Below, in pieces: positions 1 to 64,000 of a stretch of DNA of 64,000 bases; the stretch's first letter is position 1, and every line of letters begins with the position of its first letter. The stretch spans positions 496,001 to 560,000 of the forward strand of contig NZ_JAMQON010000001.1 of assembly GCF_031624395.1 (NCBI RefSeq), in the 5' to 3' direction. The notes beneath the pieces were generated by a model. It saw only the letters and a list, made by a program, of their open reading frames with translations. It had not been told where the DNA came from and searched no databases. The DNA comes from Halomicroarcula saliterrae. GTDB taxonomy: Archaea; Halobacteriota; Halobacteria; Halobacteriales; Haloarculaceae. The position numbers were made by a program, and so were the translations under genes.

Positions 1-1
1 T

Positions 2-142
2 GACTTCAGTGATCCGGTAACTGCCGGATCGACAGCGGAACTTGACTTTAGCTCCGTCAGCTCAGGCGATACCGTCACTGTTGTTTGGGAAGATGCAGAC
101 GAAGAGACCAGTACGACCCTCGCGACATACGAAGTGCCCTAA
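2..142 (+). CDS. C-terminal fragment of a type IV pilin-like protein
   Basis: Only the last 46 codons are inside the window; the frame is open from the left edge to a TAA at 140-142. The piece is rich in Ser, Thr and Val, contains a SSGDTVTVVW stretch and ends LATYEVP. That ending is typical of the beta-rich head of haloarchaeal pilin/archaellin-like proteins of the archaeal type IV pilin N-terminal domain family. The diagnostic N-terminal signal and hydrophobic helix lie outside, so the family call rests only on the tail. GC content is lower than in the following genes. Confidence 0.5.
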   Translation, partial: DFSDPVTAGSTAELDFSSVSSGDTVTVVWEDADEETSTTLATYEVP

Positions 143-539
143 TCTCCTAATCACCTAATTTTTCATTTTTTGCGCCGGTGACTGTAGCACTACGCAGCAC
201 ACCGTATAGCGGCCCTTATAACACTGTTCTCAAGGCAGCGGTAACGAGGACGACAGTAGAACCTACGGCTTCAGAATCCGGTGTACAACATTGCTGACAG
301 CCGGCCGTTCACGGTAGGCAACGGACTCGAGTTCAGCGTCAGTCGATGCGATACTCGGGAAGCGAGTGGCACAGTCCTGATCGGTTTGTTCATCTTCGTC
401 GAGTATGACTCGTAACGGACAGATCGAGATTTTACAAATGACGCGGAGGCTTTTTCATCACTAAACAGTTCTCTCCGAAACCAAACACTGTTTGACTCGC
501 TGACGACGAACTTTAGTGCCCCCTCACAGAACCCCTCGC
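143..539. other. Intergenic region before hpt
   Basis: About 400 bp without a convincing gene. It is moderately AT-rich, with short A/T runs around 160-175 and 430-480. The hpt promoter should lie in the last 50 bp, but no strong TATA box stands out. I see no RNA gene, repeat or conserved small ORF. Confidence 0.4.
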
Positions 540-1109
540 ATGGACAAACTCAAGCAATCGCTCCTGGAGGCGCCGATCATCGAGAAAGACGGCTATCACT
601 ACTTCGTCCACCCCATCAGCGACGGCGTGCCGATGTTGCGGCCGGAGCTGCTGCGGGAGATCGTCATCAAGATAATCCGCAAGGCCGAGCTGGACGACGT
701 CGACAAGATCGTCACGCCGGCGGCGATGGGTATCCACCTCTCGACGGCGGTGTCGCTGATGACCGACATCCCGCTGGTGGTCGTGCGAAAGCGCAAGTAC
801 GGGCTGGACGGCGAGGTCGCCCTGTCGCAGGTCACCGGCTACTCCGAGAACGAGATGTACGTCAACGACGTCTACGAGGGCGACCGCGTGCTCGTCCTCG
901 ACGACGTGCTCTCGACCGGCGGGACGCTGGCGGCGCTGACCGGCGCGCTGGAGGATATCGGCGCCGACATCTGTGACATCGTCTGTGTCATCAAGAAAGA
1001 CAACGGTCAGAACAGGCTCGACGACGCCGGCTACGACGCCAAGACACTCATCAACGTCCTCGTCGAGGACGGCGAGGTCGTGGTGACGGACGCACACGGC
1101 GACGGATAG
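540..1109 (+). CDS. hpt: Hypoxanthine/guanine phosphoribosyltransferase (archaeal PRTase)
   Basis: The 189-residue protein is a purine-salvage PRTase that joins PRPP to a purine base. The PRPP-binding signature [14 protein letters not shown] is at residues 117-130, and the N-terminus [12 protein letters not shown] is typical of the haloarchaeal HGPRTase-like family. The ATG at 540 is preferred over an in-frame GTG at 516 because the conserved family begins at MDKLK. The archaeal family is closer to adenine PRTases than to bacterial Hpt, so substrate preference (hypoxanthine/guanine or adenine) is inferred from family naming. It is a single gene with no operon partner. Confidence 0.88.
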
Positions 1110-1436
1110 TCTGAGCCTGGAGAACTCCTCTGCCCCTGTGGATGCAGTAGAGCCGATTGGCCACTAGGCTTGGTTTTCGTGAGGTACGCTGTCGCCGACA
1201 GCAGTGCTACATACGGCAGTTTCGGGCGTGCTCTTGGACAGTAGCGCTGGAGTCATATCGGCGTGCAATTGGCCTGAATGACTCCAACGAGAGTGATTGT
1301 GCCCGTAGTGGTATTTAAAAATGAGGCTGGCACTCTCAGGTACGCAGATAGAAGAAGCCTCAAAAGACGACTTTCGAGGCCCTGCACTCTCTTGGAGTAC
1401 TGAACTTCGTGAGAGATGTAAGCCGCCCGAGGGGAG
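1110..1436. other. Intergenic region between hpt and initiator tRNA
   Basis: About 330 bp. A plus-strand TATA-like element (TATTTAAA, about 1313-1320) lies just before an unconvincing 41-codon ORF that starts at 1321 and runs into the tRNA. If functional, the promoter would make a transcript antisense to the initiator tRNA. Nothing else recognisable. Confidence 0.3.
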
Positions 1437-1511
1437 TAGCGGGAGGTAGATTTGAACTACCGATCTGCGGGTTATGAGCCCGCCGGAATCTCCTGGCTAT
1501 CCCATCCCGCT
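1437..1511 (-). tRNA. Initiator tRNA-Met (CAT)
   Basis: On the minus strand the acceptor AGCGGGA (1511-1505) pairs with TCCCGCT (1444-1438), with discriminator A at 1437. The anticodon loop is CTCATAA flanked by GGG and CCC. The A1:U72 acceptor pair and the three consecutive G:C pairs in the anticodon stem are the marks of an archaeal initiator tRNA rather than the elongator. The T-arm GTTCAAAT is intact and there is no intron. A minus-strand A/T-rich element (CTTAATGA, 1542-1535) sits 24-31 bp upstream and is a plausible TATA box. Confidence 0.95.
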
Positions 1512-1534
1512 ACCTGTTCATACCCGAGTCCCCT

Positions 1535-1542
1535 CATTAAGA
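1535..1542 (-). promoter_or_regulatory. Putative TATA box of initiator tRNA-Met
   Basis: CTTAATGA read on the minus strand, 24-31 bp before the mature tRNA 5' end, which is the expected distance for an archaeal box A. It is the only A/T-rich stretch at that position. Confidence 0.45.
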
Positions 1543-1579
1543 CTTGTGATTCGGCTGCCGTCCGTGAGTTTGTAACGCG

Positions 1580-2068
1580 CTAGTGCGACTCGCCCTGATG
1601 GACTTCCCAGGTGAAGATGCTCTCGAAGACGTAGTTGACCACCATAGCGATGCCGACGCCCACGGCTTTGGCGAACAGCGACCAGAGGTCGATACCGGAA
1701 ATCGACAGGGAGACGAACAGGAACCGGTAGATAGTGACGAAGACGACGAACTGCGTCGTCGCGCCACCGATGCGGACGGCGTGTGAGCGCAGCAAGCGCC
1801 GGCCGAGCGAATCCCGTTCGTCGGACCGCTCGTCGGCGAACGTCCAGTTGTCGTTGACGAGAAACATCACGAGGATGGCCGTCTCGATGCCGACGATGAG
1901 GCCGACCTCGCGGAGGATGCCGAGCCCTTCGGTGAGGAAGACGAACATCGCCGTGTCACAGACGAAGCCGATGACGCCCACGGAGACGAACTGTCCGAAC
2001 CGAACGCCCGACACCAGCGATTCGAAGCGGTCGGGGACCAGTCCGCGGAGGCGGTCGCCGACGCTCAT
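1580..2068 (-). CDS. GtrA family membrane protein
   Basis: A 162-residue protein with four predicted membrane segments at about residues 22-46, 52-72, 100-122 and 127-148, the usual GtrA layout. The motif NDNWTF after the second segment is characteristic. GtrA-like proteins are thought to help move or flip polyprenyl-linked sugars for cell-surface glycosylation. Its ATG overlaps the stop of the upstream GT2 gene by 4 bp (ATGA at 2068-2065), so the pair is translationally coupled. It probably acts with that dolichyl-phosphate sugar transferase, though direction and substrate are inference. Confidence 0.85.
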   Translation of the reverse strand: MSVGDRLRGLVPDRFESLVSGVRFGQFVSVGVIGFVCDTAMFVFLTEGLGILREVGLIVGIETAILVMFLVNDNWTFADERSDERDSLGRRLLRSHAVRIGGATTQFVVFVTIYRFLFVSLSISGIDLWSLFAKAVGVGIAMVVNYVFESIFTWEVHQGESH

Positions 2069-2832
2069 CGGTCCCGTTCGACGAGGGCGGTCGGCTGTTC
2101 ACGGCGCGCGGCGATGGCCGTGTGCAGGCGGTCGTCGCTCAGCTGTTTCGCGCGGTGTCTGGACGCGAGCAGGGCCCTGAACAGGGCCAGTGAGTCCCTG
2201 ACCGGGGAGACGGTCGAACCGGGACGGTCCTCCCACCGTATCGGGACCTCGGTCACGCGGAGGTCGAGCGCGCCGGCGATGGCGACCAGTTCCACGTCCC
2301 ACGCGAACCCCGGCTCGTACAGGTGCTGACGGACCTGCCCCCAGCCGCTGGCGGTGATGGCCTTGGCGCCACACTGGTAATCGAACAGCGACACCGAGAG
2401 CAGATTTCCGGCGAGCCACGCGAACCCGTCGCCCAGGAACCGCCGGGCGAACGTCTGGTGGCTGGCCACCGACGCGTCGGGGTGGCGCCGGGAGCCAACC
2501 GAGAGGTCGGCCGAGCCCGAGCGCACTTCCTCGACGACGTCGGCGAGCGAGTCGACCGGTGTCGACCCGTCGGCGTCGGCAAAGACCAGCACGTCCGTCT
2601 CCAGGTGCTCGAAGCCGGCGGTGATCGCGGCCCCCTTGCCGCGCCGGTACGGCACCGTCTCCACGACCGCCGGGAGGTCGCCGAGCTGTGCCACGACACC
2701 GTCTTTCGGTGCGTCGAGTTCGACGACCACGGTTTCGGGGGCCACCGTCTCGACGATGGCAGTCACGTAACGCCGTAGCTCGGGGATATCTGGGCGGAAC
2801 GCGGGGACGACGACACCGACGGTCGACGACAT
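2065..2832 (-). CDS. Family 2 glycosyltransferase (dolichyl-phosphate hexose synthase-like)
   Basis: 255 residues from the ATG at 2832. A 21-codon upstream extension is rejected because the conserved GT-A start is MSSTVGVVVPAF. It shows the nucleotide-binding YRRGKGAAI (about 62-70), the metal-binding DADGS (86-90) and an acceptor-loop DYQCGAK (about 151-157). There are no strong membrane helices, which suggests it charges dolichyl phosphate on the cytoplasmic face while the coupled GtrA protein supplies the membrane function. Similar GT2/GtrA pairs serve haloarchaeal protein N-glycosylation. The sugar cannot be read from sequence. Confidence 0.85.
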   Translation of the reverse strand: MSSTVGVVVPAFRPDIPELRRYVTAIVETVAPETVVVELDAPKDGVVAQLGDLPAVVETVPYRRGKGAAITAGFEHLETDVLVFADADGSTPVDSLADVVEEVRSGSADLSVGSRRHPDASVASHQTFARRFLGDGFAWLAGNLLSVSLFDYQCGAKAITASGWGQVRQHLYEPGFAWDVELVAIAGALDLRVTEVPIRWEDRPGSTVSPVRDSLALFRALLASRHRAKQLSDDRLHTAIAARREQPTALVERDR

Positions 2833-2930
2833 CGTATCACCTTGTACTGTCGGTGAGTAAAAACCGTTCGGAACGGCGCTGGCCGGCTGAATCAAAAAAC
2901 GTATACGCCTTCCCGTAACTCTACTGACTG

Positions 2931-5249
2931 ATGGAGTACGGTCTCGTTATCCTCTGGCTCGCCCTTTATCTGCTGTTAAGCTACGTCGGAGCGACAGTCG
3001 CGTCGGCCCTGTTTCCGCGGTTCGCAAAGCGGGGTGTGGCGTTCGGGCTGCCGCTCGCACTCACGGTCCTCTGGCTGGTCACCTACTTCGTCGGTCGGGT
3101 CTCACTGACGGGCGGTGTCTGGCTGGGGCTGGTCGCCCTCGTCGTCGCCGCCGTCGCGGTGGCACGCCGCCGTGAGCCGGTCGACAGTCGCGCCTTCGGG
3201 GAAGTCGCCGCCGTGTTCTCTCTCGCCTTCCTCTTCGTGGTGGGTATCCGGGCGTTCGACCCGGCTATCTCCCCGCTGGCCGGCGAGAAGTTCCTCGATT
3301 TCGGTCTGGTGCAGTCGCTGCTGCGGGCCGACACCCTCCCGCCGGAGGACATGTGGTTCGCCGGCGAACCCGTCGCCTACTACTACGGCGGCCACCTCCT
3401 GACGGCGATTCTCACCCGGCTGACCGGGACGGCGGGCCAGTACGCCTACAACCTCGCGCTGGCCGGCTTCTACGCCACGCTCGTGACGGGCGTCTACGGG
3501 CTGGCCGGCGCCGTCGCCGCCGACCGGAACGTCCCCCGACGGCTCGCTGCGGGGCTCTCCGCGTTCTTCGTCGGCGTCGCGAGCAACCTCACGACGCCGG
3601 TCCGCGGGCTCATCTACCTGTTGCCCGAGGGCGTCGCCCGGTCGCTGGCCGGGGCCTTCGGCTACGAACTCAGCGGGCTCGCGCTCGGCCCGGAGGAGTT
3701 CTACTTCTGGGACGCCAGCCGCGTCATCACGGACGACCCGGCGGACTTCGCCACGTACACGCCCGCGAGGGGGTACAGCGTCAACGAGTTCCCCCTGTTC
3801 GCCTGGCTCAACGGCGACCTGCACGCTCACATGATGAGCACGGGCTTTCTGATTCTCGCGGCGGCGCTGTGTTTCAGCTACTACCAGACGCCGGCCGAGG
3901 AGCGCCGACGGCGGCTGGCGCTGCTGTTCGGGGCCCTGCCCGCCGTCGCCGGGTTCATGGCGGTGACGAACACGTGGTCGTTCCCGTCGGTCGCCGGGCT
4001 CGCGATGGTGACCGTCGCCATGGCGCCGGCCAGCCCCGCCACGCTCCTGCCCGCGTCGCTCCGTGACCCGCTCCCGGTCGAGGGAGCGCCGGCCGAGGCG
4101 AGCCGCATCGGGCTCGCGGTCGCCGTCGCCGTCGGCGTGGTCGCGCTGGGGCTGCTCTGGTCGCTCCCCTTCTGGTTCGGCGTCGGCAGCGGCCGCGAGG
4201 TCGCCGTCCTCCCCGACCGAAGCAGCCTCATGGAGCTCGTGGCGATACACGGGCTGTTCCTCGCGCCGTTTGGCCTGTATCTGTACGCACAGATCGGCCG
4301 GACCGTCGGGACCGGACGCGCGCGCCTCGTCGGCGCGGGCTTTCTCGGTGTCGTCGCCGTCGGCACAGTGGTCGACCTGGCCGCTGTCGGCCTCGTCGTC
4401 CCGCTGCTCGTCGGCGCGTGGCTGTTCGCCCGCTCGCCGACCGGCGGACAGTCCTCCGGCCCGCTCCCGGCGCTTGCCGACGGCGGCGAGCGCCCCGTCG
4501 GCTTCGAGACGGTGCTGCTGGTGGCCGGCGCCGGTCTGGTCGTCCTCGTGGAGTTCGTCTTCATCAAGGAGAACGTCGGGCGGATGAACACGGTGTTCAA
4601 GACGTACATGCAGGTGTGGGTGCTGTGGTCGGCCGCGGTCGGCCCGGTGCTAGCGTGGTTGCTGACGCGCTGGCGTCCGGACGGCGAGACGACGCGCCGG
4701 CTGGTCAAGAACGGGACGACGCTGTTCGTCGTCGTGCTCGTCTGTTCGACGTCGGTGTACGGCGCGATCGCGCTGCCGAACCACGTCGGTCGGGGCGGAG
4801 AGCCGACCCTCGACGGGATGGCGTATCTCGACGACGCCCACGCCGGGGAGGCGGAGGCGATCCGCTGGATGGACCGCGAAATCGACGGCCGGCCGAACAT
4901 CGTCACCGCGGCGCCGGCCGGCTACTTCTGGGAGCCCGCCGAGGGCAGTGGCGCGAGCGCCCCGTCGAGTCTGACTGGTATCCCGACGGTGGCCGGCTGG
5001 CACCACGAGGCCCAGTACCGAAACGACAGCATCTACGACGAGCGCGTCACCGACGTCCGAACCATCTACACCGGGCAACCGGCAGCGCAACGCGAACTCC
5101 TCGAAACGTACGACGTGGAGTACATCTACAACGGGCCCGCCGAACGGGAGCGATACGGGGTTATCTCGGTCGACCGTCTCGACGCCGTGACCGAAATCCA
5201 CCGCTCCGGCACGGTCATTATCTACCGCGTCGACCGAAGCGAACTCTGA
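2931..5249 (+). CDS. DUF2298 (YYY-type) polytopic membrane protein
   Basis: A 772-residue protein with many hydrophobic helices along most of its length and a hydrophilic C-terminal 170 residues. The diagnostic YYYGG is at about residues 150-154. FAWLNGDLHAHMMS, near residue 290, is a second conserved patch with Asp and His residues like an outward loop of a GT-C enzyme. These features identify the DUF2298/Chlor_Arch_YYY family, likely membrane glycosyltransferases using lipid-linked sugars. It is divergent from the GT2-GtrA pair, sharing a 98-bp promoter region, which supports a common role in surface glycosylation. Confidence 0.82.
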   Translation: MEYGLVILWLALYLLLSYVGATVASALFPRFAKRGVAFGLPLALTVLWLVTYFVGRVSLTGGVWLGLVALVVAAVAVARRREPVDSRAFGEVAAVFSLAFLFVVGIRAFDPAISPLAGEKFLDFGLVQSLLRADTLPPEDMWFAGEPVAYYYGGHLLTAILTRLTGTAGQYAYNLALAGFYATLVTGVYGLAGAVAADRNVPRRLAAGLSAFFVGVASNLTTPVRGLIYLLPEGVARSLAGAFGYELSGLALGPEEFYFWDASRVITDDPADFATYTPARGYSVNEFPLFAWLNGDLHAHMMSTGFLILAAALCFSYYQTPAEERRRRLALLFGALPAVAGFMAVTNTWSFPSVAGLAMVTVAMAPASPATLLPASLRDPLPVEGAPAEASRIGLAVAVAVGVVALGLLWSLPFWFGVGSGREVAVLPDRSSLMELVAIHGLFLAPFGLYLYAQIGRTVGTGRARLVGAGFLGVVAVGTVVDLAAVGLVVPLLVGAWLFARSPTGGQSSGPLPALADGGERPVGFETVLLVAGAGLVVLVEFVFIKENVGRMNTVFKTYMQVWVLWSAAVGPVLAWLLTRWRPDGETTRRLVKNGTTLFVVVLVCSTSVYGAIALPNHVGRGGEPTLDGMAYLDDAHAGEAEAIRWMDREIDGRPNIVTAAPAGYFWEPAEGSGASAPSSLTGIPTVAGWHHEAQYRNDSIYDERVTDVRTIYTGQPAAQRELLETYDVEYIYNGPAERERYGVISVDRLDAVTEIHRSGTVIIYRVDRSEL

Positions 5250-5252
5250 AAA

Positions 5253-5513
5253 TCAGGCCTCGGCGCGTTCTCGCAGTACGGTGACGGCCTCGGCGTCGAC
5301 GTTGTCGGTGTCCAGATGCATCGGGATGTACTCCTGCGTCCGGAAGGTCTCCTCTTCGTCCTCGCTTCCGATGGTACACCAGAGCTGCACCCGGTCGGGG
5401 CCGTGCCAGTCGCCCTGGCGGGCGACCGCGAACACCTCGTACGCCTCGCCGTCGTACTCGATGCGGCCGCCCTTCCGGAGGCCGGGGTCGCCACGGATGA
5501 TGAGCTTTTTCAT
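5253..5513 (-). CDS. Small conserved haloarchaeal protein (HAH_0734-like)
   Basis: 86 residues starting MKKLIIRGDPGL and ending RERAEA. The internal IEYDGEAYEVFAVARQGDW suggests a small beta barrel. The length and opening match a haloarchaeal family called HAH_0734; its function is unknown. The longer reading frame upstream is rejected because it would run through AT-rich promoter DNA. Convergent with the DUF2298 gene, 3 bp apart. Confidence 0.7.
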   Translation of the reverse strand: MKKLIIRGDPGLRKGGRIEYDGEAYEVFAVARQGDWHGPDRVQLWCTIGSEDEEETFRTQEYIPMHLDTDNVDAEAVTVLRERAEA

Positions 5514-5711
5514 ACCCCAGACTTGGCAAACGGCGCACTTAGTGACTTCGAAGCGGCGTATCGCGGCTTCGGGGCCGACCACCGCGTCGCCGTCCGGTCC
5601 CGTATCCGCCGTGTCCCCACCGTCCACGGACGAAAGGCTGCTTTGGCAAACCCGCTTACAAAACCTAATTTTACAGATATTTTTAGTGGGTTGCCGTCGT
5701 ACGAGGCGTCG

Positions 5712-6311
5712 ATGCCAGAACGCGACACACCACGGGTTCTCGCCCTCTGTGGGAGTCTCCGCGAGGAGAGCCGGACCCGCATCGCGCTCGACGTGGCACT
5801 CACCGCCGCCGGCGACAGCGGCGTGGTGACCGACCTCGTCGACCTCCGGGGCCTCACGCTCCCGAGCCTCCACGCTACCGACGGCACGCCTCCGGACGCC
5901 GACCGGCTGTGCGAGCGCGTCGACCGCGCCGACGCCGTCCTGCTGGGCACGCCGAACTACCACGGCTCCTACTCGGGGTCGCTGAAGAACGCCCTCGACT
6001 ACTGCGGCCGCGAGGAGTTCGCGGACACGACCGTCGGCCTGCTCGAAGTCGCCGCCGGCGCCGTCCCCGGCTCCGCGCTCATCCATCTCCGGACCGTCTG
6101 CCGGACGCTACACGCCTGGACGCTGCCGACCGAGGTCGCCGTCCCGGACTCGCACGCGGTGATTACCGACGGTGGTATCGCGGACGACGACATCGCACAG
6201 CGGGTCCGGGGCCTCGGCCGCGAACTGGCCGACTACGCCGGCGTCGCGCGCTACCCCGAACTCGCCGACCAGCCACGGCCAAGCGGTGACATCGGTGATG
6301 TCCATGACTGA
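5712..6311 (+). CDS. NADPH-dependent FMN reductase family flavoprotein
   Basis: 199 residues from the ATG at 5712. The N-terminal LALCGSLREESRTR is the flavodoxin-like phosphate-binding loop. GTPNYHGSYSGSLKNALDY is the second FMN-contacting loop, characteristic of FMN_red proteins such as chromate, azo and quinone reductases. It probably transfers electrons from NAD(P)H via FMN in the cytoplasm. Its 3' end overlaps the start of the quinone oxidoreductase gene by 8 bp, so the two form an operon. Confidence 0.85.
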   Translation: MPERDTPRVLALCGSLREESRTRIALDVALTAAGDSGVVTDLVDLRGLTLPSLHATDGTPPDADRLCERVDRADAVLLGTPNYHGSYSGSLKNALDYCGREEFADTTVGLLEVAAGAVPGSALIHLRTVCRTLHAWTLPTEVAVPDSHAVITDGGIADDDIAQRVRGLGRELADYAGVARYPELADQPRPSGDIGDVHD

Positions 6312-7290
6312 CACCCCGACCGACGAGACGACCCGGCAGATGCGCGCGATTCGCGTCCACGAGTACGGTGACGCGGACGTGTTGACCTACGAGAGGGTTC
6401 CCCGGCCACAGCCGGCCGACGACGAACTACTCGTTCGCGTTCGGGCCGCCGGTGTGAACCCCATCGACTGGATGGTACGGGAGGGGTACGCCGACGAGGC
6501 GCTCGACCCCTCGCTCCCGTACGTGCCCGGTTGGGACCTCTCGGGGACGGTCGAAGCAGTCGGCGACGACGTGACGGCGTTCGGGCCCGGCGACGAGGTG
6601 TTCGGGCTCGTGGGGATGCCCGACCCGGGGCGCACCTACGCCGAGTACGCGGCCGTCCCGGCCGACGACGTCGTCCCGAAACCGGAGTCGCTCGACCACA
6701 CGGCCGCCGCCGGCGTCCCGATGGTGGCACTGACCGCGTGGCGGGGGCTCTTCGAGGCGGGCAACCTGACCCCCGACCAGCGCCTGCTCGTCCACGCCGC
6801 CGCCGGCGGCGTCGGTCACATGGCGGTCCAGTTCGCCGACGAGGTCGGTGCCCACGTCGTCGGTACGGCCTCCGGGCGGAACGAGGCGTTCCTCCGGGAC
6901 CTCGGCGTCGACGAGTTCGTCGACTACCGCGAGCGAGCGTTCGAGACCGCCGTGGACGGCGTCGACCTCGTGCTCGACGCGGTCGGCGGTGACACGCTCG
7001 ACCGCTCCGTCGACGTGTTGAACCAGAACGGCCGTATCGTTACGCTCCCGGAGCCGCCGGGAGACGACGTCGTCGCCCGGGCCCGATCCGAACGGAACGG
7101 GACCGTCGACTGGTTCAGCGTGGAACCGGACCCCGACGCGCTGGCGCGCATCCGCGACCGCATCGACGCGGGGCAGGTTACACCGACCGTCAGCGAGACG
7201 TGGTCTCTCGCGGACGCCGGGGCCGCCCACCAGCGAAGCCAGACGGGACACGTCCGCGGGAAGCTCGTCCTCCGCACCGACCAGCGGTGA
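6304..7290 (+). CDS. Zinc-free MDR quinone oxidoreductase-like protein
   Basis: 328 residues from the ATG at 6304; an ATG at 6298 is equally possible. The GroES-like domain opens MRAIRVHEYGDADVL, with RAAGVNPIDWMVREG where zinc-binding members have Cys and His. The Rossmann signature HAAAGGVGHMAVQ follows near residue 165. The lack of catalytic and structural zinc ligands points to the QOR/zeta-crystallin branch that reduces quinones or enones with NADPH. Coupled by overlap to the FMN reductase, which suggests a shared redox or electrophile-detoxification role. Confidence 0.85.
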   Translation: MTDTPTDETTRQMRAIRVHEYGDADVLTYERVPRPQPADDELLVRVRAAGVNPIDWMVREGYADEALDPSLPYVPGWDLSGTVEAVGDDVTAFGPGDEVFGLVGMPDPGRTYAEYAAVPADDVVPKPESLDHTAAAGVPMVALTAWRGLFEAGNLTPDQRLLVHAAAGGVGHMAVQFADEVGAHVVGTASGRNEAFLRDLGVDEFVDYRERAFETAVDGVDLVLDAVGGDTLDRSVDVLNQNGRIVTLPEPPGDDVVARARSERNGTVDWFSVEPDPDALARIRDRIDAGQVTPTVSETWSLADAGAAHQRSQTGHVRGKLVLRTDQR

Positions 7291-7365
7291 GCGACGACAC
7301 GACAGACGATTTACAAAAACGCCGTTGGGCGAACCCTTTAGCCGCTGCTGACACAACCGGGCGGT

Positions 7366-8304
7366 ATGCACAGGCTGGAGGCCGTCGCGCTCGCTCATCG
7401 GTCCGACCACTGTCTCGGCCCGGCCGAGGCGTTCTCGCTGGTCGGGGACGAGACCCGGATGACGATTCTCGAAGCCCTCTGGCACGCCGAGGACCCTCCC
7501 GTCCAGTTCTCGACGCTGTACGAACTGTCGGAGACCGACACGAGCGCGCGTTTCAACTACCACCTGAACCAGCTCACCGGTCACTTCGTCCGGAAGCGAG
7601 ACGGGGGGTACGAGCTCAGGACGGCCGGCGAGAACGTCGTCAGGGCGGTGGTCGCGGGCTCGTTCAACGCCCACCCGGCCCCGGAGTCGTTCGAGACCGG
7701 CGACCCCTGTACCCAGTGTGGCGAGACGCTGGTGGCGAGCTACGACGACGAACACCTCGCCGTCGACTGTCCCGCGTGTGGACGGGCCCACGGGGAGTAC
7801 GGGTTCCCTCCCGGCGGCCTCCTCGGCCGTGACGACAGCGAGGTCCTCGCCGCGTTCGACCGTCGCGTTCGACATCGACACAGCCTCGCCAGGGACGGCG
7901 TCTGTCCGGCCTGCAGCGGGCGGATACGGACGGCCATCGCCCGGGCCGGCGAGTGCTGTCTCGACGCCGACCTCCGTGTCGAGTACAGCTGTGCCCAGTG
8001 TCTCCACTCGTTTTGCTCGCCCATCGGCGTCGCGTTGCTGGACCAGCCCGCGCTCGTGGCGTTCCATCGCGACCACGGCATCGACCTCGGGGCCACCCCC
8101 TACTGGCGGCTCGACTGGTGTGTGACCGACGACCACCTGACCGTCGACTCGACCGACCCGTGGCGAATCACCCTCACCGTGGCACTCGGCGGCGACACGC
8201 TCTCGGTCACGGTCGACGAAGCGCTGAGACTCGTCGATTCGGACCCCGACGACGCGGTGACCGGTCCCCCGCTGGCAAGGGGTTCGGCGGACCGTCGCGG
8301 GTGA
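7366..8304 (+). CDS. Winged-helix regulator with zinc-ribbon C-terminal domain
   Basis: 312 residues. Residues 20-95 form an ArsR-like winged helix (FSLVGDETRMTILEAL, then FNYHLNQL and GGYELRTAGENVV). Paired cysteines follow: CTQCGE near 116, CPAC near 136, CPACSG near 180 and CAQC near 209, probably two zinc ribbons. The rest is a beta-rich C-terminal domain. The architecture matches haloarchaeal HTH proteins of the DUF7347/DUF7351 type. It probably acts as a transcriptional regulator; ligand and targets are unknown. Not coupled to the next operon. Confidence 0.75.
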   Translation: MHRLEAVALAHRSDHCLGPAEAFSLVGDETRMTILEALWHAEDPPVQFSTLYELSETDTSARFNYHLNQLTGHFVRKRDGGYELRTAGENVVRAVVAGSFNAHPAPESFETGDPCTQCGETLVASYDDEHLAVDCPACGRAHGEYGFPPGGLLGRDDSEVLAAFDRRVRHRHSLARDGVCPACSGRIRTAIARAGECCLDADLRVEYSCAQCLHSFCSPIGVALLDQPALVAFHRDHGIDLGATPYWRLDWCVTDDHLTVDSTDPWRITLTVALGGDTLSVTVDEALRLVDSDPDDAVTGPPLARGSADRRG

Positions 8305-8328
8305 CGGATGGAAGCCGAACCGTCGGGG

Positions 8329-8335
8329 TTTTAAG
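8329..8335 (+). promoter_or_regulatory. TATA box of the L44e-S27e-aIF2alpha-Nop10 operon
   Basis: TTTTAAG in an otherwise GC-rich segment, 36-42 bp before the L44e start codon. The distance fits an archaeal core promoter with a short leader. Confidence 0.5.
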
Positions 8336-8370
8336 CACCCAAATCAAAGCGGCCCGTAAGGTCGATATCT

Positions 8371-8655
8371 ATGGAGATGCCGCGACGTTTCAACACGTAC
8401 TGTCCGCACTGTAACGAGCACAACGAACACGAGGTCGAGAAGGTCCGCTCGGGCCGCTCGTCCGGTATGAAAAAGGTCAACGACCGCCAGCGCAAGCGGC
8501 GCGGGACCGGTATCGGGAACAAAGGTAAGTTCTCGAAGGTCCCCGGTGGGGACAAGCCCACGAAGAAGACCGACCTGAAGTACATCTGCTCGGACTGTGG
8601 GAAGGCCCACCTCCGAGAGGGATGGCGCGCAGGCCGACTGGAGTTCCAGGAGTAA
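8371..8655 (+). CDS. rpl44e: 50S ribosomal protein L44e
   Basis: 94 residues with the L44e opening [14 protein letters not shown]. Zinc ligands are Cys11, Cys14, Cys73 and Cys76, around a basic stretch [14 protein letters not shown]. It binds 23S rRNA near the E-site. It is the first gene of the conserved L44e-S27e-aIF2alpha-Nop10-PAC2 cluster, two bases from the S27e start. Its basic, Lys/Arg-rich composition contrasts with the acidic neighbours, as expected for a ribosomal protein. Confidence 0.97.
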
Positions 8656-8657
8656 CC

Positions 8658-8831
8658 ATGGCAGGAAGCTTCATCACCGTCGCCTGTCCGGACTGTGAGA
8701 ACGAACAGACCATCTTCGAGAAGGCCGCGAGCGAAGTCGCGTGTGCCGTCTGTGGCCACACGCTCGCCACCCCGACGGGCGGGAAGGCCATCATCGAAGG
8801 CGAAGTGACCGACGTCGTCGAGGCCCGGTAA
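8658..8831 (+). CDS. rps27e: 30S ribosomal protein S27e
   Basis: 57 residues, a single C4 zinc ribbon with Cys10, Cys13, Cys29 and Cys32 (ACPDC and CAVCGHTL). The archaeal S27e length and order of motifs match. It is a small-subunit surface protein, absent from bacteria. Separated from L44e by 2 bp and from aIF2-alpha by 1 bp, so it is translated from the same message. Confidence 0.97.
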
Positions 8832-8832
8832 C

Positions 8833-9633
8833 ATGAAATACAGCGGCTGGCCAGAACCGAGCGAACTCGTCGTCGGCAAGGTCGACGAAATCGAGGACTT
8901 CGGTGTCTTCGTCGACCTCGAAGAGTACGAGGGCAAGCGTGGCCTCTGTCACATCTCCGAGGTCGCGAGCGGCTGGATCAAGAACGTCCGTGACCACGTC
9001 AGCGAGGGCCAGACGGTCGTCGCGAAGGTGCTCGAAGTGGACGAGAGCGCCCAGCAGATAGACCTCTCTATCAAGGACGTCAACGACCACCAGCGCAAGG
9101 AGAAGATTCAGGAGTGGAAAAACGAGCAGAAGGCCGACAACTGGATGGAGCTGGCCTTCGGCGAGGACATCGCCGACGAGGAGTACAGCGACATCGCCAA
9201 CGCCCTGCTCTCGGAGTTCGGTTCGCTGTACGACGGCTTCGAGGCCGCCGCCATCCACGGCGAGTCGGCCCTCGAAGACACCGGGCTCGACGAGTCTGCG
9301 GTCGAGTCGCTGGTCGAGACGGCCCGCGACAACGTCTCCGTGCCCTACGTCAACGTCACGGGCTACGTCGACCTGACGTGTCCCGACAGCGCGGGCGTCG
9401 ACGTCATCAAGGAGGCCCTGCAGGCCGCTGAGGGTAACGGCGAAGTGCCCGAGGAGATTCAGCTCGAAGTCACCTACGTCGGCTCCCCGGAGTACCGCAT
9501 TCAGGTACAGGCGCCCGACTACAAGACCGCCGAGGGCGAACTCGAAGAGAGCGCCGCCCGCGCCCGCTCGGTCGTCGAGGCCGAAGGCGGCAGCGCCCAG
9601 TTCCACCGCGACCGCGACGAAGACGACGAATGA
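8833..9633 (+). CDS. eif2a: Translation initiation factor aIF2, alpha subunit
   Basis: 266 residues, the standard aIF2-alpha length. Residues about 10-85 are an S1 RNA-binding domain ([28 protein letters not shown]). A helical middle domain follows, then a KH-like C-terminal domain that contacts aIF2-gamma. The heterotrimer brings initiator tRNA-Met to the small subunit; that tRNA is also encoded in this window. The stop overlaps the Nop10 start (ATGA). Confidence 0.96.
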
Positions 9634-9812
9634 AATCGGACATCCGGGTGTGTTCGGCCTGGCGGGCCGAACACGACCGCCCGGTGTACACCCTCTCTTC
9701 GACGTGTCCCGACTGCGGAGCCGAGGCCGTAAACAGCGCCCCGGCGCCTTTCGACCCGGCCGACCCACACGGCGAGTATCGACGTTCACTTAAGCGCCGA
9801 CGCCGGCAGTAG
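9630..9812 (+). CDS. nop10: H/ACA RNP protein Nop10
   Basis: 60 residues with the Nop10 pattern: an N-terminal zinc-binding half (Cys8, then CPDCG at 26-30) and the extended C-terminal [18 protein letters not shown] that wraps Cbf5. It is part of the guide-RNA pseudouridylation complex. Overlaps aIF2-alpha by 4 bp, a gene order conserved in many archaea. Confidence 0.95.
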
Positions 9813-9817
9813 GGCGT

Positions 9818-10576
9818 ATGGACGAATTCGACATCGACGTACTCGCCGACCCGGCTCTCGACGAGCCGGTGCTGGTCGAGGGGCTGCCGGGCGTGGGCCA
9901 CGTCGGGAAACTCGCCGCCGAGCACCTGCTCGAAGAGCTCGACAGCGAGCTCGTCCGGCGGGTGTACTCGACGCATTTCCCCCCGCAGGTCAGTGTCGAG
10001 GACGGGCGGACCCAGCTCGCGTGTGCCGAGTTCCACGCCGTCACCCCAGAAGAGGGACGGGACATGCTCGTGCTCACGGGTGACCATCAGGCACAGGACA
10101 ACGAGGGCCACTACGGCCTCACTACGACCTTCCTCGACATCGGCGCCGACTTCGGCGTCGAGGAGGTGTACGCGCTCGGCGGCGTCCCGACGGGCGAACT
10201 CGTCGAGGAGTACGACGTGCTCGGGGCGACGACGACCGACGACTTCGGCGACCGACTCACCGAGGCCGGCGTCGAGTTCCGCGAGGACGAACCCGCCGGC
10301 GGCATCGTCGGCGTCTCGGGCCTCCTGCTCGGCCTGAGCGAGCGCCGGGACACCCCCGCGGCCTGTCTGATGGGCGAGACCTCCGGCTATCTGGTCGACC
10401 CCAAGAGCGCACAGGCGGTTCTGGAGATTCTCCAGGAGGTCGTCGGCTTCGAGGTGGAGTACGAATCGCTCGAGGAGCGCGCCGACGAGATGGAGGAAGT
10501 CGTGCGCAAGATCCAGCAGATGGAGGAACAGAACGCCCCGTCGCCGGCCGACGAAGACCTGCGCTACATCGGATAG
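9818..10576 (+). CDS. Proteasome assembly chaperone family (PAC2) protein
   Basis: 252 residues starting 6 bp after Nop10. The PAC2 hallmarks are VLVEGLPGVGHVGKLAAEHL near the N-terminus and a GVPTGEL loop. MGETSGYLVDPKSA and a C-terminal helical, coiled-coil-like segment (LEERADEMEEVVRKIQQMEEQ) follow. Archaeal PAC2 proteins resemble eukaryotic proteasome assembly chaperones; direct function in haloarchaea is not established. Its place after the translation genes is widely conserved. Confidence 0.88.
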   Translation: MDEFDIDVLADPALDEPVLVEGLPGVGHVGKLAAEHLLEELDSELVRRVYSTHFPPQVSVEDGRTQLACAEFHAVTPEEGRDMLVLTGDHQAQDNEGHYGLTTTFLDIGADFGVEEVYALGGVPTGELVEEYDVLGATTTDDFGDRLTEAGVEFREDEPAGGIVGVSGLLLGLSERRDTPAACLMGETSGYLVDPKSAQAVLEILQEVVGFEVEYESLEERADEMEEVVRKIQQMEEQNAPSPADEDLRYIG

Positions 10577-10616
10577 AAGCGGACGTTTCTTACTCACCGG
10601 GCGCCAACGCCCTCCC

Positions 10617-11222
10617 GTGCAGGCAGACCCGGGTGCGCTACCGGAGTGGCTGGTGTTTGGCCTCCTCCTCGGGATAGCCGGCAGTCTGTTCGTCGCCGTC
10701 CTCTTTCTCGTCGCCGGCCGGCTGTTCCCCGCGAAGCGACAGGCACGCGGGCTGCGCGAGGGCGGCGAGGAACGCCGCCGCACCGAGATTCGCGAGTATC
10801 TCGACGCCATCGACGAGCAGTTCGCCGAGAACCACTACGTGGCGGGCCAACACGTCGCCTTCTACCTGCCGAGACGCGACGTCGCCATCACCTTCGACGC
10901 GCGGGCGTACTACCGCATCGAGCGCTCGCCCACCACGCCGGTGCTGGTCGAACACGAGATGCCGGGCGCCTATCTGGGCCAGCGGCTCCCCTTCGAGACG
11001 CCCGAGGTGTCGCTCGGCCCCGAGCCCGAACCGGAGCCCCCGGCCGACCCGGCCAGACAGGCATTCGCCGAGCTGGGGCTGCGGGAGTCGGCGACGCTGG
11101 CCGAGGTGAAATCCGCCTACCGGGACCGGGTCAAGCAGGTCCATCCGGACCACGGCGGCGACGAGGAAGAGTTCAAACGGGTGCGGGAGGCCTACACGCT
11201 CGCGAAACAGCACGCGGCCTGA
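10617..11222 (+). CDS. Membrane-anchored J-domain protein
   Basis: 201 residues from a GTG start. One membrane helix spans about 12-36. A middle domain (30-130) has no assignment. The C-terminal 60 residues are a J domain with KSAYRDRVKQVHPDHGG, including the HPD tripeptide, and EEEFKRVREAYTLA. It should recruit DnaK-type Hsp70 to the membrane. The domain order (TM, unknown, J at the C-terminus) is unlike classical DnaJ, with no G/F region or zinc fingers. Convergent with the DUF6653 gene by 1 bp. Confidence 0.8.
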   Translation: MQADPGALPEWLVFGLLLGIAGSLFVAVLFLVAGRLFPAKRQARGLREGGEERRRTEIREYLDAIDEQFAENHYVAGQHVAFYLPRRDVAITFDARAYYRIERSPTTPVLVEHEMPGAYLGQRLPFETPEVSLGPEPEPEPPADPARQAFAELGLRESATLAEVKSAYRDRVKQVHPDHGGDEEEFKRVREAYTLAKQHAA

Positions 11223-11223
11223 C

Positions 11224-11664
11224 TCACTCGGCCCTGTTCTCGTAGCGGTGGACCATCTCCGAGACGAACCAGAGCTTCAGCGTCATCGACAGCGCCGTCG
11301 CCAGCGCGGTTTCGGCGGGTCGCTGCCTGACCGCGGCGTACAGTGCGTAGGCCACAGCCAGCCCGTTGCCCACGTTCAGGATCTCCGGATAGCTCAGCCA
11401 CCCGTGGGACTCCCGGGTCCACAGCCGTTCGCCGTACACCACTCTTGTCATCCACGCGCTGTCGTCCTCGGGCGGTGAGAACAGGACTGGATTCAGGAGG
11501 ACGAAGGCGAGCGTCAGCGCCAGCCCGCGCCAGTTCCGGCGGTAGATGCAGGCCATCAGCAGCGGCATGGTGGCGACGCGTGACCACCCGCTCTTCGGGT
11601 TGGCGTGACGGGCCCAGAAGTAGCGGTCGAGCGGCGAGGCGTCGTCGGGGCGGTCGGGTACCAT
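11224..11664 (-). CDS. DUF6653-like membrane protein
   Basis: 146 residues with conserved YFWARHANPKSGWSRV near the N-terminus, then hydrophobic segments at about 30-60 (LLMACIYRRNWRGLALTLAF) and 97-130. The aromatic and proline-rich pattern matches a haloarchaeal family listed as DUF6653. Function unknown. Likely an integral membrane protein, alone in its unit. Confidence 0.7.
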   Translation of the reverse strand: MVPDRPDDASPLDRYFWARHANPKSGWSRVATMPLLMACIYRRNWRGLALTLAFVLLNPVLFSPPEDDSAWMTRVVYGERLWTRESHGWLSYPEILNVGNGLAVAYALYAAVRQRPAETALATALSMTLKLWFVSEMVHRYENRAE

Positions 11665-11734
11665 ACGCCGAACGCGTCGTCCAGGGGGAAATCTGTATCC
11701 CCAACACGTTCGCTCGCACCTGCAGGCCGCCGGC

Positions 11735-12862
11735 TCACATCCCCTGACTCATCAGATGGGAGCGCAGGAGGTCGGCCTCCTTGCTGCCGGCGACGGGGTT
11801 GACAAGCACCACGTCGTCGTCGGTCTCGAAGGCGTCACGCTCGGCCAGTTCACGGGCACCGGCGATTGCCGTGCCGCCGGTCGCACCGACCTCCGGCCCC
11901 AGCTCGCAGCCGTCGACGGCCGCCTGGAGAACCGCTTTGTCGGGGACGACGACACCGCCGCCGTCGCTCGCGTCGAGGGCGTCGATAGCGGCCGCCCCGG
12001 CGGCCGGCTCGGGCACCTCCAGCGGGCCGACGATGGTGTCGGGGCGGTCGACCGGCACCGGTTCGGCGGCGCCATCGACGGCCGCCTCGGCGATAGCGGC
12101 CGCCGTCTCGGGCTGGGCGGCGTAGATTCGGGGAACGGCGTCGGCGAGTTCGGCGTCCACCGCGAGGGCGAAACCCCGCTGGAGCCCGACGACCGTCTCG
12201 CCGTGGGCGGTCGGATGGACGACCGCGTCGGGAGCGGCCCACTCGCGGTCGGCGAGCAGCTCCAGCGCGAGGGCGGTCCCGCCGGCGACGCGGAAGGGGT
12301 GGCCGGGCGCGACCGAGGTGAACGCTTCGTCGCTGTCAGCGAAGGCCTCGACGGCGTCCTCGTAGCGGCCCTCGACGACGTACATGTCGCCGCCGTGGAC
12401 GTTCACCATCGCCTTGTTGAGGAACGGACACCGCGAGGGGACAAAGCCCTTCGAGTCGATGCCGGCGCGGGCGGCGTAGGCAGCCGCCGACTGGGCGCCG
12501 TTGCCGGTCGAGGGCGTCCCGACGCGGTCGGCGCCCGCCGCGACGGCCGCCGAGACGGCCAGTGCGAGCTTTCGGTCGGCGAGCGAGCCCGTCGGGTTGC
12601 GCCCCTCGTCCTTGACGGCGACCCGGTCGACGCCGAGTTCGTCGGCGAGTTCCGGCACGCCCACGAGCGGCGTCGCGCCCTCGTCGATACTCACCGTCGC
12701 CTCGGACGGGAGCGGGTGTGCGTCCGCCGCCGACGTGATGTCGTCGGCGTCGTAGTCCAGAGCGAGGACGCCGCCGCAGTCGGGACAGCGCCCGACACCG
12801 GGGTCGGCCGACTCGCCACACGCCGTACATGAGAGGCCACGGACTGCCGCTATCGTCTGCAT
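11735..12862 (-). CDS. Threonine synthase-like fold II protein lacking the usual PLP lysine
   Basis: 375 residues. An N-terminal zinc ribbon (Cys12, Cys15, Cys26, Cys29) is followed by a PLP fold-type II domain: VAVKDEGRNPTGS, STGNGAQSAAAYA, GATGGTAIAGA. The ribbon-plus-fold II layout is that of archaeal threonine synthases. However, where threonine synthase has S-F-K-D-R-G, with Lys binding PLP, this protein reads S-L-A-D-R-K (94-98), so the Lys is Ala. I checked the codons. It may be a non-canonical paralogue using another lysine, or no longer catalytic. The start at 12862 is supported by MQTIAAVRGLSCTAC. Confidence 0.75.
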   Translation of the reverse strand: MQTIAAVRGLSCTACGESADPGVGRCPDCGGVLALDYDADDITSAADAHPLPSEATVSIDEGATPLVGVPELADELGVDRVAVKDEGRNPTGSLADRKLALAVSAAVAAGADRVGTPSTGNGAQSAAAYAARAGIDSKGFVPSRCPFLNKAMVNVHGGDMYVVEGRYEDAVEAFADSDEAFTSVAPGHPFRVAGGTALALELLADREWAAPDAVVHPTAHGETVVGLQRGFALAVDAELADAVPRIYAAQPETAAAIAEAAVDGAAEPVPVDRPDTIVGPLEVPEPAAGAAAIDALDASDGGGVVVPDKAVLQAAVDGCELGPEVGATGGTAIAGARELAERDAFETDDDVVLVNPVAGSKEADLLRSHLMSQGM

Positions 12863-12944
12863 GACTCGCATTCGGGATGGCAGCTTCAAGTGTCGTATGG
12901 TCTGTTCCAGCACGCTCTTGAACGCCGCGGCCGAACGGACGGCC

Positions 12945-14198
12945 ATGACAGACGCCGTGGTCGTCGGTGGCGGCCTCGCCGGGCTAGTCGCGGCCCGCCA
13001 CCTCGCCGAGTCCGGACGGGACGTGACGCTACTGGAAGCCCGCGAACGGGTGGGCGGACGTGTCAGGACGGCCCACGAGGACGGCTACACGTTCGATCGG
13101 GGCTTTCAGGTGCTGTTTTCGGCGTACCCCGCGGTCAGGCGCGAACTCGACGTCGAAGCGCTCTCGCCGCGCCCGTTCACGCCGGGCGCGACCATCGCCC
13201 GGCCGAACCACCGCTCGGTGCTGTCGGACCCGCTGCGGAACCCGACGGCAGCCCCGCAGACGGTGTTCAACCGCGACGTTCGCACCGCCGACAAGCTCCG
13301 CGTGTTCAAGCTCCAGCGCGAACTCGCCGGCAAGGACCCGGAGACGCTGCTGGACGGCGGGGGGCAGTCGATCAGGGAGTACCTCGCCGACCGCGGCTTC
13401 TCGAAGCGGTTCGTCGAGCGCTTCGCCGCCCCCTTCTACGGCGGTATCACGCTCGACCGCTCGCTTGGCACCGACAGCGCGGTTTTCGAGTACACCTACA
13501 AGATGCTCTCGGAGGGCGAGATATTCGTCCCGGCCGAGGGGATGCAGGCGATGCCCGACCAGCTCGCCGACCGGGCGAGGGCGGCGGGCGCGACCATCGA
13601 GACGGGGCGGGGCGTGCGGACGCTCGACGCCGCAGCCGATAGGGTGACAGTCGGGACCGGCTCCGAGACCATCGCCGCCGAGAGCTGCGTCGTCGCGACG
13701 GACCCGGCGACGGCGGCGGAGCTGACCCAGACCGACACCATCCCGACGGAGACGCTCGGCTGTGTCACCCAGTACTTCTCCCTGCCGACGAGCAAGGCCC
13801 CGAGCATGGGCAAGCGCATCGTGCTCAACGCCGCCGACGACCGGCCGAACACCGTCGCGCCGCTGTCGACCGTCGCACCGGAGTACGCGCCCGAAGGGAT
13901 GGAGCTGTACAGCGCGACCTTCCTCGGGAGCCAGTCGGCCGACGACGAGACGCTGGCCGCGGACGTCTACGACGCGCTCTCCTCGTGGTACCCCGCCGCC
14001 GGCTTCGACTCGCTGGAACTTCTGCGGACGGACCGGGTTCCGCTGGCGCAGTTCGCCCAGCCGCCGGGGTTCCGGACGGCGCTCCCCGACCCGGAGGCCC
14101 CCGCGGGACCGGTCGCGCTGGCCGGCGATTACACCCGCTGGTCGTCGATTCAGGGCGCACTGGAGAGCGGGCGCGTGGCCGCCGAGTTACTGCAGTAA
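12945..14198 (+). CDS. FAD-dependent amine oxidase/phytoene desaturase-like oxidoreductase
   Basis: 417 residues from the ATG at 12945. The dinucleotide fold VVVGGGLAGLVAARHL is at the N-terminus, then LLEARERVGGRVRT, the FAD ribose-binding and GG-doublet motif of the flavin amine oxidase/desaturase superfamily. The C-terminal LAGDYTRWSSIQGALESG is the second FAD contact. It lacks features of true CrtI desaturases, so the substrate (isoprenoid or amine) is open. Divergent from the threonine synthase-like gene with an 82-bp shared promoter region. Confidence 0.82.
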   Translation: MTDAVVVGGGLAGLVAARHLAESGRDVTLLEARERVGGRVRTAHEDGYTFDRGFQVLFSAYPAVRRELDVEALSPRPFTPGATIARPNHRSVLSDPLRNPTAAPQTVFNRDVRTADKLRVFKLQRELAGKDPETLLDGGGQSIREYLADRGFSKRFVERFAAPFYGGITLDRSLGTDSAVFEYTYKMLSEGEIFVPAEGMQAMPDQLADRARAAGATIETGRGVRTLDAAADRVTVGTGSETIAAESCVVATDPATAAELTQTDTIPTETLGCVTQYFSLPTSKAPSMGKRIVLNAADDRPNTVAPLSTVAPEYAPEGMELYSATFLGSQSADDETLAADVYDALSSWYPAAGFDSLELLRTDRVPLAQFAQPPGFRTALPDPEAPAGPVALAGDYTRWSSIQGALESGRVAAELLQ

Positions 14199-14206
14199 GA
14201 GCGCGA

Positions 14207-14353
14207 TTACGCCGCGTGATCGCCGTCGCCGTGGTCGTCGTGCTCGTCGTCGAGCAGCACGTCCGAGACGTACTTGATGGTCGCGAAGTACAGGAGCACG
14301 ATACAGATGAGTGTCGTCGCGATGAGCGCGAGTGCCGGTCCGGTCTGAATCAT
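14207..14353 (-). CDS. Tiny single-pass membrane protein with acidic, His-rich tail
   Basis: 48 residues. A hydrophobic helix covers about 5-28 (ALALIATTLICIVLLYFATI) and the tail reads DDEHDDHGDGDHAA. The tail could bind metal ions, but this is only composition. The ORF is short, but codon use is haloarchaeal and the start is clean. It is convergent with the FAD oxidoreductase, 8 bp apart. No family recognised. Confidence 0.55.
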   Translation of the reverse strand: MIQTGPALALIATTLICIVLLYFATIKYVSDVLLDDEHDDHGDGDHAA

Positions 14354-14523
14354 GTTCGCAGTTCCGCCGCGATAGCTCAAATACCTACCGGACCTGTCAC
14401 AGGTGTCGTCCGGAGCGGCGCCGACGGCAGTCCAGCTGGTCAGGGAGGCGGAGCCATTTGCTGTCGACGCGCTGTCAGCTATGCGACCGAACGCACCGAC
14501 CGATACGTGCCGACTGGTGACAG

Positions 14524-15204
14524 CTATAACATCCGCCGGAACTCGCCCAGCGGCGGGAACTCGCGGGTTTCCCGAGCGGCCTCGTCCCACACCACGGGGG
14601 CCAGCCGGTCGGCGTCGGTCACGAGCGGCGACTGGAAATCGCCCGCGGACATGCTGTTGACCCGCACCCCGGCGTTGAGCTTGTTGAACGAGGGGAGCAT
14701 CACGACCTCGCTGCTGCGGTACTGCCCCTCGCCCACCAGATAGCAGGGGCGGCGCTGCCCCTCGATTTCGATGGTGGGGTGGTCGTGACCCACGACGTAG
14801 CGGTCGGCCTCGCTCTCGGGCGCTTCGTGGCCGTGCAGGACGACGGTGTCGCCGACGCGGTACTCCCGCTCGGTCGGCCCGTCCCACACCGAATCGAGCA
14901 TCGTGTCGTGGTTCCCTGGCGTGACGACGAGGCGGGCCCCGGCCTCACGGCAGGCTGCTTGCAGCCCCGCGACCGTGTCCGCGACGGTCCGTGGCACCGT
15001 CCGGAAGGAGTGCAACAGGTCACCGGCGAGCACCACCTCGCCCGGGTCGTGGCGCTCGACGAGGCCGCGGAACCGCTCGACCATGTCGGTCCCCGAGCCG
15101 ACCGGGAACTCTAACTCCCCACCGGTTCCCCGGCCGACGTGGCAGTCCGCGACGACCAGCGTCTCGCCCACGAGTAGCCCCCGGCCGTCGTACGTCTGTT
15201 CCAT
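14524..15204 (-). CDS. Metallophosphoesterase (COG1407-like)
   Basis: 226 residues with the calcineurin-like two-metal site in order: DCH (Asp20, His22), GDLLH (61-65), GNHD (97-100), LHGH (123-126) and GHDH (139-142). The short length and motif spacing match the archaeal phosphoesterase group often found near DNA helicases. Start at 15204 (MEQTYDGRGLLVGETLVVADCH); the upstream extension is rejected. Substrate unknown; possibly a nuclease or phosphodiesterase. Confidence 0.85.
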   Translation of the reverse strand: MEQTYDGRGLLVGETLVVADCHVGRGTGGELEFPVGSGTDMVERFRGLVERHDPGEVVLAGDLLHSFRTVPRTVADTVAGLQAACREAGARLVVTPGNHDTMLDSVWDGPTEREYRVGDTVVLHGHEAPESEADRYVVGHDHPTIEIEGQRRPCYLVGEGQYRSSEVVMLPSFNKLNAGVRVNSMSAGDFQSPLVTDADRLAPVVWDEAARETREFPPLGEFRRML

Positions 15205-15280
15205 TGGGGTGGTGTGGGGGCTCGGGCTACATACCGATGACGCACCTAGCAAACGCGGTTGGTGTTGTTTCCATCGAGAA

Positions 15281-15582
15281 CAGCCAGAAAGCCCCTGCCG
15301 TCTGGACTCCGGCGACTCGTTGCGCGCCTCGCTCCGCTCGGTGCTTACTTCGTCGGGGTTCGTCCCCTTTCAGTCCACCCATGCCGGCTGGGCAACCAGA
15401 TACGGGTGGACTGAAAGGGGCGCTGGGCTAAACGAAGGTGGGCGACGCAAGCACTGTCGTCCGAGAGAGCGGAGCTCTCTCGTGATCACGAAAGACGCAA
15501 GGCGTCTTTCGGCCGAGACCGAACGTAGTGAGGGAAGCGCGCAGCGAGCCCCCGAGTTTAGCTCAGCGGGGCTTTCTGGCTG
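15281..15582. repeat. Hairpin-rich non-coding element with nested inverted repeats
   Basis: Fills most of the 485-bp gap between the phosphoesterase and the MarR-like gene. Outer perfect 15-bp inverted arms: 15281-15295 (CAGCCAGAAAGCCCC) and 15568-15582. Inside are perfect 17-bp arms at 15364-15380 and 15404-15420 (CCCCTTTCAGTCCACCC and complement). Then a 9-bp stem with a 3-nt loop (15462-15482), a 10-bp palindrome CGTGATCACG (15481-15490) and a 10-bp stem with a 3-nt loop (15489-15511). No ORF of note. The terminal arms suggest a mobile or folded unit, but there is no clear target duplication. Confidence 0.65.
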
Positions 15583-15689
15583 TCTGAAATTCTAATGACG
15601 AGTACGTTCCAGTTCTCAGACCCAGTTCCCACGCTTCACACTGGTACTAGGCGGCGGTCTTTTTATGTCGGGACTACCGAACCCTCTGT

Positions 15690-16460
15690 ATGGTCGATGT
15701 CCTCGAGAACAAGCGCGCCGCGACGCGGTTTCGCATCCTCGTCGAGATCGCGGACCGCCAGCCCGCGGTGAGCCAGGGGGAGATAGCAGAGGCCGTCGGC
15801 GTGACGAGTCAGGCGGTCAGCGAGTACATCCGGGACCTGGTGGAGGAGGGGTTCGTCGAGAAGGAGGGCCGGTCGCGCTATCGGGTCACCAAGGAGGGCG
15901 TCGACTGGGTGTTCCAGTCCGCGACAGACATGCGCCGGTTCGTCGACCACGTCACCGACGACATCCTCGGTAGCGTACAGGAGGACGCCGCGATCGCGGA
16001 CGCCGACATCGACGTGGGCGAGACGGTGTCGCTGTCGCTCTCCGAGGGGTTGCTCCACGCCGCGCCCGGCGACGAGGGCGTCGCGACGGGCGTGAGCACG
16101 ACCAGCGCGGACAGCGGTGAGGTCGTCGGCGTCACCGGCTTCGAGGGGGTCATCGACCTCGAACCCGGTCACGTCAGCGTCGTGCAGGTGCCGACGGTCC
16201 GCACCGATCCGGCCGACTCCGGCGCCGACATCGCGGCGACCTGCGAGGACGTGCCCATCGTGACCGCGGCGGGAGTCGAAGCCGTCTCGGCGCTCCGGGA
16301 CGCCGGCGTCGAGCCGACGACGTACTTCGCGCCGGGCGAGGTGGCCGCCGATGCCGCGTCTCGCGGGCTCGACGCCGTCGTCGTCGCCACGCAGGACACC
16401 ATCGGTCGGGTCACCGACGCCCTGACCGACGCCTCGGTGAGCTACGACGTGGCGAAGTGA
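15690..16460 (+). CDS. MarR-like HTH protein with a haloarchaeal C-terminal domain
   Basis: 256 residues. A winged helix occupies about 8-75 (VSQGEIAEAVGVTSQAVSEY as recognition helix; FVEKEGRSRYRVTKEG as wing). A long C-terminal domain rich in Val, Ala and Asp follows, with a Rossmann-like pattern near DVPIVTAAGVEAVSAL and GLDAVVVATQDT. This layout is common in haloarchaeal regulators annotated as MarR family; ligand and targets are unknown. A minus-strand-type TACCAGT (15642-15648) lies in its upstream region. Confidence 0.72.
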   Translation: MVDVLENKRAATRFRILVEIADRQPAVSQGEIAEAVGVTSQAVSEYIRDLVEEGFVEKEGRSRYRVTKEGVDWVFQSATDMRRFVDHVTDDILGSVQEDAAIADADIDVGETVSLSLSEGLLHAAPGDEGVATGVSTTSADSGEVVGVTGFEGVIDLEPGHVSVVQVPTVRTDPADSGADIAATCEDVPIVTAAGVEAVSALRDAGVEPTTYFAPGEVAADAASRGLDAVVVATQDTIGRVTDALTDASVSYDVAK

Positions 16461-16494
16461 GGGGGTTTTCTATCCGCGGGCCGTCCCGACTGCT

Positions 16495-16659
16495 ATGAGC
16501 GATAGCTCAGCGGACCTGTCGTCGGCAGTCGAATCGTTCCTCTCCGAGGCCGACTCCGCCTACGAGGAGTACGACCGCGGCTACACCGACGCGGACGCGA
16601 CGCTGCGGCGACTGGAGAGCGCCGTCGAACAGCTGCGGACTGCGAGCCGCGAGGAGTAA
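16495..16659 (+). CDS. Small acidic helical protein
   Basis: 54 residues (MSDSSADLSSAVESFLSE... ending TASREE), too short for usual length cut-offs. The pattern predicts two amphipathic helices (ESFLSEADSAYEEYD and ATLRRLESAVEQLRTA). Third-position GC is as in the neighbours and the start lies 34 bp after the upstream stop, which suggests a transcription unit with the MarR-like gene. No family recognised. It may act as an adaptor or exonuclease VII small-subunit-like helical protein; the latter is only a structural resemblance. Confidence 0.6.
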   Translation: MSDSSADLSSAVESFLSEADSAYEEYDRGYTDADATLRRLESAVEQLRTASREE

Positions 16660-16709
16660 GCCGCTGCTACGGGGCGACAGTATTTGTAGCTACAGAGACA
16701 TGTCAGAGT

Positions 16710-17873
16710 ATGACCGACGTGGTCGTCGTGGACGGCGCGAGAACCGCACACGGGGAACTACTGGGCGCGCTCGCCGACCGGTCGGCGACCGACCTCGGCC
16801 TCGCGGTGACCGAGGGACTGCTCGACCGAAGCGGGATCGGCCCGGAACTCGTCGACTGGGTCTGTCTGGGTAACTGCGTTCAGGCCGGCGTCGGCCAGGT
16901 GCCCGCCAGACAGGTCGTCGTCGACTCCCCGCTCCCGGACAGTTGTCCGGCGACGACGACCAACGAGGCCTCCGGGTCGGGCCTGCGGGCCATCACGAAC
17001 GCTGTCGACCGCATCGAGGCCGGCCGGGCGTCCGTCGTTATCGCCGGCGGCATGGAGTCGATGTCGAACGCGCCGTATCTCGTCCGGGAGCTGCGCGAGG
17101 GGCGGCGCCACGGCGACACGACGCTGGTCGATTCGATGATTCACGACGCGCTGTGGGACGCGAACCTCGACGCCCACATGGGGACGCTCACCGACCGCAT
17201 CGCCGAGCGTTTCGAAATCTCCCGGGCGGCACAGGACGAGTACGCCCGCCGGAGCAACCACCGGGCCGGCGAGGCCATCGCCGAGGGCGCCTTCGAGCAG
17301 GAGGTCGTCCCCGTGGACGTCGGGGATCATCTGGTCACGGAAGACGAGGGCCCCCGTCCCGAGACGACCATGGAGGACCTCGCGGCCCTGCCCCCCGCCT
17401 TCGGCGAGGACGGGACCATCACCGCGGGCAACGCCTCGAAGCTCTCGGACGGCGCCGGCGGCGTGTTGCTCGCCGACGCCGAGACCGCCGACGCGGCCGG
17501 CGTCGGTCCCATGGCACACGTCGAGGAGTACGCCGTGGCTTACCGCGACCCCGCGGAGTTCTCGCTCGCGGTCTGTGACGCGCTCGAAGCCCTCTTCGAG
17601 CGTGCCGACATCGGCGTCGGGGACGTGGACCACTTCGAGCTCAACGAGGCCTTCGCGGCACAGATGGTGTACGTCGCCGACGAACTCGACATCCCCGCCG
17701 ACAAGCACAATCCGCTGGGCGGCGCGGTGGCGCTCGGCCATCCTATCGGCGCCAGCGGCGGCATCCTCACGACGACGCTGCTGTACGCCATGGAACACGG
17801 GGATTACGACAGAGGCGTCGTGGCGATGAGCGTTGGCGGCGGGGGCGCGTTAGCGATGTCGTTGAGGCGGTAG
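16710..17873 (+). CDS. Thiolase family protein with Ser in place of both catalytic Cys
   Basis: 387 residues, collinear with acetyl-CoA acyltransferases: TNEASGSGLRAI (84-95), GGMESMSNAPYL, NEAFAAQ (from Asn312), GHPIGASGG (His344) and a C-terminal VGGGGALAMSL. In classical thiolases the nucleophile is Cys in N-K-x-C-x-S-G and the acid/base is Cys before the GGG. Here these are Ser88 and Ser374; the codons are TCC and AGC. His344 and Asn312 are kept. The family makes or cleaves 3-ketoacyl-CoA; whether this one is catalytic is uncertain. It lacks an adjacent OB-fold partner. Confidence 0.85.
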   Translation: MTDVVVVDGARTAHGELLGALADRSATDLGLAVTEGLLDRSGIGPELVDWVCLGNCVQAGVGQVPARQVVVDSPLPDSCPATTTNEASGSGLRAITNAVDRIEAGRASVVIAGGMESMSNAPYLVRELREGRRHGDTTLVDSMIHDALWDANLDAHMGTLTDRIAERFEISRAAQDEYARRSNHRAGEAIAEGAFEQEVVPVDVGDHLVTEDEGPRPETTMEDLAALPPAFGEDGTITAGNASKLSDGAGGVLLADAETADAAGVGPMAHVEEYAVAYRDPAEFSLAVCDALEALFERADIGVGDVDHFELNEAFAAQMVYVADELDIPADKHNPLGGAVALGHPIGASGGILTTTLLYAMEHGDYDRGVVAMSVGGGGALAMSLRR

Positions 17874-17951
17874 GCCCGCCCGGCGGCAACGCGAGTGAGC
17901 GTTGGCGGCGGGGGCGCGTTAGCGATGTCGTTGAGGCGGTAGGCCCGCCCG
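17827..17951 (+). repeat. 56-bp near-tandem direct repeat at the thiolase 3' end
   Basis: 17827-17882 and 17896-17951 are identical over 56 bp, with a 13-bp spacer (period 69). The repeated unit contains the last 15 codons and stop of the thiolase plus flanking DNA, so the second copy is a non-coding duplicate of the gene end. The perfect identity indicates a recent event. Confidence 0.9.
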
Positions 17952-18018
17952 CGACGGTATGGAAACTGGCACGTAGCTCGGAACTACGCTTGTAACGCCC
18001 CGCCGGCTATCTCGTCTG

Positions 18019-18336
18019 ATGTCTGATTCACAGAAGGAAAACGCACGAGAGGGGACGGAAAACGAGGCCGGCACTGTTCGCAGCCAGATTACACCCGACC
18101 CCGAGACCGCGGAGTACGACCTCCTTGAGACAATCGCCGACTTCGAGGGCTGTCAGATAGAGGACCTCCCCTCGCTGTACAACGAGGTCGAACACGTCGT
18201 CGAGACGCTGTTCAAGACGCCGCCGTCGACGGCCGCCCAGATGTCTCTCTCGTTTTCTTATATCGGCTATCGGGTCACTCTCGACCGGAGCGGGAACGTC
18301 AAACTGGTCCGTGTCGCGGATACGGTGCCGGGCTGA
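18019..18336 (+). CDS. HalOD1 output domain protein
   Basis: 105 residues. After a hydrophilic N-terminus the C-terminal 75 residues match the haloarchaeal output domain 1: ETIADFEGCQIEDLPSLYN, then FSYIGYRVTLDRSGNVKL. HalOD1 proteins are common small haloarchaeal proteins, thought to act in signalling, sometimes fused to receivers; here the domain is alone. The gene is monocistronic, following the duplicated thiolase tail. Confidence 0.85.
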   Translation: MSDSQKENAREGTENEAGTVRSQITPDPETAEYDLLETIADFEGCQIEDLPSLYNEVEHVVETLFKTPPSTAAQMSLSFSYIGYRVTLDRSGNVKLVRVADTVPG

Positions 18337-18429
18337 GGCGGTCCCGAACGCCGAATGCTGACACCCCCTGTCCGGGACCGTGCCGCCCAATCGGCAAGAA
18401 CTATCGGCCCGGCCGCCCCCAGAGGTGGT

Positions 18430-19551
18430 ATGATAGGATTCTCAAGTCGCGTCGAAGCGGTGTCCATCTCGGGTATCCGCGAAGTGTTCGAGGCCGCCGG
18501 CGAGGACGCTATCAACCTCGGGCTCGGCCAGCCCGACTTCCCGACCCCCGACCACGCCCGCGAGGCCGCGGTCGAGGCTATCCAGTCGGGGCAGGTCGAC
18601 GCCTACACGTCGAACAAGGGGACGCTCGAACTCCGTGAGGCCATCGCCGACAAACACGCCAGGGACAACGGCCTCGACGTGGACCCCGCGGACATCATCG
18701 CTACCTCCGGCGGGAGCGAGGCGCTACACATCGCGCTTGAGGCGCACGTCGATGCGGGCCAAGAGGTTATTTTCCCGGACCCCGGCTTCGTCTCCTACGA
18801 CGCGCTGACCCATCTCGCCGGCGGGACGCCCGAGCCGGTCGGCCTGCGCGAGGACCTGACGATGGCGCCCGAGGCGGTCGAGGACGCCATCACGGACGAC
18901 ACCGCGGCGTTCGTCGTCAACTCGCCGGCGAACCCGACCGGGGCCGTCCAGTCCACCGAGGACATGCGCGAGTTCGCCCGTATCGCCGACGAACACGACG
19001 TGCTCTGCATCTCCGACGAGGTGTACGAACACCAGGTGTTCGAGGGCGAGCACCGCTCGCCGGCGGCGTTCGACGACTCGGGCAACGTGGTCGTCGTCAA
19101 CGCCTGCTCGAAGGCCTACTCGATGACCGGCTGGCGGCTGGGCTGGGTCACCGGCGCGACGGAACGGGTAGAGCGGATGCTCCGGGTCCACCAGTACGCT
19201 CAGGCCTGTGCCTCCGCGCCGGCCCAGTACGCCGCCGAGGCCGCCCTGTCGGGGCCACAGGACGCCGTCGCCGAGATGCGCGAGGCGTTCCGGGAACGCC
19301 GGGATATCCTGCTGGACGGCTTCGAGGAGATGGGGCTGGAGTGTCCCACACCGAAAGGCGCCTTCTACGCGATGCCGAAGGTCCCCGAGGGGTGGGTCGA
19401 CGAGGTCATAGGGCGCGGCGTCGTCGTCGTCCCGGGCGACGCGTTCGGGGCCAACGGCGCGGGCTATGCCCGCATCTCCTACGCCACCGACACCGAGACG
19501 CTCCGCGAGGCCATCGATATCATGGCCGAGGCGACCGCCGCTCTGGAGTAG
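18430..19551 (+). CDS. Class I/II PLP-dependent aminotransferase
   Basis: 373 residues from the ATG at 18430. GLGQPDFPTP, ATSGGSEAL, NSPANPTGAV, SDEVYEH and SKAYSMTGWRLGW are in order, with PLP-binding Lys228. The C-terminal ARISYAT supplies the substrate-carboxylate Arg. The sequence resembles archaeal aspartate/aromatic aminotransferases (AspC family). Amino acid specificity is not decidable by eye. Not linked in an operon. Confidence 0.88.
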   Translation: MIGFSSRVEAVSISGIREVFEAAGEDAINLGLGQPDFPTPDHAREAAVEAIQSGQVDAYTSNKGTLELREAIADKHARDNGLDVDPADIIATSGGSEALHIALEAHVDAGQEVIFPDPGFVSYDALTHLAGGTPEPVGLREDLTMAPEAVEDAITDDTAAFVVNSPANPTGAVQSTEDMREFARIADEHDVLCISDEVYEHQVFEGEHRSPAAFDDSGNVVVVNACSKAYSMTGWRLGWVTGATERVERMLRVHQYAQACASAPAQYAAEAALSGPQDAVAEMREAFRERRDILLDGFEEMGLECPTPKGAFYAMPKVPEGWVDEVIGRGVVVVPGDAFGANGAGYARISYATDTETLREAIDIMAEATAALE

Positions 19552-19719
19552 GCCCCAATTTGGAAGAGAGTTCGAAGAACTGTTTTGTAGTCGGCTCGCC
19601 TCGACGCGAGTGAACGAGCTGTGGTCACCCTCAATGACACCGAACGCAGGGACGCCGACACTCGGGGCGGGGAGCGCCAACTATTTAGTACGGCCACGAA
19701 GAGCACCGAAAGGAGAGGG

Positions 19720-19998
19720 ATGGAGAAAGCGCTCTGGTATCTTCTGACGGCGACACGTGGCGGTGCCAACCGGGCGCGTATCATCGACGCTCTCACCGAC
19801 AGACCGAAAAACGCCAACGAGCTGGCCGACGAGCTCGACGTCGGGTACAAGACCGTTCGCCACCACATGGAGCAACTCGAAGACCACGACATCGTCGAAT
19901 CCGGCGACGAATCGTACGCCAAACTGTACTTCCTCACCGACCGGTTCGACACGTACCGGGACACCTTCGAGGACATCGTAGAGCAGATGGACACATGA
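19720..19998 (+). CDS. Winged-helix DNA-binding protein
   Basis: 92 residues, an ArsR/MarR-like winged helix filling the whole protein: ANRARIIDALTDRPKNANELADELDV, recognition helix YKTVRHHMEQLEDHDIVE, wing GDESYAKLYFLT. A TATA-like CTATTTAG (19681-19688) lies about 35 bp upstream and AGGAGAGGG directly precedes the ATG, a rare possible ribosome-binding site here. It is followed after 52 bp by a small membrane protein gene, a pairing seen often in haloarchaea. Confidence 0.78.
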   Translation: MEKALWYLLTATRGGANRARIIDALTDRPKNANELADELDVGYKTVRHHMEQLEDHDIVESGDESYAKLYFLTDRFDTYRDTFEDIVEQMDT

Positions 19999-20050
19999 CC
20001 GGTGCACACGCGCAACCGACGGGCCGGCGGCGAGCCGGGGTGAGCCGCTG

Positions 20051-20347
20051 ATGGCGATGGGACCGCTCATCACCGCTGCGGTGGTGCTCGCGGGGCTGAA
20101 CACACTGCTCTTGCTCCCGCTCGTGGGCGTCTGGATTCGCAACTACAGCACCTTCGGCACCGGGCTGGTCGGCGGGCTCGTCCTCTTTGCCGTCGCGATG
20201 CTCGCGGAGAACGCGATGGCCATCTACTTCTTTTTCTCGATGGCCAGCTTCTACAGCGGCGACCCCGGCGTCCAGAAGGTCGTGTTGATACTGCGGGGCC
20301 TGCAGTTCGTCGCCATCGCCGCCCTGAGTTACACGACCCTTCGATAG
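20051..20347 (+). CDS. Small membrane protein paired with the winged-helix gene
   Basis: 98 residues with about three hydrophobic helices (7-30, 36-60, 76-95), including NAMAIYFFFSMASFYSGDPG. An alternative start is the ATG two codons in. It probably senses or accompanies the regulator encoded upstream, as in other haloarchaeal HTH/membrane pairs (DUF7521-like). The function is unknown and the family name is tentative. Confidence 0.62.
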   Translation: MAMGPLITAAVVLAGLNTLLLLPLVGVWIRNYSTFGTGLVGGLVLFAVAMLAENAMAIYFFFSMASFYSGDPGVQKVVLILRGLQFVAIAALSYTTLR

Positions 20348-20511
20348 CTGTTTCTCCCGACTTCGCCACAGGTCGGTTCGCCCGACCGCCGGAAGGGTCC
20401 ACCCGCCCGACCGGCCACACGCTGGGCTCTCCGGCGGTTCTGGCTCCGTCTCCCGTCGGCAACCACTGCTAGGCGAAGGACCGATACGTCTTCACGCGCT
20501 ACCGGGTTTCA

Positions 20512-20883
20512 ATGGACCATCTCGCACCGTCGAACGTCCCGGTGTACGCGACGACCGACGAGCAACAGGCCATCTGGGACCGCTGTCGCGACCGCGGTCA
20601 GCCGGTCATCGCCATCCGGCGGGCCACCCGCGGCTACATCGTGAAATACGACCTCCAGCAGCTCGACCAGCAGCTCTCACAGCGGGCGTTACAGAAACTC
20701 CGGGACCGGGTGCGCTCCCGGCGGCCCTACCCCACGAACACCGACCCCATCTCGGAGACGGAGGGCGTCGGCGGCGAGGCGGGACCGGTGTCGGGCGAAC
20801 TACATAGCCCGAGCGAGCAGGCGGCCCGGGATCTGGCCTCGCACATCTCGCCGTTCGTGCTCGACCGGGACAACTGGCGGTAG
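20512..20883 (+). CDS. Conserved haloarchaeal hypothetical protein
   Basis: 123 residues, soluble. The N-terminal half predicts a small alpha/beta fold (VPVYATTDEQQAIWDRC, then TRGYIVKYDLQQLDQQL). The C-terminal part is Pro/Gly/Glu-rich and looks disordered, ending SPFVLDRDNWR. Good haloarchaeal codon use and a clean ATG support a real gene. No function recognised. Confidence 0.6.
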   Translation: MDHLAPSNVPVYATTDEQQAIWDRCRDRGQPVIAIRRATRGYIVKYDLQQLDQQLSQRALQKLRDRVRSRRPYPTNTDPISETEGVGGEAGPVSGELHSPSEQAARDLASHISPFVLDRDNWR

Positions 20884-20958
20884 GGGTCGGTCGGTAACCG
20901 AGACGTACCCGGACGTACCGTACGAGACTTTTTGACGCTGCCGTCCCTCGAAACAGCC

Positions 20959-21813
20959 ATGGCAGTGGCCCGACACGAGTCCGGCGTCGTCGGAGCCAGC
21001 AAGGCACTCGCCTCGCAGGTCCACCCCGTGTTCATGCTCCCGCCGCTCGCGACCTCGCTCTTTGGCGCCGTGCTGGCGGGGAGCGTCGACCTCGCCGTGG
21101 CCGGCCTCCACGCGCTGGCGATGTTCTTCGCCGTCTACACCGCTCACGTCAAGGACGGCTACGTCGATTTCCACGTCCGGGGCGAGGACGACGACCACCC
21201 GCTGACCGTCGGGGGCTGTCGGGGCGCACTCGTCGGGGCCGCGGCCGGCTTTCTGGCCTGTACGGTCGGCCTGTGGCTGCTGGTCTCGCCGCTCGCGGCG
21301 CTCGTGACCGCGCCGACGTGGGTCATCGGCTACACGCACGCCCCGCAACTGGACCTGAACACCGTGGGCGCGACGATGGGGTATCCCGGCGGCATCGCGC
21401 TCGCGCTGCTGGGCGGCTACTACGCGCAGGCGACGAGCGTCGGGCCGCAGGTGCTCGGGCTGGCCGCGGTCTTCTTGCTCATGCTGACCGGCATCAAAAT
21501 CATCGACGACGAGACGGACTACGACTACGACCGCTCCATCCAGAAGCGGACCGTCGCGGTCGTCCTCGGCCCCCGGCGGGCCAGACAGTTCGCTCTCTCG
21601 CTGTTCGTCGCCGCGATGGTCGGCGTGGTCGGCTTGGCGCTGGCCCTGCCCGGGATTCCGCCGACCGCCGCCGGCGGAGCCGTGGTGTTCGGGGTCGTCC
21701 TCGCGGTTGCCTACCGTGCCGAGGCGAAACTCGCGACGATGCTGCTCATCCGGGGGTCGTATCTCTTCCTCGCTGTGCTCGTCGCTGCGGTGTGGTTCCG
21801 GCCACTGGGGTAG
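20959..21813 (+). CDS. UbiA family prenyltransferase
   Basis: 284 residues with eight or nine hydrophobic helices. The two Asp-rich loops of the family are present: DGYVDFHVRGEDDD near residue 72-85 and DDETDYDYDRS near 190, which bind the Mg-prenyl diphosphate. Substrates of haloarchaeal UbiA proteins include menaquinone precursors and archaeal lipid intermediates. The first motif is not the NxxxD of MenA, so substrate is left open. Monocistronic. Confidence 0.83.
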   Translation: MAVARHESGVVGASKALASQVHPVFMLPPLATSLFGAVLAGSVDLAVAGLHALAMFFAVYTAHVKDGYVDFHVRGEDDDHPLTVGGCRGALVGAAAGFLACTVGLWLLVSPLAALVTAPTWVIGYTHAPQLDLNTVGATMGYPGGIALALLGGYYAQATSVGPQVLGLAAVFLLMLTGIKIIDDETDYDYDRSIQKRTVAVVLGPRRARQFALSLFVAAMVGVVGLALALPGIPPTAAGGAVVFGVVLAVAYRAEAKLATMLLIRGSYLFLAVLVAAVWFRPLG

Positions 21814-21834
21814 TCACCCCAGCCTCCCGACCCT

Positions 21835-22068
21835 CTACCCGGTGTCGTGGTCCCGCGTCCGGAGGCTGTGACGAGTGCCCGGGTCACCGAGCGAGATGCC
21901 ACACCGTAGCTCTGCGAGACACTCCCGGTGGACCAGTTCCTCGCGCCGTTGCGGGTCAGCGGTCGGGGGAATCCGCCGCTGACAGACCCGACAGAGATAC
22001 GTCGCATCGCCCTCCTCGTCGGTGTCACCGGTCGGTTCCTGACGTTGCGAGTTAGATTTTGGCTCCAT
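21835..22068 (-). CDS. Small zinc-finger-like protein
   Basis: 77 residues. A CRVCQRRI knuckle (about 26-33) followed by ELVHRECLAELRC supplies a plausible C-x2-C...H-x3-C zinc site. The N-terminal 20 residues are hydrophilic and likely disordered. Stops at 21835, just after the UbiA gene on the opposite strand. No family recognised; a small DNA- or protein-binding module is possible. Confidence 0.5.
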   Translation of the reverse strand: MEPKSNSQRQEPTGDTDEEGDATYLCRVCQRRIPPTADPQRREELVHRECLAELRCGISLGDPGTRHSLRTRDHDTG

Positions 22069-22200
22069 TCATACCACTCGGTTGAGGTGTTACTACCGTT
22101 CTACCTTGTTAGAGAGGATATAACCCGAATTGACCGCCGGTTCGACTGTGGTTGCTACCCAGTTACGCGGCCGCTCGCCACCGAAAGGGGACGACTGTTC

Positions 22201-23064
22201 CTACGACGGCTGTGAGTGCGGTGGCCGATCGGACTGGCCGGACGCGACGTACTTGTACCAGAGTCGCCAGACGAACCCTCTGAGCAACAGCAACGAGAGG
22301 TTCGGCGCGAAATGCCGGTACCTGATACCGCTCGTCTCGTCGCTGTAGACCGCCTGCATCGCGACGTCCGCGACCTCCATGTTGTTCGCGTCGAGTCTGA
22401 TGAGGAGGTCGTTGAGAAAGCCGTAGTCCTCGTAGAGCTCCTCGATGGCGATCGCGTCGAGCGCTTCCGCCGATATCGCCGTGTACCCGTTCTGTGGGTC
22501 CCGCACCCCCCACTTTCCACTCGCGACTCTCGTCAGCCACGTCAACAGCGTGTTCCCGAACAGCCGCCAGCGAGACATCTCCCGGCAGTGGCGAGGGCTG
22601 ACGAGCCGGTCCCCTTTCGCGTAGTCCGCCTCGTCGTTTACGACGGGGTCGACGATTCTGTCCAGTATCGCCGGGTCCATCTGCCCGTCACCGTCGATTA
22701 CCGCCACGACGTCGAGTTCCATCGTCTGTGCTATCCTGTACCCCGTTTTTATCGCTGCCCCACGCCCTCGGTTGGTCGTGTGGCGGACCGTGACCGTCCG
22801 GCGGTCGAACTCGGACGGCGGCTCCGCGGCGGCCATCGTTCTCGTTCCGCCGTCCGAACGGCTTTTCCTCGCAGTCTCGCCGGTGACTCTCGAACGCGTG
22901 TCCCCGATGTGCTCGTGGATTTCCTCCCACGTCCCGTCGGTGGAGTGGTCGTCTATCACGACCACCGCACTCACGTAGTTCGGCACGCTGTCGATGACGT
23001 CACCGATGAACCCCGCTTCGTTGTACGCTGGAATTACCACCCCGAGAGACGTCTCTTCGTACAT
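22201..23064 (-). CDS. Family 2 glycosyltransferase
   Basis: 287 residues from the ATG at 23064 (MYEETSLGVVIPAYNEAGFI). GT-A motifs are IDDHSTDGTW (37-46), NRGRGAAIKTGYRIA, the metal-binding DGDGQMDP and a DPQNGYTAIS acceptor loop. It resembles DPM1/undecaprenyl-phosphate hexose transferases without membrane helices. A 30-residue insertion after the first motif (TRSRVTGETARKSRSDGG...) is unusual. It opens the polysaccharide region and reads away from it. Confidence 0.84.
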   Translation of the reverse strand: MYEETSLGVVIPAYNEAGFIGDVIDSVPNYVSAVVVIDDHSTDGTWEEIHEHIGDTRSRVTGETARKSRSDGGTRTMAAAEPPSEFDRRTVTVRHTTNRGRGAAIKTGYRIAQTMELDVVAVIDGDGQMDPAILDRIVDPVVNDEADYAKGDRLVSPRHCREMSRWRLFGNTLLTWLTRVASGKWGVRDPQNGYTAISAEALDAIAIEELYEDYGFLNDLLIRLDANNMEVADVAMQAVYSDETSGIRYRHFAPNLSLLLLRGFVWRLWYKYVASGQSDRPPHSQPS

Positions 23065-23562
23065 TTTAACTCCCCCCCAGCAGCGCTGCATCGACCCCGG
23101 CGGGAAGCGTCGATATTTCGGCCGCTGCGTGTGTCGACCCGCGGGGGCGGCCTCCTCCCGCTACCTGTGTATTAGTAACCTTACTGGCGCGATTGTGTGT
23201 ACGAATCATTTGCTTTCGGTCCAGAGATCGCTCGGCTGAACGAAACTCCGGATAAGGCGAGCTTAGATGACACTCCCCATTGTTATCCCGTCGCTTCGGA
23301 TTCTCATGCCGTCCGATACCGGCTGTAACGACGCCTTACCGCCTCTGACTGCCGTTATAGGGAGTCAGTTGCTATCACCGACAGTCCGTCTGTGCCCGCC
23401 CGTCGGACGCCGACCGTTGCGAGACGCCCCGTTCGTTCGGCCCCCGACGCACCGTTCGGAGTCCGACAGCAGCTGGTGGCTTCACTCATCTCAGCGGGAA
23501 TTGTCAAATTACCAGTGGTAACAAAATAATAACAACAGAGCGCAAAACAGTGGTGTTAATCG
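23065..23562. other. Long intergenic region of the polysaccharide locus
   Basis: About 500 bp with no convincing gene. Lower GC than the coding DNA near both ends. Just before the PIG-L gene is TTACCA-G-TGGTAA (23508-23520), a perfect palindrome around one base, followed by A/T-rich ACAAAATAATAAC, which is a probable promoter. The palindrome shares TACCAG with a cluster of sites at 26867-27179. Confidence 0.45.
23508..23520. promoter_or_regulatory. Palindromic TTACCAGTGGTAA upstream of PIG-L gene
   Basis: Perfect 6+1+6 inverted repeat, 43 bp before the start codon and adjacent to an A/T-rich stretch. A regulator-binding site is plausible from position and symmetry; the cognate regulator is unknown. 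Confidence 0.45.
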
Positions 23563-24195
23563 ATGAAAGTTGCTGCCATTGGGGCACACCCCGACGACAT
23601 AGAGATCGGGGCCGGTGCGTCGATCGCGGTCCATCGAAACCGAGGCGACACCGTTCGATTCATAATTCTGACAAAAGGGGGAAAGGTCGCCGAGCGGGAA
23701 CAGCGACGGGCCGAAGCCGAGCGAGCGGCCGGCATACTGGACGTCGACGACGTCCAGTTTCTCGGATACGAGGACACTGAGGTCCCGTACAACCAGGACA
23801 CTGTGGACGAACTCGAAGCGAAGCTCTCGGCGATTGATCCGGACCGCGTCTACATCCACGCCGAGGAGGACACCCATCAGGACCATCGCCGCGCCGCGAA
23901 AGCGTCGATCACGGCCTCGCGGGACATCAATCAGGTGCTCGCCTTCGAGGCTCCATCGACGCGGTCGTCCTTCGCGCCGCAGTACTACAACTCCGTGCCA
24001 GAGGGGGTCATCGAGGGGAAGATCGAGGCGATACGCTCACACAGGTCACAGCAGGAAAAGAAGTATCTCGAAGCGGAGGCGATGAAGGGACTCGCTCGGT
24101 TCCGGGGACGACAGGCCAACTCGACGTACGCCGAGGCCTTTCAGGTCATCCGCATCAACAACATGTACAAGTCCGACTTCTACGGCAGCCGCTGA
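23563..24195 (+). CDS. PIG-L (LmbE-like) deacetylase
   Basis: 210 residues. The zinc-binding GAHPDDIEIG is at 7-16 and the second motif THQDHR is near 104-109, both complete. This family removes N-acetyl groups from GlcNAc-type sugars and related conjugates. The length is that of single-domain cytosolic members. The neighbouring UDP-GlcNAc 2-epimerase, GT2 and ATP-grasp genes suggest a sugar precursor or glycan as substrate. Convergent with the HAD gene by 1 bp. Confidence 0.88.
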   Translation: MKVAAIGAHPDDIEIGAGASIAVHRNRGDTVRFIILTKGGKVAEREQRRAEAERAAGILDVDDVQFLGYEDTEVPYNQDTVDELEAKLSAIDPDRVYIHAEEDTHQDHRRAAKASITASRDINQVLAFEAPSTRSSFAPQYYNSVPEGVIEGKIEAIRSHRSQQEKKYLEAEAMKGLARFRGRQANSTYAEAFQVIRINNMYKSDFYGSR

Positions 24196-24196
24196 G

Positions 24197-24853
24197 TCAG
24201 CGGTCGAGCCGTGGTATCGCCTCGCGGACCTCGGCCAGCGAGTCGACCTCGATATCGGGGACGGCGTCGCCGCGAGCGGCCGCACTCGCGTAGTGGCCCC
24301 GCCGGAGCCTGATTGTGGTCATCCCCAGTCGATTTGGCTGGGGGAAATCGAGTTCGGGGCGGTCACCGACGAACGCCATCGCGTCGTGTGACACCCCGAA
24401 GCGCGCTGCCATCTCGATGAAGGGGTCGGGTGCGTGCTTCGAGTCCTCCCGGTCCGCCGTGACGATGACCTCGTCGACGTGACCGTCGAGTCCCAGTCGG
24501 GCGAGCTTCCCGCGACCGTTGGTCCCGCCCGTGATGACGCCGATGTCGTACGCCGTCCGCAGCGAGTCGAGCGTCTCGACGGCGTCCCGGTACGGGACCA
24601 GCGGCCCCTCGGAGTCGTGATACGCCCGTACGAGAGCCGGCACGTGGTCCTCGGAGAGCCCGGCCTCCGCGAGCACGACGTCGAACGTCGCCGTCCGCCG
24701 GCCCCGCCCGAAGTACGCCTCGACGAGTTCCTCGGTGAGGTCGACACCAGTCCGGCGCGCCAGTTCCGACGCGGCGTTTTCCAGCCCCGCTCTGGCGTAC
24801 TGTCGGTCGTCGAACAGCGTCCCGTCCAGGTCGAAACACACTGCGTGGACCAT
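24197..24853 (-). CDS. HAD family hydrolase
   Basis: 218 residues from the ATG at 24853. Motif I is DLDGTLFDD (8-16), motif II TGGT, then the Lys and the acidic FVGDRPELDFPQPNRLGM as motif III/IV. The helical cap between motifs I and II places it with subfamily I phosphatases such as phosphoglycolate phosphatase and sugar phosphatases. In this locus it could dephosphorylate a sugar phosphate. The 21-codon upstream extension is rejected. Confidence 0.85.
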   Translation of the reverse strand: MVHAVCFDLDGTLFDDRQYARAGLENAASELARRTGVDLTEELVEAYFGRGRRTATFDVVLAEAGLSEDHVPALVRAYHDSEGPLVPYRDAVETLDSLRTAYDIGVITGGTNGRGKLARLGLDGHVDEVIVTADREDSKHAPDPFIEMAARFGVSHDAMAFVGDRPELDFPQPNRLGMTTIRLRRGHYASAAARGDAVPDIEVDSLAEVREAIPRLDR

Positions 24854-24969
24854 GGTGGCAAGTACGCGGTATCGAACGTCCCCGCGAACGAAAAGTACGC
24901 GCCCGCTACGTGCCACGCTCCGGGTGAAATCCGTGCATATTGAAACCCCTCACCCGTGGACCACCGCGC

Positions 24970-25944
24970 ATGCCGACTGTTCTCGTCACCGGCGTCGGTG
25001 GTGCAAGCGGTATCGGTGCCGTCAGGGCGCTCCAGGAGACCACGGCCCACCACGTCGTCGGTGTGGATATGGACCCCGACGCTGCCGGGCTGTATCTCGC
25101 CGACGACGGTCGTCAGATTCCGCCCGCCAGTGACGACGCGTGGGGCCGTGTAATGCGGGAGGTCATCGAGGACCACGGTGTCGACGTGGTGGTACCCACC
25201 GTCGACGAGGAACTCCCCGAACTCGGGACGCTCCCGGAGGCGGTCCCGACGGTCGCCCCGCGACCGGCCGTCGTCGGGATGGCCCTGGACAAGTACGCCA
25301 CCTACCGGCAGCTCGACGACGCCGGCCACGCCGTCCCACAGACCTGGCTCGCCAGCGAGGCCGAGTCGATACCCGAACACGCCTATCCGCTCGTCCGGAA
25401 GCCGAGGCGGGGCCGCGGGAGCCGCGGTATCCGGCGGGTGGCGACCCCGGCCGAGCTCGACCGTGCGCTCGACGAGACGGACAGGTCCGACGACGAGGTG
25501 GTATTTCAATCGTTCGTCGAGGGCACCGAGTATACGACGAGCGTCGTCGCGACGACTGACGACCGGCTCCTCGCGGTCGTGCCGAAGGAAGCCATCGAGA
25601 AACAGGGGTCGACGGTGAAAGGCGTGACCCGCAGCCACGACGCCGTACGGGACGCGTGCCGGGAGCTCTTCGAGTCGCTCTCGCCACGCGGGCCGATGAA
25701 CGTCCAGCAGATCGTCGACGACGACGGCCGCCCCTACACTATCGAAATCAACCCGCGCTTTTCGTCGACGGCGTGTCTCACGGTGAAAGCGGGGGTCAAC
25801 GAACTCGACTTGCTCGTCCGCGACGCGCTGGGAGAGAGAGTCCCCCGCTCGGACGGGTACGACGCGGGCGTCTACTTCCTGCGGTATCACGACCACGTCT
25901 TCGTCGACAAGGACCGGTTCCGCTCACGGGTCAGCGAGCCCTGA
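24970..25944 (+). CDS. ATP-grasp ligase (carbamoyl-phosphate synthase-like)
   Basis: 324 residues from the ATG at 24970. The N-terminal pre-grasp Rossmann-like domain has LVTGVGGASGIGAVRAL. The ATP-grasp core includes PLVRKPRRGRGSRGI (glycine-rich lid), VVFQSFVEGTEYTTS and EINPRFSSTACL with the metal-binding Glu and Asn. Such single-chain ligases join a carboxylate to an amine, and in glycan loci they are proposed to acylate amino sugars. With the PIG-L deacetylase nearby, acylation of a freed amino group is an attractive but unproved role. Confidence 0.82.
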   Translation: MPTVLVTGVGGASGIGAVRALQETTAHHVVGVDMDPDAAGLYLADDGRQIPPASDDAWGRVMREVIEDHGVDVVVPTVDEELPELGTLPEAVPTVAPRPAVVGMALDKYATYRQLDDAGHAVPQTWLASEAESIPEHAYPLVRKPRRGRGSRGIRRVATPAELDRALDETDRSDDEVVFQSFVEGTEYTTSVVATTDDRLLAVVPKEAIEKQGSTVKGVTRSHDAVRDACRELFESLSPRGPMNVQQIVDDDGRPYTIEINPRFSSTACLTVKAGVNELDLLVRDALGERVPRSDGYDAGVYFLRYHDHVFVDKDRFRSRVSEP

Positions 25945-26040
25945 GCGGCCCGCTTTGGGTCCGGAGACCGCTGTCGACGAGCAGTCACTCCGGAATCGGT
26001 CGCGACGAACGTCGCGCCGACGGTCGGAGTCTCGTTGTCC

Positions 26041-26832
26041 TTACGCGGAGATGCCGCCGTAACCGTAGTCGCCGTAGCCCTGCTCGCCGTAGTCGTCGTC
26101 GCTACGCTCGGTCTCTGTCGGCGTGGCCGTCTCGGTCTCTGTCGGGGTGGCGGTCGGCTCGGGAGTGGCCGTCTCGGTCGGTGTCGGCGTGGCCGTCTGC
26201 GTCGGCGTGGCCTCCGTCCCGTTGCCGACGGTCAGCGTGTAGTCGCCGTCGCTGTCCTGCGTGTCGACGACCTGTACGTAGTAGGTCCCACTCGTCTCGG
26301 CCGTCTGGGCCACCGTGACCGGCTGGTCCGTCGAGACGTATCTGAGGTTGCTGAACTCCCCCGCCGGGTCGTAGAGTATCACGGCGGTGATGCCCGTGGT
26401 CGCGCTCCGACTGAACTCGATTGCGACGTCGTCGCCGGTCGAGAGCTCGATAGTGTACCAGTCGCTGTCGCTCGCGGTGAGCGAGCCGGCCACCGTCGCC
26501 CCCATGCTGATGGCGTTGGCGCTGCCCTCGCTGTCGTTCGGTTCCGCCTCGGAGACCGACAGCGACGACGACTGGCGCAACACCGGTTCGCCCCCGTAGC
26601 CAAACGACGACACCGGCTGGACCGCTGACCCGGCACCGAGGTCCGCACAGCCCGCCAGAGCCACCGTGGTGGCGCCGGCAGCCGCGAGGTACGAGCGCCG
26701 GTCCAGCAACACGCTAGCGTTTTCCTCCTCCGTGTTCTGTCCGGAATCTCCTCCGGTTATGACCCTATTTCCTCGTTCGAGTAGCGCGGTAAGCCTACCA
26801 TTCGTTTGCTCGTTAGTATCGTCCATTCGCAA
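26041..26832 (-). CDS. PPC-domain surface lipoprotein with Thr/Pro-rich linker and Tyr/Gly tail
   Basis: 263 residues. A Tat-like and lipobox signal sits unusually far in: LLDRRSYLAAAG (42-53), then LAGC with lipid-anchor Cys62. Residues about 98-205 form a pre-peptidase C-terminal (PPC) beta domain (DSDWYTIELSTGDDVAIEF; TYYVQVVD). A Thr/Pro/Glu repeat linker at about 210-240 (PTPTETATPEPTATPTE) and an 18-residue tail DDYGEQGYGDYGYGGISA follow. It is likely anchored outside the membrane, with the linker spanning the S-layer. Divergent from wecB across 518 bp. Confidence 0.75.
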   Translation of the reverse strand: MRMDDTNEQTNGRLTALLERGNRVITGGDSGQNTEEENASVLLDRRSYLAAAGATTVALAGCADLGAGSAVQPVSSFGYGGEPVLRQSSSLSVSEAEPNDSEGSANAISMGATVAGSLTASDSDWYTIELSTGDDVAIEFSRSATTGITAVILYDPAGEFSNLRYVSTDQPVTVAQTAETSGTYYVQVVDTQDSDGDYTLTVGNGTEATPTQTATPTPTETATPEPTATPTETETATPTETERSDDDYGEQGYGDYGYGGISA

Positions 26833-27350
26833 CCCGACGGTTAGTAGGCGCTTAATTAACCATTGTTACCAGCTACGGTAAGCTACGAACATTTCACTAC
26901 CAGCAGTCCACAGGTAAATACGGAGTGTGTATATGATACTTGTGTTTAGTTACCAGTTCGGTCGAACTCGTTGACAGATACGACCGATATCAGAAGGGGC
27001 GCAGTTCCGGGTACATCGCTACCAGTTCACAGTCGAAGCTATCCGGGTATTGCTACAGTGGTAGTGAGTCGTTACCGCGTACAGATAGGTACGTACCAGT
27101 GGCATCCGTCGGACGCCTCTCCGACTCTCAGATATCTTCGGAACATGTCTCGGGTGACACGTCACTGGAGTTACTGGTACGCAACTTACACCGAGACGGT
27201 GTGTATCTCTCCGTATAGTGACACTGAACTGACGTAGACGCCGTGTACCCTGCAGTGAACACGGCGCTATCGGGCGATATCTTTCGCCCATTCCGTCTGT
27301 TGCTGATATAGAGCGCATTACAAATAGACAAACGGCGGCTCGTTACTCCC
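26833..27350. other. AT-rich divergent control region with a TACCAG motif cluster
   Basis: 518 bp between the PPC lipoprotein and wecB, clearly richer in A and T than the genes. Contains TACCAG at 26867, 26898, 26951, 27020 and 27094, plus the reverse form at 27174-27179. ORFs here lack coding character. Probable promoters: TTAATTAAC on the lipoprotein side (about 26852-26860) and TTACAAATAG (27319-27328) on the wecB side. Confidence 0.55.
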
Positions 27351-28463
27351 ATGACGCCTCGAATCGTCTTCGTGCTCGGAACGCGTCCCGAGATCGTCAA
27401 ACTCGCGCCGATAATCAGAGCCTGCGACCGCGCCGAGGTCGAGTACGCCGTCGTCCACACGGGTCAACACTACTCCGAGCGCCTCGACGGGGTCTTCTTC
27501 GACGACCTGGAGCTGCCGGAACCGGAGTACAATCTCGAAGTCGGGTCCGGGGACCACGCGGCTCAGACGGGCGAGATGGTGTCCCGGCTGGGGGGCGTCA
27601 TCGAGCGCGAGGCTCCCGACATCGTCATCGTACAGGGCGATACGAACTCCGCGTTCGCGGGGGGTATCGTCGCGAGCAAACGCGACGCGGTCCTCGGGCA
27701 CGTCGAGGCCGGGCTCCGGAGCTTCAACCGGGAACTGCCCGAAGAGCTCAATCGGGTGCTCATCGACCACGCCGCCGACCACCTGTTTGCCCCGACCGAC
27801 GAGGCGGCAGACCAGCTCCGGAGGGAAGCGATTCCCGACGAGCGAATCGAGGTGACGGGCAACACTGTCGTCGACGCCGTCCAGCAACACGAGCGTCTGG
27901 CCCGGACGAAGAGCGACGTGCTCACGGAACTGGGCGTCGCGGACGAGCCCTTCGCGCTGATGACTGCCCACCGGGGCGCCAACGTGGACGACCCCGACAG
28001 GTTCCAGGGGCTCCTCGACGGTATCGGGGCCTACGGCGCCCACACCGACGTGCCCGTCGTCTACCCTGTCCACCCCCGCTCGGCGGAGAACATCGACGAG
28101 TACGACCTCGACGTGCCAGAGGAGATACGGTGTGTCGACCCGCTGAACTTCCTCGATTTCCTCCGTCTGGAGAGCGAGGCGTCGATAGTGTTCACCGACT
28201 CCGGCGGGGTTCAGGAGGAGACCTGTGTCCTCGAAACACCGTGTGTCACCGTCCGCGAGAGCACCGAACGGCCCGAGACGCTGGCGGTGGGGTCGAACGT
28301 GCTCGCTGACCCGACCCCGGAGAGCATCGTCGCCGCGGCGTTCGAGGTCAGAGACGGCCCCAACGACTGGGAGTCCCCCTTCGGCGACGGCCACGCGGCC
28401 GACCGCATCCTCGAAACCTTCGGGGTCGACGCGCCGCCCCTCTCCGAGGAAGTCCCGCTGTGA
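27351..28463 (+). CDS. wecB: UDP-N-acetylglucosamine 2-epimerase (non-hydrolysing)
   Basis: 370 residues, full length. GTRPEIVKLAP (10-20), TGQHYS, QGDTNSAFAG, HVEAGLRSFNRELPEE, TAHRGANVD and TDSGGVQEE are the family motifs in order, including the catalytic acidic residues and His. It interconverts UDP-GlcNAc and UDP-ManNAc, the precursor for ManNAc or ManNAcA in surface glycans. No partner dehydrogenase (WecC) is in the window. Plasma-membrane glycan synthesis is implied by the GT2 and PIG-L genes in the same region. Confidence 0.93.
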   Translation: MTPRIVFVLGTRPEIVKLAPIIRACDRAEVEYAVVHTGQHYSERLDGVFFDDLELPEPEYNLEVGSGDHAAQTGEMVSRLGGVIEREAPDIVIVQGDTNSAFAGGIVASKRDAVLGHVEAGLRSFNRELPEELNRVLIDHAADHLFAPTDEAADQLRREAIPDERIEVTGNTVVDAVQQHERLARTKSDVLTELGVADEPFALMTAHRGANVDDPDRFQGLLDGIGAYGAHTDVPVVYPVHPRSAENIDEYDLDVPEEIRCVDPLNFLDFLRLESEASIVFTDSGGVQEETCVLETPCVTVRESTERPETLAVGSNVLADPTPESIVAAAFEVRDGPNDWESPFGDGHAADRILETFGVDAPPLSEEVPL

Positions 28464-28497
28464 CCGCCGTCCCGTCGGCGTAGCGACGGACCGCCCC

Positions 28498-29679
28498 TCA
28501 GGTCGCGTCCGAGATAATCTTGATGACCGCTCCTTCTTCGAGTTCGGTCTCGTCGCTGACGCGCCGCTGCTCGCGGGCGTCGACGGCGTGGGTGTAGCCC
28601 TCGCCGATGTCCGAGTGGACGGCGTAGGCGAGGTCTTTCGGCGTCGAGCCCCGCGGGAGCAGGTGGGCGTCCGGGAGGACGTTCCCCTGACCGTCGGTCC
28701 ACCTGGTGTCGTTCTGGACCGGATAGGCGGTGATGCGGTCGAGCAGGTCGTAGACGGCGGTGTCCATCGCGCCCTGGACGCCGGTGCCGCCGAACTCCGT
28801 CATCACCGCACGAATCCTATCGAGGCCCTGTCGCTGCTGGTCGCTCACGTCGCCGACGATTTCGAAGTCCGCGTCGCCGGGGTCGTACGCCACCACGCCG
28901 GCCGTCGCGGCGTTTCGCAGCGCGAGTTCGCCGTCGGCGGTCGCCGGAACCACGATGTCGGCGGCTTCGCGGAGTCGCTCGACGTTGCCCTCGGGCGCGA
29001 TGTCGGCCTTGTTGGCCACGACGACGATGGGTTTGGTCCGCTCGCGGATCTCCCGGGCCAGCGCCTCGCGGTCCGCGTCGGTCCACGCGATGGGGTCCTC
29101 GGGGTAGTCCAGCTCCCGCAGCGTGCGGGCCACGTCGAGTTCGCTCGCGCCCACGCCGGCGAGCAGGTCCACGAGCGACGCCTCCAGCGCGAAGTCGGGC
29201 GAGCGGGACTGGCGCTCGATGGACTCCCAGTTGCGGGAGACGATGCTCGCGAGCCAGAGGTCCATCTCTTCCTCGACGAAATCCACGTCCTCGACGGGGT
29301 CGTGTTCGCCGACCTCGACGGGTTCGCCCTCGGCGTCGGTCCCGCCGGAGGCGTCGACGACGTTCAGGATAACGTCGGCGTTCGTGAGTTCGTCGAGGAA
29401 CTGGTTCCCCAGTCCGCGACCCTCGTGGGCCCCGGGGACCAGTCCCGCCACGTCGATGAGTTCGACGGGGACGTAGCGCTTGCCCGCTCGGCAGTTGTCG
29501 TCGCCACACCGCTCGTCGCGCGCGAGACAGGGACACTGTGTCCGGACGTGGCTCACGCCGCGGTTGGCGTCGATGGTCGTGAAGGGGTAGTTCCCCACGT
29601 CCACGTCCGCCATCGTCGCCGCTTTGTAAAAGGTAGACTTCCCGGCGTTCGGTTTGCCGGCGAGCGCGATAGAGAGCAT
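28498..29679 (-). CDS. YchF/OLA1-type GTPase with TGS domain
   Basis: 393 residues. G1 GKPNAGKST (8-16), G3-region [17 protein letters not shown]4 NKAD near 243, and a C-terminal TGS domain ([21 protein letters not shown]). A Cys-rich segment [15 protein letters not shown] (50-64) lies between G1 and G3, a feature of the archaeal/eukaryal Ygr210-like branch. YchF family proteins bind ATP or GTP and associate with ribosomes. Convergent with wecB. Confidence 0.9.
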
Positions 29680-29718
29680 GCTACCAGCTACCGCACTCCG
29701 GGAAAAGGGGGTTTCGGT

Positions 29719-30753
29719 CTACTCCGCCTCGGCCGCCCGCTCGTCGTCCGTGTCGTCGGCCGCCGTCGCGTCGTCTCCGTCCGCGCGTTCGTCGTCCGAC
29801 TCCGTAGTGTCACTGTCGGCGGTCCCTTGTGCCGCCGACTGGTCGTCTTGTCCGCCGTTGAGCTCGTCGGCCATCTCGGCCATCGCCTCGGCGTCCTCGT
29901 CCGGCCGGTCCAGCACCTCTTCGGTGTGCGTTCGCATCTCCTCGCTCGCGCGTATCTTCCCGTCGATGGTGGCGTTCTCGTGGAGTGCAACGGTGTCGGC
30001 GGAGATGTCGCCCCACACCTTCACGCCGGGGCCGATGCGCACGTCGCCGTCGCGTGTCGTCACGTCGCCCTTGATCTCGCTCCCCTTGCCGAGCGCGATG
30101 TCCTCGCGAGCCCGCAGGCTGCCAAAGACGATGTTGTCACGGCCGACTTCGAGCGACTGGGCGCGGATGTTCCCGTGGAGGCGACAGTCGTCGCCCACGA
30201 CCGCGGGGGTCGAGACGCGCCATGCGTCGTCGGAGACGCTGGCACCGCGGGGAATCAAGAGCGGTTCGGTCCCGTCCTCGTCGTCGCCCAGCATCTCGCT
30301 CAGCACCTCCTCGGCGGCCTCGTCCTCGCCGATACGCAGGAGCTGCGAGAGGTAGACAAAGAGGAAGACGATGGTCGGCATCGGGTTCCGGATGACGATC
30401 CAGCCGTTGGCCTCGAAGCCGTCCTCGATGTCCACGTCGTCGCCGATGTCGAGGTCGCCCGCCACGCGCAGTTCGCCGCCGATGTGGACGCGCTCGCCGA
30501 TGTAGGCGTCCTCGCCGACCAGCACGTTGTCGGCCACGTCACACCACATGTCCAGCCGGCAGTCGCCCTCGGCCTCGATGTGCCCGCCGAAACGCACGCG
30601 TTCGTCCGCGATGACCGACCGCCCGCGGACGCCGAACTCCACCGTGCTCTGGCCGCCGACGACCACGTCCCCGTCGGTGACGAGGTCGTGTTCTTCGACG
30701 GTCGTGCCGTCGGGAATCGAGAGTTCGGAGAGCGGGTCGGAGCCGAGTTGCAC
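29719..30753 (-). CDS. Bactofilin-like polymer-forming protein
   Basis: 344 residues from a GTG at 30753; the longer frame is rejected because conserved sequence begins QLGSDPLSEL. Two blocks of short beta repeats (about 25-120 and 165-265: VVVGGQSTVEF, VLVGEDAYIG, LRVAGDLDIG, IVFGSLRARED) predict a beta-solenoid as in bactofilins. Between them is a hydrophobic stretch IVIRNPMPTIVFLFVYLSQLL that may touch the membrane. The last 60 residues are an Asp/Glu-rich tail. Likely a cytoskeletal or scaffold element; partners unknown. Confidence 0.78.
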   Translation of the reverse strand: MQLGSDPLSELSIPDGTTVEEHDLVTDGDVVVGGQSTVEFGVRGRSVIADERVRFGGHIEAEGDCRLDMWCDVADNVLVGEDAYIGERVHIGGELRVAGDLDIGDDVDIEDGFEANGWIVIRNPMPTIVFLFVYLSQLLRIGEDEAAEEVLSEMLGDDEDGTEPLLIPRGASVSDDAWRVSTPAVVGDDCRLHGNIRAQSLEVGRDNIVFGSLRAREDIALGKGSEIKGDVTTRDGDVRIGPGVKVWGDISADTVALHENATIDGKIRASEEMRTHTEEVLDRPDEDAEAMAEMADELNGGQDDQSAAQGTADSDTTESDDERADGDDATAADDTDDERAAEAE

Positions 30754-30889
30754 AGACCCAATACTCGTTTCGACGGTCTTAAACCCTGAGGGCGCGCACG
30801 ACGGCCGTCTGACGCACGTCTGACGCGCGTCTGCGGGTAACTGTCCTCCCCTCGTGAGCCTTTTATCCGAACACCGCCTACCGCTGCCC

Positions 30890-31087
30890 ATGACCGTTCT
30901 CTCGTTCGACGACCAGGGCGTCGACGTCGTCTACGACGGCACGGAGTTCAGACTGGAGAAGACGCTCATCGAGGACGCCACCCAGAAGTCCTACCCGGAC
31001 GTGACCGACCACGAAGTGCTCCAGATAGTCGAACCCGACCCGTCGCTGTCCGGCGAACCGCGGCGAATCGCCGAGATAGTCGACTGA
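30890..31087 (+). CDS. Small conserved haloarchaeal protein (DUF5800-like)
   Basis: 65 residues beginning MTVLSFDDQGVDVVYDGTEF and ending IAEIVD; a small mixed alpha/beta fold is likely. The pattern matches a haloarchaeal family I recall as DUF5800. A TATA-like CTTTTATC (30858-30865) lies about 27 bp before the ATG, typical of leaderless transcripts. Function unknown. Confidence 0.7.
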   Translation: MTVLSFDDQGVDVVYDGTEFRLEKTLIEDATQKSYPDVTDHEVLQIVEPDPSLSGEPRRIAEIVD

Positions 31088-31237
31088 CATATCGCCCTCG
31101 AAGGTAGAGATGCCGCCGTGTGAAATCACAGGGGTTCCAACTGGTGTAGCGCTGTCTTGCGGTTCTCGGCGGCGAAAATCGTGGCAGAACCCCGCATGGC
31201 GGCAAGCATTTAAGTATTCGGAACACACGCCGAGGTA

Positions 31238-32404
31238 ATGCCAGACCCACGTATCGCGGGGGCCGGTGTCACACAGTTCGGGAAGCATCCCGAGCGGACC
31301 GGTCGCGACCTCTTCGCGGACGCCGGACTCGAAGCGCTCGACCAGTCGGGGGTCGAACCCGAGGACGTCGACGCGCTGTACTACGGGAACTTCATGGGCG
31401 AACTCGCCGAGCATCAGGGCCACCAGGGGCCGCTGATGGCCGAAGCCATCGGTATCGACGCCCCGGCGACCCGGCTGGAGGCCGCCTGCGCCTCCGCCGG
31501 GGCCGCCGTCCGAGAGGCCGTCAAGACGCTGCGAAACGGGGAGAGCGAGGTCGTCGTCGTCGGCGGCGCCGAGCGGATGACCAACATCGGCACCGCGGCG
31601 GCGACCGACGCGCTGGCCATCGCCGCGGACGACCTCTACGAGGTCCGGGCCGGGATGACCTTCCCCGGGGCCTACGCGCTGATGGCACGGGCGTACTTCG
31701 CGGAGTACGGCGGCTCCCACGAGGACCTGGGCCACGTCGCGGTCAAGAACCACGAACACGCGCTGGTCAACGACCACGCCCAGATTCAGTCGGAAATCAC
31801 GCTGGACGAAGCGATGGAGGCACCGACCATCGCCGCGCCACTTGGCCTGTACGACTCCTGTCCCATCACCGATGGGGCGGCCGCCGCCGTCCTGACGACC
31901 GAGGAATACGCCGCGGAACACGACCTCGACGCGCCGGTCGTCATTTCGGGCAGCGGACAGGGCGGCGACAACCTCGCGTTGCAGGACCGCCCACACCTCG
32001 CCCGAACGCCGGCCGCAGAGAAGGCCGCCGAGGAGGCCTACGCCGACGCCGGCATCGAGGCCGGCGACGTCGACGTCGCCGAGGTCCACGACTGCTTCAC
32101 CATCGCCGAGGTGCTGGCCATCGAGTCGCTGGGCCTGTTCGACCCCGGCGAGGGTATCCACGCCGCGACCGAGGGCGTGACGACCCGCCACGGCGAGATG
32201 CCGGTGAACCTCTCGGGCGGGCTCAAGGCCAAGGGCCACCCCGTGGGCGCGACCGGCGTCGCCCAGCTGGCGACCATCGCGTGGGTGCTCGATGGCACCC
32301 ATCCGCGAGCGGACGCCGTCCCGGACGGCCGTGTCGGCGTCGCGCACAACGCCGGCGGGACCGTCGCCTCTACCACCGTCCACGTTCTGGAGGTGCGAGA
32401 ATGA
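31238..32404 (+). CDS. SCP-x type thiolase (acetyl-CoA acetyltransferase-like)
   Basis: 388 residues. The active-site region is EAACASAGAAVREAV, with Cys present. A conserved GGAERMTN loop, HDCFTIAEVL in place of NEAFA, and GHPVGATG supply the SCP-x/haloarchaeal arrangement. The C-terminal HNAGGTVAST lacks the second Cys, as expected for this class, so Cys-His-His replaces Cys-His-Cys. The stop overlaps the start of a zinc-ribbon OB-fold partner (ATGA), the two-subunit design of archaeal thiolase/HMG-CoA synthase complexes. Probably a 3-ketothiolase. Confidence 0.86.
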   Translation: MPDPRIAGAGVTQFGKHPERTGRDLFADAGLEALDQSGVEPEDVDALYYGNFMGELAEHQGHQGPLMAEAIGIDAPATRLEAACASAGAAVREAVKTLRNGESEVVVVGGAERMTNIGTAAATDALAIAADDLYEVRAGMTFPGAYALMARAYFAEYGGSHEDLGHVAVKNHEHALVNDHAQIQSEITLDEAMEAPTIAAPLGLYDSCPITDGAAAAVLTTEEYAAEHDLDAPVVISGSGQGGDNLALQDRPHLARTPAAEKAAEEAYADAGIEAGDVDVAEVHDCFTIAEVLAIESLGLFDPGEGIHAATEGVTTRHGEMPVNLSGGLKAKGHPVGATGVAQLATIAWVLDGTHPRADAVPDGRVGVAHNAGGTVASTTVHVLEVRE

Positions 32405-32787
32405 CCGAAACGTCCCGCAACGGCGAGTACGACGACTGGCTCGACAGCATCGAGGCGGGCGAGGGGTACTACGTCGAGTGCGACGAGGGCCACGGCTGGC
32501 TCCCGCCCCGACGGGTCTGTCCCGACTGTGGCTCCCGCGAACTCCGCGAGGAGCCGCTGCCCGACAGCGGCGAGATCGCGACCCACACCACGATTACCGT
32601 GGCCACGCCGCAGTTCGAGGACGACGCGCCCTACGTCACCGCGATCGCGGACTTCGGTCCCGTCTCGGTGACTGGCCTCGTCCGCGGCGTCGACCCCGAG
32701 GACGTGTCGATGGCCGACGTGGTCGGTATCGAGGTCGGCGAGCGCGAGACGACCGGCGAGCGCGCCGTGGTGTTCCGACCGCGGTAG
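32401..32787 (+). CDS. Zn-ribbon/OB-fold (DUF35) thiolase partner
   Basis: 128 residues. An N-terminal amphipathic segment precedes CDEGHGWLPPRRVCPDCGS, the rubredoxin-like zinc ribbon, and an OB fold (IATHTTITVATPQF; ADFGPVSVTGLV). DUF35 proteins hold acyl-CoA substrates or bridge thiolase to HMG-CoA synthase in archaea. It overlaps the SCP-x thiolase by 4 bp, so a tight complex is expected. Confidence 0.88.
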   Translation: MTETSRNGEYDDWLDSIEAGEGYYVECDEGHGWLPPRRVCPDCGSRELREEPLPDSGEIATHTTITVATPQFEDDAPYVTAIADFGPVSVTGLVRGVDPEDVSMADVVGIEVGERETTGERAVVFRPR

Positions 32788-32848
32788 CGGCGGTCCCGGT
32801 TTCGCGACGGTCTGAAACGGTGCTACGGCAGCCGCTGCTCACGGCCAC

Positions 32849-33790
32849 TTATCCGGTAACGTCCACGGTCGCCGCTTCGCCACGGACCACGTCGACGAAC
32901 TCCTCGGGGTGTTCGACGTGGGGGAGCAACAGCGAGTCGCCGAAGACGACGAGCGTGGCGTCCGCTTCGTCGGCCAGCACTCGGCCGTCGGACAGCGGCG
33001 TGATGTCGGCGTTCTCGCCCCAGACGAGCGTTATCGGGACGTCCAGTTCTTCGAGCACGTCGCCGAGGTTCTCCTCGGGGTCGAGAAAGCCCGAGACGAA
33101 CGAGGCCGGCGCGAACCGGGCGCCGGGCTGGTGGCCGCTCGTCCACTCGTAGTCGACGACCTCGTCGGTGAGGTTGTCCATGTCGTAGTAGCCGTGGTCG
33201 GCGTGGAAATACCGGATGGAGCTCTTCGAGACGATGAGGTTGTAGAGGGCCGTCCCGAGCAGCGGCGCTCGCAGCAGCGACCGCCGCGGGACGCTCCTGT
33301 CGCCCATCGAGGTGTCGGTCGGGCAGACGAGGACGAGCTCGGCGACGTCGACCTCCCGGGCGGCCATCGCCGCGTACGCACCGGTCAGCGACGACGCGAC
33401 GACCGTCGCGTTCTCGCTCTCGTCGGCGAGGAAGTCGCGGACGAACGTCGTCATGAGCGACGCCGAGTACAGCAGCGGCGGCCGGTCGGTGTGACCGAAG
33501 CCGGGCAGGTCCGGGGCGACGACGTGGTACTCCTCGGCCAGCCGCTCGAAGACGGCGTGGAACTCGTGGTTCGACGCGGCGGCGTTGATACCGTGCAGGA
33601 GGACGAGGTCGGGGTCCTCGGGGTCGCCGGCCTCGGTGTAAGCCACGTCGAACCCCCGCCAGCGGTACGTGCGCTGCTCGCCGGGGAGGAACGGTTCGAA
33701 GTCGCCGGCCCGCGACCGGAGGGCCCGATTCGCGAGCGCCGTTGCGCCGACCGCACCGACCGCCACACCGAGCGCGTTGCGGAGTTTCAT
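32849..33790 (-). CDS. Alpha/beta hydrolase
   Basis: 313 residues. A short hydrophobic N-terminus (LGVAVGAVGATALAN) could be a membrane anchor or signal. Core motifs: LLHGINAAASNHEF (oxyanion HG), APDLPGFGHTDRP, nucleophile elbow VVASSLTGAYAA, a WGENADITPL acid region, and LLLPHVEHPEEF with the catalytic His. The elbow starts with A-S-S rather than G-x-S. Substrate unknown. Confidence 0.83.
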   Translation of the reverse strand: MKLRNALGVAVGAVGATALANRALRSRAGDFEPFLPGEQRTYRWRGFDVAYTEAGDPEDPDLVLLHGINAAASNHEFHAVFERLAEEYHVVAPDLPGFGHTDRPPLLYSASLMTTFVRDFLADESENATVVASSLTGAYAAMAAREVDVAELVLVCPTDTSMGDRSVPRRSLLRAPLLGTALYNLIVSKSSIRYFHADHGYYDMDNLTDEVVDYEWTSGHQPGARFAPASFVSGFLDPEENLGDVLEELDVPITLVWGENADITPLSDGRVLADEADATLVVFGDSLLLPHVEHPEEFVDVVRGEAATVDVTG

Positions 33791-33849
33791 ACCACTCCGT
33801 AGGGGCCGGGGCCTGTTTATACGTGGGGGCGAGGGGCGCCACTCGCGGG

Positions 33850-34188
33850 TCAGGGACGGAGGTAGGCGTACCCCTGGTCTTCCAGCCTCGTCACCTCGAC
33901 GGCGCCCTCGGGGACTGTCTCGATGCCGTCCACGAGCGCGGACTCGTCCATGTCCGTCGCCGCCAGCGTGTTGCGACAGGCCCTGACCGAGACGCCTGCG
34001 TCAAGGAGCGACTGTACCTCGTCGCTGTGCTCGCTCTCCGCGCTGGCCGCCGTGATGGCCGGCCCCTGGACGACGACGGCGACGTCGTCGATACTGCCGC
34101 TCTCGTCGTCCAGCATGTTCTGGGCGATAGTGAGAGCCGTTTCCTGTTCGGTTTCGTCGGCCGAGACGAGATGGACGACGCTTTGCAT
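33850..34188 (-). CDS. DsrE-like sulfur relay family protein
   Basis: 112 residues from the ATG at 34188. The DsrE/DsrF-like fold is shown by VVHLVSADETEQETALTIAQNML, DDVAVVVQGPAI and LLDAGVSVRACRNTL, where Cys is the family's conserved residue. Related proteins carry or sense sulfur, but many archaeal members have no known role. Stands alone between the hydrolase and a divergent hypothetical gene. Confidence 0.75.
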   Translation of the reverse strand: MQSVVHLVSADETEQETALTIAQNMLDDESGSIDDVAVVVQGPAITAASAESEHSDEVQSLLDAGVSVRACRNTLAATDMDESALVDGIETVPEGAVEVTRLEDQGYAYLRP

Positions 34189-34330
34189 ACCAGAGACAGT
34201 TGAGCCCGGCGCCCGTAGTGTCTCCTGCTTGCAAGCGCCGCTCTGGCGGCGCCACTCGGGCGCTGCTGTTCGGTCAGGGCCTGCGTATGCTGGCAACGCA
34301 GCCTTACCGTCCGCTGGGAAAGCCACGGCC

Positions 34331-34903
34331 ATGGCACGTGACACCACTGTCCCGCGGGACCAGGTCGAGGACGTGCTCGACGACTGGCCCGACGACCCGA
34401 CAGCGGTCGCACACACGGTCATGGAGACGTACGGCGCGCCGAACGAGGCGACAGAGAGCCGCCTCATCTGGTTCGACAACGGGCCCTGGAAGTACTCGAT
34501 TCTGTACCGGGAGGGCGTCTCACACGAGTTCCCGGCCCAGCACACGGACTACCTCGAACAGGCGATAGACTACGCCGTCGACCCGGACCGGTACGACGAC
34601 CTCGGTCAGTTCGACGGGAGCGTGACCGTCCGACGCACACGCGGCGAACTGTCCGCCGAGTGCCACGGGGAGCCGGCGAACTTCCTCGCGCTCAATCTGG
34701 CCCACGATATCCTCGCGGGCGAGAAGACGGTCGGGGAGGCTCGGAAAGCATACACCGAGATATACGCGCGCAAGGAGGCTGGCGGCCGGCCGGAGTACGT
34801 TCAGGGGCTGAAGTTCGACCTCCCGGAGACCGACCAGCGGGACCCGGACGAGAAGACGCTCACGGAAGAAATCAAGCAGGAAGCGGAGCACCAGGTCCAC
34901 TGA
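34331..34903 (+). CDS. Conserved haloarchaeal hypothetical protein
   Basis: 190 residues, acidic, soluble. Distinctive stretches are NEATESRLIWFDNGPWKYSILYREGVSHEFPAQH and ANFLALNLAHDILAGEKTV; the latter predicts a helix. I do not recognise a family with known function. The even codon use and length suggest a real, conserved gene. It ends 9 bp before the convergent meaB gene. Confidence 0.62.
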   Translation: MARDTTVPRDQVEDVLDDWPDDPTAVAHTVMETYGAPNEATESRLIWFDNGPWKYSILYREGVSHEFPAQHTDYLEQAIDYAVDPDRYDDLGQFDGSVTVRRTRGELSAECHGEPANFLALNLAHDILAGEKTVGEARKAYTEIYARKEAGGRPEYVQGLKFDLPETDQRDPDEKTLTEEIKQEAEHQVH

Positions 34904-34912
34904 GACGGCGCG

Positions 34913-35947
34913 TCACTCGCCGTGTTCGGACCGCCCGTCCAGACAGTCCCGCAGCGGTTCGAGCACCTCGTCGACGACGGTGTAGGGGTCCGTCTCGCGG
35001 GCCATGACGGCGTCGAGGTAGGCGTCGAGACCGCCCCCGCGGTCCAGCTCCGCGGCGACCATCCGATTGGCGTCCTCGCGCAGCAGCGTCCGTATCTCGG
35101 CGGCGAACCGGTCCCGGGCCTGCTGCTCGCGCCCGCCGGTCCTGTCCAGATAGTCGCCGTGGTCTGACAGCGCCGCGAGGAACTCCCCGACGCCCTCGCT
35201 CCGATTGGCGACGGTCTCGACGATGGGCGGCTCCCAGCCGTCCTCCGCGGCACCACCGTCCTCCGTCGTCCCGGCGACCTCGGTGCCCGACGCGCCGTGG
35301 TGGCCCGCCGTCGAGCGGCCCTGCAACATCTCGCGCAGCTGCTGGACGGTCCTGTCGGCACCGTCGAGGTCCGCCTTGTTGACCACGAACACGTCGCCGA
35401 TTTCCAGGATGCCCGCTTTCAGCATCTGCACGTCGTCGCCGCTCCCCGGCGGGACCAGCACGGCGACGGTGTCGGCGGTGCGGACGATGTCGACCTCGTT
35501 CTGGCCCGCGCCGACCGTCTCGACGACGACGTAGTCCTTGCCGAAGGCGTCCAGTGCGGTCACGGCGTCAGTCGTCGCCGTCGACAGGCCGCCAAGCGAC
35601 CCGCGGGCGGACATCGACCGGAAGAACACGTCCATGTCGCCCGCGTTCGAGGCCATCCGGATGCGGTCGCCGAGCACCGCCCCGCCCGAATACGGCGAGG
35701 ACGGGTCGATAGCGATGACGCCGACGGTGTGGCCCCGGTCGCGGTACTCGGCGGCCACCTTGTCCACGAGCGTCGACTTCCCCGCGCCCGGACTGCCGGT
35801 GACGCCGATGACCTCGGCGTGGCCGGTGTGTCGATGCAGCGCCGAGACGACGTCCCGGTAGCCCGGCGAGCGGTTCTCTATCTTCGTGATGACCCGCGCG
35901 AGGGCGCTGTGTTTCCCGGCGAGCAGGGCCTCGACGAGCTCGCTCAT
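34913..35947 (-). CDS. meaB: Methylmalonyl-CoA mutase-associated GTPase MeaB
   Basis: 344 residues. Walker A GVTGSPGAGKSTL (48-60), IDPSSPYSGGAVLGDRIRM (base-off cobalamin-protein chaperone signature), VVVETVGAGQNEVDI and NKAD are all present. MeaB loads and protects adenosylcobalamin on methylmalonyl-CoA mutase. The linker EVAGTTEDGGAAEDGWEP is an acidic insert. Its start overlaps the stop of the B12-binding subunit by 4 bp, so the two are coupled. The large mutase subunit is not in the window. Confidence 0.93.
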   Translation of the reverse strand: MSELVEALLAGKHSALARVITKIENRSPGYRDVVSALHRHTGHAEVIGVTGSPGAGKSTLVDKVAAEYRDRGHTVGVIAIDPSSPYSGGAVLGDRIRMASNAGDMDVFFRSMSARGSLGGLSTATTDAVTALDAFGKDYVVVETVGAGQNEVDIVRTADTVAVLVPPGSGDDVQMLKAGILEIGDVFVVNKADLDGADRTVQQLREMLQGRSTAGHHGASGTEVAGTTEDGGAAEDGWEPPIVETVANRSEGVGEFLAALSDHGDYLDRTGGREQQARDRFAAEIRTLLREDANRMVAAELDRGGGLDAYLDAVMARETDPYTVVDEVLEPLRDCLDGRSEHGE

Positions 35948-36366
35948 CGATCGGGGGCCTGCTCGCGGATGTACCCTATCATCTCGTCCATCGACGCGCC
36001 GGGGCCGAAAATCTCGTCGACGCCCAGCTCGCGGAGCTCGGCCTGGTCGTCGTCGGGGACGATGCCGCCCACGAGCACCAGCCGGTCGTCGAACGCGTCG
36101 TACTCCCGCAGCCCGTCGAGAATCCTCGGTACCAGCGTCTTGTGGGCCCCCGAGAGGATGGAGATGCCGACCACGTCGACGTCCTCCTGAACGGCGGCCT
36201 GCACCACCTCGTCGGGCGAGCGGTGGAGCCCGGAGTAGATGACCTCGAAGCCCGCGTCCCGCAGCGCGCGGGCGATGACGTGGGCGCCCCGGTCGTGGCC
36301 GTCCAGCCCGACCTTCGCGACCAGACAGCGAATCGTGCGTTCGTCCTGCTCGCGCTCGACGCTCAT
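35944..36366 (-). CDS. B12-binding subunit of methylmalonyl-CoA mutase
   Basis: 140 residues from the ATG at 36366. The cobalamin-binding signature D-x-H-x-x-G is DGHDRG (22-27), followed by GISILSGAHKTLVPRIL and the GGIVPDDDQAEL loop. This is the separate small/C-terminal mutase chain typical of archaea. With the catalytic chain elsewhere, it converts methylmalonyl-CoA to succinyl-CoA. Forms an operon with meaB. Confidence 0.93.
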   Translation of the reverse strand: MSVEREQDERTIRCLVAKVGLDGHDRGAHVIARALRDAGFEVIYSGLHRSPDEVVQAAVQEDVDVVGISILSGAHKTLVPRILDGLREYDAFDDRLVLVGGIVPDDDQAELRELGVDEIFGPGASMDEMIGYIREQAPDR

Positions 36367-36439
36367 GCCAACGGCTACCACGTCGTCCGATTTCACTCTT
36401 GCCCCGGTGCAGTCGCCGCCGCTCCGACACGACCCGGTC

Positions 36440-36715
36440 TCACATCCCCATGTCGCTGGCCGCCTCGGGGACCGGGAGCGAGTTCGGAGACGTGCCCAGC
36501 AGCTCGGCGGCGTGGTCGAGCGCCATGTCGAACCCGTAGTAGCGTTCCAGTTCGTCGCCGTCGGCGCTCGGCCGGACCTTCAACATCGCGTACCCCTCGA
36601 CGTTCTGGGCGATGGCCGCTCCGCCGTTCGCGCCCTCGAAGGTGAGCAGCCGCTCCGCCTCGGTCTCGGTGTAGCGCGCCGTGATGCCGTCGGCCGTCGC
36701 TTCGGTCTCTGCCAT
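36440..36715 (-). CDS. Small conserved haloarchaeal protein (DUF7111-like)
   Basis: 91 residues beginning MAETEATADGITARYTETEAERLL; the middle AAIAQNVEGYAMLKVRPSADGDELERYYGFDMALDHAAELL is well structured. The family name is recalled only tentatively. Located 74 bp upstream of the mutase subunit on the same strand, so co-transcription is possible. Function unknown. Confidence 0.6.
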   Translation of the reverse strand: MAETEATADGITARYTETEAERLLTFEGANGGAAIAQNVEGYAMLKVRPSADGDELERYYGFDMALDHAAELLGTSPNSLPVPEAASDMGM

Positions 36716-36770
36716 TGGACGGGGTTAGGACCGGACGAAATGAAAGCTGTCGGTACGCGGTAGAAGACTT

Positions 36771-37195
36771 ATGTCCGCAACCGGTGTGAGTCGCGGTAGC
36801 GTGACTGAACGCGTCGCGGCACTGCGCGCGACAATCGCCCGCCGGCTGGCCGTCGACCGACGGGCACTCGCGGCCTTCCGCGTCGCGCTGGCGCTCGTCG
36901 TGCTCGTCGACCTCGCGCGACGGGTGCCCGACGCGCGGGCCTTCTACGCCGACGCCGGCGTGCTCCCGCGGCCGTGCACCGCAACGAGCGATGGCGCAAG
37001 TTCTTCGCCGACGCCAAGCGCGAGCCGCGGCTGCGCGAGTCGCTGGCCCGGTACCTCTGTGTGCGCTGGGACCGGACCCACGACAGCGAACTGACCGACG
37101 TACAGCTGTGGCACATGAGCGAACGGACCGCTCTCGACGGGTCCGAGACTGTCCAACGGGAGCGGCTGGGCACGTACCGCTGTGGGTCGGCGTGA
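36771..37195 (+). pseudogene. Internally deleted HTTM-domain (gamma-carboxylase-like) membrane gene
   Basis: Two reading frames meet near 36970. Frame 1 from the ATG at 36771 encodes an HTTM N-terminus (ATIARRLAVDRRALAAFRVALALVVLVDLARRV, then FYADAGVLPR). Just after it, frame 3 resumes as HRNERWRKFFADA...SLARYLCVRWDRTHDSEL...GTYRCG, the HTTM C-terminus. Full proteins are about 450-500 residues; here about 60 N-terminal and 72 C-terminal residues remain. An internal deletion of about 1 kb with a frameshift explains this. Confidence 0.78.
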
Positions 37196-37233
37196 GTCGA
37201 AACACCCGAGGGGGTCCCACACGTGGGCCCGGT

Positions 37234-37518
37234 ATGGCGAAGTGGCTCCGGAGCGGCCGGCGGCGGGACATCTGCGTGCTCCTCGCCGCGGCCGACGACG
37301 GCGAACTGACCGGCCAGCGGCTCAAGACGCGGCTCGAACGGCGGTACGACACCCGCATCGACTCACAGAGCTTCTACGGAGCGCTGGAGGCGATGGCGGA
37401 CGCGGGGTTCGTCACCGCACGGACCGACGGTATCGCCGACAAGTACTCACTGACCGAGGCCGGGGAGCGGCGGCTCCGCGAGCAGTTCGAGTGGCTGCGC
37501 GAGAGCCTCGGCGAGTGA
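37234..37518 (+). CDS. PadR-like winged-helix regulator
   Basis: 94 residues. RRDICVLLAAADDGELTGQRLKTRLERRYDTRIDSQSFYGALEAMADAGFVTA is the PadR helix-turn-helix and ADKYSLTEAGERRLREQF the wing plus start of the C-terminal helix. The C-terminal dimerisation helix is short, as in haloarchaeal PadR-like proteins. Located right after the HTTM remnant, with which it may once have been co-regulated. Targets unknown. Confidence 0.8.
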   Translation: MAKWLRSGRRRDICVLLAAADDGELTGQRLKTRLERRYDTRIDSQSFYGALEAMADAGFVTARTDGIADKYSLTEAGERRLREQFEWLRESLGE

Positions 37519-37702
37519 GTGCCCGAGACGTAGCCAGCGATAGCGGGTCGCCCGGGCTGCCGGTCCACGGTCATCTGTCGGGCCGGCGTTCCGAGACGGT
37601 CGGCGGCGGCCTCTGGTCTCCCGCAGTCGAGAAAATTCACTGAACCCAACCACTCTAGAAACTGTCGCACTTATGCGATTTGAGCTTCTATATGTGGGTA
37701 TT

Positions 37703-38380
37703 ATGAATAGACGTACGTTTCTGCAATCAGCGGGTGGGACCGCTGGCGCCGCGACTCTCGCAGCGGCGTCGGGGACGGCGGCTGGGCAGGCGGAGGGGAC
37801 AGAGGCAGGCGGCGGCGGTGGCGGCCAGACGGCGCCCGACTACGGCGACTGGTTCGACGACGTGGACAACTTCTCCGGGCCGGGTGACACGGTCGACGCG
37901 ACCGGACAGGACTCGACGACGGTCGAGGTCGGCGTCCAGGCCAACGGCGGCGCCTTCGGCTTCGGCCCGCCCGCCGTCCACGTCGACAACGGCGCGACGG
38001 TCCAGTGGGAGTGGACGGGCCAAGGCGGCGGCCACAACGTCGTCTCCGACGGTGGCGGGCCGCTGGACTCGGGCGAAGCGGTCGCCAACGCCGGCGTCAA
38101 CTACGAGTTCACGTTCGACGAAGACGGCATCTTCAACTACTACTGTGACCCCCACCTGGGACTGGGAATGAAAGGCTCGGTCGTCGTCGGCGAGGAGTAT
38201 CCGACAGCGGCCGCGGGCGGCGGCGGGCCGGTCGAGGTGGACCCACACGAAGCGGGGGTTCCGATCCAGCCCCACTACGTCGGCTTCGGCGCCGGGCTCG
38301 CGGTCATCATCCCGCTCATCTTCACGTACTTCCAGCTCAAATACGGCGAATCGCCCCACACGAGCGGCGGCAGCGACTGA
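37703..38380 (+). CDS. Tat-exported halocyanin with C-terminal membrane anchor
   Basis: 225 residues from the ATG at 37703. Tat signal MNRRTFLQSAGG, then a Gly/Glu linker. The cupredoxin domain has the type-1 copper ligands: GHNVV His, YYCDPH (Cys and His) and GLGMKG (Met). A transmembrane helix near 197-218 (GLAVIIPLIFTYF) anchors it outside the cell. Halocyanins shuttle electrons between membrane complexes. The C-terminal anchor differs from lipid-anchored halocyanins such as the one at 61.4 kb. TATA-like ACTTATG lies about 30 bp upstream. Confidence 0.9.
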   Translation: MNRRTFLQSAGGTAGAATLAAASGTAAGQAEGTEAGGGGGGQTAPDYGDWFDDVDNFSGPGDTVDATGQDSTTVEVGVQANGGAFGFGPPAVHVDNGATVQWEWTGQGGGHNVVSDGGGPLDSGEAVANAGVNYEFTFDEDGIFNYYCDPHLGLGMKGSVVVGEEYPTAAAGGGGPVEVDPHEAGVPIQPHYVGFGAGLAVIIPLIFTYFQLKYGESPHTSGGSD

Positions 38381-38429
38381 GACGGATTGTCGTCCCGGTC
38401 GGAGCTGGCTCTCGCGTCGACGGGCCGCC

Positions 38430-39287
38430 CTAGTCGTACTCGTAGAACCCGGCGCCGGTCTTCTTCCCGAGGTCGCCCGCTTCCACTTTCCGTTTGAGGA
38501 GGTAGGCCGGCCTGTAGCGGTCACCCAGTTCCGCCCGGAGCGTCTCGCTGGCGTCGAGCACCACGTCCAGCCCGATGTGGTCGGCCAGTTCGAGCGGACC
38601 CATCGGGACGTTCGTCCCCAGCCGCAGGCCGCGGTCCACGTCGTCCCTCTCGGCGACACCCTCGTCGTAGGCCCGGATGCCCTCGTTTATCCACGGCAGC
38701 AGGACGCGGTTGACGACGAAGCCCGGTTTGTCGTCGGCCTCCCATGTCTCCTTGCCCAGCGCCGCGGCGAACTCGTGTGCGAGGCCGACCGTCTCCGCGC
38801 TCGTGTGCTCGCCGACGACGACCTCCACGCCCGCCATCACCGGTACCGGGTTCATGAAGTGCAGCCCGACGACCCGCTCGGGGCGGTCGACGACGCTCGC
38901 GATGCCGGTTATCGAGAGCGTGCTCGTGTTGGTCGCAAGCACCGTCTCGGGGTCACAGGTCGCTGCCAGGTCCGCGAACACCGACTGCTTGACATCGAGG
39001 TCCTCGGTGACGGCTTCGACCACGACCTCGGCGTCGGCCAGGGCGTCCAGCTTGGTCGTGCCGGTGATGCGGTCCCGGACCTCGTCGGCCGCCGCCCGGT
39101 CGAGGTCGCCGCGGTCGACGACCCGGGCCAGGCTCTCCTCGATGGACTCGAACCCGTCGGCGACGAGTCGCTCGTCCACGTCGCGCAGTACGACGCGGTA
39201 CCCCGCGACGGCCGCCACCTGTGCGATACCGGCGCCCATCTGTCCCGCACCGACGACGCCGACGGTGTCGATATCGTCGAGTTCCAT
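38430..39287 (-). CDS. 3-hydroxyacyl-CoA dehydrogenase
   Basis: 285 residues. NAD-binding VGVVGAGQMGAGIAQVAA (9-26), AVTEDLDVK, NTSTLSIT, LHFMNPVPVM (catalytic His) and NRVLLPWINEGI follow the 3HCDH order. The C-terminal domain ends KTGAGFYEYD. It is a stand-alone single-function enzyme for (S)-3-hydroxyacyl-CoA oxidation in beta-oxidation or the reverse in biosynthesis. A 24-bp tandem duplication lies in its promoter region. Confidence 0.92.
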   Translation of the reverse strand: MELDDIDTVGVVGAGQMGAGIAQVAAVAGYRVVLRDVDERLVADGFESIEESLARVVDRGDLDRAAADEVRDRITGTTKLDALADAEVVVEAVTEDLDVKQSVFADLAATCDPETVLATNTSTLSITGIASVVDRPERVVGLHFMNPVPVMAGVEVVVGEHTSAETVGLAHEFAAALGKETWEADDKPGFVVNRVLLPWINEGIRAYDEGVAERDDVDRGLRLGTNVPMGPLELADHIGLDVVLDASETLRAELGDRYRPAYLLKRKVEAGDLGKKTGAGFYEYD

Positions 39288-39306
39288 ACGCCCGGTAGGG
39301 CTGGCC

Positions 39307-39354
39307 CGTGCGTAAGCGTACTGCCGGACACGTGCGTAAGCGTACTGCCGGACA
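39307..39354. repeat. Perfect 24-bp tandem duplication in the 3HCDH promoter
   Basis: 39307-39330 and 39331-39354 are identical, with no spacer; the unit is CGTGCGTAAGCGTACTGCCG plus GACA. On the minus strand each copy contains GCTTACGC, centred about 27 and 51 bp upstream of the dehydrogenase start, so the probable box A is doubled. Confidence 0.9.
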
Positions 39355-39392
39355 GTGACACATATGAATTCTGACCATTCAGTGAGAGGAAG

Positions 39393-39399
39393 TTATATA
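39393..39399 (+). promoter_or_regulatory. TATA-like TTATATA in the FBPase/3HCDH divergent region
   Basis: TTATATAG lies between the divergent dehydrogenase and FBPase genes. It is 160 bp from the FBPase start, so it would imply a leader; a second candidate, ATACTTATG (about 39469-39477), is closer. Orientation is undecided. Confidence 0.3.
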
Positions 39400-39558
39400 G
39401 AACGCAATAACACACCGACGGCAGCGGTAACAAATATTAACTCGCTCTGTAGTAAATGTCAGTCTAAAGATACTTATGGTGGGGGCCTGAACGGAGAAAC
39501 GACGCAGTCACCGACGACCACTGCCCGAACGTCCCGGGTACCACCACACATCCCATCA

Positions 39559-40437
39559 ATGAGCGAATCACTCGACGTCTCGGCCACAAACGCCGACGCT
39601 ACGGTCGCACAGGTCATCGACACTATCGCGGAAACAACCCCCGACGTGCGGACGGCGATTTTCACGGAGCGCGGCCACAGCGAGTCGGTAAACCCAACAG
39701 GCGACGCGCAGCTGGCGGCCGATCTGCGGGCCGACGAGCTGTTCGAGGAGCGGCTGCTCGCCATCGACGGCGTCGCGAGCTACGCCAGCGAGGAGCGCGA
39801 GGACGTGACGACCTCGACCGGTCGGCTCCACGTCGCGATGGACCCGCTCGACGGGTCGTCCAACCTGGAACCCAACAGCGGTATGGGGAGTATCTTCTCG
39901 GTGTACAGCGAACAGCCCCCGACCAGCGGGCGGAACCTCGTCGCGGCCGGCTTCGTCGTCTACGGGCCGGTCACCTCGATGGTCGTCGCCCGCGAGGGCC
40001 GCGTCCGGGAGTACCTGCTCGAAGACGGCGACCGGCGCCTCGTGGACAACGACGTCACCGTCCCCGAGGACCCGACCGTCTTCGGCTTCGGCGGCGGCGT
40101 GGACTCGTGGACCGACGAGTTCGAGCCGGTCGCCGAGTCCATCCGCGAGGAGCTGAAGCTCCGCTACGGCGGCGCGATGGTCGCCGACATCAATCAGGTG
40201 CTTACCTACGGTGGGGTCTTCGCCTACCCCGCGCTCCAGTCCCGTCCCGAGGGGAAGCTCCGGCTCCAGTTCGAGGGCCACCCGATGGCCTACGTCGTCG
40301 AGTCCGCGGGCGGGCGCTCCTCGAACGGCGACGAGTCGCTGCTGGGGACGGAACCCGACGAACTCCACGAGCGGACGCCGCTGTATCTGGGCAACGACTC
40401 GCTCATCGACCGCATCGAGTCGTCGGTCGAGCAGTAA
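39559..40437 (+). CDS. fbp: Class I fructose-1,6-bisphosphatase
   Basis: 292 residues from the ATG at 39559. The metal-binding DPLDGSSN (95-102) of the FBPase/inositol monophosphatase superfamily is intact. Phosphate-contact segments include GGAMVADINQVLTYGGVFAYPA and GRSSNG. The bacterial-type class I arrangement serves gluconeogenesis by hydrolysing fructose 1,6-bisphosphate. An open frame continues 68 codons upstream but its composition is not conserved-like, so the shorter start is preferred. Confidence 0.92.
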   Translation: MSESLDVSATNADATVAQVIDTIAETTPDVRTAIFTERGHSESVNPTGDAQLAADLRADELFEERLLAIDGVASYASEEREDVTTSTGRLHVAMDPLDGSSNLEPNSGMGSIFSVYSEQPPTSGRNLVAAGFVVYGPVTSMVVAREGRVREYLLEDGDRRLVDNDVTVPEDPTVFGFGGGVDSWTDEFEPVAESIREELKLRYGGAMVADINQVLTYGGVFAYPALQSRPEGKLRLQFEGHPMAYVVESAGGRSSNGDESLLGTEPDELHERTPLYLGNDSLIDRIESSVEQ

Positions 40438-40446
40438 CGCCGGTTT

Positions 40447-42465
40447 TCAGTAGCCGAGATATATCGCCAGCGCCTTCAGGACGCTGTAGACGGCGACGAG
40501 GAGCCCGACGAGCGCGCCCAGTATCGTCCCGACGATGCCGCTCGGCCAGAGCGAAAGCGGGTTCGGGAGTCCCGAGAGGAGGCCGGCGACCGGGCCCGGC
40601 AGCAGTGACCCGCCACCGCCCGCCTCGCTGACGTTTGTCACCGACTGCCCGCCCACCACGAGTTCCCCCGCCGTCGAGAGGTTCTGCACGTAGCTCCGGG
40701 TCCGCGTCTCGCCGGCCGGGACCGCTATCTCGTGGGTCGCCACGCTGCTGTCGTCGAGCCGGACGCTGAACGGGTAGCTCCCGTCGGCGGTTCCCCGGTT
40801 CTCGGCGGTGACGGTGATGCGAACGGCGTCGCCGGTGGTCGGTGCCGTCGCGTTGAGGCTGACGTTCGTGATTGCGATGTCCGGCCGGCCGCCGGCGTCG
40901 CTGGCAGCCGCGGTCCCGTCGGACTCGGTCGCTCCTTCGTCCGTGGGCTGGGTCGCCGTGGCGTCGGTCTGGCCCGTCCGGTTCTCGCTATCCGTCCCCC
41001 GTTTGGCTCCGACGGCGAACCGGGACAGCCCCGGCGCGGTGGCCTGATAGGTAACTCCGCGCTCCGTCCGGCCGACGACCGACGTGGTCAGGGGCGTCCA
41101 GCCGTCGGCGTTCCGGGACAGCACCACGTCTTCGGGGGCCACGCCGGTCCGGTTCAGGGCCGTCCGGTTCACGCTGAACCTGACGCTCACCCGGTTCGCG
41201 GGGACCGCGTGGTCGACCGAGAACAGCCCGAACCACGGGCCGTCGAACGACGCCGGCGGCCGGTCGCTGGCCGCCATCCCGAGCGAGAGCGACCTGTTGG
41301 CCGGGAAGGCCGCGCTGAGGCGGTCGAGCGTGACGTTGCCGCCCTCGACGAGCGAGCCGTTCCGGGCTCTGACCTGCTGGACGAGGCCGGTCCCCTCGAC
41401 GGTCGCGGTCGCGTGGGTCGCGTTCTGTCGCACCACGGTGACGGCGCTGGGCTCGTCAGCGGTCGCTCGCACGGTCAGCTGTCTGGTCGCGACGGCCGTG
41501 TGGCCCTCGCTGTCGGTCACTTCCAGGGTGATGTCGTGGCGCCCCGCCGTCGCGAACGCCACATGGACGGACGGCCCAGTGAGGAGCGTACCGCCGTCGA
41601 TGTACCACCGGTAGCTCTCGATGCCGTCGGTATCGACAGTCTCGGCGGCGCTGAAGTTCACGGCCGTCCCGACCGTCGTCGTCTCCGGGCCGTCGAGGAC
41701 GATGTCGGGCGCGGAGTCCTCGTAGCGGAACTGCCGCATCCGGGACAGCACGCGCATGTTGCCGTTCCGGTCGATCGCCCGTTCCCAGACGAAGCTGTAG
41801 GCGCCGTACTCCGGGACGGTGTAGCGGGTCCTGAATCTCGTGTTCGAGTCGTCCTCGGCGGTGAAATTCGCCATCGTGAGCCGGTCTTCGGCCGGCCCGG
41901 TGACGGCCAGTCGGAGCCCGGACAGCGGCTCCGTCGTGGCGAGACGCACCTCGACGGTGGAGTCGTTGAGCCGCGTGAGCACGAAGTACCTGAAATCCGG
42001 AACGAGGGTGTCCATGCCGGTCACTGTCATCGTGCCGCTGGTCAGTCGGTTGCCGGCCCCGTCGGCGATGGCGCCGCCGTCGGCGAAACTGACCGTGACG
42101 TTGTCGACGTTCTGCCGTTCGCCGAGGAGCAACGTGACGGTCGCGCCGTCCCCGGTCGGGTCGACGGTGACGTTCGAGACGCTCCCGCTACTGAGCGCGA
42201 AATCACCGGCCGTTACCGACTGCCGGTCGATGGTGCTGTTATCGGTGAAGGTAAGCTCGATTTCCGTCGACCCGGCCATCGTGGCGTTGGTCCACTCCGG
42301 CGCGTCGGTGTCGTTCTCCGCGTCGAGTTCCTGTGTCTCGGCCGCCGACACAGCGCCGCTACTCGAAAGCACAAGCACCAGACACAGGAGCGATAACAGG
42401 AGCCAGCCGGCGACTCGAACCCGCCGGTCCGCTGGTGGCGCTCGGTGCCGGCTGCCCCCTCGCAT
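40447..42465 (-). CDS. Exported PKD/CARDB surface protein with PGF-pre-PGF-like domain
   Basis: 672 residues from the ATG at 42465. A Sec signal follows the basic N-terminus (GWLLLSLLCLVLVLSSSGAVSA). N-terminal beta repeats are rich in N-x-S/T sites. A PKD domain lies near 265-340 (ESYRWYIDGG; HDITLEVTDSEGH). Near 440-520 is an APEDVVLSRNADGWTPL domain of the archaeal PGF-pre-PGF type. A Thr/Asp-rich linker, a CARDB-like domain and a final membrane segment complete it. Likely a glycosylated cell-surface structural protein. Ends 9 bp after fbp on the opposite strand. Confidence 0.8.
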   Translation of the reverse strand: MRGGSRHRAPPADRRVRVAGWLLLSLLCLVLVLSSSGAVSAAETQELDAENDTDAPEWTNATMAGSTEIELTFTDNSTIDRQSVTAGDFALSSGSVSNVTVDPTGDGATVTLLLGERQNVDNVTVSFADGGAIADGAGNRLTSGTMTVTGMDTLVPDFRYFVLTRLNDSTVEVRLATTEPLSGLRLAVTGPAEDRLTMANFTAEDDSNTRFRTRYTVPEYGAYSFVWERAIDRNGNMRVLSRMRQFRYEDSAPDIVLDGPETTTVGTAVNFSAAETVDTDGIESYRWYIDGGTLLTGPSVHVAFATAGRHDITLEVTDSEGHTAVATRQLTVRATADEPSAVTVVRQNATHATATVEGTGLVQQVRARNGSLVEGGNVTLDRLSAAFPANRSLSLGMAASDRPPASFDGPWFGLFSVDHAVPANRVSVRFSVNRTALNRTGVAPEDVVLSRNADGWTPLTTSVVGRTERGVTYQATAPGLSRFAVGAKRGTDSENRTGQTDATATQPTDEGATESDGTAAASDAGGRPDIAITNVSLNATAPTTGDAVRITVTAENRGTADGSYPFSVRLDDSSVATHEIAVPAGETRTRSYVQNLSTAGELVVGGQSVTNVSEAGGGGSLLPGPVAGLLSGLPNPLSLWPSGIVGTILGALVGLLVAVYSVLKALAIYLGY

Positions 42466-42575
42466 ACGGTCCAGTTGCTCGCCACTGACTATCAATGGCC
42501 CGGCACCATTACAGCCGATGATAATCACCCGGTTCGGGGGGAACACCTGTCACCCCGCGGACCGTGTGGTACGGT

Positions 42576-44336
42576 ATGAAGGTGCGTATCGCCGCCGACG
42601 CCACCCGCGACGAGGCCACCGCCATCGCCGCGGCCGTCGCCGAACACGTCGGCGAGACCGTCGAGGTGTACGTCGGCGACGGCGACGAGCCGGAGCTCGT
42701 GCGGGAGGTTGCCGAGACGGACGACACGGAGTCGACACCGGCGGCCGAGGAGCCAGCGCCGACCGACCGCGAGCGCCGACTCCGCGAGGAGATCGCCGAC
42801 ATCGAGCGCGGCGGGCCCGAGAAGTACCGCGAGCGCCTCGCCGACCGGGGCAAACTGTTCGTCCGGGACCGGCTCGAACACTGGTTCGGCGAGGACGGTC
42901 TCGACTTCGAGGACGGGCGCTTTGCCAACTTCGACAGCTGGCACGGGTCGAGTCCCGACGTGGACGAGTACGACCCGGACACCCGGCTCCCCGCGGACGG
43001 GCTCGTCACCGGCGCCGGGACACTGGCGGGACGCAGGCTCCACGTCGGGGCCAACGACTTCACGGTGAAAGCGGGCTCCGTCGCGAAACACGGCGTCGAG
43101 AAGTTCATCAGACTGCAGGAGCGCGCACTGAAGACCGGTCGCCCCGCCCTGTATCTCGTCGACTCCTCCGGCGGGCGCATCGACCAGCAACGGGGCTTTT
43201 TCGCCAACCGGGAGGGGATCGGGAAGTTCTACTTCAACCACTCGCGGATTTCGGGCGTCGTCCCACAGATCTGCGTGCTGTATGGCCCCTGTATCGCCGG
43301 CGCGGCCTACACGCCCGTCTTCTCGGACTTCACGGTGATGGTGCGGGGGATGAGCGCGCTGGCCATCGCCTCCCCGCGGATGGTGGCGATGGTCACCGGC
43401 GAGGACGTCGACCTGGCGGAACTGGGCGGGCCGGACGTCCACGCTCGCCACTCCGGCAGCGCGGACCTCGTGGCCGACGACGAGGCCCACGCCCGCGAGC
43501 TCGTGGCCTCGCTCATCGGCTACCTGCCCGACAACTGCGAGGAACGACCGCCGACCGCCGACCCGGTCGAGCCGTCGAAACCGGCCGACGGCCTCGACGG
43601 CGTCGTCCCGCAGGAACCGAACAAGGGGTACGATATGCACCGGGTCATCGAGCGGGTCGTCGACGGGGACTCCTTCTTCGAGCTCCAGCCCGAATACGGC
43701 CGGGAGATACTCACCGGCTTCGCCCGCGTCGACGGCCGCTCGGTCGGCGTCGTGGCCAACCAGCCCGCCCACCGCGCCGGGGCCATCTTTCCGGACGCCG
43801 CCCGCAAGGCCGCCGAGTTCGTCTGGAAGTGCGACGCGTTCAACGTCCCGCTGTTGTATCTCTGTGACACGCCCGGGTTTATGGCCGGCTCGGATGTCGA
43901 ACGGGAGGGCATCCTGGAGGCGGGCAAGAAGATGATTTACGCCACGTCCGCCGCCACGGTCCCGAAACAGTGCGTGGTGGTCCGGAAGGCCTACGGCGCC
44001 GGCATCTACGCCATGTCCGGCCCGGCCTACGACCCGGAGGCGACGCTCGCGCTGCCCAGCGGCGAAATCGCCATCATGGGGCCCGAAGCGGCTATCAACG
44101 CCGTCTACGCCAACAAGCTCGACGCCATCGACGACCCCGAGGAGCGGGCCGAACGCGAGCGGGAGCTGCGCGAACAGTACCGCGAGGACATCGACGCCCA
44201 CCGGATGGCGAGCGAGGTCGTCATCGACGAAATCGTCCCGCCCGGCGACCTGCGGGCCGAGCTGGCCGCCCGGTTCGAGCTGTACGAGACCGTCGAGAAG
44301 GACCGACCCGAGAAGAAACACGGGACCATCCTGTAG
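42576..44336 (+). CDS. Acyl-CoA carboxylase carboxyltransferase (PccB-like)
   Basis: 586 residues. Residues 1-75 are an acidic extension not found in compact PccB (AADATRDEATAIAAAVAEHV...). The crotonase-fold core is complete: KHGVEKFIRLQERALKTGRPALYLVDSSGGRI, GPCIAGAAYTP, FMAGSDVEREGI and KAYGAGIYAMSGPAYDPE. It transfers CO2 from biotin to propionyl- or acetyl-CoA, giving the methylmalonyl-CoA used by the mutase at 35-36 kb. Biotin carboxylase and carrier subunits are not nearby. Convergent with a small zinc-ribbon gene by 1 bp. Confidence 0.9.
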   Translation: MKVRIAADATRDEATAIAAAVAEHVGETVEVYVGDGDEPELVREVAETDDTESTPAAEEPAPTDRERRLREEIADIERGGPEKYRERLADRGKLFVRDRLEHWFGEDGLDFEDGRFANFDSWHGSSPDVDEYDPDTRLPADGLVTGAGTLAGRRLHVGANDFTVKAGSVAKHGVEKFIRLQERALKTGRPALYLVDSSGGRIDQQRGFFANREGIGKFYFNHSRISGVVPQICVLYGPCIAGAAYTPVFSDFTVMVRGMSALAIASPRMVAMVTGEDVDLAELGGPDVHARHSGSADLVADDEAHARELVASLIGYLPDNCEERPPTADPVEPSKPADGLDGVVPQEPNKGYDMHRVIERVVDGDSFFELQPEYGREILTGFARVDGRSVGVVANQPAHRAGAIFPDAARKAAEFVWKCDAFNVPLLYLCDTPGFMAGSDVEREGILEAGKKMIYATSAATVPKQCVVVRKAYGAGIYAMSGPAYDPEATLALPSGEIAIMGPEAAINAVYANKLDAIDDPEERAERERELREQYREDIDAHRMASEVVIDEIVPPGDLRAELAARFELYETVEKDRPEKKHGTIL

Positions 44337-44337
44337 C

Positions 44338-44490
44338 TCACAGGAGCCAGGGTCGCTCGGCGGGCTCGAACCGGTGACCACAGGCCGGACACGTCACGCG
44401 GCGCTCGCCCTCGTCCGTGTCGACGGGAAACCGGGTCGTCCAGTCCCGGTGGCCACACCGCGGACAGCGCCGCCGGAGTGGTGGCATCAT
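44338..44490 (-). CDS. Tiny two-knuckle zinc-ribbon protein
   Basis: 50 residues, below usual ORF cut-offs. CPRCGHRDWTTRF and CPACGHRFEPAERPW each carry C-x2-C-G-H, together a C4 zinc ribbon. The stop is 1 bp from the end of the carboxyltransferase gene. The N-terminus MMPPLRRR is basic; the ATG pair at 44490 and 44487 offers two starts. Similar tiny ribbons are abundant in haloarchaea. Function unknown. Confidence 0.7.
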   Translation of the reverse strand: MMPPLRRRCPRCGHRDWTTRFPVDTDEGERRVTCPACGHRFEPAERPWLL

Positions 44491-44628
44491 AGCACGCTCT
44501 AGCCGCCGGCCGCCGAAGGGGCTGTCGGGGCCGGTGTCCGACGGTATCGGAACAGTTATTTGATGCCGGAAAAAGCCTGAAATAACAGGGCCACAGCGGC
44601 ACGGAAGGGGGTGGTCCGGGGACGTGAG

Positions 44629-44994
44629 ATGTGGCTATCTGACCGCACGGTCCGTCACGGGACCATCGAGACGGTGGGGCGTCGGGCACTCGATCTGCTG
44701 GCGAGCGTCGAGCGCGAGCTGTGGGTCGTCGTCGCGGCGGCGCTGGTCGCGGACGTCTACCTGACACAGCTGGGGCTCCAGTACGGGCTCCGCGAGGGGA
44801 ACCCGCTCGCACGGCACCTCATCGAGGCGTTCGGCATCGGCGCTCTCGCCGCGCTCAAAGTGGGGGTAGTGGGATTGGCCGGCGTCGTTCGCGAACTGGT
44901 GCCGGAGCGTCAGGCGCCGACGATTCCCCTCGGAGTGGCCATCCCGTGGGTGGTCGCCGTCTGCGTCAACGGGACGTTGCTGCTCGGGCGTTGA
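44629..44994 (+). CDS. DUF5658-like membrane protein
   Basis: 121 residues from the ATG at 44629 (MWLSDRTVRHGTIETVG). Three hydrophobic helices, with the family motif DVYLTQLGLQYGLREGNPLARHL between the first and second. DUF5658 proteins are small haloarchaeal membrane proteins of unknown role. Followed by the convergent MaoC gene. Confidence 0.72.
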   Translation: MWLSDRTVRHGTIETVGRRALDLLASVERELWVVVAAALVADVYLTQLGLQYGLREGNPLARHLIEAFGIGALAALKVGVVGLAGVVRELVPERQAPTIPLGVAIPWVVAVCVNGTLLLGR

Positions 44995-45001
44995 GCCGGC
45001 C

Positions 45002-45451
45002 CTACGCCTCGGCGCGCTCGACCAGAGCCGTCCGCTCGAACGTACAGACGAGCGTCCCCTCGCGCGCGTACACGTCGACCTGCATCCGCACGACGCCACG
45101 CTGTTCGTCGCTCGTGAGCCGTTTGTCCAGCACTGTGGTCTCGGCCCGAATCGTGTCGCCGTGGAACACCGGTGCGGGGTGTTCGACGCCGTCGTAGCCG
45201 AGGTTGGCGACGACGGTGCCGTCGGTCGTCTCCGGTATCGTCAGCCCGACGGCCAGTGACAGGGTGTAGAGCCCGTTGACAACCCGCTCGCCGAACGTCG
45301 TCTCGGCGGCGAACTCGGCGTCCAGGTGGAGCGGCTGCCCGTTCATGGTCAGGTCACAGAACCGCTGGTTGTCGCTCTCGCTCACCGTCCGGCGCCGGTC
45401 GTGGTCGATAGTCTCGCCCTCGGTGAACTCCTCGTAGTACAGCCCGCCCAT
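45002..45451 (-). CDS. MaoC-like hot-dog dehydratase
   Basis: 149 residues, one hot-dog domain. Conserved LTMNGQPLHLDAEFAAET and FGERVVNGLYTLSLAVGLTI are the MaoC hydratase-2 motifs with the N-x-x-x-x-H catalytic region. It hydrates or dehydrates enoyl-CoA substrates. A 76-bp promoter region separates it from the divergent CitE-like gene. The two suit a hydratase/lyase step on C4-C5 acyl-CoA; mesaconyl-CoA is a tempting but unproved substrate because the known haloarchaeal mesaconyl-CoA hydratase is larger. Confidence 0.86.
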   Translation of the reverse strand: MGGLYYEEFTEGETIDHDRRRTVSESDNQRFCDLTMNGQPLHLDAEFAAETTFGERVVNGLYTLSLAVGLTIPETTDGTVVANLGYDGVEHPAPVFHGDTIRAETTVLDKRLTSDEQRGVVRMQVDVYAREGTLVCTFERTALVERAEA

Positions 45452-45526
45452 ACCGACGAGAGGGACCCCCGGACCTTAGCGGTGTGGGAACACACCACTT
45501 ACCACGGCGCCCGCCCAACGGCCGAC

Positions 45527-46354
45527 ATGGCGCGCCGAAGCATCCTGTTCTCGCCGGGGGACGACCCCGAGAAGCTGCGGAAGTCAGTCCGCTTCGACGC
45601 TGACGTCGTCGTTTTCGACCTCGAAGACGCCGTGGTCCCCGACCGGAAGCCGGCCGCCCGCGAGGTCGTCCGCGACGCGCTGGGAGACGTCGGCGCCACC
45701 GACTGTGAGGTGTGTGTCCGCGTCAACCCGGTCGGTTCCGGGGCGACCGAGGACGTGAGGGTGGCGCTCTCGACAGCGCGGCCGGACTCGGTGTTGCTCC
45801 CGAAGACCGGCGGGGCCGACGACGTGACACGACTGCGGACGCTTCTTTCCGAGGCTGGTGTCGACTGCCCGACACTGGCGCTCGTCGAGTCGGCCGCGGG
45901 CGTGCTCCACGCCGAGGCCATCGCCGCCCACGAAGCCACTGACGCCGTGCTGTTCGGCGCCGAGGACCTCGCGGCCGACGTCGGGGCCACCCGAACGCCG
46001 GCGGGCGGCGAGGTCGAACACGCCCGCCAGCACGTGGTGCTGGCCGCGCGGGCCGCCGGCGTCTCGCCCATCGACACGCACTTCCCGAACTACACCGACG
46101 ACGCCGGCCTCCGCGCGGAGGCCGAACGAGCCGTCGAACTGGGGTACGACGGGAAACTCGCCGTCCACCCCGCACAGGTGGCAGTCATCAACGACGCGTT
46201 CACGCCGAGCGCCGACCGCGTCGCCCGGGCCGAGCGGATTCTCGCGGCGGAGTCCGCGGCCGACGGCGGCGTGTTCGTCGTCGACGGCGAGATGATAGAC
46301 GCCCCGCAGATCCGGCAGGCCGAGCGGGTGCTGGAACGGGCCGACGGGAGCTGA
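45527..46354 (+). CDS. HpcH/HpaI aldolase/citrate lyase-like (CitE family) protein
   Basis: 275 residues from the ATG at 45527. LFSPGDDPEKLRKS, DVVVFDLEDAVVPDRK (Mg-binding DLEDAV), CVRVNP, LPKTGGADD, LALVESAAGV and FGAEDLAADVG follow the CitE/malyl-CoA lyase pattern. The family cleaves malyl-, methylmalyl- or citryl-CoA. In the haloarchaeal methylaspartate cycle similar enzymes act as methylmalyl-CoA lyase or malyl-CoA thioesterase. Divergent from the MaoC dehydratase, which supports an acyl-CoA role. Confidence 0.87.
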   Translation: MARRSILFSPGDDPEKLRKSVRFDADVVVFDLEDAVVPDRKPAAREVVRDALGDVGATDCEVCVRVNPVGSGATEDVRVALSTARPDSVLLPKTGGADDVTRLRTLLSEAGVDCPTLALVESAAGVLHAEAIAAHEATDAVLFGAEDLAADVGATRTPAGGEVEHARQHVVLAARAAGVSPIDTHFPNYTDDAGLRAEAERAVELGYDGKLAVHPAQVAVINDAFTPSADRVARAERILAAESAADGGVFVVDGEMIDAPQIRQAERVLERADGS

Positions 46355-46453
46355 CCGCCGGTCGCCGGTTCGAGCCGGCCACGTCCGAACCACTCGCCGG
46401 CGGTCACGCGACCGCGGCGTACTACTAACTACCTCCGTCCCGGTAGCTGACAT

Positions 46454-46852
46454 ATGGCTTCCGTCCCCGAGCAGTACCACGACCTCTTCGAGAAAGCGAC
46501 GTTCGCCCACGTCACGACGAGACTGCCCGACGGTCGTCCCCACACGACGCCGGTGTGGGTCGACTACGACGCCGCGGACGACCGGCTGCTCGTCAACACC
46601 GAGCGACACCGCCGGAAGGCGAAAAACGTCGCACAGGACCCCACTGTCTCCGTCAGCATGACCGACCCCGACGACCCCTACCGGTTCCTCTCGGTCACCG
46701 GCGAAGTCGACGAGGTGACGACCGAGGGGGCCCGCGAGCACATCGACGAACTCGCCGGGCGATACATGGGCGAAGACGAGTACCCCCAGCCTATCCAGAG
46801 CGAGCGGGTCGTGCTCCGGATTCGCGCCGACGACGTGTTCCACGGCGGCTGA
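46454..46852 (+). CDS. PPOX-class (split beta-barrel) flavin/F420-dependent oxidoreductase
   Basis: 132 residues. [24 protein letters not shown] is the start of the split barrel. [23 protein letters not shown] is the phosphate-binding region of F420- or FMN-dependent PPOX proteins. The short length and HRRKAKN suggest the F420-binding branch, but cofactor is not certain. Located between the CitE-like and glutamate dehydrogenase genes, same strand. Confidence 0.85.
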
Positions 46853-46914
46853 CTGGCCACGGCACGTCCATGTCCGGCGGCACCCTTTTGTCCGCGCTCG
46901 CTGATTTATACGGT

Positions 46915-48171
46915 ATGTCTGACGAGGTGAACCCGTTCGAGAGTCTGCAGGAGCAGATCGACGACGCCGCCGCCTACCTCGAATACCCAACCGACGTGCT
47001 GGAACGGCTGAAACACCCCGAGCGAGTGCTGGAGACGAACCTCTCCGTCGAGCTCGACGACGGCTCCATCGAGGTGTTTCCGGCCTTCCGCTCGCAGTTC
47101 AACGGCGACCGCGGCCCGTACAAGGGCGGCATCCGCTACCACCCGCAGGTCTCCCGGGACGAAGTCAAGGCCCTCTCCGGGTGGATGGTGTACAAGTGCG
47201 CCGCCGTCGGCATCCCCTACGGCGGCGGCAAGGGCGGTATCCGACTCGACCCGCGGCGCTACTCCGCGGCCGAACTGGAGCGTATCACCCGCTCCTTTGC
47301 CAAAGAGCTCCGGCCGTTCATCGGCGTGGACAAGGACATCCCCGCGCCCGACGTCAACACCGGCCAGCGGGAGATGAACTGGATAAAGGACACCTACGAG
47401 ACGCTGGAGAACACGACCGAGCCCGGCGTTATCACGGGTAAGGCCCCGGAATCGGGCGGCAGCGCGGGTCGGGTCGAGGCGACGGGCCGGTCGGTGATGC
47501 TCACGACGCGGGAGGCGTTCGACTATCTCGACAGGGACATCGAGAACGCGACCGTCGCGGTACAGGGCTATGGCAACGCCGGCTCCGTTGCCGCGAAGCT
47601 CATCGACGACCTCGGGGCCAAAATCGTCGCCGCCTCGGACTCCTCGGGCGCCATCTACAACCCCGACGGCTTCGACGCCCGCGCGGCGAAAGACCACAAG
47701 CGCGAGACGGGCTCGCTGGCGGGCTTCGAGGGCGCCACCGATCAAGGGTCCAACGAGGAACTGCTCACGATGGACGTGGACCTCCTCGTCCCTGCGGCGC
47801 TGGAAAACGCCATCGACGGCGACATCGCCCGGAACGTCGAGGCCGACATCATCGTCGAGGCGGCGAACGGCCCGCTCACCCCCCGAGCCGACGATGTCCT
47901 GACCGACCGGGACGTGGCCGTCTTCCCCGACATCCTCGCCAACGCCGGCGGCGTCACGGTGTCGTACTTCGAGTGGGTGCAGAACCGCCAGCGGTTCTAC
48001 TGGTCCGAGGAGCGGGTCAACGACGAACTGGAGACTATCATCACGAACGCCTTCGAGAACCTCGTCGCCACCTACGAACGCACCGACGCGCCGAGTTTCC
48101 GGACGGCGATGTACGTCGTCGCCATCGAGCGCGTCGTCAACGCCGCCGAGGAAGGCGGTATCTGGCCGTAG
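46915..48171 (+). CDS. gdhA: Glutamate dehydrogenase (Glu/Leu/Phe/Val family)
   Basis: 418 residues from the ATG at 46915. [20 protein letters not shown] (101-109, catalytic Lys), APDVNTG, the Rossmann [14 protein letters not shown] and NGPLTP are in place. It links 2-oxoglutarate and ammonia to glutamate. In haloarchaea it balances nitrogen and can feed the methylaspartate cycle through glutamate. NAD or NADP preference is not clear. Followed by an A/T-richer intergenic boundary at 48172-48308. Confidence 0.93.
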
Positions 48172-48308
48172 TTGCCAAGCTGAAGGGGAGGTTCCCAATG
48201 TATCGTTTCATCTCGGCACACGAACCGCCCGTAAAAAACACATGCAGGCACGTGCTGTTGTTTCAGCGGTCCGAACCCGTGCTTACCAATGGGTCCACTC
48301 TCAAAATC

Positions 48309-49598
48309 TTACGATAGTACTGTTTCATCACCCGATTCGTCAACAACGACAATCTCTCCCGAGTCATTTACCTCAAGACGCGCACCGTTGCTACCCATCT
48401 CTATTACTCCATTGTCGTAAGTCCCGCCGCCTGTGGATTTCAGACCAGACGCGAACTGTACACTGCTACCAGTGTCGAAATTAAGAATATCGAATATCTG
48501 CCCCTTTGAGTTGACACGAAAACCGACTGTACCTTTTTCATCGTAAGTGCGGATGTTGCCGTCCTTGATTGAGACGTAGTCCTTCCCGAGGTCGCCTAAC
48601 TGCCGATATGGGCCAGATACGCTGTCGAATTGGATTCTGTCCGCATCAACGTCGTTCAGTTCGACGAGTGTGTCGATATTGTTGAGCCGATATTGCTGTA
48701 CTAATGGCCCGCTGTTCGAGTAGTCTGCAGTCGTTTTAAACGCGACTGTGCCCGTGTAGTTGTTCAGTGGGTCATCAATCCGCGGAGCTGTCATCACTGC
48801 ATTTTCGAGCAAGCCAGATAATTCAAATGCGACCGAATTATTTCCAGTCGGAAACATTGCGGGTTGCATGATGACAGCATTACCGAGATCTCCCTGCAAT
48901 CTCATCCCGATGTTGCCATACTTCACAGACTCTGGCGATATCTCCGTATCAACAAATGATGGAGTACCACTGCCACCAGTAACGCTCGCCGGGAGAAACT
49001 GGATTCCGATGTCAGTAACTCGATACTCCCCTCGTGTTATCTGTGTATTCTCACAGAACAGTTCGTGGTTTTCCACTGAGATTCCGACAGTAAAATCCCG
49101 GACTGTGCGGGGCCCGATGTGAACGTCAGTCGTGTCTTTGAGTTGTAACCAGCCATTGTTTGAAGACTCTGTAGAGTGCCAACTCCCGCCCATGATAGTC
49201 GTTGTCCATCGCGACGCATTGGCCCCGTCGACCGAATTCGACTCGTCTATCGACAACGCCCACCCAGTCGCCGAACACTCTATTTCGGCCCGTTCTGCAA
49301 TGCGGAGTTCGAAACCTTCGTGTACGTTCGGGTCGATTGTGAGTTGACTATCCCACGTCCATTGATTATCAATTGGTTCAGCAACAAATATACGGCTGGC
49401 TCCATTTTCTAATGCACTTAGAACTTTCTCGCGGAGATTACCCCCACCGCCAAGGTATATATCTCCACCAATGACCTGTTTGCCTGTATTTACTGAATCA
49501 AACTTCCCATCTTCGAATTTGACCGGAATCTTGTTTCCCTCACTGTCGAGTGCAATTATTTCACCGTTCTCGTTCCGAAGTTCTATTTGGTTACTCAT
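48309..49598 (-). CDS. Tailspike-like right-handed beta-helix protein of foreign character
   Basis: 429 residues. The N-terminus MSNQIELRNENGEIIALDSEGNKIPV is like a virion-binding head domain. Residues about 40-110 resemble pectate-lyase-type starts (DIYLGGGGNLREKVLSALENGA), then many short beta repeats (GISVENHELF, IGMRLQGDLGNAVIMQ). No signal peptide. GC and codon use are clearly lower than in neighbours (many ATA, AAT, TTT codons), which suggests recent transfer, probably from a provirus or a glycan-active operon. Its start overlaps the stop of the upstream lipoprotein by 4 bp. Confidence 0.65.
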   Translation of the reverse strand: MSNQIELRNENGEIIALDSEGNKIPVKFEDGKFDSVNTGKQVIGGDIYLGGGGNLREKVLSALENGASRIFVAEPIDNQWTWDSQLTIDPNVHEGFELRIAERAEIECSATGWALSIDESNSVDGANASRWTTTIMGGSWHSTESSNNGWLQLKDTTDVHIGPRTVRDFTVGISVENHELFCENTQITRGEYRVTDIGIQFLPASVTGGSGTPSFVDTEISPESVKYGNIGMRLQGDLGNAVIMQPAMFPTGNNSVAFELSGLLENAVMTAPRIDDPLNNYTGTVAFKTTADYSNSGPLVQQYRLNNIDTLVELNDVDADRIQFDSVSGPYRQLGDLGKDYVSIKDGNIRTYDEKGTVGFRVNSKGQIFDILNFDTGSSVQFASGLKSTGGGTYDNGVIEMGSNGARLEVNDSGEIVVVDESGDETVLS

Positions 49599-49951
49599 AC
49601 TGTCTCTGTGATACCGAGGGTAGCTCCGTCCTCGATGACGAGACTACCAGTTTCTTCCCAGACGATGCACTCGTAAACTTCGGATTCGGGAGGCGCTGTC
49701 CCACCGTTCTCGAAGCGGAGGGTGGTGGATTGCGTGCTCTTGAGCGTCCGGAGCGATGGCGGTGAAACGTTCGTCTTAGTCTCGGCCGGGACGGTGAGTG
49801 TCTCCAACGCTTTCCGTGTTCGCATCATTGACGCCGCTCTGGATGGCGGAAGTTCGTCTTCTGTACCGGCACAGCCAGCAAGGGCGCCAGTCGCACCCGC
49901 AACAGCCGAGACCAATATCTCTCGACGGGAGAGCCAATTTGATGGTTGCAT
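49595..49951 (-). CDS. Small lipoprotein coupled to the beta-helix gene
   Basis: 118 residues. Signal SRREILVSAVAGATGALAGC: a twin-Arg and a lipobox with Cys27. The mature part is Ser/Thr/Pro-rich, then SLRTLKSTQSTTLRFENGG and VYECIVWEETGSLVIEDGATLGI, beta-strand-like. Shares the low GC of the beta-helix gene. Translational coupling suggests they act together: lipoprotein outside as anchor, beta-helix as effector, though the latter lacks its own export signal. Confidence 0.62.
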   Translation of the reverse strand: MQPSNWLSRREILVSAVAGATGALAGCAGTEDELPPSRAASMMRTRKALETLTVPAETKTNVSPPSLRTLKSTQSTTLRFENGGTAPPESEVYECIVWEETGSLVIEDGATLGITETV

Positions 49952-50073
49952 ATCAACTCCAGATGGCCAGATGACACAAATTATTTTCTATCGGTAGAGT
50001 AGCAAATCTAACGGGGACACTCCAGCCTGCGCTGACCGCCGGAGTTTTGTTCCGCTCGCTCCAACAGGATACC

Positions 50074-50559
50074 ATGCCGGTCTTCGAGCGCGAGGTTCGC
50101 GTGTCGGCGCCACTCGACGATGTCTGGGAGTTCCACGCGACAGCGGACGGTCTGGTCGCTCTGACCCCCGACTGGATGCACCTACAGGTCGAGGAGACCC
50201 GGGGCCCCGACGGGGAACCGGACCCCGAGGCGCTCGAACCGGGCTCGGTCGTCGTCTCCTCGATACAGCCCTTCGGTGTCGGGCCGCGCCAGCGATGGGT
50301 CTCGGAAATCGTCGCCCGCGAGGAGGGCGAGACGGAGGCGATGTTCCGGGACGTGATGACCGAGGGGCCGTTTCCGGAGTGGGAACACACTCACCGGTTC
50401 CACGCGGCCGGGGACCTCGCGACCGTCGTCCACGACCGCGTGGAGTACGAGCTCCCCGGCGGCCCGCTTGGCCGGCTCGCCGGGCCGCTGGGGTTCGTCG
50501 GGATGGAACCGATGTTTCGCTTTCGTCACCGAAAGACACGGGAGCTACTGGAAGCGTAG
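50074..50559 (+). CDS. SRPBCC family protein
   Basis: 161 residues from the ATG at 50074. A helix-grip fold is indicated by VFEREVRVSAPLDDVWEFHATADGLVAL and the C-terminal LAGPLGFVGMEPMFRFRHRKTRELLE helix. Such cyclase/dehydrase-type proteins bind hydrophobic small molecules. Ligand unknown. It restores the high-GC background after the island and precedes a flavoprotein by 61 bp. Confidence 0.8.
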   Translation: MPVFEREVRVSAPLDDVWEFHATADGLVALTPDWMHLQVEETRGPDGEPDPEALEPGSVVVSSIQPFGVGPRQRWVSEIVAREEGETEAMFRDVMTEGPFPEWEHTHRFHAAGDLATVVHDRVEYELPGGPLGRLAGPLGFVGMEPMFRFRHRKTRELLEA

Positions 50560-50620
50560 GCCGGGGGCACTTTTGCGCCCTCGGACAGGCCTTTCAGTGT
50601 CGGTCGTGAAGAGGTGCTGT

Positions 50621-51172
50621 ATGACAGACGTACTCGTCGTCGGCGGCGGTCCCGCCGGCCTCAGCGCTGCACTGTTCACGGAGAAGAACGGCCTCGACAC
50701 AGCCGTCTACGACACCGACGAGACGTGGATGCACAAGGCCCACCTGTTCAACTACCTCGGCATCGACTCGATGGACGGGTCGGAGTTCATGGAGGTCTCA
50801 CGCGAGCAGGTCGAGGGCTTCGGCGTCGATATCCACGAGGGCGAAGTCACCGGCATCGAGGAGACCGAGGACGGGTTCGCCGTCACAACCGACGACGGCG
50901 AGGCCGAAGCGTCCTATCTGGTGCTCGCGACCGGCGCCGACCGCTCGCTGGCCGAGGAACTGGGCTGTGCGTTCGACGGCGACCTCGTCGACGTGACCCT
51001 CTCGATGGAGACCAGCGTCGGGGACGCCTACGCCACCGGGGCGATGGTCCGGGACCAGGAGTGGCAGGCTATCATCTCCGCGGGCGACGGCGGAGCGGCC
51101 GCGCTCGACATCCTCTCGAAGGAGGAAGGCGAACACTTCCACGACTTCGACACGCCGGCGGACGCCGAGTAA
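50621..51172 (+). CDS. Short thioredoxin reductase-like FAD/NAD(P) protein without CxxC
   Basis: 183 residues from the ATG at 50621. LVVGGGPAGLSAALFTEKNGL is the FAD Rossmann motif, YLVLATGADRSL the second, and the C-terminal GDAYATGAMVRDQEWQAIISAGDGGAAAL resembles the TrxR FAD-end motif. True TrxR is about 310 residues and has an NADPH domain with CxxC; here the NADPH domain and cysteines are missing. It is like ferredoxin-NADP reductase or TrxR remnants known in haloarchaea. May reduce a small partner or be purely FAD-binding. Confidence 0.78.
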   Translation: MTDVLVVGGGPAGLSAALFTEKNGLDTAVYDTDETWMHKAHLFNYLGIDSMDGSEFMEVSREQVEGFGVDIHEGEVTGIEETEDGFAVTTDDGEAEASYLVLATGADRSLAEELGCAFDGDLVDVTLSMETSVGDAYATGAMVRDQEWQAIISAGDGGAAALDILSKEEGEHFHDFDTPADAE

Positions 51173-51193
51173 GCCGGCCCGCTACCGGCCGTA

Positions 51194-52036
51194 TCACTCC
51201 GCCCACCGCTCGATAGCGCCCCGGATTATCGTCGCCTCGAAGTCGTGGTCCGGGCGGATGTTGACGAAGTCCAGGAACTCCTCCGCTGCCAGTAGCTCCG
51301 CCGTGGTGTAGTGGGCTCTCGCCGCGTCGACGGCCGCGTGGCCACCGACGAGCGGCTCCAGGGCCCCCAGCGCACAGGCCAGGTCGTAGGCCCGCGCGTC
51401 GGCGATCGCTTCGGCCCGCACGCTCGTGGCGTCGATGAAGTACAACTGCTCGTCGGCCACGAGGACGTTCTCCGAGCGGAAGTCGCCGTGGGCCAGCCCG
51501 TCGTCGTGCATCCGGTGGAGGAAATCGAAGACGGTGGCGGCGTGGCGCGTCACGGTCTCGCGCGGGAGCTCGTCGAGGGTCCGGAACTCGCGGAGGTACT
51601 CGAGGACGAGCACGCCCATCCCCTCGTACTCGAACGCCTCGATGGGTCTGGGTGCGTTGACGCCCAGCTCGCGCATTCGACGGGTCGCCGCGAGCTCGTG
51701 TTCGGCCATCTCGTATGGCGTGCCGAAGTGCTCGAAGAAGCCGGCGGTGCCCGAGGAGAACGCACCGATGTTGCGCCCGGTGGTCAACAGGGCGTGGACC
51801 ATCGAGTTCTGCGGGGTGATGAGTTTGACGAACCAGCGGTCGTCGACGACCATCGGCGTCGAGAGCCAGTTGTCGGCCTCCAGAAAGCGGACGCGGCCGG
51901 CCGGCTCGTCGTACCGGTCGAGGACCGCGCGGCTGACACCTTCGAGTTGCGACCACGGGACCGTCCCGCGCAGGAGCCGTCGGAACGCCACGAGTTGAGG
52001 GAGGTGAGGCCGACTGATAGGCGTTGTGTCCCACAC
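51194..52036 (-). CDS. RIO-like/aminoglycoside-kinase-fold protein
   Basis: 280 residues. The protein kinase-like fold shows VDDRWFVKLITPQ (Lys of the N-lobe), VLVLEYLREFRTLDEL (hinge), HGDFRSENVLV (catalytic loop HxD...N) and FIDATSV (metal-binding Asp). This is the RIO/phosphotransferase branch. RIO kinases act in ribosome maturation, but length and loop also suit small-molecule kinases. Divergent from the acyl-CoA dehydrogenase, 31 bp apart, so promoters must overlap the coding ends. Confidence 0.72.
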   Translation of the reverse strand: MWDTTPISRPHLPQLVAFRRLLRGTVPWSQLEGVSRAVLDRYDEPAGRVRFLEADNWLSTPMVVDDRWFVKLITPQNSMVHALLTTGRNIGAFSSGTAGFFEHFGTPYEMAEHELAATRRMRELGVNAPRPIEAFEYEGMGVLVLEYLREFRTLDELPRETVTRHAATVFDFLHRMHDDGLAHGDFRSENVLVADEQLYFIDATSVRAEAIADARAYDLACALGALEPLVGGHAAVDAARAHYTTAELLAAEEFLDFVNIRPDHDFEATIIRGAIERWAE

Positions 52037-52067
52037 GGTATTTGTTGACAGCGGACATAACTACGGT

Positions 52068-53207
52068 ATGGAGTTCACGCTCCCGGCCGAACACCGACAG
52101 ATTCGGGCCGCTGTGCGGGAGTTCTGCGAGGGGGAGATCGCCCCCATCGCGCAGGACATCGAGGACGAGGCCCGCTTCCCCGCCGAGATTTTCGAGGCGC
52201 TGGGGCGACTTGACATGCTCGGCGTCCCCGTCGACGAGCGGTGGGGCGGGCTGGGCGGCGACCAGCTCATGTACGCGCTCGTCTGTGAAGAGCTGGGCCG
52301 CGTTTCCGGCGCCATCGGGCTCTCCGTGGCGGCGCACACCTCGCTGGCGTGCAAGCCCATCGAGCGTTTCGGGACCGACGCCCAGCGCGAGCGGTGGCTC
52401 GAACCGCTGGCGACCGGCGAGCAACTCGGCGCGTGGGCGCTGACCGAGCCCGGCAGCGGGAGCGACGCCAGCGACATGGACACCACTGCCGAGCGCGACG
52501 GCGACGAGTACGTCATCGACGGTATCAAACAGTTCATCACGAACGGCTCCGTCGCGGGCGCCGTCCTCGTGAAGGCGGTCACCGACCCGTCGGCGGGGTA
52601 CGACGGCATCTCCACGTTCGTCGTCTCGCCGGAGGACGACGGCTGGGCGGTAACCGAGGAGTGGGAGAAGCTGGGGCTCAACGCCTCGCCGACCTGTGAG
52701 CTCCAGTTCGACGACTGCCGGGTCCCGGCCGACCGGCTGCTGGGCGAGGAGGGAGACGGCTGGGCACAGACCCGTGCCACGCTGGACGGCGGGCGGATCT
52801 CCATCGCGGCGCTCTCGGTGGGGCTCGCTCAGGGGGCCTACGAAGCCGCCAGGTCCTACGCCACGGAACGCGAGCAGTTCGACCGCCCCATCTCGAAGTT
52901 CGACGCCGTCCGGGACAAGATCGTGGCGATGGACCGCAAAATCGAGCGCTCGCGGCTGCTCACACACAAGGCCGCGACGATGTACGACCGGGGAGCGGAC
53001 GTGACTCGGATGGCCTCGCTCGCCAAACTCGACGCCAGCGAGACAGCCCGCGAGGTGGGCGAGGCGGCCGTGCAGGTGCTGGGCGGCTACGGCTACCTCA
53101 CCGAATACGCCCCACAGCGCTTCTACCGGGACGCGAAGCTGATGGAGATAGGCGAGGGGACCAGCGAGATACAGCGGCTGGTCCTGGGCCGTGAGCTGGG
53201 GCTCTGA
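52068..53207 (+). CDS. Acyl-CoA dehydrogenase
   Basis: 379 residues from the ATG at 52068. GAWALTEPGSGSDASDM (FAD/substrate), KQFITNGSVA, ATEREQFDRPISKFDA, LGGYGYLTEYAPQRFYRDAKL (with the RDAKL FAD contact) and EIGEGTSEIQRLVLGREL are all present. Oxidises saturated acyl-CoA to enoyl-CoA, giving electrons to ETF. The acyl chain is not readable. TATA-like GTATTTGT lies about 28 bp upstream. Single-gene unit. Confidence 0.93.
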   Translation: MEFTLPAEHRQIRAAVREFCEGEIAPIAQDIEDEARFPAEIFEALGRLDMLGVPVDERWGGLGGDQLMYALVCEELGRVSGAIGLSVAAHTSLACKPIERFGTDAQRERWLEPLATGEQLGAWALTEPGSGSDASDMDTTAERDGDEYVIDGIKQFITNGSVAGAVLVKAVTDPSAGYDGISTFVVSPEDDGWAVTEEWEKLGLNASPTCELQFDDCRVPADRLLGEEGDGWAQTRATLDGGRISIAALSVGLAQGAYEAARSYATEREQFDRPISKFDAVRDKIVAMDRKIERSRLLTHKAATMYDRGADVTRMASLAKLDASETAREVGEAAVQVLGGYGYLTEYAPQRFYRDAKLMEIGEGTSEIQRLVLGRELGL

Positions 53208-53208
53208 C

Positions 53209-53622
53209 TCAGTGCTCGTCGAGCCGCGGGACGACGGTGACCGGGACCGTCGTCTCGTTGACCACGGCGACGGCGGCGTCGCCGCTGCGGAGCCGGCCGC
53301 TCAGCCCCTTCGGTTCGTGGCCCATGACGATGTGGGTGATATCCACGTCCTCGGCGATTTCGAGCAGTTCGCGGGCGATACGGGCGCCCGGCCGGCGGCT
53401 GTGGCGACCCACGTACTCCAGAGCGACCGTCGCCTCCACCGGCTCGTCGGCCAGCCGGTCCGAGAGCGCGTCGCGCATCCGTTCTGCGGCCCGGTCCGCG
53501 TCGGCGTCGTCGACGAGATGGACGACGTACAGCGGTGTCGCCAGCCCCTCGCCGAGCGTGACGGCCGTTTCGAGAACACGGCTGGACGCCTCGTCGTCAG
53601 CGACTGCGACCAGAATGGTCAT
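53209..53622 (-). CDS. Universal stress protein (UspA family)
   Basis: 137 residues. TILVAVADDEASSRVLETAVTLG is the N-terminal strand/helix, and IVMGHEPKGLSGRLRSGDAAVAVVNETTVPVTVV holds the ATP-binding G-x2-G-x9-G-x-type loop. USPs bind ATP and respond to stress. Stands alone; next is a divergent-looking but same-strand HTH gene 42 bp upstream. Confidence 0.86.
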   Translation of the reverse strand: MTILVAVADDEASSRVLETAVTLGEGLATPLYVVHLVDDADADRAAERMRDALSDRLADEPVEATVALEYVGRHSRRPGARIARELLEIAEDVDITHIVMGHEPKGLSGRLRSGDAAVAVVNETTVPVTVVPRLDEH

Positions 53623-53664
53623 ACGGCGTGTAGGGCCCGCCAACAAATATTGTTTATCTAACAA

Positions 53665-53871
53665 CTACTCGGACGCGTCGATATCGGGGTCGAACAGGTC
53701 CGCGACCGAACAGTCGAACTGCGCCGCGAGCTTGAACGCCAGTTCGAGCGACGGGTCGTAGCGCTCGCGTTCGATGGCGTTGATCGTCTGGCGGCTGACG
53801 CCGACCGTCTCCGCAAGCTCGCCCTGGCTCAGCCCGTCGCGACTCCGGTACACGTCGAGTTCGTTTTTCAT
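53665..53871 (-). CDS. XRE-family HTH regulator
   Basis: 68 residues, almost wholly one lambda-repressor-like HTH: YRSRDGLSQGELAETVGVSRQTINAIERERYDPSLELAFKLAAQF. The first gene of the unit overlaps its start by 4 bp (53871-53868), so they are co-translated. The twin palindromic operator upstream of the unit is an attractive binding site for this protein, which would make it an autoregulator. Ligand unknown; short form suggests dimer-only function. Confidence 0.87.
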   Translation of the reverse strand: MKNELDVYRSRDGLSQGELAETVGVSRQTINAIERERYDPSLELAFKLAAQFDCSVADLFDPDIDASE

Positions 53872-54284
53872 AGACGAGAGCGGTGCCAGAGATAGGACAG
53901 GCCGAAGGCGATAAAGAGTCCGATGTAGCCGTAGAACGCGCCCCGTACTATCGGGGGAGCTGTGTAGTCGGTGAGCCAGGTCAGCAGGCGCAGCGCCGCC
54001 GCGCCGGGGACCGCGACGGCGACGACTAACTGCAGGGCGGTCAGGCTGGCGCGGCGTTCGAGCGCCCAGTCGCGCTCGTCCATCAGCTGGACGTCCGACC
54101 CTTTCCAGATGACGAAAAAGGCTAAGAGGCCGACCCAGTACACCGCCTCGCCGACCAGGGGATAGTCGAAGTAGCGAAGGAGCAACGACACTGCCGTCCC
54201 GCCCAGCACCGAGCCGTACATCAGTCGCCGATACGTCCGCCGCTTGGAGAGCCTCGTCGTCGCGGGGGAATCAGTCATCGCCAT
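53868..54284 (-). CDS. DUF2178-like membrane protein
   Basis: 138 residues with about four hydrophobic helices (25-43, 49-66, 84-105, 114-132). The DERDWALERRASLTALQLV loop after the second helix is the family signature. Such proteins are repeatedly paired with small XRE regulators, as here. An alternative start is the ATG at 54278. The pair is probably a membrane sensor or stress protein with its regulator; function unknown. Confidence 0.78.
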   Translation of the reverse strand: MAMTDSPATTRLSKRRTYRRLMYGSVLGGTAVSLLLRYFDYPLVGEAVYWVGLLAFFVIWKGSDVQLMDERDWALERRASLTALQLVVAVAVPGAAALRLLTWLTDYTAPPIVRGAFYGYIGLFIAFGLSYLWHRSRL

Positions 54285-54287
54285 GAG

Positions 54288-54321
54288 TGTAAAGCGCGCT
54301 TTACAGTAAAGTCCACTTTAC
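54288..54321. promoter_or_regulatory. Twin operator GTAAAG-N4-CTTTAC
   Basis: Two adjacent inverted repeats with the same consensus, GTAAAGCGCGCTTTAC (54289-54304, within an 18-bp perfect palindrome 54288-54305) and GTAAAGTCCACTTTAC (54306-54321). Their centres are 17 bp apart. They cover -5 to -37 upstream of the DUF2178/XRE unit, overlapping the expected core promoter, so a dimeric repressor would block transcription. Confidence 0.8.
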
Positions 54322-54378
54322 ACACCCACTTAGTTCTGTTGGACGAACGAAATTCCCGACGGAACCGTCTAGAACGGG

Positions 54379-55845
54379 TCAGTCCGTCGATTTCAGGTTG
54401 TGGACGGCGTCGAGCCACTCGACGACCTCGGCGGTCGGTTCCAGCGCGGCGGCGATACGGTCGGCGTCCTTGTAGGCCATCGGCGCCTCGTCGCGCACTC
54501 CCTCGACGACCGACTCGGAGTAGACCCCGTCCATCGCCGCGGCGAACTCGTCCATGTCGACGATGTCGTGGGCGCGCGTCCGGCTCATCACCCGACCCGC
54601 GCCGTGGGGCGCGGTCTGGTGCCACTCGTCGTTGCCCTTCCCCCGGGCGATGACTGACCCCTCGGCCATGTTGAAGGGGACGACGAGGCGCTGCCCCTCA
54701 CGGGCCGGCGTCGCGCCCTTCCGGATGGTCATGTCCCGGAAGTCGATGTAGTTGTGGACGCTCTGAAAGCGCTCGACCGGTTCGACGCCGAGCGCCTCAC
54801 AGATGGCGTCGCTCATCAGCTCGCGGTTCCAGCGGGCGTACTGCTGGGCGAACAGCATGTCGACGTAGTAGCCGTGGGCCTCCCGGCCTTCGAGCCAGTC
54901 GAGGTCCGTGTTCCGGTCGTCGTCGCCGAGGTCGTCCCGCACCGCCTGCTGGAGCCGACCGAGTCTGTCGAAGGCGTCCTCGATGTCCTTGCCCGATAGC
55001 TCGCGGCGGAGGCGCTCCTTGTCGATGTAGGACTCGCCCATCCCCCCGGTGACCCAGGTGTAGAGGTCGCGGGACTCGACGGTGTCCGGGTCGAACTTCA
55101 GGAACTCGGTGTACTCGTCGGGAATCGACTCCCGGATGTCACCGATGGCACGCCGGTCCGTCGCCGTCGACTGCCAGTACTGGGCGACCGACATCCCCAG
55201 ATACCGGGAGCCGCTGTGGACGATGACCCAGTAGTCGCCCGACTCGCGGCCGCGGGCGAACTCGACGAAGTGGTTCCCGCCGCCCAGCGTCCCCGCGCTC
55301 TTGATGACGTGGTCTACTCCCTGGCGCTGGTCGGCCAGCACGCGCTCACAGAGCGACTCGAAGTAGTCGCCGTCGTAGCCGTCGAAATCGAATTCGATGG
55401 GGTCGATACGCTCGCCGAACCGGTCGGCGAAGGCCGCGTCGAAGCGCTCGAACACCTCGTTGGCACGCTCGAACGGGAACTCCTCGACCAGATGGGGCGC
55501 GTCGCCGTAGTCGTGGACGTCCCGTCCCATCGGGACGGCCTCGCGGACGCGCCGCTCGCGCTCGGCGTCGGCCAGGGGAAGCGCCTCGCCCAGCCGCGTC
55601 GCGGCCATCCCACAGCCCACGTCGACGCCGACGATGTTGGGGACGACGCGGTCGGCCAGCGGCATCGTGAAGCCGATGGGCGCGCCGGCGCCCCAGTGGG
55701 TGTCGGGCATGATGCGCACCGGTTCGGTGAACGCAGGGTGGTCGATGAGGGTCTGAATCTGCGACATACACCCCTCTTCTACCAGCGACTCGTCGTCGAC
55801 CATCACGCGCGCCGTCGTGTGGGCGCCCTCCAGCTCGATTGGCAT
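54379..55845 (-). CDS. rtcB: RtcB-type RNA ligase
   Basis: 488 residues. Metal-binding GVDVGCGM (73-80, with Asp75 and Cys78), GGGNHFVEF, HSGSRYLG, and the guanylylated His in PHGAGRVMSR near 430 are all present. RtcB joins 2',3'-cyclic phosphate and 5'-hydroxyl RNA ends, which seals spliced tRNA exons in archaea. No intein is seen. Archease is not in the window. An unpaired gene with its own promoter. Confidence 0.94.
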   Translation of the reverse strand: MPIELEGAHTTARVMVDDESLVEEGCMSQIQTLIDHPAFTEPVRIMPDTHWGAGAPIGFTMPLADRVVPNIVGVDVGCGMAATRLGEALPLADAERERRVREAVPMGRDVHDYGDAPHLVEEFPFERANEVFERFDAAFADRFGERIDPIEFDFDGYDGDYFESLCERVLADQRQGVDHVIKSAGTLGGGNHFVEFARGRESGDYWVIVHSGSRYLGMSVAQYWQSTATDRRAIGDIRESIPDEYTEFLKFDPDTVESRDLYTWVTGGMGESYIDKERLRRELSGKDIEDAFDRLGRLQQAVRDDLGDDDRNTDLDWLEGREAHGYYVDMLFAQQYARWNRELMSDAICEALGVEPVERFQSVHNYIDFRDMTIRKGATPAREGQRLVVPFNMAEGSVIARGKGNDEWHQTAPHGAGRVMSRTRAHDIVDMDEFAAAMDGVYSESVVEGVRDEAPMAYKDADRIAAALEPTAEVVEWLDAVHNLKSTD

Positions 55846-56026
55846 CTTGTCGGAGGTAGTCCGGACGGCCGTTTGAACCTCACGGTGGCACTGCTACTCG
55901 AACCGTCTCGCCGACGGGCCGGCTCATCCCGCAGACGGGGGCGTCGACTGGCCCGGTTCCCAGCGGCTGAGAATTCGGTCCGGTTTATTTGCCGTTTCCT
56001 CCCGGATGTTCACATGTGAGGCACCG

Positions 56027-56548
56027 ATGAACTACCAAACTGCTCCCCTGACCGACACCGTCGAACTCGAACTGGACGGGCCCTGGACCGCCTACTGGCT
56101 GGCCGTCCTCAGGCTCGTGACCGGCTGGTGGTTCTTCCACGCCGGCGTGACCAAGCTCATCGAGGACGGGCTGGCCTTCACCTACGGCCCGGCGTACCTC
56201 AAGGGGATGACCGGGACGGTGCTTGGCCCCATCCCGGTCTGGATGGGCAACAACCTCGCGTGGCTCATCCAGCCCGGCGTCCCCCTGGGCGAGACGTTCA
56301 TCGGGCTGGCGCTGATGGCCGGTGTGCTGACGCGGCTGGCCGCCGCGGGCGGGGTCTTCTTCATGACCCTGTTCTGGATCGGCAACGCCGAGTTCGGCCA
56401 CGGCCTCGTCAACGCCGACCTGATGGGCCTGCTGCTGTTCGCGACGGTCCTCGTCGTGGGCGCCGGCCGGTACTACGGGCTGGACGGCGTCATCGAAGGG
56501 ACCAAGCTGGTCAAACGACACCCGAAACTCCGGTACATACTGGGGTGA
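56027..56548 (+). CDS. DoxX-like membrane protein
   Basis: 173 residues from the ATG at 56027. Four hydrophobic segments, WWFFHAGVTKLIEDG near the N-terminus and PLGETFIGLALMAGVLTRLAAAGGVFFM, which match the DoxX family. Originally described as quinol-oxidase subunits; most haloarchaeal members have unknown roles. Operon with a small membrane protein 7 bp downstream. A TATA-like GTTTATTTG lies about 40 bp upstream. Confidence 0.85.
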   Translation: MNYQTAPLTDTVELELDGPWTAYWLAVLRLVTGWWFFHAGVTKLIEDGLAFTYGPAYLKGMTGTVLGPIPVWMGNNLAWLIQPGVPLGETFIGLALMAGVLTRLAAAGGVFFMTLFWIGNAEFGHGLVNADLMGLLLFATVLVVGAGRYYGLDGVIEGTKLVKRHPKLRYILG

Positions 56549-56555
56549 CCAAGAC

Positions 56556-56846
56556 ATGACTGACATCATCGAGAAAGCGGCAATGGCACTGGGCGGCGGA
56601 CTCGTGGCCCTCGGCATCGTCGGCCTGGGCGTCGTCGAGTTACTCGCGGGCAAACCCTACGGGGCGGCGCCCCTGACCAACGAGGCCGGCGCGGTCCTCG
56701 CGACGCCGGCGGTCGACCCGGCCGTCCGGACCGGACTCGTGCTGGCCGGTCTGGTCGTGCTGGGCCTCTACGGGGCCTACACGGCCGCGACGGCCGAAGC
56801 AACTGGCGAGGAGCAGGGCACCGCCGCCGACACGATGGCAGACTGA
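56556..56846 (+). CDS. Small two-helix membrane protein after doxX
   Basis: 96 residues. Helices at about 10-32 (ALGGGLVALGIVGLGVVELL) and 58-80 (GLVLAGLVVLGLYGAYTAA), with an acidic tail. Starts 7 bp after DoxX, so a companion subunit is likely. No family with known function. Confidence 0.65.
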   Translation: MTDIIEKAAMALGGGLVALGIVGLGVVELLAGKPYGAAPLTNEAGAVLATPAVDPAVRTGLVLAGLVVLGLYGAYTAATAEATGEEQGTAADTMAD

Positions 56847-56882
56847 CCCACCACTTTTCTCGCCGCGTGCGCTCGGTCCGGT

Positions 56883-57338
56883 ATGCTCGACGCTGGTGAC
56901 CCAGCCCCCGACTTCGACCTCGACGGGACCGACGGCCAGACGGTCGGCGCGTACAGACTCTCGGCAGCGGCCCAGCGGGCGCCCGTCCTCGTCGCGTTCT
57001 ACACCGCGGACTTCGAGCCGCGGTGCCGGGCGTATCTCGAAGCGCTCCGTGACACCGACTGGGCCGCGCTGACCGACGCCATCGCCGTCCTCGGGGTGGC
57101 GCCCGGCAGTATCGACGACCACCGGGCCTTCGCCGCCGACCTGGAGCTGCCCTTCCCGCTGCTCGCCGACCACCCCGGCGTCGACGCGCAGTTCGGCGTC
57201 CAGCGCTCCGACGGCTCGACCCGGCGTGCGGCCTTCCTCGTCGACGGCCGCTGTCGGGTCCAGTTCGCGTGGGCGGACCCTGAAACCGCCGAGACGCCGG
57301 ATATCGAACCCGTCCGCTCGGCCGTCGCCCGGCAGTGA
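56883..57338 (+). CDS. Redoxin/AhpC-TSA-like protein
   Basis: 151 residues with the thioredoxin-like peroxiredoxin order: LDAGDPAPDFDL, VAFYTADFEPRCRAYL and ELPFPLLADHPG. The candidate peroxidatic Cys is in DFEPRC, but peroxiredoxins normally have Thr or Ser three residues before the Cys (T-x-x-C); here it is Glu. The catalytic Thr is therefore missing and peroxidase activity is doubtful. May be a redox sensor or a diverged enzyme. Confidence 0.75.
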   Translation: MLDAGDPAPDFDLDGTDGQTVGAYRLSAAAQRAPVLVAFYTADFEPRCRAYLEALRDTDWAALTDAIAVLGVAPGSIDDHRAFAADLELPFPLLADHPGVDAQFGVQRSDGSTRRAAFLVDGRCRVQFAWADPETAETPDIEPVRSAVARQ

Positions 57339-57377
57339 GTGGAAAGGGGTAAGCGCCGCCCTCGCACACGACACCGT

Positions 57378-58034
57378 ATGGAAGAGCGTTCCCGGGCCGG
57401 CGTCCGCCGAACGTACGAGCGCATCGGCGACCACTTCTCGAAGACCCGCGAGTACGCCTGGCCCGAGGTCGAAGCGTTCGTCGACGACGCCGCCGGCTGC
57501 GAGACGGCGCTGGACCTTGGCTGTGGCAACGGCCGCCACGCCGCGCTCCTGACCGACGTGGCCGACCGCGTCGTCGGGCTGGACGCTAGCCGCGCGCTGC
57601 TCGCCGAGGCCCGGCGGCGCCTCGGTGACAGCACGACCCTCGTGCTGGGCGACGCCTCCCGGCTCCCGCTGGCCGCCGATAGCGTGGACCTCGCCGTCTT
57701 CGTCGCGACGCTCCATCACCTCCCCTCGGCCGCCGACCGGCAGGCCAGCCTCGCCGAACTCGCTCGCGTGCTCGCCCCCGGCGGCCGAGCCCTCGTCAGC
57801 GTCTGGAGCACGGCCCACGACCGCTTCGACGCCCCCGCAGACGCCGAGACGGGGTTCGATACCACCGTCGACTGGACGCTCCCCGGCGGCGAGCGAGTGC
57901 CCAGATTCTACCACATCTACGCGCCAGCGGAGTTCGAGCGCGAGCTCGCCGACAGCGGGCTGGCGACGGTGTCGTTCGAGCTATCGAGTGGCAACTGCTA
58001 CGCCGTGGTCCGGTCCGAAGGGAAAGGTCCTTAA
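57378..58034 (+). CDS. Trm9-like SAM-dependent tRNA methyltransferase
   Basis: 218 residues from the ATG at 57378. The N-terminus TYERIGDHFSKTREYAWPEVEAFV corresponds to the Trm9/ABH8 opening (AxHFSxTRYxxWPxVxxFL). SAM-binding motif I ALDLGCGNGRHAALL and post-I VVGLDAS follow, then HHLPSAADRQASLAELARVLAPGG. Trm9 proteins methylate the carboxymethyl group on wobble uridine with Trm112. It lies 139 bp before a tRNA-Gly with a wobble U (UCC anticodon), a possible substrate. Specificity is inferred. Confidence 0.78.
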   Translation: MEERSRAGVRRTYERIGDHFSKTREYAWPEVEAFVDDAAGCETALDLGCGNGRHAALLTDVADRVVGLDASRALLAEARRRLGDSTTLVLGDASRLPLAADSVDLAVFVATLHHLPSAADRQASLAELARVLAPGGRALVSVWSTAHDRFDAPADAETGFDTTVDWTLPGGERVPRFYHIYAPAEFERELADSGLATVSFELSSGNCYAVVRSEGKGP

Positions 58035-58049
58035 TCACGTTCCGTTTAT
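58029..58049 (+). promoter_or_regulatory. Only evident promoter-like DNA upstream of tRNA-Gly
   Basis: CTTAATCACG and TTTATCACC are the only A/T-rich elements before tRNA-Gly. They sit about 27-33 bp before the first GCGGCGGTGGT copy (58062), the expected box A distance, but about 125-145 bp before the true tRNA start. Overlaps the methyltransferase stop. Confidence 0.45.
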
Positions 58050-58054
58050 CACCG

Positions 58055-58146
58055 AGTGAGCGCGGCGGTGGTGAGCAACTCAACGAGTTGCGAACGACGC
58101 CGCGAATGCGATGAGCGGCGGTGGTGAGCAGTTCCGCAGGAACTGC
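58055..58146 (+). repeat. Partial tRNA-Gly 5'-end repeats with 3-nt-loop hairpins
   Basis: GCGGCGGTGGT, the tRNA-Gly 5' end, occurs at 58062-58072 and 58115-58125 before the genuine one at 58174-58184. Copies 1 and 3 share 18 nt (58055-58072 and 58167-58184). Copies 1 and 2 are each followed by GAGCA and a perfect hairpin: GCAACTC-AAC-GAGTTGC (58075-58091) and GCAGTTCC-GCA-GGAACTGC (58128-58146). No ORF. Confidence 0.85.
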
Positions 58147-58173
58147 GAGCCTCGCTGTGCGAACGAAGTGAGC

Positions 58174-58244
58174 GCGGCGGTGGTCTAGTGGTAGGACCTG
58201 AGCCTTCCAAGCTCATGGCCCGGGTTCAAATCCCGGCCGCCGCA
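58174..58244 (+). tRNA. tRNA-Gly (TCC)
   Basis: Acceptor GCGGCGG (58174-58180) pairs with CCGCCGC (58237-58243), discriminator A 58244. Anticodon arm TGAGC-CTTCCAA-GCTCA gives anticodon TCC. T-arm CCCGG-GTTCAAAT-CCCGG is intact. No intron and no encoded CCA. No TATA-like DNA at the normal distance; the sequence there is the repeated element. Its 3' 16 nt are repeated at 58413-58428. Confidence 0.95.
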
Positions 58245-58490
58245 TTTTGCTGCGAGCAAATCGCGAGCAGCAAATGCTGAACAGAGAGATTTGAACCCTA
58301 CGAGTCGCAGTGCGCGCAGCGAACGGAGTGAGCGAGCACAACCGTCTTCGCGTGGTTCAAACACCGACGGACTCCGTCCGTCGAGGCTCGCGAAACCTCC
58401 GGTTTCGCTCACTCCCGGCCGCCGCATTCTGCGAGCCATACGGGAGCACCCGTCGAACCGGAGACACTACCGCCGAGAGAATCGGGGCCG
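58245..58490 (+). repeat. tRNA-Gly 3'-flank element with duplicated tRNA 3' end
   Basis: Begins with TTTGCTGC...GCAGCAAA (58246-58274). A minus-strand T-arm-like AGGGTTCAAATCTC is at 58299-58286. GGTTCAAA, as in the tRNA T-loop, is at 58354-58361. Hairpins CGACGGAC-TCC-GTCCGTCG (58365-58383) and GCGAAACC-TCC-GGTTTCGC (58390-58408) follow, then TCCCGGCCGCCGCATT (58413-58428), identical to 58231-58246. So the T-loop and 3' end of a tRNA-Gly copy flank a two-hairpin insert. No coding content seen. Confidence 0.8.
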
Positions 58491-58865
58491 CTACCGCTCG
58501 ACCGACTCCCAGGTGTCCGAACTGATGGTCGCGTCGGGGTTGTCGGCGACGGCGACGGTGAGCGTGTCCTCGGTCTCCGTACTGACCAGTTCGACCCGAC
58601 CGCTGTCACTCGCGGGCCCGCTTGGCAACTCGGCGGGCCGCTCGGTGGCCTGCGCTCGCGTCACGCCGCGTTCCGACGCCCCGTCGGGCTGGGCCGTCTC
58701 GCCGGACTGGCCGTCGGCCGGCGTCCCGGCGCCGAAAATCGCTCGGAGCGCCGACTTCAGCCCGGAGAGAAACCGCCGGATGGGAGTGTCCTCACCCGGT
58801 CCCGTCCGGGGTGCCGTCGGACCGTCACCCCGCGGCTCGTCGAGGGGTATGAGACTCATGCGCAT
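58491..58865 (-). CDS. Hypothetical protein
   Basis: 124 residues (ATG at 58865 or 58859). The N-terminal part is Pro/Gly-rich, then IRRFLSGLKSALRAIFGAG predicts an amphipathic helix and the C-terminus VELVSTETEDTLTVAVADNPDATI is beta-like. Third-position GC is high, but no family is recognised. It lies between the tRNA-Gly element and an HD-domain gene on the same strand. Confidence 0.45.
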   Translation of the reverse strand: MRMSLIPLDEPRGDGPTAPRTGPGEDTPIRRFLSGLKSALRAIFGAGTPADGQSGETAQPDGASERGVTRAQATERPAELPSGPASDSGRVELVSTETEDTLTVAVADNPDATISSDTWESVER

Positions 58866-58917
58866 GGGTAGGGTGTGGCGCTACTAAACAGTTGCGTCGC
58901 CTACAGGTTTGCGCCGC

Positions 58918-59736
58918 TCAGAGCTCGATTCGCTCGACTATTTGGTTGCCGTTCTGGTGGCTGTTGAGCGCCACGATACGGATACTCTCTTCGAGACCCG
59001 AGTCGTCGAGTTTCGCCTTCAACAGGTTGTCGACCTGATAGACGCCGGCGGCGTTGTTCATCTCGATCTCGACCAGCACGGGGTAGTCGTCGCCGCTGCT
59101 GAGCGTGACCGTCTCGATGGCCTGACTGGAGACCGTGTTGATGCCGCGGCCGCCGCGTTCGTACGGGATACGCGAGCGGCCCCGTTCCATGTCCAGCGCG
59201 TCGGCCACCCGGACCACCCCGGCCTCCAGGGTGAGGGGTTGCTCCTCGGTGTGGTGACAGAGGATGGCGTGGAGCACTTCGCCTTTCACCCGGACGCGCT
59301 CGGCGATGTCGTAGTGGTCCTCCAGCAGCCGGTCCAGCAGGTCCGCCGCGAGGGGAATCGAGTAGTAGGGGTGTTCGTCGCGGTGGACGACGTGGCCGAT
59401 GTCGTGCAGTGTCGCGGCGAGCGCGATGATGACCGCCTCGTCGGCCTCGTCTAGGTCCTGCTGGGCTGCGCCGTTGAACTGGACGCCGCCCTGTTTGAGC
59501 AGGTCGTAGAGACACAGCGCTCGGTTCCGGACGATACTGATGTGTTTCGTCCCGTGGTCGTTGTAGCGCTTGCGCGCCACGGGATTGACGTTCTGGGCTT
59601 CGAGATACGCCTGCACCTCTTCGTCGTCGGCCAGCATACCGAGGACAGCGTTGACCCGTCCGTCGGGAAACGCGTGGTCGCCGTCGGGGTCGTAGATGCG
59701 GCCGGCCGCCTCGTCGTCGGTCTCACTCATGGCCAT
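58918..59736 (-). CDS. HD-domain phosphohydrolase
   Basis: 272 residues (ATG at 59736 or 59730). H-D metal site: HGTKHISIVRNRALCLYDLL, AATLHDIGHVVHRDEHPYY (HD doublet) and LHAILCHHTEE, then VRVADALDMERGRSRIPYERGG with the final Asp. The pattern resembles archaeal HD proteins close to nucleotide or cyclic-dinucleotide phosphohydrolases. Substrate unknown. Ends 52 bp upstream of the hypothetical gene. Confidence 0.82.
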   Translation of the reverse strand: MAMSETDDEAAGRIYDPDGDHAFPDGRVNAVLGMLADDEEVQAYLEAQNVNPVARKRYNDHGTKHISIVRNRALCLYDLLKQGGVQFNGAAQQDLDEADEAVIIALAATLHDIGHVVHRDEHPYYSIPLAADLLDRLLEDHYDIAERVRVKGEVLHAILCHHTEEQPLTLEAGVVRVADALDMERGRSRIPYERGGRGINTVSSQAIETVTLSSGDDYPVLVEIEMNNAAGVYQVDNLLKAKLDDSGLEESIRIVALNSHQNGNQIVERIEL

Positions 59737-59851
59737 AGCAAGTGCGGCCAGCGAGAAAAACCCGGGCTTTCAGACGGCTTGCCGTGGCGCGTTGCCGGTA
59801 GTCGCCGCCCCGGGGCCGGCGGTGTCCGGCACTGCCCGTAAGCGGTCCGTC

Positions 59852-60325
59852 TCAGGCGGTCTGTGCGGCCTCGACCACTTCGTCGTAGTCGGGCTCGACC
59901 CCGGGGTCGTCGCTGACCCAAGCGTACGTGACGGTCCGGTCCTCGTCGACGACGAACACCGCTCGCTTCGCGAGGTCGTGGACGCCCAGCGCAGTGAAGT
60001 CCATCGCGATATCGTACGCGTCGATGATCTCGCGGTCGCTGTCGCTGACGAGCTCGAAACCGAGTCCCAGTTCGTCCCGGAAAGCGTTCTGGGCGAACGG
60101 CGTGTCGATGCTGACGCCGTACACGGTGACGCCCGCGTCGGCGAGTTCGTCAAGGCGGTCGTCGAACGACTCCATCTCGTGGCTACAGACACTCGTGAAC
60201 GCGCCGGGGAAAAAGGCCAGCACGACCGGCCCGCGGGCGACCGCGTCGGAGAGAGTCATCTCGGCTACGTCGCCGTTTGCGAGCGGTGCGGTGAAATCCG
60301 GGGCCTCGTCGCCGACTGAAACCAT
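59852..60325 (-). CDS. Peroxiredoxin (AhpE/BCP-like)
   Basis: 157 residues. VGDEAPDFTAPLANGD, then LAFFPGAFTSVCSHEMESF: the P-x3-T-x2-C site is intact with peroxidatic Cys. VYGVSIDTPFAQNAFRDELGLGFELVSDSD completes the family pattern. Reduces peroxides at the expense of a thiol partner. Unlike the protein at 56.9 kb, all key residues are present. Lies between the HD gene and a divergent small gene. Confidence 0.92.
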   Translation of the reverse strand: MVSVGDEAPDFTAPLANGDVAEMTLSDAVARGPVVLAFFPGAFTSVCSHEMESFDDRLDELADAGVTVYGVSIDTPFAQNAFRDELGLGFELVSDSDREIIDAYDIAMDFTALGVHDLAKRAVFVVDEDRTVTYAWVSDDPGVEPDYDEVVEAAQTA

Positions 60326-60418
60326 ATCGCTGGCTGGGGCCCCGAAACAGATTAGTGCGGTGGTCCGGCCCGCGAGTCGCGCGGTTGTTTAAGTACCAGC
60401 CGGCCCAAAGGGACAGCC

Positions 60419-60655
60419 ATGCCCGATACGATGGAGGTCTACACAGGCATCGAGGTCACGGTCGAACACGTCTCGACGCTCGCCAACGGCGGCGCCCGCT
60501 TCAACATCACCGCCGAGGACGGCCGGAAGTGGCAGATCGACCTCACCCGGGGCGGCGAGACCGAGGTCGTGACGACGTGGCGCGACGGTGCGCTGGCTGA
60601 CCTCGACGTTCCGGACTGGCTGGACGACGTGACTGCCCGACTCGTCCAACAGTAG
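60419..60655 (+). CDS. Small conserved haloarchaeal protein
   Basis: 78 residues. An alternating hydrophobic pattern (VEVYTGIEVTVEHVSTLANGGARFNITAEDGRKWQIDLTRGGETEVVTTW) predicts a small beta barrel, then a helix DVPDWLDDVTARLV. Family name (perhaps DUF7113) is only a recollection. TATA-like TGTTTAAG lies about 30 bp upstream. Function unknown. Confidence 0.6.
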   Translation: MPDTMEVYTGIEVTVEHVSTLANGGARFNITAEDGRKWQIDLTRGGETEVVTTWRDGALADLDVPDWLDDVTARLVQQ

Positions 60656-60783
60656 GGCGTGCTCGCGCGGGCCGGCGACAAAAGGTTGATATCGGTCGGT
60701 TTTCGTCTCAGCCCGAAACGTCGATATTAGCTATTTCAGCCCCTCTAAAAGACCGTTCGCGAACCCAGGGGCAGGCAAAAAGA

Positions 60784-60791
60784 CTATAATA
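60784..60791 (+). promoter_or_regulatory. TATA box of tatA
   Basis: CTATAATA, about 25-32 bp before the tatA start codon, in an A-rich stretch. The position fits a leaderless haloarchaeal transcript. Confidence 0.6.
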
Positions 60792-60815
60792 GCAACCGCG
60801 TAAATTCCCATCACA

Positions 60816-61118
60816 ATGTCAGGGACCATCGTACCGCTGTTCCCGGGGATACCCGGTGGGCCGGAGCTGCTAGTCATCCTCCTCATCGCCGTGCTCCTGT
60901 TCGGCGCGAACAAGATTCCGAAACTCGCTCGTTCGACCGGTGAGGCGATGGGTGAGTTCCAGAAGGGGCGCGAGGAAGTCGAACAGGAACTCGAAGAGAT
61001 GCGGGAGGGCGGGGCGGCCGCGGACGGCGAGACGACTGCCGCTGACGACACCGCGACGTCGGCTACCGAGAGCGAGTCCGTCACGACCGAGGAGACGACG
61101 AGCGACTCCAAGAACTGA
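60816..61118 (+). CDS. tatA: Twin-arginine translocase subunit TatA
   Basis: 100 residues. FPGIPGGPELLVILLIAVLLFGANKIPKLARSTGEAMGEF is the TatA membrane helix, hinge FGxxKxP and amphipathic helix. The C-terminal half is Glu/Ala/Thr-rich and acidic, as usual in halophiles. Tat is the main secretion route in haloarchaea and serves exported proteins with RR signals in this window, such as both halocyanins. Monocistronic. Confidence 0.93.
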   Translation: MSGTIVPLFPGIPGGPELLVILLIAVLLFGANKIPKLARSTGEAMGEFQKGREEVEQELEEMREGGAAADGETTAADDTATSATESESVTTEETTSDSKN

Positions 61119-61152
61119 ACTGCCTTTTCGGACGTTTCGGCTGTCCCGACGG

Positions 61153-61226
61153 GGGCGTGTGGCCTAGTGGACGAGGGTGAGGGGTTCCTAACCCCTAGAG
61201 CGCGGGTTCGAATCCCGCCACGCCCG
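61153..61226 (+). tRNA. tRNA-Arg (CCT)
   Basis: Acceptor GGGCGTG (61153-61159) pairs with CACGCCC (61219-61225), discriminator G 61226. Anticodon arm AGGGG-TTCCTAA-CCCCT gives CCT. T-arm GCGGG-TTCGAAT-CCCGC. No intron. It decodes the rare AGG codon. The final 14 nt plus one flanking T are repeated 77 bp downstream at 61290-61304. Confidence 0.94.
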
Positions 61227-61264
61227 TCTCGTTCGTGACACTCACTCGACGCGCGTGGCGACCA

Positions 61265-61304
61265 TCGCGAAACCTCCGGTTTCGCTCAGTCCCGCCACGC
61301 CCGT
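61265..61304 (+). repeat. 24-nt hairpin block plus copy of tRNA-Arg 3' end
   Basis: 61265-61288 is identical over 24 nt to 58388-58411 after tRNA-Gly and holds the hairpin GCGAAACC-TCC-GGTTTCGC (61267-61285). One base later, 61290-61304 (TCCCGCCACGCCCGT) repeats 61213-61227, the tRNA-Arg 3' end. Same order as at tRNA-Gly, with a different tRNA sequence. Confidence 0.88.
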
Positions 61305-61350
61305 GTAGAGTGCCGACGGGCGGAGCGGGTTACGCCATCGGGACCGCCCG

Positions 61351-61818
61351 TTACTCGACGACGACGGCGCCGCGCATGTTGAAGCCCTGATGGGGCGCGC
61401 AGTAGTAGAAGTAGACGCCGGCGTCGTCGAAGGTGTGCTCGAACTCGTGGCCCTCCTCGTCCGTCAGGTCGCTCTCGAAGTCACCGTTCTCGTGGACGAC
61501 GTTGTGTCCGTTGCCCTCCCCGGTCCAGGCCCAGGTGACGGTCGTCCCGCTGTCGACGCGGACGGCAGCCGGGGCGAAGGCGAAGTTGCCGCCGTTACCC
61601 AGGGCACCGACGTCGACGGTGGCGCCGCCGCTCCCGGTCTCGTCCTGAATCGTCCCGTCGTAGTTGTCGGTCTCATTGAGGTACTGGTCGACCGCGACCT
61701 GTGGGGTGCCGGTCGCCTCGGGCACGGCACCGTCGGAGCCGCCGCATCCGGCCAGCAGTCCCACACTCGCGGCGGCCGCGGTTCCGAGGAACGCCCGCCG
61801 GTTCAGTCTGCCTGTCAT
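61351..61818 (-). CDS. Lipid-anchored halocyanin
   Basis: 155 residues from the ATG at 61818. Signal MTGRLNRRAFLGTAAAASVGLLAGC combines twin Arg and lipobox (lipidated Cys25). The copper ligands are in GNGHNVVHENG (His), YFYYCAPH (Cys and His) and GFNMRG (Met). Classical size for a single-domain halocyanin. Acts as a membrane-associated electron carrier on the outer face. Its sequence differs from the 225-residue halocyanin at 37.7 kb, which has a C-terminal helix. Confidence 0.92.
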   Translation of the reverse strand: MTGRLNRRAFLGTAAAASVGLLAGCGGSDGAVPEATGTPQVAVDQYLNETDNYDGTIQDETGSGGATVDVGALGNGGNFAFAPAAVRVDSGTTVTWAWTGEGNGHNVVHENGDFESDLTDEEGHEFEHTFDDAGVYFYYCAPHQGFNMRGAVVVE

Positions 61819-62015
61819 ACGTCGCTCTGACGGGCGCAGTGTGAAAACACCACCCATTCGCCGGTGTCCCGTCGCCGACACCGATCTAGTTCGGACGTGG
61901 GTTCGTGACGGGTAGCGGCCGAACCGTCGTTATTCGCGGCCTCGACGCTCGTACTGTCAGAGGTCCCGTGAGTCACCCTCGCGCGTTCCGAGATTCCGAC
62001 CGGAGCGGAATATCG

Positions 62016-62732
62016 CTACTGCCAATCGTCGACGCGCTCGGTCCGTAGCTCCGACCGGGCGTGCCACTTCCGCGGTCTGAGCGTGACGACGACGCCGGCG
62101 AGGTAGACGAGTGCGACGGCCGCGGTGACGACGACGCCCGGCACCATCCCGATGGCCGCGCTCGACGGCCAGTCAGCCCCGTCGGCGAACGACGTGACGC
62201 GAATCACCCAGGCCGCGTTCACGACCGTAAAGAGCGCGAGGTACACCCGCCGCAGCCGGTGTGCCAGCGCTTCCTCGAAGGGAATCTTCACCGTCGGCTG
62301 GCTGTAGTCCTCGCTGAGCTTGCGTCGCCAGTCGTGGTCCGTCACGTCGCGACTGGGGTCGAGTCCCGGGGCCCAGACGTTCTCCTGTATGAGCCTGACG
62401 CGGGAGCGCCACACGTCGAAGCCCCGATAGCGGTGGGCTTCGATGCCCAGAAACACGCCGAGCGTGACCAGCCCCACGAGGACCAGGTAGTGTGGGTTCG
62501 TGGGGTCGGAGAACGCCCAGGTGAGGATGGCGGCAATGACCGTCACCGCCCAGTTCGTGGTTCGGTCGAGCCGTTCGCGCCAGCGTGTCATCCGGTGGAC
62601 CTCGGCCCGATAGAGGTGCGCCATCGAGGAACTCGGCCCCATCTCCTGCTCGAAGAGACCGACGCCGAGGCGCCGTTCGCGCTCGTCGCTCGGGTCGAAC
62701 GAGCCGTCGACCCGCTCTCCGTCGTCGCTCAT
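62016..62732 (-). CDS. DUF2270 membrane protein
   Basis: 238 residues. MAHLYRAEVHRMTRWRERLDRTTNWAVTV is the family signature, with four hydrophobic segments (about 64-80, 83-98, 167-183, 195-218) and HRYRGFDVWRSRVRLIQENVWAPGL between the pairs. DUF2270 is a predicted integral membrane family of unknown function in bacteria and archaea. Its start overlaps the stop of the upstream small gene by 4 bp. Confidence 0.88.
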   Translation of the reverse strand: MSDDGERVDGSFDPSDERERRLGVGLFEQEMGPSSSMAHLYRAEVHRMTRWRERLDRTTNWAVTVIAAILTWAFSDPTNPHYLVLVGLVTLGVFLGIEAHRYRGFDVWRSRVRLIQENVWAPGLDPSRDVTDHDWRRKLSEDYSQPTVKIPFEEALAHRLRRVYLALFTVVNAAWVIRVTSFADGADWPSSAAIGMVPGVVVTAAVALVYLAGVVVTLRPRKWHARSELRTERVDDWQ

Positions 62733-62992
62733 CCCGCAGGCTCACCGACGTTAGCCCGGAACTCGCGGCCGAGCGGTCCCCGCTCGGCGTGGTCGTCGTC
62801 GCGGTACCACTGCGTCTGGTCGGCGATGCCTCCCGGCTCACGAGACGCGTACACGCGGTGGGAGCTGTTGCCGTCGCCGTCGACCGGCAGTCGACCACGC
62901 GTGCGGTCGCGGCCGGTCAGACCGTGCACGCGGTCGAACAGGACCGCGCGCTGTACGTCCGCTTCGAGAGAGCTGTGGCTGGCTTCGGGCAT
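62729..62992 (-). CDS. Hypothetical protein upstream of DUF2270
   Basis: 87 residues, Arg/Asp-rich and probably disordered: RDRTRGRLPVDGDGNSSHRVYASREPGGIADQTQWYRDDD. Support comes from the ATGA overlap with the DUF2270 start and the absence of a better ORF. No family recognised; a false ORF cannot be excluded. Confidence 0.4.
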   Translation of the reverse strand: MPEASHSSLEADVQRAVLFDRVHGLTGRDRTRGRLPVDGDGNSSHRVYASREPGGIADQTQWYRDDDHAERGPLGREFRANVGEPAG

Positions 62993-63079
62993 TGTCTCAT
63001 CCTCCGCGCCGCGGCCGGAAAAGTCGTTGCGCTCACGCTGTCTCGTCCGTCTTCGGGGCTGCCGTCCCGGTGGCCCCGG

Positions 63080-64000
63080 TTAGCGGTGCTGTCCCTCGTC
63101 TTCGCGTCGGCGCATCTCGTGGCGCGTGAACTGGGGCGTCCCGAGACCGCTCCCCCGAGACCGCCCGAACGACCAGCCGAGAACCAGGAGTGACGCGACG
63201 GTCACGCCGAGCGCAAGCGCCGTCGACGGAAGCGTCGCGTCGACGTAGAAGAAGGCCGCGACCGGAATCCCGGCGGCCGCGACGAACCCCAGAAGCAGCC
63301 GCTGGGCCATCTGCCGGGCGAGGCCGTCACCGTCCTTGAGCACCGTCTCCAGTGTCAGCTCCCCGCGTTCGGCGATGTCGAGCGCCCGCTCGGCTCTCGG
63401 AGGCGTCGTCACCAGCGACCGGGCGCCGCTGGTGACGGTCTCTTGAATCTCCTCTCGGATAGCTGACCCCGCGTCCGCCCCACCCTGTTCCATCACGTAG
63501 TCGGTGATGATATCGATGAAGTCGAACTCGGGGTCGAGCGTCCGACAGACCCCTTCCAGCACGGTGGTAACCCGAACGACGAGCGCCAGGTCCTGTGGCA
63601 GGCGCATCGGGAACTCGTAGAGCTGGCTCTCGAACTGGTCGACCAGTTGCTCGACCCGGTACTCCGAGATGTCCTCGCCCCGGAACTGTTCGATGACGAT
63701 CTCGAAGGCCTCGGCCATCACCTCGCGGTTCGCGCTCGGGTCCAGCGCCCCCATGGCGACGAAGGCGTCCATCACCCGCTCTACGTCGTCGGTCGCCAGC
63801 CCGACGTAGAACTCCATCAGCTGGTCTCTGGTCCGGGGCCCAAGACGCCCGGTCATCCCGAAGTCGTAGAAGACGAGCGTCCCGTCGGCCTGGACGGCCA
63901 GGTTCCCGGGATGGGGGTCGGCGTGGAAGCGGCCGTCCTCGACTATCATCTGGATGTACACCTCTTCGAGGCGCTGGACGAGCGCCTCGCGGTCGACGCC
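63080..64000 (-). CDS. ABC1/UbiB-like kinase family protein, 5' end outside window
   Basis: The frame runs off the right edge; 306 codons are present. The visible part starts in the kinase core: GRFHADPHPGNLAVQADGTLVFYDFGMTGRL contains the HxDPHPGN and DFG-like DFGMTG motifs of the ADCK/UbiB family. A C-terminal region has two hydrophobic helices (LLLGFVAAAGIPVAAFFYV; LALGVTVASLLVLGW). The family supports isoprenoid quinone biosynthesis. The N-terminal KxGQ region lies outside. Confidence 0.9.
   Translation of the reverse strand, partial: GVDREALVQRLEEVYIQMIVEDGRFHADPHPGNLAVQADGTLVFYDFGMTGRLGPRTRDQLMEFYVGLATDDVERVMDAFVAMGALDPSANREVMAEAFEIVIEQFRGEDISEYRVEQLVDQFESQLYEFPMRLPQDLALVVRVTTVLEGVCRTLDPEFDFIDIITDYVMEQGGADAGSAIREEIQETVTSGARSLVTTPPRAERALDIAERGELTLETVLKDGDGLARQMAQRLLLGFVAAAGIPVAAFFYVDATLPSTALALGVTVASLLVLGWSFGRSRGSGLGTPQFTRHEMRRREDEGQHR

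Follow-up and report, generated by a model that had tools for sequence, protein, structure and literature searches.

The 64-kb window, that is, the whole stretch of Halomicroarcula saliterrae DNA that was analysed, carries a tRNA-Gly(TCC) gene that is followed on the same strand by several hairpins and by copies of parts of the tRNA itself (Table 1). The first-pass annotation had described a downstream duplication of the tRNA 3' end, split at the T-loop by two hairpins, and all the coordinates that it gave for this locus proved exact. The window contains exactly two occurrences of the 3'-end sequence TCCCGGCCGCCGCATT, at positions 58231 and 58413; the T-loop half GGTTCAAA lies upstream of the second occurrence, at 58354; and the 51 nt between the two pieces (58362-58412) contain two hairpins, each with a perfect 8-bp stem and a 3-nt loop (58365-58383 and 58390-58408). 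A single hairpin would be unremarkable here, because the window is generally hairpin rich, with 23 hairpin rows (arms of at least 8 nt and loops of 3 to 5 nt, a few listed twice) compared with 4 to 12 in eight first-order Markov simulations of the window. It is the combination of the hairpins with the copy of the tRNA 3' end that is remarkable. Three further parts of the arrangement were absent from the earlier annotation, namely, hairpin 1 (58246-58274), an inverted copy of the T-arm (58288-58298), and core 1 (58300-58353). The grammar of such a module is X ... X' - core hairpin - X, where X is a copy of the tRNA's own 3' end and X' is an inverted copy. The inserted hairpins represent a second core type within this same grammar.

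Table 1. Features of the tRNA-Gly(TCC) and tRNA-Arg(CCT) loci (window positions)
Feature	Position	Strand	Description
Upstream mirror module	58062..58103	+	tRNA 5' end GCGGCGGTGG - TGAGC hairpin - CGCCGC
Second upstream module	58115..58158	+	more degenerate
tRNA-Gly(TCC)	58174..58244	+	source of X (T-arm and acceptor 3' strand); Rfam RF00005, 71.4 bits
Hairpin 1	58246..58274	+	8-bp stem, GAGC...GCGA loop with tandem G.A mismatches
X' (T')	58288..58298	+	inverted copy of tRNA T-arm, GATTTGAACCC
Core 1 hairpin	58300..58353	+	AGTCGCA ... ACCGTCT
5' half of direct T-arm copy	58354..58361	+	GGTTCAAA
Hairpin A of two-hairpin unit	58365..58383	.	
Core 2	58388..58412	+	TC-GCGAAACC-TCC-GGTTTCGC-TCAC; contains hairpin B, 58390-58408
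X (A2)	58413..58428	+	copy of tRNA T-stem 3' strand and acceptor 3' strand, TCCCGGCCGCCGCATT
tRNA-Arg(CCT)	61153..61226	+	
X' of Arg module	61253..61260	+	GCGTGGCG, complement of CGCCACGC
Core 2 at tRNA-Arg	61265..61289	+	hairpin 61267-61285 identical to 58390-58408
X of Arg module	61290..61304	+	TCCCGCCACGCCCGT, copy of tRNA-Arg 3' end

On the other side of the gene, the hairpins between 58062 and 58158 begin with a copy of the tRNA 5' end, and the same arrangement is seen upstream of tRNA-Gln in this genome. By eye, a similar upstream module precedes tRNA-Gly(TCC) in most of 30 loci of the genus, where these hairpins come after a conserved promoter-like stretch (GAAGGGAAA..CTTAAT); judging from this order, a long, structured leader may be part of the pre-tRNA. 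The possibility that the upstream hairpins are kink-turns was weighed but not retained. The sequence GCGAACGAAGTGAGC, located at 58159-58173, at 58319-58334, and at other haloarchaeal loci, is a minimal GARC-loop-GYGA hairpin with tandem G.A mismatches and a covarying inner pair.

About 3 kb away, the hairpin of the tRNA-Arg(CCT) module is followed by TCAG (4 nt) and then by a copy of the tRNA-Arg(CCT) 3' end. The core 2 pattern, TCGC-arm-loop-arm-GCTCA plus one letter followed by the own tRNA's TCCC...acceptor, was found 16 times in 77,623 nt (450 nt downstream of 174 tRNAs), compared with 3 and 4 times on the two strands of 87,678 nt of control sequence. In 15 of the 16 cases, spread over three families, exactly 4 nt separate the hairpin from the own tRNA's 3' end (11 to 14 of 14 letters), and in 7 of these 15 a T-loop half lies 36 to 52 nt upstream, as in the window. 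The seven tRNA types concerned are Gly-ccc, Lys-ttt, Gly-tcc, Arg-cct, Ala-ggc, Ala-cgc, and Ser-gga; the first-pass annotation had named the lack of a similar block at other tRNAs as grounds against its reading, and such blocks clearly exist. Among the 30 tRNA-Gly(TCC) loci of the genus, the strict pattern matches only the locus in the window, with diverged relatives recognizable by eye at L006, L010, and L011. That annotation had pictured a hairpin element entering a copy of the tRNA. The joining of a hairpin unit exactly at the T-loop/T-stem border does recur, but the picture of a single duplicated tRNA with a single insert was not supported, the 3'-end copy being itself part of the module. 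The locus in the window is, by a slight balance of probability, a composite of two family members, with a core 2 unit sitting at the T-loop/T-stem border inside the X copy of a core 1 module; it could have arrived there by entry into a pre-existing copy or by recombination of tandem modules.

Own-end copies were counted in four genomes from three families: the genome of the window (G000), one of the same genus (G005), and two from two other families (G095 and G058). The last 30 nt of each tRNA plus one were scored against the 450 nt downstream of the same gene, with a cutoff of ≥15 and using the flanks of the 174 genes listed by the model; the downstream flanks of all other tRNAs in the genome (swapped pairs) and the gene's own upstream flank served as controls. 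Own downstream copies were present at 17/44, 21/44, 16/40, and 14/46 genes, 68/174 in total or 30 to 48% of the tRNA genes per genome, compared with 1.0 to 1.4% of the swapped pairs (1.1% in the window's genome) and none of the 174 upstream flanks (0/44 in the window's genome). The count for G095 is low, because at least three module-bearing tRNA genes (an intron-bearing one, Gln-ctg, and Pro-cgg) are absent from its list. For the window's genome, one tRNA lacking an ARAGORN label was counted all the same, and 14 of 58 tRNA hits, which form a dense array (C1:884102-887987), were excluded. This array (L381, G000:C1:884000-888200, 14 Rfam hits) is probably viral or plasmid borne. Leu-tag, Val-tac, Arg-gcg, and Tyr carry copies in each of the four genomes, while 23/44 to 32/46 genes per genome have no copy and the set of carriers shifts between species. 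Gene by gene, the window's genome and G005 share 12 modules (P = 0.017, with the unlabelled gene entered as Trp by assumption).

Within 600 nt downstream of the tRNAs, 100 copies were found (26, 28, 25, and 21 by genome), and the modules measure 67 to 194 nt. In class I modules (84 eligible) the copy runs from the T-arm on, whereas in class II modules (about 15) it starts at the T-stem 3' strand. In the genus, the copies at tRNA-Gly(TCC) track a C/T variant of the tRNA: they match the tRNA with C in 6/6 and that with T in 9/12 cases (Fisher P = 0.009, kinship among loci being ignored). Identity runs on past the tRNA end for 1.77 nt, compared with 1.05 nt in a within-genome shuffle. Of 116 genomes of the order, many had two to four spaced matches to a conserved tRNA-Leu 3' pattern, among the hits listed. 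In an archaea-wide scan with a tRNA-Gly 3'-end pattern, the only strong downstream own copy among 32 usable loci, again among the matches listed, was L120 of Halorientalis persicus; L150 from the same scan scored 13 downstream and 23 upstream. Concerted evolution within genomes was also considered, and core identity was only slightly higher within (0.607) than between genomes (about 0.58), so that no claim is made.

An inverted T-arm (8/9 or better) lies upstream of the T-arm copy in 59 of the 84 class I modules, compared with 0.5% of shuffles. Its base opposite position 57 follows that position in the own tRNA (A-T 29, A-C 6, G-T 2, G-C 14; P = 2.6 × 10^-6, with one module per gene, kinship ignored, and 2 of 53 rows that were neither A/G versus T/C falling outside the 2-by-2 table). 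At tRNA-Ala(ggc), the inverted arm GGACTCG complements the 3' strand and differs from the real 5' strand, GGGCTCG, and it is therefore a reverse copy rather than a copy of the 5' strand. The core 1 helix, in 41 distinct sequences, has 93.7% standard pairs compared with 75.6% in column shuffles and 49 double-changed cells compared with 15.0, a value reached in 0 of 500 shuffles, and its covariation score is 0.438 compared with 0.111; these counts include related sequences, and the shuffle figures are not probabilities. Controls with slid strands pair at 36 to 43%. At the stem position adjoining AG/CU, C-G (14), G-C (16), A-U (6), and G-U (2) account for the pairs among the 41 sequences, the shuffle mean being 18.5 paired, and a U.U mismatch (AGUCG/CGUCU) is retained in most of them. 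In the GARC...GYGA loops (44 instances in 39 of the 100 modules), the pair inside the tandem G.A mismatches likewise varies (G-C 22, A-T 20, G-T 1, A-C 1). Overall, the median folding-energy z score is -3.7, with 82 of the 100 modules below -2, compared with -0.09 in 60 control segments.

From 41 modules, a covariance model of T'-core-T2 (R1) was derived, which gave 105 hits at an E value of ≤0.01 in the four genomes, to which its figures on placement relative to tRNAs refer; many of these hits are the model's own training sequences, and the wider genome search is the independent test. In the window, R1 matches 58288-58364 (G000:C1:554288-554364, E = 1.3 × 10^-8) and a core-only model matches 58300-58350 (C1:554300-554350, E = 2.3 × 10^-5), the outer stem of core 1 being weaker here than in its relatives. 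Of the 105 hits, 87 share the strand of a listed tRNA and follow it at a distance of 24 to 504 nt, and three more follow unlisted tRNAs (identified by Rfam at L368 and by ARAGORN at L369, Gln, and L372, Pro), giving 90/105. Two others (L377 and L382) adjoin tRNA-like 3' copies at the ends of contigs, another (L380) lies at tRNA-Ser(cga) in antisense orientation, and the last 12 are elsewhere or weak. The dense tRNA array mentioned above contains one R1 hit (C1:886055), and at tRNA-Val(gac) of G095 four follow in a row (1837039 to 1837541; L383, G095:C1:1836800-1838000), one of the longest arrays. Of the 59 genomes sampled from the class, at least 56 contain R1 hits, among the matches listed. 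In a sample of the phylum, under strict filters, it was present in 12/12 genomes of the order and in 0/68 others. The family is found order-wide in Halobacteriales. At several non-tRNA sites (L373-L375, L379, and L415-L417) the X/X' rule holds weakly or not at all. In G058, a larger structured repeat is present in five copies (L373, L374, L375, L379, and L416), each some 250 nt long by eye; they open with gactgaaagggg, close with ggggctttct, and contain a core 1 hairpin away from tRNA genes.

Between nuoB and nuoC, 30 of 32 genomes have no insert (29 with a bare stop/start overlap and G003 with a 6-nt gap), including G048 from the genus of G095 and both G000 and G003 from the genus of G005. 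G095 and G005 themselves have an opposite-strand insert of about 80 nt, in which the start region is repeated on both sides (a direct repeat of 10 nt in G095 and 6 nt in G005), an inverted TGAGTA adjoins core 1, and a core-2-like hairpin is present. Such a precise insert with a duplicated target suggests mobility. A core downstream of aspS in G095 is similarly flanked by an exact 9-nt direct repeat of the gene end, the inverted arm being weak. At tRNA-Gly, L016 has no module, the flank resuming directly after the tRNA, and L023 has two. A hybrid, L024, combines hairpin 1 of one L023 module with the core of the other, and L288 (G066) is an A-B-A array; recombination of tandem modules is indicated by both. 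The empty nuo and tRNA sites can be explained by gain or by precise loss through recombination between the direct repeats, which yields the same empty sites, and they are therefore no proof of gain. Apart from the modules, elements have integrated at tRNA-Gly(TCC) and displaced the resident module in G003 (L284, G003:C15; an element of about 1.2 kb) and in G019 (L283/L282, with the tRNA and attR on two contigs).

The reading that we favour, and to which we give slightly more credence than not, is that the modules are non-autonomous, target-copying palindromic elements that are kept as structured RNA or single-stranded DNA. Each module of 67 to 194 nt consists of X as a direct and X' as an inverted copy of the local sequence, usually the adjacent tRNA 3' end, around a core of one of the two conserved hairpin types. 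Insertion would probably proceed via an intermediate that is single stranded and folded, with X' paired to X, and the target would be copied in both senses; tandem copies could then grow, shrink, and mix through recombination between the direct X repeats and be homogenised later. The module grammar, the specificity for the own target, the covariation, the taxonomic range, the bias to tRNA 3' flanks, and the precise presence or absence of an insert at nuoB-nuoC are directly observed. From these we infer mobility, and insertion with target duplication, as part of the best explanation. A bolder form of it, possible though doubtful, is a minimal mobile nucleic acid able to rewrite its arms to suit each new target: the core would move as folded single-stranded DNA or RNA, copy its landing site forward and backward, and grow arrays behind tRNA genes across the order in the manner of an integron or a CRISPR locus, with the tRNA 3' end as the repeat. 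Several points speak against a mobile element. The length of X is variable (6 to 10 nt at nuo and 14 to 29 nt at tRNAs), unlike a fixed target duplication; the gene-wise sharing with G005 is in keeping with inheritance or a role in the host; covariation is usually a sign that an RNA is under selection, and purely selfish DNA needs none; and the X/X' rule falters at several sites outside tRNA genes.

The strongest rival, which is compatible with the mobile-element reading, is that the modules are structured RNAs that serve the host in the pre-tRNA trailer. Transcribed together with the tRNA, hairpin 1, X'-core-X, and a pyrimidine run would guide termination, 3' processing, or quality control, and X' could pair with the tRNA T-arm or with a decoy X copy. 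The covariation in core 1 and in the GARC...GYGA loops, the position of 90/105 model hits directly behind tRNAs and on their strand, the way in which T' tracks its own tRNA, and the four tRNAs with copies in every genome all argue for such a function, which we nevertheless rate as rather unlikely: about half or more of the tRNA genes in each genome do without a copy, the carriers differ between species, a module can be missing at the same tRNA in a close relative (L016), and the opposite-strand inserts at nuoB-nuoC require a separate account. It is also conceivable that no enzyme is involved and that replication slippage and template switching at palindromes made the modules, with unequal crossing-over then spreading tandem repeats. 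Inverted and direct local copies around hairpins, the hybrid and A-B-A arrays, the identity running past the tRNA end, and the tRNA-Ala arm that complements the 3' strand are all in line with this, but the recurrence of one and the same pair of core types, conserved motifs included, at many tRNAs and in several families, as well as the nuo insert, would be left unexplained, and we regard mutation alone as improbable. Decayed attachment-site scars of tyrosine-recombinase elements come to mind as well, since tRNA 3' ends are described as common archaeal attachment sites (PMC8371274), and real integrations do occur at the same tRNA in G019 and G003. However, these integrations leave copies of 48 to 54 nt that reach the anticodon arm, with the resident module intact beyond attR, and an integrase scar was rejected as the main cause on this account; neither the inverted own arm nor the covarying cores nor the repeated 67- to 194-nt spacing is predicted by it, and we consider scars very improbable.

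Membership in a known RNA family was considered and rejected. An Rfam cmscan of 57900-58700 with E values of up to 1 returned only tRNA, mascRNA-menRNA, and Atu_L6, with no RF00391 and with tRNA alone exceeding the gathering score, and at 13 loci of model hits Rfam returned one tRNA and nothing else. In phage records, the sole match was a Sulfolobus spindle-shaped virus, within the tRNA part. A limited search of the open-licence literature found no account of such modules, and the family is apparently undescribed. If mobile, it would be a target-copying element without a known enzyme, and if a host RNA, it would add an unknown layer to tRNA 3' biology; these possibilities can be tested in genetically tractable haloarchaea. 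In either case, partial tRNA 3' copies need not indicate an integrated virus or plasmid, which is a warning for annotation.

Among known systems, the 178-bp repeats of Escherichia coli tyrT (rtT RNA, Rfam RF00391) lie in tandem behind a tRNA gene and each end in a copy of that tRNA's 3' end. The haloarchaeal modules share this tandem arrangement, in which the 3' end of the neighbouring tRNA is copied; however, the tyrT repeats belong to a single operon in enterobacteria, whereas the modules occur at many tRNAs and order-wide, with two core types and inverted arms. Mitochondrial double-hairpin, or repetitive hairpin-forming, elements are small mobile hairpin units and thus resemble the modules in form, although we know of none with direct and inverted arms copied from its own target. 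The ends of IS200/IS605 elements, REP/RAYT systems, and integron attC sites combine a guide or inverted arm, a hairpin, and a cleavage site and are recognised as folded single strands. The arm-hairpin layout is common to all of these, but the haloarchaeal arms are 6 to 14 nt long and change with each target. Compared with integrons, modules of 67 to 194 nt leave little room for open reading frames, and the spacers between the repeats carry conserved cores, unlike CRISPR spacers. In the literature on integration, partial tRNA copies are described as integration products and casposon duplications as lying in another register (PMC3119063, PMC9897764, PMC6977970, and PMC8371274). Integrase attachment sites in tRNA genes, as these sources present them, likewise have a partial 3'-end copy downstream, but there it flanks kilobase-sized elements (PMC8371274 and PMC3119063) and not 67- to 194-nt modules with conserved cores, and the module copies do not resemble those left by integration at tRNA-Gly(TCC). 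Casposons are similarly archaeal and similarly duplicate their target at tRNA 3' ends; at tRNA-Leu, the duplication covers 14 to 15 bp, made up of the last 4 bp of the tRNA and 10 bp outside it (PMC6977970), whereas the haloarchaeal copies are 14 to 29 nt long, lie mostly inside the tRNA rather than overlapping only its last bases, and are accompanied by an inverted copy within the module.

Follow-up and report, generated by a model that had tools for sequence, protein, structure and literature searches.

Gene-free hairpin units with duplicated tRNA ends in Halobacteria: candidate DNA cassettes with a plan like that of the E. coli tyrT repeats

Many tRNA genes of Halobacteria are followed by short, hairpin-rich units of a common plan, in which the tRNA 3' end is succeeded by a mini-hairpin (H1), an inverted piece of the same tRNA, a second hairpin and then, 60-220 nt downstream of the tRNA, a direct copy of the tRNA end. 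Such units stand in arrays of one to four throughout the class. There is, in our judgement, an even chance that they are palindromic, non-autonomous candidate DNA cassettes which insert at gene ends with terminal duplication, on a plan like that of the tyrT/RtT repeats of E. coli. In the window analysed here (the whole stretch of 64,000 nt from Halomicroarcula saliterrae), the pair of units behind tRNA-Arg(CCT) and tRNA-Gly(TCC) is one example of a widespread and apparently uncatalogued kind of repeat. The features of the Arg locus are as follows, in window positions.

61153-61226, plus strand: tRNA-Arg(CCT), intact (ARAGORN; Rfam RF00005, 66.6 bits)
61216-61260, plus strand: fold-back of the tRNA 3' end and flank (61216-61237) against an inverted partial copy (61239-61260), 22 nt, 77% complementary, 1 nt between (repeat search)
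61249-61260, minus strand: inverted tRNA-Arg acceptor/T-stem piece with GCGTGGCG core, pairing with the downstream copy (arms 61249-61260 and 61293-61304, 92% complementary; DNA fold z -4.1)
61267-61285, plus strand: type-B hairpin GCGAAACC-TCC-GGTTTCGC (hairpin search; family covariation)
61290-61304, plus strand: direct copy of the tRNA-Arg 3' end, 15 nt (repeat search)

The Gly locus is more elaborate, having units on both sides of the gene.

58062-58072, plus strand: tRNA-Gly 5'-end copy GCGGCGGTGGT, upstream of the gene (repeat search)
58075-58103, plus strand: mirror-image unit, hairpin GCAACTC-AAC-GAGTTGC and then inverted 5'-end piece CGCCGC (sequence reading; inverted repeat)
58115-58146, plus strand: second tRNA-Gly 5'-end copy, with hairpin GCAGTTCC-GCA-GGAACTGC (hairpin and repeat searches)
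58160-58172, plus strand: mini-hairpin CGAACGAAGTGAG right before tRNA-Gly (motif search)
58174-58244, plus strand: tRNA-Gly(TCC), intact (ARAGORN)
58245-58275, plus strand: H1, the first hairpin, adjoining the 3' side of tRNA-Gly (sequence reading; DNA fold)
58288-58298, minus strand: inverted T-arm piece GATTTGAACCC, matching the tRNA's own T-loop variant (sequence reading)
58320-58332, plus strand: mini-hairpin CGAACGGAGTGAG with tandem G.A (motif search)
58354-58361, plus strand: GGTTCAAA, the 5' part of a T-arm copy, broken off before TCCC (sequence reading)
58365-58383, plus strand: hairpin CGACGGAC-TCC-GTCCGTCG (hairpin search)
58390-58408, plus strand: type-B hairpin GCGAAACC-TCC-GGTTTCGC (hairpin search; genome search; covariation)
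58413-58432, plus strand: direct copy extending a few bases past the tRNA-Gly 3' end (95% over 20 nt)

The two loci share the 24-nt block TCGCGAAACCTCCGGTTTCGCTCA, identical at 58388-58411 and 61265-61288, for which shuffled sequences give an expectation of 0 even with 3 mismatches allowed. Within it eight perfectly matched base pairs enclose a loop of 3 nt (58390-58408 and 61267-61285), and one base past it follow TCCCGGCCGCCGCATT (from 58413) and TCCCGCCACGCCCGT (61290-61304), copies of the tRNA-Gly and tRNA-Arg 3' ends at 58231 and 61213, respectively. In other words, the block, the 15-nt Arg copy one base beyond it and the specificity of the copied piece to each tRNA are all as the first-pass annotation had described them. 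The 19-nt hairpin core is found, as an exact match, twice in the 4.2-Mb genome, at the Arg and Gly loci, and is therefore no scattered repeat; nor did the genome search turn up the 24-mer spread about without tRNA 3' copies. A BLAST search of plasmid records with the Arg locus as query gave no match. What that annotation had overlooked are the inverted tRNA pieces in both units, the tRNA-Gly 5'-end copies upstream of the gene (58062 and 58115) and the equivalent layout at about 16 other tRNAs.

The breadth of the pattern becomes evident from the tRNA genes of the whole genome. Flanks were taken for 58 tRNA matches and, with an accessory cluster of about 20 tRNAs left out, 42 genes were tested, a copy being counted where the last 14 nt of the tRNA recurred within 300 nt downstream with at most 1 mismatch. 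More than a third of the genes (16 of 42) have a copy of their own 3' end downstream; when the tRNAs were swapped between flanks, the average over 500 rounds was 0.16 and no round exceeded 2. No 3'-end copies were found upstream of the 42 tRNAs or in the reversed downstream strand. No integrase or island is present between the copies which, being 60-220 nt apart, leave no room for an integrase gene. The accessory cluster itself (G000:C1:884000-891000; L029, L034), in which about 20 tRNA genes are densely packed on one strand apart from the chromosomal set, resembles virus- or plasmid-borne tRNA arrays.

Within the common plan, H1 often takes the form CGARC-GNA-GYGAG with tandem G.A mismatches, and the units differ in what they invert: the T-arm in type A, the acceptor/T-stem in type B. 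The 24-mer of the first-pass annotation is the type-B hairpin which, as read from the sequences, holds H1 in reverse orientation. Single-linkage clustering of the units chained everything into one group, and the motif AGTCGCAG...CCGTCT has 5 genome matches, 4 of them at tRNAs (reversed control 3). Moreover, mirror-image units precede tRNA-Gly(TCC), Gln(TTG) and Gly(CCC). At L043 the tRNA-Gln(TTG) 5' end is found twice in tandem, with hairpins, directly upstream of the gene (position 2002).

The copies are specific to the tRNA beside which they stand. An inverted piece of the own tRNA scoring at least 9 is present in 98 of 149 distinct units, and in none of the reversed or shuffled controls. 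Other tRNAs also score well, in 50 of the 149, because T-arms are alike, and the variable T-loop is therefore the sharper test: the inverted piece carries the T-loop variant of its own tRNA in all 13 own-genome cases, from 10 tRNAs. Similarly, the tRNA-Arg end varies between genera, and of the 18 copies at such ends 10 have the variant found locally, 5 match the consensus and 3 are mixed. It follows from these two results that, in the main, the adjacent tRNA is either the source of the copies or updates them.

The hairpin, described in the first-pass annotation as constant, turns out to belong to a covarying family, with an 8-bp stem and a 3-nt loop, found behind Arg, Gly, Lys, Ser and Ala tRNAs, and other unit types contain different hairpins. 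The GCGAAACC stem is carried by 8 of about 43 family members, such that the 24-mer, one allele of the family, is rejected as the defining element; the 24-nt match, being two instances of that allele, is less improbable than had been claimed. Among 33 distinct type-B stem sequences 99.2% of cells are paired, with 50 double changes, and the covariation score is 0.498 as against 0.169 after shuffling and no more than 0.145 with slid partners, in a set chosen for near-palindromy whose members are related, so that the counts are not independent events.

Neither are tRNA 3' ends, the proposed target, unique in this regard, since some tRNA 5' ends have units as well, and protein-coding genes have comparable end duplications. 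The tandem-GA mini-hairpin has 89 copies in the genome (16 in the reversed control), of which 23 lie within 500 nt downstream of tRNAs, where 0.5 are expected, and 65 in other places. Twenty of the non-tRNA places were read, and several have a duplicated gene end or a tandem repeat around hairpins. In the clearest, a gene with a NETNARPTID motif, the final 43 nt are repeated 145 nt on, flanking hairpins, the repeat leading into a TGA stop codon of its own. The same gene end in a close relative (L241) continues straight into its neighbour, uninterrupted by any insertion, and in a further relative (L242) there is a similar insertion, accompanied by a duplication of that relative's gene end. To judge from the sequences, this is what an insertion with target duplication would look like, although the protein-gene cases may represent a related but separate element.

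Several other repeats were observed in the course of this reading. A module of roughly 80-100 bp with CCCACGTTTTTC and GAAAAAGGTGG ends recurs at gene 3' ends in both orientations (L224, L225, L226, L234, L242, L252, and behind tRNA-Ser(gga) in L021). Another element, characterised by paired hairpins, GGGTGGGACTGAAAGGGGC inverted repeats and an end of the form GGGGCTTTCTGGC, lies in the window at 15328-15532 and at L227, L229 and L238. Tandem 36-48-nt repeats containing mini-hairpins are found at L221, L232 and L223, those of L223 apparently within a protein-coding gene, perhaps, by the impression of its sequence, a P-type ATPase.

The presence of units varies between relatives. A copy is present at 15 of 30 tRNA-Gly(TCC) loci, 17 of 30 tRNA-Lys(CTT) loci and 46 of 53 tRNA-Arg(CCT) loci, the last figure not being a frequency because the set includes loci picked for having copies. 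At tRNA-Lys, L149 exceeds L151 by one unit, the distal sequence being shared, and the units of the tRNA-Arg clade vary in order and number among close relatives. Insertion polarised towards the tRNA, of the integron or CRISPR kind, looked convincing by eye in this clade, but the count at the strict copy threshold (12 versus 9) is not significant, looser thresholds let chance matches in, and deletions from an ancestral array explain the patterns equally well. Indeed, loss by recombination between the direct copies can explain most cases of presence and absence. As to range, the doubled tRNA-Arg end was sought in about 85,000 species genomes, which gave 25 records, all of them Halobacteria; in the rest of the Halobacteriota no units were found at about 21 tRNAs, which is a small sample. 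No account of this haloarchaeal pattern, or of rtT/RttR, was found in the openly accessible literature; subscription journals could hold one.

The closest likeness is to the tyrT repeats of E. coli K-12 (RtT; Rfam RF00391, rttR), which are 178 bp long and of unsettled function. These too lie behind a tRNA gene and share the order of parts, with an inverted piece of the tRNA 3' end, a GAGCGNNAGCGAG mini-hairpin (in the tRNA sense in 4 of 4 repeats) and a direct copy of that end, the outermost stem of the Rfam model being formed by the inverted piece paired with the tRNA copy. All three components, the direct copy, the inverted pairing piece and the tandem-GA mini-hairpin, are present here, the first two in the 16 of 42 tRNAs and 98 of 149 units given above. 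Unlike the haloarchaeal units, which are of mixed types at many tRNAs, the E. coli repeats are near-identical, in tandem and at one tRNA, and their copy includes the CCA. A cmscan of 58000-61500 at E<=1 gave no match to the RtT model, whereas E. coli tyrT gives four; therefore, what is found is a likeness of plan, not proven membership.

Other systems share fewer features. The SMRs and PATEs of Haloquadratum walsbyi are likewise short, gene-free and numerous, with inverted ends or palindromes, the mobiliser of SMRs being unknown; in contrast to the present units, SMRs make no target duplication, IS605-type palindromes are targeted, and no tRNA-end copies are described (PMC3119063). Integrative elements at tRNA 3' ends also leave a direct copy of the tRNA end, but are kilobase-sized and integrase-bearing, with no inverted tRNA piece described. 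The earlier suggestion of an attachment-site-like unit without an integrase thus survives in part: the units are small, linked to tRNA ends and without room for an integrase, yet each is more than an attachment-site-like copy because an inverted tRNA piece is also present. Integron attC cassettes combine a palindromic, recombination-site-like end with a variable hairpin interior and cassette arrays, and the resemblance to the present units may be one of appearance only; the haloarchaeal units have no integrase and no cassette gene.

Of the alternatives to a DNA cassette, the foremost, though we consider it unlikely, is that the units are functional RNA, i.e. structured pre-tRNA 3' trailers with a processing, termination or regulatory role and under selection, as sometimes proposed for E. 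coli RtT/RttR, where the counterpart is annotated as an sRNA (rttR). Stem covariation is compatible with such a role, which would also predict two observations that count against a DNA reading: the mini-hairpins behind tRNAs are mostly in the sense orientation (67 units against 8 antisense, of 149), and the RNA fold slightly favours the sense strand (88 units, as against 57). The stem changes, however, carry no G·U bias and thus no sign of RNA-level selection, which is accordingly rejected: wobble-keeping transitions in the inverted arms number 30 of 710 and wobble-breaking ones 41 of 988, and in the mini-hairpins GT changes (5) equal AC changes (5). Moreover, hairpins are turned the other way in type B, mirror units are found ahead of tRNA 5' ends, similar arrays occur at protein genes, and many relatives lack units at the same tRNA, as in the Gly and Lys counts above. 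We therefore lean, short of proof, towards units that act as DNA.

Two further possibilities dispense with a cassette altogether. A process of tandem duplication and slippage of gene ends next to intergenic hairpins that were already there, the arms being made alike by fold-back repair, would need no mobile element and would account for the variable duplication length, the expansion and deletion permitted by direct copies, the perfect arms (as expected of fold-back correction) and the reshuffled unit orders; it is improbable all the same, in that tandem duplication should double the spacer too, whereas neighbouring units often differ in spacer type, and the same hairpin families recur at unrelated tRNAs. 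Least probable is that the units are scars of site-specific integration, short att-flanked remnants of integrase islands deleted from tRNA 3' ends. Haloarchaeal integrated elements are indeed flanked by tRNA 3'-end direct repeats (PMC7921747, PMC3119063), and in Hfx. gibbonsii partial tRNAs adjoin full ones (PMC7921747), but a common hairpin plan, an inverted piece and lengths of 60-220 nt, recurring across many tRNAs and families, would not be expected of remnants, nor would their occurrence at 5' ends and protein-gene ends. Scars are rejected on this anatomy, the common internal layout largely refuting them.

As candidate cassettes, hairpin-rich, gene-free segments would insert at a gene end and duplicate its terminal 11-48 bp, leaving behind a displaced copy of the gene end, while the gene remains whole because the duplication restores its end. 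Their origin and spread may involve single-stranded intermediates, either hairpins or fold-backs, in which two turn-arounds would copy the target end first in inverted and then in direct orientation; recombination between direct repeats could afterwards add, remove and reshuffle units, and a resident integrase would be unnecessary. Against the cassette reading count the range of duplication lengths, unlike the fixed target duplications of ordinary transposons, together with the fact that presence and absence are mostly explicable as loss and the polarity is not significant. A broader proposal, of a cross-domain class of DNA-hairpin cassettes with a plan common to haloarchaea and enterobacteria, copying ends twice by fold-back and having tRNA ends as its main refuge, is put forward tentatively and is more doubtful.

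For annotation, the units are a warning that not every tRNA 3'-end copy in the vicinity of a tRNA is the mark of an integrated element. More generally, the tyrT repeats of E. coli have so far been an isolated curiosity, and the same anatomy at many tRNAs across Halobacteria makes of them a comparable and testable class, in organisms that can be cultivated and manipulated.
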